This document shows, piece after piece, positions 1 through 21,301 of a stretch of 21,301 nucleotides of DNA. Made by a program: the position numbers and the translations under genes. Every line of letters begins with the position of its first letter. The first letter of the stretch is position 1. A model generated the notes under the pieces. The model saw nothing but the letters and a program-made list of their open reading frames with translations. It was not told where the DNA came from and searched no databases. Source of the stretch: a virus. The stretch covers positions 1 to 21,301 of IMG/VR virus record IMGVR_UViG_3300006802_000711; one strand, written 5' to 3'.

Positions 1-343
1 GAACTCTGGTGATGGTCTCTATGAGATCGCTGGTATCTCCATCAAGAAGTCCAACAACATCCCCTTCCTTGGGAAGTATGGTTCGGCTTCTGGTGCTGCT
101 ATTGATGCTGCTGCCGTGACCGGCGAAAACAACAGCTACGGTGTGGCTGCTGACTTCACCAATAGCTGTGGTCTGATCTTCCACCGTGACGCTGCTGGCG
201 TTGTGGAAGCTATCGGCCCTTCGGTTCAGACCACTGGTGCTGACACCAAGGTGATCTATCAAGGCGACGTGATCGTGGGCCGTCTGGCCTATGGTTGCGG
301 TGCTGTGCGTGTCGGCGTGGCCGGTGCGTTCCGTAACGTTTGA
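1..343 (+). CDS. gp10: Major capsid protein, C-terminal part (T7 gp10-like), 5'-truncated by the window
   Basis: The frame is open from base 2 to the TGA at 341-343, giving the last 113 residues of a protein that begins before the window. The C-terminus carries an LIFHRDAAG segment, then VIYQGDVIVGRLAYGCGAVR and a final alanine/glycine-rich stretch. This matches the end of T7-type capsid proteins, where a histidine-rich strand is followed by a conserved 'YG.G.LRP.AAG' tail. The HK97-fold capsid protein forms the icosahedral head. Position agrees: it lies directly before a strong terminator and the tail tube genes, as gene 10 does in T7. Codon use is rich in C-ending codons, as expected for the most abundant virion protein. 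No frameshifted longer form (T7 10B) is evident, since the next frame is quickly overtaken by the terminator. Identity is inferred from the C-terminus and synteny. Confidence 0.85.
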   Translation, partial: NSGDGLYEIAGISIKKSNNIPFLGKYGSASGAAIDAAAVTGENNSYGVAADFTNSCGLIFHRDAAGVVEAIGPSVQTTGADTKVIYQGDVIVGRLAYGCGAVRVGVAGAFRNV

Positions 344-363
344 GGGTAATCCTCTTTTCTTTT

Positions 364-400
364 GGGGTCTGCTGGTAATATCCGGTGGGCCCCTTTTTTT
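364..400 (+). terminator. Rho-independent terminator after the capsid gene (T7 T-phi position)
   Basis: A 12-bp stem is formed by GGGGTCTGCTGG (364-375) and CCGGTGGGCCCC (382-393), with a six-base loop TAATAT. All twelve positions pair if G-U pairs are allowed: seven are G-C and five are G-U. The stem is followed at once by seven T (394-400) and a further T/C-rich run. This is the textbook shape of an intrinsic terminator. T7 has its main late terminator at the same place, between genes 10 and 11, where partial read-through sets a high capsid to tail ratio. The same role is inferred here. Confidence 0.88.
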
Positions 401-418
401 CTCTTTCCTGTCCGAAAA

Positions 419-1018
419 ATGACGACCCAACTCCAAGCTATCAACCAAATGTTGACCGGCATCGGGCAGGCACCTGTGGTGTCGCTCGACATCGCTAACC
501 CAGAGATTGCCACGGCATTGAGCATTCTTGATTCAGTAAACCGTGAAGTTCAAGGCGAAGGGTGGCACTTCAATACCGAAGTGAACTATCCATTTACTCC
601 TGATGCAAATGGTGAAATTGTAGTACCTGACAATGTGCTGCAACTTTCTGACAACAAGACTTCCAATTCCCAACAATACCAGACCGTATTAAGAGACGGC
701 AAACTCTACGATAAAGTATTCCATACCTTTGAATTTCCTGGACCTGATCCAATTCTTTGTGACGTGGTATGGTTCTTTAATTTTGAAGATCTTCCTCAGG
801 TCTTTAAGGATTACATTACTCAACGCGCTACTCGTGTGTTTGCGGGAAGCGTAGTTGGATCAAAAGAAATGTTCGAGTTTAATCAGCAAGATGAGGGTAT
901 GCTGAGGGCAAACTGTATTGCTTATGATACTGGTACGTCTGAAGTTAATATCTTTGGTGTGGAGACTGGACAAAACTTCTATATTTCTTATACTCCGTTC
1001 CGCACGATTGCACGATAA
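419..1018 (+). CDS. gp11: Tail tubular protein A (T7 gp11-like)
   Basis: This 199-residue protein has almost the length of T7 gp11 (196). It forms the ring that connects the portal to the tail nozzle. The N-terminus MTTQLQAINQMLTGIGQAPV is typical of the family: a helix with 'IN.ML..IG..PV' that opens tail tube A proteins of podoviruses. A 'GWHFNTE' segment near residue 55 is also characteristic. The ATG at 419 is preferred over an in-frame TTG at 362, because the TTG lies at the base of the terminator hairpin and would add a 19-residue tail unlike the family. No clear Shine-Dalgarno site precedes 419. The stop codon TAA (1016-1018) shares its last base with the ATG of the next gene (TAATG), so the two are probably translationally coupled. 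Confidence 0.9.
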   Translation: MTTQLQAINQMLTGIGQAPVVSLDIANPEIATALSILDSVNREVQGEGWHFNTEVNYPFTPDANGEIVVPDNVLQLSDNKTSNSQQYQTVLRDGKLYDKVFHTFEFPGPDPILCDVVWFFNFEDLPQVFKDYITQRATRVFAGSVVGSKEMFEFNQQDEGMLRANCIAYDTGTSEVNIFGVETGQNFYISYTPFRTIAR

Positions 1019-3936
1019 TGGCAGCCATCTCTCAAAAAATTACCAATATTATTGGTGGCGTTTCTCAACAACCTGATAGCATTAAGGTTGGCAATCAGTT
1101 GCGGGTCTGTGATAACTACTATCCAGACGTAGCTACTGGTCTGACAAAAAGGCCAGGCCTTAAGGGAGTTAGCAAGCTTGCTAATGCTGTTGCTGATGGC
1201 ACGTGGTTTACGATCTTTAGGGATGATCAAGAGAAGTACATTATTCAATTTAGCAAGGCTGGGGCACTGAAGATTTGGAGCGCCAATAATGGTGTTCAAC
1301 AGACTGTTAATGCTGTAGCGGCTGAAGCCACGGCTTATGCTGTTCATACTAATTCAGCAGATCTCCAGACCCTTCAAATTAATGATTACATCTTTGTTCT
1401 TAATCGTACCAAGACCGTAGCAGCAGGAACAAATGCAAGTGGGACTCAAGTTCCGTATGCGTTTGTCACGATCAATACGGTGGCGTATAGTTCGACCTAC
1501 ACCATCACTCTTGATGCTACATCATTTTCTTATGCTACGCCTACAACCTCCACCACTCAGCTAAACGTAGGGGACATTGTAGGTAACCTTGTCGCTTCCA
1601 TTAATGCTAACCCTAGTTGGATTGCTCAAGGCATTGGCAATACGATTTATGTAAGGCGAACCAACAATGCTGACTTTGCTATTGAAGCCAAGGGCGGTAA
1701 TACCGGCACGGCTATTGATGCGTTTAAAGATTCTGTTATTTCGGTAGCACAGCTTCCGCGTCAATTTGTCAATAACCTCAAGATTAAGGTAGCAGGTTCT
1801 GTTGAATCTGGTGCTGATGATTATTGGGTGATCTTTAAGACCAGTGATAATACGACAACTGGTGCTGGATCTTGGGAGGAAACCATTGCTCCAGGGATTA
1901 TTACTGATTTAAATGAGGAGACAATGCCTCATGTTATTATCAGGGAAGCAAATGGTACTTTTACCTATCGGCAGCTTGATCAAGCATCTGCTGCTGCTAG
2001 TGCTGGTGTAACTTCTGTTACTGGTGTTCCTACGTCAGTTACTATTGCTGGAGCAACAAGTGGCGGTCACGTTGTCGGAGAGCAATTTGAAGTTACTGGT
2101 GGTACTGGTAAGAACCTGAGACTCCGTGTTGATAAGGTTCAAACCAACACAGTAGTAAATAGTTACGCTGCCAACTCCAGTAGCTATGTAAGGCTAGTAA
2201 GAACTTCTTTTGTTGTTAATGCTCAATATTATTGGTACTTAAATGGAGCACAAATTGGCATTACAACTTCTCCATCTTTAGTTGTAGGCAATACCACGTA
2301 TTCCGTCAACGGTGCCTTTCAAAGCATCAGCAATCAATTAAGAGCTGGCATTACTAGTATTCAATCCACTACTGGTGTGATCAGTGCCATCAGCATTCAA
2401 CAGGCTGGACAAGGGTATACTGCCTCCAACCTAGTACAAAATACTGCTGGAGATACCTTCACTGTTGTGTCAGTCAATACTGCGCCACTTGAAGGTGATG
2501 CTAACAGGCTTAACTATTGGAAGTTCCGTGAAGTAGGAGATGCAACAACCAATCCAATGCCTTCCTTTGTAGGCAATGTGATTGATGCTATTGCCTTTTA
2601 CAGGAACAGGATTGTCTTCTCCAGTAGGCAGAACATCGTCTGCTCACAGGCAGGAGATTACTTCAACTTCTTTAATAGCACTGTCATTACAATTGTTGAT
2701 AGTGATCCTATTGATATTAGTGCCAGTAGCCTTAAACCAGTCCAACTGAAACACGCCATCCCAACTTCTCGTGGGTTGCTGTTGTTTGGTGATAATGCTC
2801 AGTATATCCTAGAAACCACAACCGAAGCTTTCTCTCCGAAGACTGCTGAGATTAACCTCCTGTCATCCTTTAGTCAATCTGATACTATTTCTCCTGTTGA
2901 CCTTGGGGCTAGTTATCTCTTCCTTGAGGAAGGGGACAAGGCTTCATCTATCTTTGAGATGGACATCAAGGATAGCCCTGGTGCTAAGTCTGATGCTATT
3001 GAGCTGACGAGAATCATTCCTACCTACATTCCTGCTGCCATCTATGGCATGAAGGCATCTCCTTCTGCGGGAACTGTTGCCCTCCTCAGCAGGCAAGAAC
3101 CTAGCAACATGTACCTTTATCGGTTCTTCCAGAATGGGGACAACAGGATCTCTGGTTGGTTCCGGTGGACACTTCCTGGTACGATTGAGTTTGTTGACTT
3201 TGATCAGGACATTATGTATGTTGTTACCAAGCATGGTAGTAACTACGTTCTCAGTAAGGTGTCCTTGTTGACAGATACTCCTAGCGAGTCGCTTCTCTTT
3301 GAAGGTCAGTACATTGATGTAAGGTTGGATCTCTTTGATTACAACCCTACTTTGACATATGATGCGGTTGCTGATCTTACGCACATCTGCTTTAAGGATG
3401 GGTTTGAAGATATGAATGAGCAACCAGTATTGATCTTCCTGAATCCTGATGTTGCTGGTTACTTTGAAGAGCAGACGATGCAATATGATGCAACTAAGCC
3501 TGTTGGAGAGAAGTATTTCCTAACTGTTGAAGGTGATCAAACATCTTCTAAGTTTGCCATTGGATATAAGTATCAAGCAATGGCTCAACTGCCAGCCTTC
3601 TACTTTGTCAGGGATGAGCAGCGGGGACTTAAGGATACCCTTAATATTCCCAGGGTTCACCGTCTCAAGGTTAATAGTTACAACTCTGGTCCTTATCGAG
3701 CAGTGATTCGGTCTGAGGGAAGGGAAGAGTTTTCTCTTGAACTGCCACAGATCAATGCTGACTATTATCGAGCCAACAATATTCCTATTATCCGTAATGC
3801 CCAAAGTACCATTCCAGTAATGGCAAAGGGTAATCAATTTGAATTTGAATTGATTGCTGATAATCCATTCCCAACAGCCTTTACTTCGATTGATTGGGAA
3901 GGGACATACGATAACAAAGGAATCCAATCACTTTGA
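1018..3936 (+). CDS. gp12: Tail tubular protein B, nozzle (T7 gp12-like)
   Basis: This 972-residue protein follows tail tube A directly. It opens with ITNIIGGVSQQPD, the hallmark start of gp12-type nozzle proteins ('...GGVSQQP...R..GQ...' followed by 'GL.KRPG'). Further typical segments are VIDAIAFYRNRIVFSS and the LLFGDNAQYIL strand near residue 590, then HRLKVNSYNSGPYRAVI close to the C-terminus, which matches the final beta domain of the family. T7 gp12 has 794 residues, so about 180 extra are present. The likely insertion is roughly residues 331-490, rich in Gly, Ser, Thr and Val and containing an AGQGYTASN motif of the kind found in phage appendage proteins. The product forms the distal tail tube to which fibres attach. 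Its start overlaps the gp11 stop by one base. Confidence 0.92.
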   Translation: MAAISQKITNIIGGVSQQPDSIKVGNQLRVCDNYYPDVATGLTKRPGLKGVSKLANAVADGTWFTIFRDDQEKYIIQFSKAGALKIWSANNGVQQTVNAVAAEATAYAVHTNSADLQTLQINDYIFVLNRTKTVAAGTNASGTQVPYAFVTINTVAYSSTYTITLDATSFSYATPTTSTTQLNVGDIVGNLVASINANPSWIAQGIGNTIYVRRTNNADFAIEAKGGNTGTAIDAFKDSVISVAQLPRQFVNNLKIKVAGSVESGADDYWVIFKTSDNTTTGAGSWEETIAPGIITDLNEETMPHVIIREANGTFTYRQLDQASAAASAGVTSVTGVPTSVTIAGATSGGHVVGEQFEVTGGTGKNLRLRVDKVQTNTVVNSYAANSSSYVRLVRTSFVVNAQYYWYLNGAQIGITTSPSLVVGNTTYSVNGAFQSISNQLRAGITSIQSTTGVISAISIQQAGQGYTASNLVQNTAGDTFTVVSVNTAPLEGDANRLNYWKFREVGDATTNPMPSFVGNVIDAIAFYRNRIVFSSRQNIVCSQAGDYFNFFNSTVITIVDSDPIDISASSLKPVQLKHAIPTSRGLLLFGDNAQYILETTTEAFSPKTAEINLLSSFSQSDTISPVDLGASYLFLEEGDKASSIFEMDIKDSPGAKSDAIELTRIIPTYIPAAIYGMKASPSAGTVALLSRQEPSNMYLYRFFQNGDNRISGWFRWTLPGTIEFVDFDQDIMYVVTKHGSNYVLSKVSLLTDTPSESLLFEGQYIDVRLDLFDYNPTLTYDAVADLTHICFKDGFEDMNEQPVLIFLNPDVAGYFEEQTMQYDATKPVGEKYFLTVEGDQTSSKFAIGYKYQAMAQLPAFYFVRDEQRGLKDTLNIPRVHRLKVNSYNSGPYRAVIRSEGREEFSLELPQINADYYRANNIPIIRNAQSTIPVMAKGNQFEFELIADNPFPTAFTSIDWEGTYDNKGIQSL

Positions 3937-3939
3937 TTT

Positions 3940-4410
3940 ATGACTTCGCTTATCCACCCAGCGAGCCGCTCAGACGCAATCTGGGTGGCTCAGCACCTAC
4001 AAGAAGATGATCGAAGGGAACTAGAGGGTCTTGGCCATACCATGATGGAGGCCGCCCTCTGCCTTTCTATGGACCTTTCAGACAACCCTGTGACCTTCAG
4101 GAATCCTCTTGGAGAGATCTGCGGGATAGCGGGGGTATCCAGAACCGATGCCCATTGCGGAGCCATATGGATGCTTACAACGCCATGTGTCCGTCCGTAT
4201 CCCAAACTATTTTTTAAGGAGGCTAAGAAATGGGTCGAACAACAGACCTCCTATGAGATGTTACATAACATTGCTGATCCAAGAAATAGGATGCACATGA
4301 AGTTGCTCCATATGCTTGGATTTAAAAAACTTATGTATGTAACCACTCAAACCAATCTTACTTATGTTGAATTTGCTAAATTACAACCATGTGTTTTCCC
4401 GCCGCCGTAG
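3940..4410 (+). CDS. gp13: gp13-like protein with GNAT-type fold (DUF2833 family)
   Basis: The product has 156 residues. The N-terminus IHPASRSDAIWVAQHLQEDD and a following 'E..GLG' resemble the T7 gp13/DUF2833 group, whose members look like N-acetyltransferases that have lost activity ('RPA...D...IA..M...D..E'). An EICGIAGVSR strand with a WMLTTPCV strand after it fits the GNAT core beta-strands. The end, HMKLLHMLGFKKL, matches the usual 'R.R.L..LGF' C-terminal helix. In T7, gp13 is needed for infectious particles and was once called internal virion protein A, though its exact role is unclear. Here it sits between gp12 and gp14 exactly as in T7. Its last 22 bases overlap the start of the gp14 gene. 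The CoA-binding loop (Q/RxxGxG/A) is not convincing, so enzymatic activity is doubtful. Confidence 0.75.
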   Translation: MTSLIHPASRSDAIWVAQHLQEDDRRELEGLGHTMMEAALCLSMDLSDNPVTFRNPLGEICGIAGVSRTDAHCGAIWMLTTPCVRPYPKLFFKEAKKWVEQQTSYEMLHNIADPRNRMHMKLLHMLGFKKLMYVTTQTNLTYVEFAKLQPCVFPPP

Positions 4411-5003
4411 TAGGTATTGCAACGGGCTTGATGAGCGCCGTTCAATCCATTGCTGGTTATCAAGCTCAAAGCCAAGCCGCTGCTGCTTCTCAACGTGCTT
4501 ATATTGAGCAACGTAATCTCAATCAGGAAGCTGCTAATCGCGCTTACCAACAACAACAACTTAAGATGAAGGGTGAGATGGAGAAAGCATCACAGCAGGC
4601 TGAGCAGGGCCTCGTGAGGCGTCTTCAAACTCAAGGGGCTACTCTTGCTGCCGGACGCACTGGACAGTCCATAGGGGGCCTTCTAGCCGATGCTGAGCGT
4701 GTTGAAGGAAAGGATCTGGGGACACTTGGCATGAACCTTGCCTATGCCCAACAGGATTATTTCTTTGGCATGGAAAGTATTTACAATCAACAGAAGACAG
4801 CTAACGTCTCTGCTGCGTCTCAAAGGATTGCTAAGCCTAGTGGTGCTGGGTTGGCGCTAGGTTTGATTGGTGCTGGACTTAGCGGATACCAAACGTATAC
4901 AGATTTGAAGGCTCCATCAGCCGGAAGCACACCACGTCCTCAACCTATTCCCGGCGCTCAACTTCCAGGTGGTCGGGCTGGAACAGTTGTTAATTGGAGT
5001 TAA
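4389..5003 (+). CDS. gp14: Internal virion protein B (T7 gp14-like)
   Basis: The 204-residue product is close to T7 gp14 in length (196) and shares its opening, MCFPAAVVGIATGLMSAVQS against the T7 start MCWMAA followed by a small-residue hydrophobic helix. A long helical middle rich in Gln and Ala (about residues 30-110) includes LVRRLQTQGATLAAGRTGQS and a QDYFFGMESIY segment, corresponding to the conserved 'R..YQ.I' helix in T7. A second hydrophobic stretch, GAGLALGLIGAGLSG, lies near residue 155, and the tail is Pro/Gly-rich. In T7, gp14 is ejected into the cell and sits in the host outer membrane as part of the DNA translocation channel. The start lies inside the end of gp13. The next gene begins three bases after the stop. 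Confidence 0.87.
   Translation: MCFPAAVVGIATGLMSAVQSIAGYQAQSQAAAASQRAYIEQRNLNQEAANRAYQQQQLKMKGEMEKASQQAEQGLVRRLQTQGATLAAGRTGQSIGGLLADAERVEGKDLGTLGMNLAYAQQDYFFGMESIYNQQKTANVSAASQRIAKPSGAGLALGLIGAGLSGYQTYTDLKAPSAGSTPRPQPIPGAQLPGGRAGTVVNWS
4996..4999 (+). promoter_or_regulatory. Ribosome binding site deciding the GTG start of gp15
   Basis: GGAG at 4996-4999 lies seven bases before GTG at 5007 and overlaps the last codons of gp14. It is one of the few good Shine-Dalgarno sites in the window and supports the GTG start. The arrangement suggests that ribosomes ending gp14 restart on gp15. Confidence 0.6.
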
Positions 5004-5006
5004 TCA

Positions 5007-7697
5007 GTGGCTAGTATTTATGAATCCCCTGGCCAGCAGGTTGCTCTAACTGGATCTCAAACAGGTGTCTCCTTTCAACCCGTTCAAGCATACGATCCAA
5101 CTCGGATGATGCTTCAACAGTCAGAGCAGGACCTTAGAGCATTTGCTAACTTTAGCGAAAGCCTTACTAAGTTCATTACTGACAAAGCAAAGGAAAAGAA
5201 TCAACAAGAAATGAATCTGGGTATCGCTGATATTCTCAATGGAGAATTGACGATGAAGCCAGATCAGATGAATGCTTATCAGCAAAACGTTAAGCTTCTT
5301 GAACAGGCTGCTGACAGTGAGATTGCTGCTTCTAATAAATTAGCAGAAGTAGATCCTGGTGCTGGTGAAACCTATCGCCAACAGAATCGGGCAATCAGTG
5401 GATGGCGGGCATATGGCCAAGCCGTAGGTAAGGCACAGATGGCTGCTAGTCAAGCAGAGAGTATGCTTGAATCGTTTTTGAGGGACAGTAAGGAAGTTCT
5501 TACGATCCGTCAACCTGATGGCAGCATCAAACAGTTTACCGCAGCAGAAGCCGAAAATCAGCCAGAACTGATGGCTGCTTATGGTGTTGGTCTTCAGAAG
5601 TTCATGCAAGCTTCAGGAATCGTTGGATTAAATCCAGCCATTCTTGTTGAGCATCTTACTCCTACCATGCTACGGGTACGGGCTAAGGTGATTGGGGAAC
5701 GGATGAATGAAATTACCCGTGCTCGCCAAGAAGCAGAGCAGGAAGAAATTGACATTAGTATTGGGCAAAATATTGAGGGACTTGGCAATCCAGAGTCTGC
5801 TCAACAAGTTCTAACTACCATATTAAGTGCGGCTAACAAGGCTTTTGGTGGTCGATGGACAATAGCTAATCAATTTGTTAATAAATCTGCTCTCGGTAAA
5901 TTAGAGGCATTAGGTGTTGGTAATCCTGAAAAGGCTTTAGCAATACTTGATTCTTATTCTGGACTTTTGCTGAATCCTCAAAAGCCAGAACTTGGTACGG
6001 TCTACAATCGGTATGCGGAAGAAATCGAAAAGACTCGCGCATCCATTAAGGGGTCTGCTAGGGAATTGGCTTCTGAAGAAGAAGCTGAAATCAAGGATGA
6101 GATTAACTCCATCTACAACACTTGGAGATCTGCTTCTGAGACTGGCAACCTTGCTGAATCACAGCGAGCCTTCGATGCTGCGGAACAAGAACTAAGCAAG
6201 CTGGCTGCTACCTACCCAGAAGCTACGGAAGCCCTCTCTAGGATGCGTCAGGTTGGCCGTAACTTCAATAGTCTTACTGAAGAAAGCGTTACCAAGGCTG
6301 TTGCCGGTGGCTCCATCAAGAGCCGTGCTGAGCTTCAACTGTTGGCTGCTAATGGGTACATCAGTGCTGATACTGCCAATAAGCTAGGAGAACAACTTCC
6401 TGAGGATGATTCTTCGGAGATGGTTAAGACTCTTCGTCCTCGGATGGAGGCATTTGTTCGCAACGAACTGCGTGGCATTTTTAGGTTTAATAATGCTAAC
6501 TTTGATTCATTCAAGGATCAGACCCTGCCTCTTGTTGGGGCACTAACGGATGAGTTGATGGAAGTTGGCCTGTCTAAAATGCTGGAGCTTAAAGCTGCTG
6601 GTAAAACGACAGGTACTGCTCAACTTCAGTCCTTTTTGGAAAAGCAAGCTCTTGATGCTCTTAAGACTGAAAGATTTAAGCCAATTATCCAAAATGGTAA
6701 AGTAACTCTTCCTACTCCTGGTCGTAACCTTCCTAGTGTTGTTCCTTACTCTACCGGCCCCAACGGCAGGGACTATTCCCGGCAGATCATCAACCGTCTT
6801 CCCCCAGTAGTCTCCGCAAAGCGTGATGTTCTTCTTGATGCTGAAAAGGTTCAAGCAAACATTGATGCTCTCAACAATGGTGGACAACCTAGTTCGGATC
6901 TGGTAACAATTGCTAAGGCTTCTGGATTGTCTGTTCAACAGGTTCTTACCCAACAGGCCCAAAAGAACGGCATCACCTACACTCCTAGCTCCTCCGATAA
7001 GGCAGCCAAACAGTTCCAAACTAATTCTAAGCTGGATCCTTCTGCTGCTCAAATCCTTGCTAATCCACGATCAACAGCTTCCCAACGTATCCGTGCTACG
7101 GCTAGGTTGGCTGAAGCAAAACGTAGACAACAACAAACTTCCATGACTACATCAAGTGGGAAAACTTTTGGTGCTGGGGACTACGGCGGTCTGGCAGCTC
7201 TAATTAGCAGTGGCGAGGGTGGGTTTAACTCAGTCAACCGAGGAACCGCTGGAGACTCTCCACAGGGTATGAACCTTACGTCCATGCGTATTGGTGACGT
7301 TCAACAACTTCAACGTCGTTACAATGAAACCAATGGACGTGAAGGCGTATTTGCTGTAGGCTTTGCTCAGTGGGTATCTGATGGTCAGCTGGACATGGCC
7401 GTTAAGGCCGCCGGACTCGGACCTAACGATAAGATGACCCCAGAGAATCAACTGAAGATGTTCTGGGCTTATGTTCTTAATTCTAACAAGCGTCCTGCCC
7501 TGCGGGATTACCTCTTAGGTAAAAACAACGATCTCCTGAAGGCTCACAGAGAGATGGCTCTTGAATGGGCGGCGGTGGCAGGTCCAGAAGGCTATGGTTA
7601 CTATGACAACGATAAGGCGGGCAATCGGGCCAGCCTTGCAGCTAAGCGTGTACAGCAAGCTCTTGTAGCTGCTCGTAAACAAATCAGCGGCACCTAA
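5007..7697 (+). CDS. gp15: Internal virion protein C (T7 gp15-like) with C-terminal murein-hydrolase-like domain
   Basis: The product has 896 residues, starts at GTG, and is about 150 longer than T7 gp15 (747). The body is helical and rich in Gln, Ala and Glu, as expected for the gp15 protein that forms the periplasmic part of the ejection channel. Residues about 720-890 form a separate domain. It has ALISSGEGGFNSVNRGTAGD around Glu737, then a GVFAVGFAQWVSDGQ strand and QLKMFWAYVLNSN. An early Glu in 'SGEGG.N..NRG', followed by a 'GR/FAQW'-like segment, resembles the lysozyme/transglycosylase fold in which Glu is the acid catalyst. In T7 this activity is at the N-terminus of gp16, whose homologue here lacks it. 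The fold call is by motif only. The gene ends 98 bases before gp16. Confidence 0.82.
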   Translation: MASIYESPGQQVALTGSQTGVSFQPVQAYDPTRMMLQQSEQDLRAFANFSESLTKFITDKAKEKNQQEMNLGIADILNGELTMKPDQMNAYQQNVKLLEQAADSEIAASNKLAEVDPGAGETYRQQNRAISGWRAYGQAVGKAQMAASQAESMLESFLRDSKEVLTIRQPDGSIKQFTAAEAENQPELMAAYGVGLQKFMQASGIVGLNPAILVEHLTPTMLRVRAKVIGERMNEITRARQEAEQEEIDISIGQNIEGLGNPESAQQVLTTILSAANKAFGGRWTIANQFVNKSALGKLEALGVGNPEKALAILDSYSGLLLNPQKPELGTVYNRYAEEIEKTRASIKGSARELASEEEAEIKDEINSIYNTWRSASETGNLAESQRAFDAAEQELSKLAATYPEATEALSRMRQVGRNFNSLTEESVTKAVAGGSIKSRAELQLLAANGYISADTANKLGEQLPEDDSSEMVKTLRPRMEAFVRNELRGIFRFNNANFDSFKDQTLPLVGALTDELMEVGLSKMLELKAAGKTTGTAQLQSFLEKQALDALKTERFKPIIQNGKVTLPTPGRNLPSVVPYSTGPNGRDYSRQIINRLPPVVSAKRDVLLDAEKVQANIDALNNGGQPSSDLVTIAKASGLSVQQVLTQQAQKNGITYTPSSSDKAAKQFQTNSKLDPSAAQILANPRSTASQRIRATARLAEAKRRQQQTSMTTSSGKTFGAGDYGGLAALISSGEGGFNSVNRGTAGDSPQGMNLTSMRIGDVQQLQRRYNETNGREGVFAVGFAQWVSDGQLDMAVKAAGLGPNDKMTPENQLKMFWAYVLNSNKRPALRDYLLGKNNDLLKAHREMALEWAAVAGPEGYGYYDNDKAGNRASLAAKRVQQALVAARKQISGT

Positions 7698-7700
7698 ATA

Positions 7701-7743
7701 GATGGAACATAGAAGTCTATTCTGCGGGGTAGACTTCTCCATC
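7701..7743 (+). other. Perfect 9-bp hairpin in the gp15-gp16 gap
   Basis: AGAAGTCTA (7711-7719) pairs perfectly with TAGACTTCT (7730-7738) around a ten-base loop holding GCGGGG. GATGG (7701-7705) can add an outer stem with CCATC (7739-7743) if five bases bulge on the 5' side. There is no T run after it, so it is not a standard terminator. It could be an RNA-processing or stabilising element for the gp16 message, or a site for the phage polymerase. Function is not known from sequence. Confidence 0.6.
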
Positions 7744-7764
7744 ATCCTTACCTTTCAATAACCC

Positions 7765-7778
7765 ACCTCTGCGGAGGT
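7765..7778 (+). promoter_or_regulatory. Small hairpin sequestering a Shine-Dalgarno-like GGAGGT upstream of gp16
   Basis: ACCTC (7765-7769) pairs with GAGGT (7774-7778) around a four-base loop TGCG. The 3' arm contains GGAGGT (7773-7778), a perfect ribosome binding site, but it ends 17 bases before the gp16 ATG at 7796. An in-frame TAA at 7778-7780 rules out any closer upstream start. The sequence TCTGCGG(A)GGT is also a near copy of the loop of the preceding hairpin (7721-7730). It may reduce or time gp16 translation, which is inference. Confidence 0.45.
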
Positions 7779-7795
7779 AATTAACCAACACAAAG

Positions 7796-10700
7796 ATGGC
7801 AGAAATTGTACCTGGACGGTCCACTGGTGGGCCAATTGAAGACTTTACTCAAACTAGAAAACGCGAGGAAGAGGCTGCTCTTCGGAAGAAACAAAAAGAA
7901 GAGGAAGCCAAACGAAAGAAACTTTTGGCTCAACAAAAGGCTGAACAGGAACGTAAGGCCAAGCTTGATGCCAGAACAATTAATCCTGTTGAAGGGTTTC
8001 AAGGTGCCATCCGAGCAGCCACTCAAACTGGTGACATCCCTAAGCCTCTTAAAGGTACGATTCTTGAAGGCCCTGCGGAAGTTTATCAAGAAACCCGTAG
8101 AACCATTCAAAAGGGTATTGCAAGTGTTGCTGAGGGTGTTCTGAATGTAGGCACTCAAGCGGTAATGGATCTCACCGTCAACCGCAACAAGGAAAAGGAT
8201 GAGTATCTCCGTGCTGCTTATGACTTCGGTGTCACCCCTAAAACTCAGGTAGGTCAAGCTGCTTCCAAGATTCTTGGATTCATTATTGGCACCCGTGTTG
8301 CTGGTAAGGCCCTTGGTCCTGTAGGGAAAATTGGTACGGCTCCTGTTCCCACTGGTCTCAAGGGTGGAGCCAAGCTTGCTGCTCAAACCCGTAAGCTTCT
8401 TACCGATGGTTTGATTCCAGGCGCTGTTGCTGACTTTATTCTAACTGACCCCCGAGAGGGTAACCTCAGTAGTTCCATTCGTGATCTTGTCCCCGAACAG
8501 TATCAGGACAACGTAGCCTTTGCCCTTGCGGCGAAGGAGGATGACAACCCTTGGGTTAACCGACTTCGTTCGGTGTTTGAAGGTGGTCCCCTTAATGCTG
8601 CTGGTAATGGCATCACTGCTCTTATCTTTGGTAACAAGGCTGCTAGGGCCGTTAAGGCTGCTGGAGGGTCCGATGACGAGGCGCTAGGCGTTGGCATCAA
8701 GGCTGCTGCGGAGAAGTCCGAAGAGCTTATGCAAGGCGACCTCAAGGCGTCTGAGGCTGAACGGGTACGGTGGACTGATGCTCAGGAACAGGAGATGCTT
8801 AGTCTCCAAAGCCGTGAGCAGAACATCCAAGATCGTCTTGCTGGCTTGGATCCAGAGGATGAAGTATCCATCAAACTTAATGAAGAGCTGGAGCAGGTAC
8901 GTCTTGCTCAGGCTGATCTGGAGAACACCATCTTTGAAGGTGCTGATCCTAATGTTAAGTATGAGTATTGGGAATCACAAGCAGCAATCCGTACTGCTGA
9001 CATCAACGATGTTGTAGCCAAACAGATCGAACTTGAGGGTGGCTATACCCGTCCCCAAAGTGAGACTGGTTTTGTTCCTGGTAAGCAGATCTCTCACGGT
9101 GGCGGCAATAAGGTCTTTACTGATGCTCAGCTTCGCATCATGAATGTGAGTGAGGGGGCAGAGGAAGTCATTAAGAAGTATCAGAAACAGATTGACTTTA
9201 AGCAAATTGCTCGTAAATCTGGCCGCACGGTGGATCAAGTAGTGGCAGATGCAACTCGCATCTACACTGATTTCATGGATTCCCTTCGGACTTACGATGA
9301 TATTGTGTCGGAAGGTGATCTGATCAAGAAACTGTCCGAAGCAGGTGGAACCCTAACGGAACGTAAGGGAACTTTCCCCACGCCGGAGGGCAACATTGCT
9401 GTCAAGGCAATTGCTTCTGATCTTTCTGCTCAAATCTATGACATTGCTTATGGTGCTGAAGAGATTGACTTTGCTCAACTTGGCGGTGCTAATAACTTTG
9501 ATCGCCTCGTGGATCGGTTTACTGGTCTTCTTGAAATTTATAAGGCTGGTGCCCAATACATGGGTGGTGGTCTGAATGTCTTTAAGATCAAGTTGGGTGC
9601 TGATACCCCTGGTGAAGCTGCTGAATCCCTTCGTAACTTTGAAGGGGAAGATTCGCTAACAATCCGTCAAATCCGTAAGTGGGCAAGTGACATCAAGGAA
9701 GCCTTCCGTCGTGGAGATCCTGATGCTCAAGATCAAATGCGAGCACTGACTAGGGCAATGGTTCTTGCGGGAGGCGACCCCTCAAAAACTGTTTCCTTTG
9801 GTCGTACTGCTATTGAGATCTTTGGTAAGACTCAGATGGGTGTGTTTTATAACAGCATCCTATCTGGAACCAAGACCATGATCCGTAACCTCAGTGCTGC
9901 GTATCGCCTTGTCGAAGCACCTACAAGCATTGCTCTTATGGGAATGCGAAAGGGAGATCCTGCCCTTGTAAGGTCTGCTATGGCTGGGTTCCATGCCATT
10001 ACTACTTCCACACAGGAAGCCCTTACAGTGGCAGCTAGGACGTGGAAGACAGGTATTCCCCAAACGTGGACTCCAAAGATGGTTGTTGAGCAAGCCGAAA
10101 TGGCTGCCATGATCGAGTCCATGGAAAAGATGGCCAAGAATCCGCGAGAGGAAATGGCTGTTGGATTTCTCAAGGGACACATGCGTGTTGCCCAGTGGTT
10201 TGACTTTCCAAGTAAGATTCTGATGAGCACTGATGATGCTCTGAAGACCATTCTTGTACGTCAACGGATTGCTGAGCAGTCCATGTATAAAGCAATGACT
10301 GAAAGCAAAGATCCTACGGATGTTGCTGGTAAGGTCAAAGTTTACATGGATGAATACGCTAAATTTATTGATCCACAGACTGGTCGTGTTAAGGATGCTG
10401 GTCTCCAGAAGTATGCGGAGATTGGTACATTTCAAGAGGATCCAGGTGTTGGTATCAATAGCCTGAGCATGGCTCTTGAAAAGCTTCCATATCTTGGTCC
10501 TGTTGGAAAAATTGTTGTTCCATTTCTGAGGACTCCTGCTAATATCCTTAGGTATCAAGTTCAACACACTCCTCTTGTTGGCAAATACGCTGGTGAATAC
10601 CTAGCTGTTAAACAGTCAGGTGACATGCTGCGTGTTGCTGAGTATGAAGGACGTGAGATGATTGGAGCAATTACTTTGGCTGTTGGCGGAAGTCTTGCTG

Positions 10701-11755
10701 CGGCTGAACTGATTACTGGTAATATGCCTGCCAATCCACGTGAACGTGCTCGCTGGCAAACGTTAGGTATTCGTCCTCGTTCTATTAAAATTGGTGATCG
10801 CTGGGTTTCCTACAATACCATTGAGCCTCTCTCTAATATCCTTGCTGCTTCGGCAGACCTCGTGATGTTGGCTAAGAGTGGTCTTAATGAGGATTGGGTG
10901 GAGAATCTTGCCGGTCAACTTGGTCTGTCCATTGCTGCTTCCCTTACGGAGAAGAGTTACTTTGCTGGTCTTGAAGCTCTAGCAACAATTGCTGATCCTA
11001 ATCAGTTAATGAAAGGAGATACAGCTCTTAGGGGATTGCTTCAAACTGGCAATAATATGATTCCTCTTGCTGGTGCTCGCCGTGCCTTTGCTAACTCACT
11101 GGACCCTTACATGAGGGAATACGATAATGAGTTTCAAAAGGCTGCTGCTGCCGCTATTCCTGGATATAGCCTCTTTTTCCCTGAAAAGATCAATGTTCTT
11201 ACGGGTCAACCACTCAAGAGCCCTAATGGTGGCCCCTGGAACGCGCTAGTGCCGTTTGAGACTGGTCCCGATAATAAGGATCCAGTTGCCAAGATGTTGA
11301 TGGAAGCTGAGTTTAACTGGGGCGATACCCTTGAGGTAAGTCCGATGGGTTACCGACTCAGTGGGGAAGAGAAGAGCTACATCCGCACCGAAATGTCCCG
11401 TAATGGTCTCCGTCAACAGCTAGACGAACTCCGTAAGCTTTCTTGGTTCAAACAAGACATGGCTAACTGGAAGGCTCGTAGCATTGGAGACATTGGCACA
11501 GATCGTAATCAATGGCCACGGTTTTATACTGCCATCCAAGAAACTTGGGAAAGCAGCCGGAATCGAGCCTTTGATAAGATGGAAGCCGAAAAGATTGAAA
11601 CTGGTGAAAAGGTCATTAAGCTTCGTAAGGCTCAAACCAACATCAAAGCAGGTCAATATGATCTCAGTAAGCCGATGACTGCTGAGGACTTTAGTTCTGC
11701 GGATGAAGCGGGTGCTACCGAAGTTTATAATCAACTAATTAATTTTGGTAAATAA
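7796..11755 (+). CDS. gp16: Internal virion protein D (T7 gp16-like), lacking the N-terminal transglycosylase domain
   Basis: At 1319 residues this matches T7 gp16 (1318), the large ejected protein that spans the inner membrane and pulls in the first part of the genome. The N-terminus is different: instead of a lytic transglycosylase domain it has a highly charged coiled coil (about residues 18-60, Lys/Glu/Arg/Gln). A segment ADFILTDPREGNLSSSIRDL (near 212) and a KEDDNPWVNRL motif follow, both familiar from large phage ejection proteins. A second coiled coil lies near 310-380. Around residues 960-1060, GREMIGAITLAVGGSLAAAE is a likely membrane-inserting helix, followed by PANPRERARWQTLGIRPRSI and DRWVSYNTIEPLSNIL, which are typical of this family. 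It follows gp15 with a hairpin-rich 98-base leader and precedes the tail fibre by 14 bases. Confidence 0.88.
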   Translation: MAEIVPGRSTGGPIEDFTQTRKREEEAALRKKQKEEEAKRKKLLAQQKAEQERKAKLDARTINPVEGFQGAIRAATQTGDIPKPLKGTILEGPAEVYQETRRTIQKGIASVAEGVLNVGTQAVMDLTVNRNKEKDEYLRAAYDFGVTPKTQVGQAASKILGFIIGTRVAGKALGPVGKIGTAPVPTGLKGGAKLAAQTRKLLTDGLIPGAVADFILTDPREGNLSSSIRDLVPEQYQDNVAFALAAKEDDNPWVNRLRSVFEGGPLNAAGNGITALIFGNKAARAVKAAGGSDDEALGVGIKAAAEKSEELMQGDLKASEAERVRWTDAQEQEMLSLQSREQNIQDRLAGLDPEDEVSIKLNEELEQVRLAQADLENTIFEGADPNVKYEYWESQAAIRTADINDVVAKQIELEGGYTRPQSETGFVPGKQISHGGGNKVFTDAQLRIMNVSEGAEEVIKKYQKQIDFKQIARKSGRTVDQVVADATRIYTDFMDSLRTYDDIVSEGDLIKKLSEAGGTLTERKGTFPTPEGNIAVKAIASDLSAQIYDIAYGAEEIDFAQLGGANNFDRLVDRFTGLLEIYKAGAQYMGGGLNVFKIKLGADTPGEAAESLRNFEGEDSLTIRQIRKWASDIKEAFRRGDPDAQDQMRALTRAMVLAGGDPSKTVSFGRTAIEIFGKTQMGVFYNSILSGTKTMIRNLSAAYRLVEAPTSIALMGMRKGDPALVRSAMAGFHAITTSTQEALTVAARTWKTGIPQTWTPKMVVEQAEMAAMIESMEKMAKNPREEMAVGFLKGHMRVAQWFDFPSKILMSTDDALKTILVRQRIAEQSMYKAMTESKDPTDVAGKVKVYMDEYAKFIDPQTGRVKDAGLQKYAEIGTFQEDPGVGINSLSMALEKLPYLGPVGKIVVPFLRTPANILRYQVQHTPLVGKYAGEYLAVKQSGDMLRVAEYEGREMIGAITLAVGGSLAAAELITGNMPANPRERARWQTLGIRPRSIKIGDRWVSYNTIEPLSNILAASADLVMLAKSGLNEDWVENLAGQLGLSIAASLTEKSYFAGLEALATIADPNQLMKGDTALRGLLQTGNNMIPLAGARRAFANSLDPYMREYDNEFQKAAAAAIPGYSLFFPEKINVLTGQPLKSPNGGPWNALVPFETGPDNKDPVAKMLMEAEFNWGDTLEVSPMGYRLSGEEKSYIRTEMSRNGLRQQLDELRKLSWFKQDMANWKARSIGDIGTDRNQWPRFYTAIQETWESSRNRAFDKMEAEKIETGEKVIKLRKAQTNIKAGQYDLSKPMTAEDFSSADEAGATEVYNQLINFGK

Positions 11756-11769
11756 GCCCCCAATAAACA

Positions 11770-14619
11770 ATGGCAACAACCCAAAACACATACACGGGGA
11801 ATGGCTCTAACAAGCTATTCTCCATTACTTTCCCATACCTAGAAACGTCTGACATTGATGTTTATCTCAACAATGTTCTTCAGACGATTACAACTCAATA
11901 CTCGTTTGCCAATGCCACCACGATTGAATTCGTAACGGCTCCTCCTAATGGGGCTACTGTTAAGATTGATCGCACCACGGATGATAGCGAGCTTCCTGCT
12001 ACGTTCTTTCCTGGGTCATCCATCAAGGCTGCTGATCTTAACGCAGACTTTGATCAAACGCTTTATGTTGTTCAAGAGATCAATAATAAAGCAGTTAAGT
12101 TAGATGATCCGCTTTACGTCAATAAGACTTATATTGATGCTGCGGATGCTACCAAGGTAAACAAGTCAGGGGACACCATGAGTGGCAACCTGGCCATGAG
12201 TGGGAATCTTGTTACTGGCCTTGGTACACCCTCCTCGGATGCTGATAGCGCCACCAAGAAGTACGTGGATGACCGCTACGGGCAACTGTCGGTTCCTGGT
12301 GTTACTAGGTGGCGCAAGACTGCTACTGCGGGTCAAACCACCTTTTCTGGTGCTGGTGAGTATGGCGGAACTCTTGCCTACTCTTCTAGCCGGGAAACAG
12401 TCTATGTCAACGGTGCTCTTCAACAACGTAACGTAGATTATACCGCAAATGATGGAGCTACCATCGTTTTCACTCCGGCCCTCCTGTTGGGAGATGTTGT
12501 TGAGGTTCACTGCGTCAATAACGCTGCTGGAGTAACTACTGATCAAGCAAGCGGAATCTATTGGACACAAACTGGATCTGGAGCAACCACTCGCACCGTT
12601 GATTCCAAGCTCAAGGAGTCGGTGTCGGTTAAGGATTTTGGAGCTGTTGGTAATGGCATTGCGGATGACACCGCTGCCTTTGTGGCCGCTGTCGCCGCTG
12701 TCGCCACAGGTGGGGAACTTATCGTTCCGGCAGGAGGAACTTATCTTCTTGCATCTCAGGTGGTAATTGCTAAGTCAATGACTGTGCGGCTACTCGGCAC
12801 AATCAAGCCTTTTGCGGTGACAGCAACAGCAGGCACTGCCTTATTTAGTATTACTGCTAGTAATGTTTCCATTACTGGAGGTGGAGTTGGCACCATTGAT
12901 GGTATTTCTACAACCTACAAGAATTGGTGTGGCATTGCTACTAGCAACGCAGCCTCACGGCTCACTGCTGTGCATGTCTCTGGCCTCAACTTTGTAAATG
13001 TCGGAGTTGACAGTACTGCGGCCTACTGCGTCAGCTTTGACTGCGTTGACGACGGCAGCATGACAGGCAACAGGCTGCGAAACTGTGGCGTAGTGAGCAA
13101 CGTAGTTGGTGGCGGCTTTGGTCTTTATATGCAGTTCTGCCGCCGCTGTAAAATTACGGAAAACAGCTTGGCAACTGTGGGTTCGACCGGCATTAATGAT
13201 TCAGCCGGAACTCAAAATATCATTAGCAATAACAACCTGAATGTCATTACGCTGTTCGGAATGAAGGGGGGTTATGCCCCTAACACAGCGGTTGTGACGG
13301 CTGACGTGACGCCCACAACGTCAACGCTCACTATTGCTGCAACTACCGCTACTAGACGGTTGTTTGTAGAGGGCGCATCTTTCACTGTTTTCAACGCAGC
13401 CCCGACGCTTCCCATTGGTTACATTAGTAAGGTAGTGGACAATACGACCTACCTCCAAATCTACGTCCACAAAACTCTTGCTGTGGTGCCAGACGTTGGA
13501 GCACAGATTCAACTTTTACAAACTGGTACTGTCTACAGTGGCAATACTGTCTCCTATACGGGCGACAATGGTTGGGACGTAAATGGTTGGTCAAACATAA
13601 CAGTTACGGGCAATAGCCTGAATGCCTGTGGATCATATACTGACGTTGGAAATTTTGGCGGATTGGCTGCTGGTTTCTGGTTCGGTTACGATCCACAATC
13701 TGGCTACAACAGGATGCAATGTGAGGGCCTACTGATTGACGGAAACTCTGTCAACAATACCAAGGGCAGTGCCATCAGCGTCATGTCAACGGTTAACGAT
13801 GTAACTATAACTAACAATTCTCTTGTTAATTATAATCGTACTGACACCGCCGATTACGGAGGAATTGATCTAACCAGGCTCACGTTCTACAGATCAGCAA
13901 ATCACACAGTTAGCGGCAATACCTGCGTGAGTCAGTACGGCTATGGCATCTACGCCTCATACGCCACCAATTGCTTCATTGCAAATAACTTTGTCAAATC
14001 AGAGCACGGCATTGTCGTTGACTCTCAAAACGAAGCCATCGTGCGTGACAACACCATTTATGCAACTTCTACTTCGACAACCGGCTATGGTGTTTTAGTT
14101 AGTGATGTGAGCGGTGCCAACGTATCGTCGGGTGTCATCGTTTCCGGCAACCGTATCAATGTAGCGGGTGGGTTTGGAATTAGGAACACTGATGCTGGAT
14201 ACAGGCCTACCTATGTGTTTGATGGCAACATCATTACGGGCACTGGCTCATCAACTGTAGGCCCATGGATAGCACTTTCTAGGAATGGCGCTGAGTTTTT
14301 ACCTGAAAATCATACTAACGGCGCTTCTCAGTTAGACCGAATTGGTAGTGCTTGGACAACAGGGCAAACAGTTACTCTCAATCCGGTAATTGCCGCAACC
14401 GCAAACGTATTTCTTGTTTCAGTTCATTCTGAACAGTGGCCCAACGTTGCCATCCAAGGGTTGTATCTCGTATCACGCGCAACAACTTCAACGTACATCT
14501 CTCCAATTGTTACCTGTGCAGATGTTACCGTAGCGTTAAATGGTAGCAATCAAGTTACGGTTACTAATGTTTCTGGTGGGAATAGGGCACTAACTGCTGC
14601 GATTGTTTTACTACAGTAA
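11770..14619 (+). CDS. gp17: Tail fibre/tailspike with T7 gp17 anchor and beta-helix body
   Basis: The product has 949 residues. Residues 1-115 form the T7 tail fibre anchor (TYTGNGSNKLFSITFPYLE, then DIDVYLNNVLQ and IKAADLNADFDQTL), which binds the tail tube. A fibre repeat follows, with NKSGDTMSGNLAMSGN and SATKKYVDDRYGQL. Residues about 173-257 repeat the anchor-type strand pattern (VYVNGALQQRNVDYTAND). A linker and SVKDFGAVGNGIADDTAAF (from Ser284-Val285) open a right-handed pectate-lyase-type beta-helix, with many 'N.IT.N.L' turns up to about 850. The C-terminal tip ends in VTNVSGGNRALTAAIVLL. The helix probably binds or cuts a host surface glycan. Codons in the distal part end in C more often than in gp15-gp16, which suggests the receptor-binding body has its own history. 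No catalytic residues can be assigned by eye. Confidence 0.9.
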   Translation: MATTQNTYTGNGSNKLFSITFPYLETSDIDVYLNNVLQTITTQYSFANATTIEFVTAPPNGATVKIDRTTDDSELPATFFPGSSIKAADLNADFDQTLYVVQEINNKAVKLDDPLYVNKTYIDAADATKVNKSGDTMSGNLAMSGNLVTGLGTPSSDADSATKKYVDDRYGQLSVPGVTRWRKTATAGQTTFSGAGEYGGTLAYSSSRETVYVNGALQQRNVDYTANDGATIVFTPALLLGDVVEVHCVNNAAGVTTDQASGIYWTQTGSGATTRTVDSKLKESVSVKDFGAVGNGIADDTAAFVAAVAAVATGGELIVPAGGTYLLASQVVIAKSMTVRLLGTIKPFAVTATAGTALFSITASNVSITGGGVGTIDGISTTYKNWCGIATSNAASRLTAVHVSGLNFVNVGVDSTAAYCVSFDCVDDGSMTGNRLRNCGVVSNVVGGGFGLYMQFCRRCKITENSLATVGSTGINDSAGTQNIISNNNLNVITLFGMKGGYAPNTAVVTADVTPTTSTLTIAATTATRRLFVEGASFTVFNAAPTLPIGYISKVVDNTTYLQIYVHKTLAVVPDVGAQIQLLQTGTVYSGNTVSYTGDNGWDVNGWSNITVTGNSLNACGSYTDVGNFGGLAAGFWFGYDPQSGYNRMQCEGLLIDGNSVNNTKGSAISVMSTVNDVTITNNSLVNYNRTDTADYGGIDLTRLTFYRSANHTVSGNTCVSQYGYGIYASYATNCFIANNFVKSEHGIVVDSQNEAIVRDNTIYATSTSTTGYGVLVSDVSGANVSSGVIVSGNRINVAGGFGIRNTDAGYRPTYVFDGNIITGTGSSTVGPWIALSRNGAEFLPENHTNGASQLDRIGSAWTTGQTVTLNPVIAATANVFLVSVHSEQWPNVAIQGLYLVSRATTSTYISPIVTCADVTVALNGSNQVTVTNVSGGNRALTAAIVLLQ

Positions 14620-14660
14620 AGCTACGCGCCATATCTACTATAACCACTATTAAGTAAACT

Positions 14661-16253
14661 ATGACAAAAACACGAGACCTAGCCGACCTAGGTGGCGGCT
14701 TTATACAAACAGGAACCGGGGCTGTTCAGAGGACAGTTGAGGGGAAACTTCAGGACACAGTATCCGTAAAGGACTTTGGGGCCGTTGGGGATGGAGTGAC
14801 TGATGATACGGCTGCTTTCAATGCTGTTATTGCTTATGCTAATGCCAAAGGCGGAACAGATCGGGGAAACATCATTGGCTCTACTATTTTTATCCCAGAA
14901 GGGCGGTATCGCATAACTAGCGCCCTAAATCCAATTACTGTCTCTAGCGTCTACCTTAAAGGAGCTTCTAGTGCCAGCTCTGTTCTCCTTTGTAGCTCAA
15001 CAGCCGCAGTATTTACCTTTGGCGATTCATCTTTAACCAATACAGTTGTTGGTGGAGGGGCGAGTGACCTAAAAATTGAATACCCAAGTGGCCCCAGTGG
15101 AGCCCCGATTGTCTTCAAAATTGATTATGCCTTTAGCCTTGGTTTTCAAAACCTTATGCTTGAAAACATTGGCACATTCTTGTCGCTAGGGCAGTCTGCC
15201 ACAAGAATAGCGGGTGGCATTGTAGTACAGAACGTCGTAGGCTCTATCGGCAACATTGGTGTTTCCCTATTTGACCTCAAGTGGGGGGCGGGCCTGTTTA
15301 TTTCTAGTTGCCAGGTATTCGTAAGAGGCGTTACTCCTCCTGTTCATCCAGCATCCATGACGACCGTGTACGGGACTCATGTGTTTAAGATGGCAACTGG
15401 TTCTTGGGACACTTTACAAGTAGTCAACTGCCTTTTTGAGCGGTTTGACCAAGGCGTTTCGGCATTGGCTACGGCGGGCATGGTCTACCAAACCTGCCAC
15501 TTCTCAAACGTAATTTTTGATTACTTCAGACGCTGGGCAGTTTATGCAGAGGCAGCTGGCGGGATTCTGGCTGGGTTTAAGTTTGATTCAGCGTGTTGGT
15601 TTGTGTCGTGGGAAACTGCTGCGCTGTTTTTTACTCGATCAACTGGGTCAAATGACGGTCACGTTGTCAGTGGAGCCGTTCCAATAGCTGGGCTTCAAGC
15701 ATTAAGTTACGATGTCAATAATGGCAAAACAAATATCTTCACGGATCTAGTGGTAAATGGCTGCAACAGGCTTGGAACGGCGTCTGGTGCTCTACAGTTT
15801 CAGACTGGATCTACTGGGTTTAGCGTTATTAACGTAAAAGGTAATGGCGATGCCTCAATGGCATGGACTCGCCCTGATTATGGAATTATCGTCGGGGCCA
15901 ACTGTGATGAATACATTGTTACCAGTTGTGTGCTTCAAGGGCCTGTTTTAGGCTACTCATTTGCTGCCAACAGTTCGGGGTCGGCGAATCGGCGCGCTTT
16001 CAACAACATTTCCGCAGGGTACGCTGGATATAGCGCAATAGCGGTCCCTGCAAGTGGTGTTACTTATACAAACACATCACCCTTTGTTGAAGAGTGGAAT
16101 CTATTTGGTGGCACCATTACTACAGGGTACGACAAAAACGGGCAAGGCTTCCCAGGTGCGCTTGATTATGTCCACTTTCGACTACAGCCAGGCGATACGT
16201 TTACTGTTGGCTATTCGGCCAGCCCGTCAGCCAAGACGTTTATTGAGCCGTAA
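14661..16253 (+). CDS. Second tailspike, pectate-lyase-like beta-helix without the T7 anchor
   Basis: The 530-residue product begins with a short leader (MTKTRDLADLGGGFIQTGTG). Residues about 34-53 are VSVKDFGAVGDGVTDDTAAF, the opening of the pectate-lyase-3 beta-helix family. Segments such as GSTIFIPEGRYRI and later strand-turn repeats support the fold. The end contains FVEEWNLFGGTITTGYDKNG and VHFRLQPGDTFTVGY, probably a capping or tip domain. There is no tail-binding domain. The first 54 residues match residues 262-309 of the upstream fibre (QTG.GA..RTV..KL...VSVKDFGAVG.G..DDTAAF). It is probably a second receptor-binding protein, docking on the first through its short N-terminus, as described for some T7-like phages of encapsulated bacteria. 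Its receptor is unknown. A 41-base gap separates it from the fibre. Confidence 0.8.
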   Translation: MTKTRDLADLGGGFIQTGTGAVQRTVEGKLQDTVSVKDFGAVGDGVTDDTAAFNAVIAYANAKGGTDRGNIIGSTIFIPEGRYRITSALNPITVSSVYLKGASSASSVLLCSSTAAVFTFGDSSLTNTVVGGGASDLKIEYPSGPSGAPIVFKIDYAFSLGFQNLMLENIGTFLSLGQSATRIAGGIVVQNVVGSIGNIGVSLFDLKWGAGLFISSCQVFVRGVTPPVHPASMTTVYGTHVFKMATGSWDTLQVVNCLFERFDQGVSALATAGMVYQTCHFSNVIFDYFRRWAVYAEAAGGILAGFKFDSACWFVSWETAALFFTRSTGSNDGHVVSGAVPIAGLQALSYDVNNGKTNIFTDLVVNGCNRLGTASGALQFQTGSTGFSVINVKGNGDASMAWTRPDYGIIVGANCDEYIVTSCVLQGPVLGYSFAANSSGSANRRAFNNISAGYAGYSAIAVPASGVTYTNTSPFVEEWNLFGGTITTGYDKNGQGFPGALDYVHFRLQPGDTFTVGYSASPSAKTFIEP

Positions 16254-16258
16254 CACTA

Positions 16259-16387
16259 ATGGGAAAACCTAAATCACTTCAAAAGGTCCTCCACGTCCCT
16301 GGTCCTCCGAAACGAACACGTCAAGGTCAGGGACAACATTCTTTGCCCAATCATGGGCGTAAACAAACTCGCGGTCAAGGCCGCTAA
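16259..16387 (+). CDS. Small basic protein of 42 residues, RQGQG/RGQGR type
   Basis: ATG at 16259 opens a 42-residue frame ending TAA at 16385-16387, five bases after the spike and five before the next gene. The product is very basic (ten Lys/Arg and no Asp/Glu) with VPGPPKRTRQGQGQHSLPNH in the middle and TRGQGR at the end. Its tight fit between two genes in the same direction supports a real gene. Similar 'PKRTRQG...GRK..RGQG' small proteins occur in cyanophages, as far as I recall, with no known function. Charge and size suggest nucleic-acid or surface binding, but nothing in the sequence shows more. Confidence 0.65.
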   Translation: MGKPKSLQKVLHVPGPPKRTRQGQGQHSLPNHGRKQTRGQGR

Positions 16388-16392
16388 TCCAA

Positions 16393-16593
16393 ATGCTTAC
16401 CATTCTTGGTCTTAAAGTTTCCTACGAAACACTTGCTTTTTTTGTTCTGTTTATTGGTTCTGAAGTTCTTGCTTCTAGCAAACTGAAGTCCAATAGCTTT
16501 GTTCAACTGTTTTTGAATGCGGTTGATTCGCTTAAGCCCTTCCGTTGGGAAGACGACAAAATTAAGAACATTAAAGACTCCATCCTCAAGTGA
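16393..16593 (+). CDS. Small membrane protein, holin candidate
   Basis: The 66-residue product has one clear hydrophobic helix at about residues 9-28 (TLAFFVLFIGSEVLA), after a short N-terminus MLTILGLKVSYE. A charged, amphipathic C-terminal half follows (SLKPFRWEDDKIKNIKDSIL). Single-span proteins of this size beside a peptidase in the late region are typical of phage lysis cassettes. In T7 the holin gene 17.5 lies at the equivalent place, after the tail fibre. The holin role is inferred from size, topology and position. A structural membrane protein is the alternative. Its stop is four bases before the GTG proposed for the peptidase gene, so the two are probably cotranslated. Confidence 0.7.
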   Translation: MLTILGLKVSYETLAFFVLFIGSEVLASSKLKSNSFVQLFLNAVDSLKPFRWEDDKIKNIKDSILK

Positions 16594-16597
16594 TCCG

Positions 16598-17149
16598 GTG
16601 ACTATCCTTAGGGTTCCCCAATATTACCCTCAACTGGACTCCGATACGCCACACGGTAGCCGCATGTGCTTTTCCAGTAGCGTTGCTATGGCGGTCAAGT
16701 ACCTGTCTCCAGGGGCCCTTTTAGGGGTGAATGCCGATGATGAGTACCTTAAAAAAGTATTGCGTTATGGAGATACCACCCAATCCACAGCACAGATACG
16801 GGCGGCCTTTGATTATGGTATCAAGGCCACCTTTTTTACCAATGGAACCCGTACCATCCTTGAAAAGGAACTAGAAGCAGGGTATCCTGTGGCTTGTGGC
16901 ATCCTTCATCACGGCCCTGCTTACGCTCCAAGCGGTGGTGGGCACTGGATGCTCGTCATTGGCCTTACGGATACCCATGTGGTGTGTCATGACCCCTATG
17001 GGGAGATGAATAACGCTAATGGTGGGTATCCAAAGCCCGGAAAAGGAGGCAAAGGAGTCACTTATACCTGGAAAAACTGGTCCAAACGGTGGATGGTTGA
17101 GGGGAATGGCTCTGGCTGGTACATGACGTTTCGAAAACTTTCCAAATAA
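16598..17149 (+). CDS. C39-like cysteine peptidase, possible endolysin
   Basis: From the GTG at 16598 the product has 183 residues. The N-terminus VPQYYPQLDSDTPHGSRMCF carries the catalytic Cys (Cys24 in RMCFSSS). His116 lies in GGGHWMLVIGL and Asp132 in CHDPYG. This Cys-His-Asp order and spacing are those of peptidase C39-like proteins of the papain fold. An ATG at 16517 is also in frame, but it would place 27 more residues over the end of the preceding gene and ahead of the usual family start, so GTG is preferred. In cyanophages similar proteins are found near lysis or structural genes. Here the membrane protein just upstream suggests a holin/endolysin pair cutting murein cross-links. A virion processing or entry role is also possible. 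Confidence 0.78.
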   Translation: MTILRVPQYYPQLDSDTPHGSRMCFSSSVAMAVKYLSPGALLGVNADDEYLKKVLRYGDTTQSTAQIRAAFDYGIKATFFTNGTRTILEKELEAGYPVACGILHHGPAYAPSGGGHWMLVIGLTDTHVVCHDPYGEMNNANGGYPKPGKGGKGVTYTWKNWSKRWMVEGNGSGWYMTFRKLSK

Positions 17150-17168
17150 ACATTATTTCATCAAATAA

Positions 17169-17510
17169 ATGGCTTCTATTACAACTGATGCCGTAACTAG
17201 TGCTGGTACATTCCTTTTGGAACCCAGTACTACGGCATTTTCCCTTGGAGCGTCACGTTCCATTACAATTGGGGCAACCAGTGCCAATATTGCACTGACA
17301 ACGACGTGTCGTTTTGTGTCCCTTATTGCTGTTGGTGGCACTCATTGTCATTATGAAATTGGTGTTGGAGCACAAACAGCAACTACTTCTTCCCATTACC
17401 TGCGTACTGGTGAGAGAATTACCCTTGCGGTTCCTCCTAACGCTAATATTGCAGCTATTCAAGGTACTGGTGCAAGTACTAACCTTTACATCACAGAACT
17501 TTTTGACTGA
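17169..17510 (+). CDS. Small beta-rich protein, probable virion component
   Basis: The product has 113 residues with no Trp and few charges. It alternates hydrophobic and Thr/Ser residues, as in SITIGATSANIALTTTCRFV, and later ERITLAVPPNANIAAIQGTG with a final NLYITELFD. This pattern is that of a small beta-sandwich found among phage surface or accessory structural proteins, where 'G..I.VP....I.AI...G...LYITP' is common at the C-terminus. It sits at the head of three probable structural genes, 19 bases after the peptidase and five before the next. I do not recognise a specific function. No signal peptide or membrane segment is seen. Confidence 0.65.
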   Translation: MASITTDAVTSAGTFLLEPSTTAFSLGASRSITIGATSANIALTTTCRFVSLIAVGGTHCHYEIGVGAQTATTSSHYLRTGERITLAVPPNANIAAIQGTGASTNLYITELFD

Positions 17511-17515
17511 TAATC

Positions 17516-17932
17516 ATGGCTACTAGCGCATTTAACAAATTTAATAGCTTTACGGAAGCCATTGCTGAAAAGGTTCATAACCTTGGATCTGATGTCCTTG
17601 AGGTTGCTCTGACCAACAGTGCTCCGGTTAACACCAACACGGTGCTGGCCAACATTACTCAAATTAGTTACACTAACCTTAACGCTCGTACCGTGACGGT
17701 GAGTGGTAGTGCTCAAACTGCTGGGGTGTATAAGCTGTCCATTACGGATAAAACCCTCACCTCTACAGGTGGTTCGACTGGTCCATTCCGGTATGTTGTG
17801 CTGTTTAATCAAACCGCAACTAACGACGAGCTTATCGGTTGGTATGATTATGGCTCTTCCATTACTCTTGGTGATGGTGAGTCCCTGTTGCTGAACTTTG
17901 ATGATGCTAACGGCGTTCTGACAATCACCTGA
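17516..17932 (+). CDS. Phage structural protein of the 'FNKFNSFTE' type
   Basis: The 138-residue product starts MATSAFNKFNSFTEAIAEKV, followed by HNLGSDVLEVALTNSAPVN. Near residues 90-120 it has GPFRYVVLFNQTA and LIGWYDYGSSITLGDGESLL, ending FDDANGVLTIT. This combination of an N-terminal helix and a beta-rich body with 'GPFRY.VLYN...LIGWYDYG..ITL..G' is widespread in phages and prophages, usually near tail or head genes and annotated as hypothetical or structural. A virion role is inferred. It starts five bases after the previous gene, and its stop is 15 bases before the repeat protein, whose ribosome binding site lies in that gap. Confidence 0.75.
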   Translation: MATSAFNKFNSFTEAIAEKVHNLGSDVLEVALTNSAPVNTNTVLANITQISYTNLNARTVTVSGSAQTAGVYKLSITDKTLTSTGGSTGPFRYVVLFNQTATNDELIGWYDYGSSITLGDGESLLLNFDDANGVLTIT

Positions 17933-17936
17933 TAAC

Positions 17937-17941
17937 GGAGG
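17937..17941 (+). promoter_or_regulatory. Strong ribosome binding site for the repeat protein
   Basis: GGAGG at 17937-17941, within ACGGAGGTGAG, lies six bases before the ATG at 17948. Most genes in the window lack such a site, so this protein may be made at a relatively high level. Confidence 0.65.
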
Positions 17942-17947
17942 TGAGAC

Positions 17948-19669
17948 ATGGCCCAATTTCTTAGGCCTGACAGCAACGTCACACAAACTGCTTTCACTGG
18001 TGGTTTTGCAGAGATTGATGAGGCCACAGCGTCGGATGCTGACTTTGCATATAGCGACAATAACGCCGACGCTATTTTAGAAGTTGGGCTCAGTAATCCA
18101 GCAGCAACTCCAGATCCAACTGGTACTTCAACAATACGATACCGGATTGCCAAAACCAACAATGGCTCAGTTAATGGATCTGGTAACTCTGTCAATATTA
18201 CCGTTGGTCTTTATGAAGGCGGTACATTAATTCAAGCGGATGCAGCACAGACTGCTACTGGAACGTGGACGCAGTATAGCTTTACGTTTACGCACGGGTC
18301 AATTACCGACTGGAACAGTCTGCAACTTAGGTTTGTTGTAAGTAAATCAGGTGGTAGCCCTGCCAACCGGCGGGGCGGTGCCATTAGTTGGGCTGAGGTT
18401 GAAGCAGCGGATCCAGCACCAGTTGTTTTGGATCTTATTTGCAATACCGGCACATTCACTCTTACTGGAATTGCAACTCAATTACTAGTTCAAAATCAAT
18501 TAGCAGCAACTGTTGGAACATTCACACTCTCTGGTGTAGATGTAGATCTTTCTAAGTCTGTTTCCCTTGATATTGATACTGGAACGTTTACCCTTGCGGG
18601 AACATCTACGGGGTTGCTGTTCAACAGAAACCTAATCCAACAACTTGGCACGTTTTCGCTTGCTGGTAACAATGCAATTCTGCTAAACAATAGAACCCTT
18701 GGCACGTCGGTTGGAACGTATTCCCTTGTTGGAAACCTGCTTGATCCAAATGTTCAACGAGCAATCATTGGTAACACTGGGACCTTCCTGCTTGATGGAA
18801 AGAACGCTCTCCTTCAACGGGCAACGCGAATAGATGCCACAACCCAAACGTATGCGGTTGCTGGAACTACAACCACGCTTGCTTTTAATCGAGCACTTGT
18901 CGGGCAGACAGGACCGTTTACGATTGCGGGGATTCAAGTTGATCTGGGCTATACGCCATCAAGTGGACCAACCTTTACCTTAAATCAGCAGACAGGAACC
19001 TTTGCTATTGCTGGGGTTTTTACAGATTTTAGCAGGCAAGTTTCACTTGGTCTACAAACGGCTGCTTATAATATTGCCGGTAATTTAATAGATTTTAATA
19101 GGCAAATTTCACTTAATTTTGAAACAGGAAATTTTGCTGTTGTTGGAATCTTTACAGGTCTTAATAGGCAAAGTTTATTTAATTTTCAGACTGGCGCATA
19201 TAATGTTGTCGGTACTTCTGTTGGCATCAATAAGCAAGTTTCACTGGGTCTACAGGTAGGGACGTATGCGCTATCCGGCAACACGCTTGGATTCATTCGA
19301 GCACTAGCTCTCCATAGTGTTCCTGGGTCGTTCTCTGTGTCCGGTAAGGATGCGGTGTTCTCACTGACGAAAAGCTTTGATCTAACAACTGGCACCTATA
19401 ACGTTAGCGGTAATAATGCGGATGTTACTAGGTTCTATCAACTGAACAACCAACCCGGCACTTACCAAGTTGTTGGTTCTGGTCTAGATTACTTTAGTAA
19501 TAGAAATCTGGTTACCTTACCCTTAGATATTGTTACTGATTTTAGATCAGTTGGCAACTTTTTCTGGTATCAAACCACACAAACAATACAACCCGTTAAG
19601 TACAAAATTACCAAGCGTAATGAGTGGATACTTGGACGGGCTACACACATGGGTCGTAGAGGTTTATGA
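17948..19669 (+). CDS. Repeat-built structural protein with sixteen 22-residue beta repeats
   Basis: The product has 573 residues. Residues 1-162 form a jelly-roll-like domain: YRIAKTNNGSVNGSG and VNITVGLYEGGTLIQ, then GTWTQYSFTFTHGSITDWNS and LQLRFVVSKSG, ending GAISWAEVEA. Such domains are common in phage surface proteins. Residues 163-520 are sixteen tandem units of 22 residues (one is 28), consensus L...TGT[FY].[LV][AS]G....L...R.., as in LAATVGTFTLSG and LDIDTGTFTLAG. The regular period suggests a beta-solenoid or stacked beta hairpins. Residues 521-573 form a basic tail ending ATHMGRRGL. The protein is probably an elongated virion appendage or tail-associated protein, since it follows two structural genes. 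Function is unproven. Its stop overlaps the start of the small terminase gene (ATGA). Confidence 0.78.
   Translation: MAQFLRPDSNVTQTAFTGGFAEIDEATASDADFAYSDNNADAILEVGLSNPAATPDPTGTSTIRYRIAKTNNGSVNGSGNSVNITVGLYEGGTLIQADAAQTATGTWTQYSFTFTHGSITDWNSLQLRFVVSKSGGSPANRRGGAISWAEVEAADPAPVVLDLICNTGTFTLTGIATQLLVQNQLAATVGTFTLSGVDVDLSKSVSLDIDTGTFTLAGTSTGLLFNRNLIQQLGTFSLAGNNAILLNNRTLGTSVGTYSLVGNLLDPNVQRAIIGNTGTFLLDGKNALLQRATRIDATTQTYAVAGTTTTLAFNRALVGQTGPFTIAGIQVDLGYTPSSGPTFTLNQQTGTFAIAGVFTDFSRQVSLGLQTAAYNIAGNLIDFNRQISLNFETGNFAVVGIFTGLNRQSLFNFQTGAYNVVGTSVGINKQVSLGLQVGTYALSGNTLGFIRALALHSVPGSFSVSGKDAVFSLTKSFDLTTGTYNVSGNNADVTRFYQLNNQPGTYQVVGSGLDYFSNRNLVTLPLDIVTDFRSVGNFFWYQTTQTIQPVKYKITKRNEWILGRATHMGRRGL
18434..19507 (+). 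repeat. Coding tandem repeat, 16 units of 66 bases
   Basis: The DNA encodes sixteen consecutive 22-residue units, with one longer unit (the eighth, 28 residues). Protein spacing is exact, but the bases are well diverged between units, so the array is old and kept by selection on the protein and is not a recent expansion. The closest pairs are units 9-12, which share the 'NRQ[IV]S L.[FL][EQ]TG' junction. Confidence 0.85.
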
Positions 19670-19896
19670 CACAACGAGCTAATGAAGATCAGTTTAACGA
19701 GCTTCACGGCCTCGTTACTAACGAACTGATCATGCGAATCAAATCTGGCACCGCCACTACACAGGACATTAAAGCGGCTGCTGATTGGCTTGCTAAGAAT
19801 AACATCACTGGTGTTCCCGTGCTTGGTTCTCCACTTGCCACCCTCTTTAATAGTCTTGAATTGGAGCTTGAGGATGTCGAACGGGTCATCAAATAA
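19666..19896 (+). CDS. gp18: Small terminase subunit / DNA maturase A (T7 gp18-like)
   Basis: The 76-residue product has an N-terminal helix pair with NELHGLVTNELIMRIKSGTA and then TTQDIKAAADWLAKNNITGV. The pattern 'LH..V...L..RI.SG.A...D...A..WLK.N.I' is that of small terminase subunits of T7-like and related phages. It is followed by an acidic C-terminal end. With gp19 this protein recognises concatemeric DNA and starts packaging. The ATG overlaps the stop of the repeat protein, and the end overlaps the next gene by 23 bases, as genes 18 and 18.5 are arranged in T7. The large subunit is not in this window. Confidence 0.68.
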   Translation: MTQRANEDQFNELHGLVTNELIMRIKSGTATTQDIKAAADWLAKNNITGVPVLGSPLATLFNSLELELEDVERVIK

Positions 19897-20113
19897 AGAA
19901 GAAGAAGAAGTATCCACACTATTGAGAAACCTAGCAGCAACAGCCTTTTTAGGTCTCTTTAGTTGGCACCTGATCACCCTCCATAACATTGCTAAATCAG
20001 TAGAGGTGCTTATCGAAAAGGTAAGTGCTGGTAATACTAGAATTGAGCGCCTCGAAAACGAAGTATTCTTTAAGGATCAAAATAATGGCGCCTCGAAAAT
20101 CAACAACCCCTAA
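19874..20113 (+). CDS. Membrane-anchored coiled-coil protein, candidate inner-membrane spanin (T7 gp18.5 position)
   Basis: From the ATG at 19874 the product has 79 residues. It consists of a short acidic N-terminus (KEEEEV), a hydrophobic helix at about 15-37 (LAATAFLGLFSWHLITL) and a heptad-like helix at 38-65 (SVEVLIEKV, then NTRIERLENEVF). An upstream ATG at 19790 is in frame but would read through most of the small terminase in another frame, giving an unlikely leader. A membrane anchor with a coiled coil directed outwards is the layout of Rz-type inner-membrane spanins. In T7 the Rz homologue gp18.5 sits exactly here, after gene 18. It is shorter than T7 gp18.5 (143), and no outer-membrane lipoprotein partner is visible, so a regulatory or holin-like role remains possible. 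Confidence 0.6.
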   Translation: MSNGSSNKEEEEVSTLLRNLAATAFLGLFSWHLITLHNIAKSVEVLIEKVSAGNTRIERLENEVFFKDQNNGASKINNP

Positions 20114-20363
20114 GCGTAGTGCTGCGTACTACCGGAGCAATCCAGAGGCATACGCAAAAAAACTCGCTTACGATACAAAAGAAAATAAGTCCCCAAAGGA
20201 CAGGAAGTATCGAGCCGAACTTGCCGATGCACGACGGAAACGTGGTGTTATGGGCAAAGGTGGTGATGATCTTTCCCACACCAAGAGTGGCCGACTAGTA
20301 AAGGAATCGCCCTCAAAGAACCGTGCCCGTAATGGTCACAACGGTAAACCCACGAAGAAGTAA
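20085..20363 (+). CDS. Small, very basic phage protein of the SHTKSGRLVKE type
   Basis: From ATG at 20085 the product has 92 residues. It starts MAPRKSTTPKRSAAYYRSNP, has a Lys/Arg-rich helix (DRKYRAELADARRKRG), then GGDDLSHTKSGRLVKESPSK and NRARNGHNG. An in-frame ATG at 20025 would add 20 residues over the preceding gene, and the MAPRKS start matches how this kind of protein usually begins. Proteins with 'D.SHTK.G.LV.E..S.NRARNG' are widespread in marine phages and remain uncharacterised. High positive charge suggests DNA binding, perhaps with packaging, given the small terminase two genes upstream. The start overlaps the previous gene by 29 bases. Confidence 0.75.
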   Translation: MAPRKSTTPKRSAAYYRSNPEAYAKKLAYDTKENKSPKDRKYRAELADARRKRGVMGKGGDDLSHTKSGRLVKESPSKNRARNGHNGKPTKK

Positions 20364-20381
20364 ACCCACCCACAGGGGTCA

Positions 20382-20699
20382 ATGCCTTTCAAAGATCCTT
20401 CTGAATACCTTTACAACCTAAAGGCCATGACTTCCTCCGAAGCTAAAAGATTGTGGCGAGCATCCATCAAAGAACATTGGAATAACCGATGTGTCTATTG
20501 TGGATCTACTGATAATCTTACCTTGGATCATATTCATCCAAAGGCTCGTGGAGGTCACGATACATCTTCAAATGTAATTCCTGCCTGTCTTAAATGTAAC
20601 CAGTCAAAAGGTTCGAACCACTGGTTATCATGGTGGGTTGGTCAAGACCATTTTGACCACTCTAATTTCTCCAAAGTCCTTTCTTGGACAACTAGCTAG
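20382..20699 (+). CDS. HNH endonuclease
   Basis: The 105-residue product has a complete HNH core. Zinc-binding Cys37-x2-Cys40 and Cys69-x2-Cys72 flank the catalytic region. The motif LTLDHIHPKARGGHD carries Asp49-His50, and NVIPACLKCNQSKG carries Asn64 and Asn73. All expected metal-site residues are present, so the enzyme should be active as a nicking or cutting nuclease. The N-terminal 35 residues are helical and may bind DNA. HNH enzymes next to terminase genes assist packaging in many tailed phages, while free-standing ones can be homing enzymes. The position among packaging-related genes allows either. It lies 18 bases after the basic protein. Confidence 0.87.
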   Translation: MPFKDPSEYLYNLKAMTSSEAKRLWRASIKEHWNNRCVYCGSTDNLTLDHIHPKARGGHDTSSNVIPACLKCNQSKGSNHWLSWWVGQDHFDHSNFSKVLSWTTS

Positions 20700-20719
20700 T
20701 TCACTTATTTCTTAAACAG

Positions 20720-21271
20720 ATGTCTACTACTGCAGATTCTACTACTTACGGCGCTATTTCTAACGCCCCTGGTAAGCGTGATGAGGATCAACAAACCAAC
20801 AAGGTTCATACCACCGCTAACGTGTCAGACGGTGTGACCACCACCACCACCATTGCTGCCTCTTACGGTGGCGCTGCTACCACGGTTGCCCTTAATGCAA
20901 CGGTGGATGCTGCTGAAACTGCCATCCGTGCGGTGCGTTCGGCTCGCGTTAAGCCCACCAACACCACCACTGGTCTTCCCGGTGGTAAGGCTACTGGCAC
21001 GGTTCGCCGTGCTGAAACTGGTGCTGTTGCTACCTTCGGCACCCGCGTCAATGGTTCTGGTTACACCAACGGCACTTATACCAACGTTGCTCTGAGCGGC
21101 GGTTCTGGTTATGGCGCTACCGCTAACATCACCGTGACTGGTGGTGCTGTGACTGCTGCTACCCTGGTTCGGGGCGGTCAGTGGTACATCGTTGGGGACT
21201 CCCTGTCCTGTGATCTGATTGGTGCTGGTACGGCCTTTGCCCTGCCTGTTGCTACTATTACCCAAGGTTGA
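20720..21271 (+). CDS. Abundant-type virion protein with GSGYTNGTY module (decoration or appendage candidate)
   Basis: The 183-residue product opens MSTTADSTTYGAISNAPGKR and is rich in Thr, Ala, Gly and Val. Residues about 111-170 form a glycine-rich module with NGSGYTNGTYTNVALSGGSG and then ANITVTGGAVTAATLV, followed by GGQWYIVGDSLS. Such modules recur in cyanophage structural proteins, and a related AGQGYT motif occurs in gp12 of this window. Hand counting of 20821-21000 gives 109 G/C of 180 bases, higher than the surrounding genes. Codons are strongly biased to C-ending forms (ACC, AAC, GCC), like the capsid gene at the window start, which points to high expression. A head decoration or fibre protein is likely but not shown. 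No signal peptide is seen. Confidence 0.72.
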   Translation: MSTTADSTTYGAISNAPGKRDEDQQTNKVHTTANVSDGVTTTTTIAASYGGAATTVALNATVDAAETAIRAVRSARVKPTNTTTGLPGGKATGTVRRAETGAVATFGTRVNGSGYTNGTYTNVALSGGSGYGATANITVTGGAVTAATLVRGGQWYIVGDSLSCDLIGAGTAFALPVATITQG

Positions 21272-21275
21272 GATT

Positions 21276-21301
21276 ATGCCAAGCGTTACTTCTTCTCGTG
21301 A
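21276..21301 (+). CDS. Possible start of the next gene, cut by the window end
   Basis: ATG at 21276, five bases after the TGA of the previous gene, opens a frame MPSVTSSR that runs out of the window after eight codons. Spacing fits the tight packing of the region, but the piece is too short to identify. Confidence 0.35.

Follow-up and report, generated by a model that had tools for sequence, protein, structure and literature searches.

A predicted lambda-lysozyme-type domain at the end of the gp15-position ejection protein of a T7-like phage, and its replacement by unrelated, putatively wall-cutting domains in close relatives

In T7, the local cutting of glycan strands that lets the ejection tube and gp16 reach the inner membrane is the job of the N-terminal SLT (transglycosylase) domain of gp16. 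This enzyme forms 'wings' outside the gp15 tunnel, in the periplasm (PMC8954989). The location of a wall-cutting enzyme on gp15 itself is not new, being found in phiKMV gp36, in SP6 and K1-5, and in the OEP of the Pectobacterium phage PhiM1 (PMC5380687, PMC11440229). In the Pseudomonas phage phiKMV, the gene order gp35-gp36-gp37 corresponds to gp14-gp15-gp16, and gp36 (898 aa) carries a C-terminal lysozyme domain (gp36C) whose activity has been demonstrated (PMC5380687). The gp15-position proteins of SP6 (gp36) and K1-5 (gp38) end in a Pfam Phage_lysozyme domain (residues 770-905 in SP6, 6.6e-10), and the octameric OEP of PhiM1 (gp49), also at the gp15 position, has a lysozyme-like domain at residues 718-903, seen by cryo-EM (PMC11440229). 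For the gp37 proteins of phiKMV and SP6, the match to phrog_342 (the gp16 family) begins past the SLT, at profile position 168 or 206; in phiKMV gp37, where the match starts at 168, the N-terminal SLT region is missing, and SP6 gp37 likewise has no SLT.

The DNA analyzed here (the window) is a 21,301-base IMG/VR virus fragment, and it contains a T7-like structural block: a tail tube protein, a nozzle, a small internal virion protein at the gp13 position, gp14, gp15, gp16, fibre-type proteins and a candidate endolysin. The genes that matter for the present comparison are the following.

4389-5003, + strand: gp14-like internal virion protein (Pfam PF24072 T7_gp14, 2e-19)
5007-7697, + strand: gp15-position ejection protein of 896 aa with a GTG start, the open reading frame between gp14 and gp16; residues 1-708 are a tunnel-type body and residues 712-896 a predicted muralytic module
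7796-11755, + strand: gp16-position internal virion protein of 1319 aa (phrog_6651, 2e-141), in which no SLT or lysozyme domain was detected
16517-17149: C39-like endolysin candidate (phrog_10051, 5e-67)

The GTG start of gp15 is supported by the aligned homologue in locus L069, which has ATG at the same codon. The names gp15 and gp16 are based on synteny, on the flanking gp14 and on cyanophage homologues, and not on likeness to T7. The window gp15 shows no sequence homology to T7 gp15 (no phrog_1339 match and no PDB match), and homology was seen only to cyanophage gp15s, its body resembling those of marine T7-like cyanophages (S-TIP28 gp15 residues 1-690, E 2e-8, and more weakly Syn5). An hhalign comparison of the window gp16 with T7 gp16 and with phiKMV gp37 detected no similarity. 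Judging from its relatives, which are Synechococcus phages, the virus is probably a T7-like phage of a cyanobacterial host.

Residues 712-896 of gp15 (7140-7694) form a separate domain of about 170 residues, in which SGEGGFNSVNRG begins at residue 735 and FAQW at residue 786. T7 gp15 has only 747 aa and gave no Pfam match. The preliminary description had pointed to just such an extra domain with Glu737 and a FAQW segment, and this observation is confirmed, coordinates included.

7191-7676, + strand: core of the lambda-lysozyme-type domain (predicted lytic transglycosylase), about residues 729-890, defined with profile A2
7215-7217, + strand: GAG codon of Glu737, the predicted catalytic residue, aligned with Glu19 of lambda lysozyme

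Glu737 and the GFAQW motif are invariant in an alignment of close relatives (22 of 22). The Glu is also kept in 21 of the 22 sequences of a wide alignment, the exception, S-TIP37, being probably misaligned.

As a single sequence, the window domain matches no Pfam lysozyme family and nothing in the PDB search, NCBIfam gave no match, and the link to lambda requires a profile. Profile A2, built from 22 diverse members of the domain, was compared with 177,635 PDB sequences and recovered lambda lysozyme (1am7, 3d3d; E 0.0027), the lysozyme region of the A-1(L) hub (8kea; E 0.013) and also entry 11mn ('66 kDa protein'; E 2e-7). Against lambda R, for which the template was a single sequence, hhalign gave E 2.6e-6 and prob 88.7 over 121 columns at about 25% identity; Glu737 falls on the catalytic Glu19, and the motifs G-x-Y/A-Q, P-x-x-Q and W-A-(S/A) are common to both. 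The AF2 model of the domain is of moderate quality (pLDDT 75.6) and poor at the catalytic loop (28-42). With this model, Foldseek found the A-1(L) hub as the best PDB match, a weak one (8kea; prob 0.90, E 0.037, TM 0.42), and viral lysin-type matches in BFVD down to 3e-10, including the 'bacteriophage lysin domain' of S-CAM7. In the A-1(L) hub, the endoglucanase and peptidase domains are reported to hydrolyse their substrates (PMC10966104), and the 'lysozyme' domain is so named by fold. Ketoacyl synthase matches are due to chance, and the T7 SLT and the C-termini of phiKMV gp36, SP6 gp36, Syn5 gp44 and P-SSP7 gp15 were rejected as relatives of the domain, as hhalign was negative for all of them. 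The lysozyme-like nature proposed for the end of gp15 was thus confirmed at the level of prediction: residues ~712-896 are assigned to the lambda-lysozyme type of the lysozyme superfamily, with Glu737 as the predicted catalytic residue. Because lambda lysozyme is a lytic transglycosylase in which Glu19 is catalytic (PMC6916166), the chemistry of the gp15 domain may equal that of T7 gp16.

The domain also matches phrog_30077 (2e-19) and phrog_37890 (6e-17), both without assigned function. A tblastn search found it in 125 phage records, and found no match to the gp15 body in phage records. Elsewhere, the domain is fused to late-control-D/baseplate-type proteins (in cyanomyoviruses and the Acidovorax phage ACP17) and to a Burkholderia tape measure, and it exists as a stand-alone protein in S-CBS2 and S-CRES3, and in S-N03 and S-B68, where the copies adjoin an endolysin. 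These varied fusions and stand-alone copies indicate a travelling module that is often virion-associated. The domain is itself mosaic-looking when the window is compared with L007, L005 and L006: the middle third (gp15 residues ~742-800) differs, with an indel and IPGNL versus VSDGQL, whereas the last third is near-identical, which suggests recombination inside the domain.

The gp16-position protein, which has a charged helix near its N-terminus (residues 17-59), had been described as lacking the transglycosylase of T7, and our searches agree. The window gp16 gave no Pfam match at E<=0.1, and the other gp16-position proteins scanned (window lineage and marine cyanophages) gave no SLT at E<=0.1, whereas T7 gp16, the positive control, gave SLT (PF01464) at 1.7e-31. 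Residues 1-600 were also negative by hhalign against the T7 SLT, the SLT of L069 and lambda R. The AF2 model of the same residues (pLDDT 45) is too poor for a fold search, so that the absence of an SLT is a statement about sequence; by analogy with the endolysin-like insertion in the TEP hub of PhiM1, the window gp16 could hide a diverged enzyme domain. With a predicted muralytic domain on gp15 and no SLT found at the N-terminus of gp16, the window falls in the group with a C-terminal lysozyme at the gp15 position, and not in the T7 type with a PF01464 SLT on gp16. The preliminary description had presented this arrangement as new, a view that phiKMV gp36, SP6/K1-5 and the PhiM1 OEP contradict.

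A scan for relatives of gp16 yielded 53 loci, and all of the close relatives are metagenomic contigs (IMG/VR). Most of the gp15s at these loci carry the lambda-type domain, but not all. L069 is 78% identical to the window in gp14, 81% in the gp15 body (1-708) and 85% in gp16, but the C-terminal domain of its gp15 is of the SLT type (PF01464, E 2e-4; the 21.2 bits fall slightly short of the 21.3 cutoff) and also matches phrog transglycosylases. The C-terminal domains of the two are unrelated (score 29 vs a shuffle median of 31). By blastn, DNA identity extends over window positions 2308-7130 and 7689-8809, with none between; a perfect run of 39 bases ends at 7130, and identity returns just before the stop codon of gp15. 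The stretch between is listed below, and the exchange of window type for SLT type is represented among close relatives by L069 only, a single metagenomic contig.

7131-7688, + strand: exchangeable muralytic cassette (predicted, lambda-lysozyme type), over which DNA identity to L069 is lost

A second pair, L009 (lambda type) and L078 (another lysozyme/SLT-like domain, with many relatives in other phages in the scan), shows the same borders. Here the gp15 bodies are 83% and the gp16s 85% identical, the C-terminal domains are unrelated, and identity breaks after AKQQQ and resumes at the stop codon. This second swap is carried by five separate, mutually divergent contigs (L078/L080/L085 and L009/L013). 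The reverse combination was also found, with similar modules on different bodies. L111 and L115 have the SLT module of L069 on other gp15 bodies: between L069 and L111, the module is 86% identical, the gp15 body 37% and gp16 39%. Likewise, the lambda module of the window is 74% identical to that of L009, at 37% for the gp15 body and 48% for gp16. The muralytic modules appear to move horizontally between gp15 bodies. In addition, the window and L111 share 83% identity in gp14 but only 34% in the gp15 body and 39% in gp16, which implies that mosaic exchange reaches gp14 too.

On a gp16 tree of 31 loci (made by a quick method; 23 of the 28 inner branches are starred), the minimum is four switches between enzyme families and four gains or losses of an M23 peptidase. 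In L070, L083, L076, L087, L101 and L103, M23 comes after the first module; the M23 label of L079, L086 and L105 was given from length and kinship alone, and the M23 count is less firm for that reason, L105 having no M23 match. In the marine cyanophages, the end of gp15 carries PF18013 in S-CBP2 (1.8e-9, above the cutoff) and, below the cutoff, in P60 (4e-5) and Syn5 (0.013), while that of S-TIP37 is of the lambda type (E 7e-12 against a profile not containing S-TIP37); P-SSP7 gp15 showed none of these muralytic domains by the same tests. P60 gp33 (L062 637-3639), a gp15-position protein of 1000 aa with its PF18013-type domain at 712-837, continues for about 160 residues past this domain, and these look M23-like by eye.

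The clean swaps, the four family changes on the gp16 tree and the PF18013-type domains of marine cyanophages suggest that muralytic modules are interchangeable at the gp15 C-terminus, which would act as their socket. We think it likely that in this lineage it is a dedicated exchange socket, into which unrelated muralytic families are swapped in frame, with fixed borders and among close relatives, presumably matching the peptidoglycan of the host, with the remainder of the ejection machine left as it is. The socket would extend from the end of a basic stretch (EAKRRQ) to the stop codon, and relatives would fill it by in-frame replacement with an SLT type, another SLT/baseplate-hub-lysozyme-like type or a PF18013 type, in some cases with an M23 peptidase added. 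Shuffling of protein modules in phages is known generally (PMC10684548), from a text in which 'ejection' and 'internal virion' do not occur. The predicted enzyme at the end of gp15 is here of the lambda type, and the novel part is its clean replacement by unrelated putative wall-cutting enzymes in close relatives.

The spacer between gp15 and gp16 contains a conserved RNA hairpin directly 3' of the gp15 stop codon and of the cassette.

7701-7743, + strand: RNA hairpin with a UGCG loop (inner stem 7712-7737; fold z -4.1)

It consists of an outer stem, an A-rich bulge of 5-6 nt, an inner stem and a UGCG loop that is invariant in 19 of 19 loci. All 11 pairs of the inner stem covary in the 19 loci (covariation 0.703 vs 0.288 in shuffled alignments, sd 0.033), and the hairpin lies at the same place in L069, L083, L009, L078, L080, L011, L014, L040, L105 and others; it has no match in Rfam. 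This hairpin may be an element of mRNA processing or stability, and it may also provide a 3' homology block for cassette exchange. A second, small hairpin at 7765-7779 (ACCTC-UGCG-GAGGU), whose stem changes across relatives, pairs the Shine-Dalgarno-like GGAGG upstream of gp16, and control of gp16 translation by it is possible.

From the domain family, the conservation of the Glu, the position, the lack of a detectable enzyme in gp16 and the clean swaps, we infer catalysis, transglycosylase chemistry, location in the virion and timing as follows. We consider it very probable that gp15 residues ~712-896 are a muralytic module of the lambda-lysozyme type, most likely a lytic transglycosylase with Glu737 as its single catalytic acid, which is carried by the periplasmic-tunnel subunit of a T7-like ejection machine in a socket that unrelated modules fill in relatives. 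During infection, the pore in the outer membrane would be made by gp14 and the tube across the periplasm by gp15; the module would be ejected along with gp15 and so be placed on this tube, where the C-terminal modules would cut glycan strands locally, probably by transglycosylation, allowing the tube and gp16 to reach the inner membrane. The best indirect evidence for a function in entry is the replacement of the module, in close relatives, by an SLT-type domain, that is, by the family used in T7 gp16.

It is somewhat doubtful, but worth weighing, that the domain is a true hydrolase (muramidase) or another glycan-cutting enzyme of the lysozyme superfamily, which would leave its role in DNA entry unchanged. 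Many lysozyme-fold enzymes hydrolyse, and the transglycosylase chemistry is deduced only from the distant relationship to lambda (~25% identity); however, lambda lysozyme, the closest characterized relative, is a lytic transglycosylase (PMC6916166), and L069 has an SLT-type domain in the same place. A role in lysis at the end of infection, like that of an endolysin, seems improbable. It was proposed for ORF45 of S-SRP02, which has the same domain (50% identity) in a phage where no other lysozyme was found (PMC8790148), and it would fit the stand-alone copies noted above, but in the window the domain is fused to a gp15-position internal virion protein and a separate endolysin candidate exists, and relatives of the domain, like entry enzymes, occur in fusions with late-control-D/baseplate-type proteins and tape measures. 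Slightly less credible is a catalytically dead domain for peptidoglycan binding or core assembly: the low confidence of the AF2 model at the catalytic loop would allow it, but the Glu is almost universally kept, and the SLT-type modules substituted in close relatives have an ESGG Glu of their own. That the window/L069 and L009/L078 differences are chimeras of metagenome assembly is the least probable reading. All of these sequences are IMG/VR contigs, and among the close relatives of the window L069 alone has the SLT variant; however, both joins preserve the reading frame, the second swap is seen in five divergent contigs, and the SLT module recurs on different gp15 bodies in L111 and L115.

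The interpretation that accompanied the preliminary observation is partly supported. It held that the activity had moved from gp16 to gp15; the T7 SLT and the gp15 domain belong to unrelated families by hhalign, which means replacement or convergence rather than relocation. The suggested shift of the enzyme to another compartment is weakly founded, since in T7 the SLT of gp16 already sits outside the periplasmic gp15 tunnel (PMC8954989), and an enzyme on gp15 need not alter the place of action. Carriage by another subunit would probably change the copy number of the enzyme, provided that the octamer/tetramer stoichiometry seen in PhiM1 applies to the window. Natural close pairs that differ in the gp15 muralytic cassette would permit a direct test of whether wall cutting, besides receptor binding, shapes host range. 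If the end of gp15 is a dedicated exchange socket, the wall-opening step of podovirus entry would be a host-adaptation module, comparable to tail fibres.

A relative with the domain in the same position is ORF45 of the freshwater Synechococcus podovirus S-SRP02 (MW822601.1; L039 6613-9519), which agrees with the window in the position at the end of gp15 and in the domain family, and differs in its N-terminal body, not recognisably similar by blastp. It is annotated as an N-acetylmuramoyl-L-alanine amidase and assigned to lysis (PMC8790148); it looks like a gp15-position ejection protein with a lambda-type domain, so this annotation is not supported and an apparent entry protein takes the place of an amidase lysis gene. 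In the S-SRP02-like loci L039, L034 and L035, an extra protein of 1000-1500 aa ('chromosome segregation ATPase-like' in S-SRP02) lies between the gp15- and gp16-position genes. The endolysin R of lambda shares the sequence family, the catalytic Glu19 and the GRYQ, QD and WAS motifs with the gp15 domain, but it is a free lysis enzyme and not virion-borne. In PhiM1, the lysozyme-like domain occupies nearly equal residues of the gp15-position protein, seen by cryo-EM there and predicted from sequence here; PhiM1 also has an endolysin-like domain inside its gp16-position TEP, and the sequence searches of the window counterpart detected none, though a diverged one may be hidden there. The phiKMV gp36C domain belongs to the baseplate-hub tail-lysozyme family (phrog_13211; prob 0.3 against the window domain by hhalign), and cassette exchange is not reported for phiKMV in the open-access literature consulted. 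SP6 gp36 belongs to the PF00959 family and not to the lambda type. In short, the predicted lambda type of the window is a third kind of enzyme at the tip of gp15, in addition to the tail lysozyme of phiKMV and the PF00959 enzyme of SP6.
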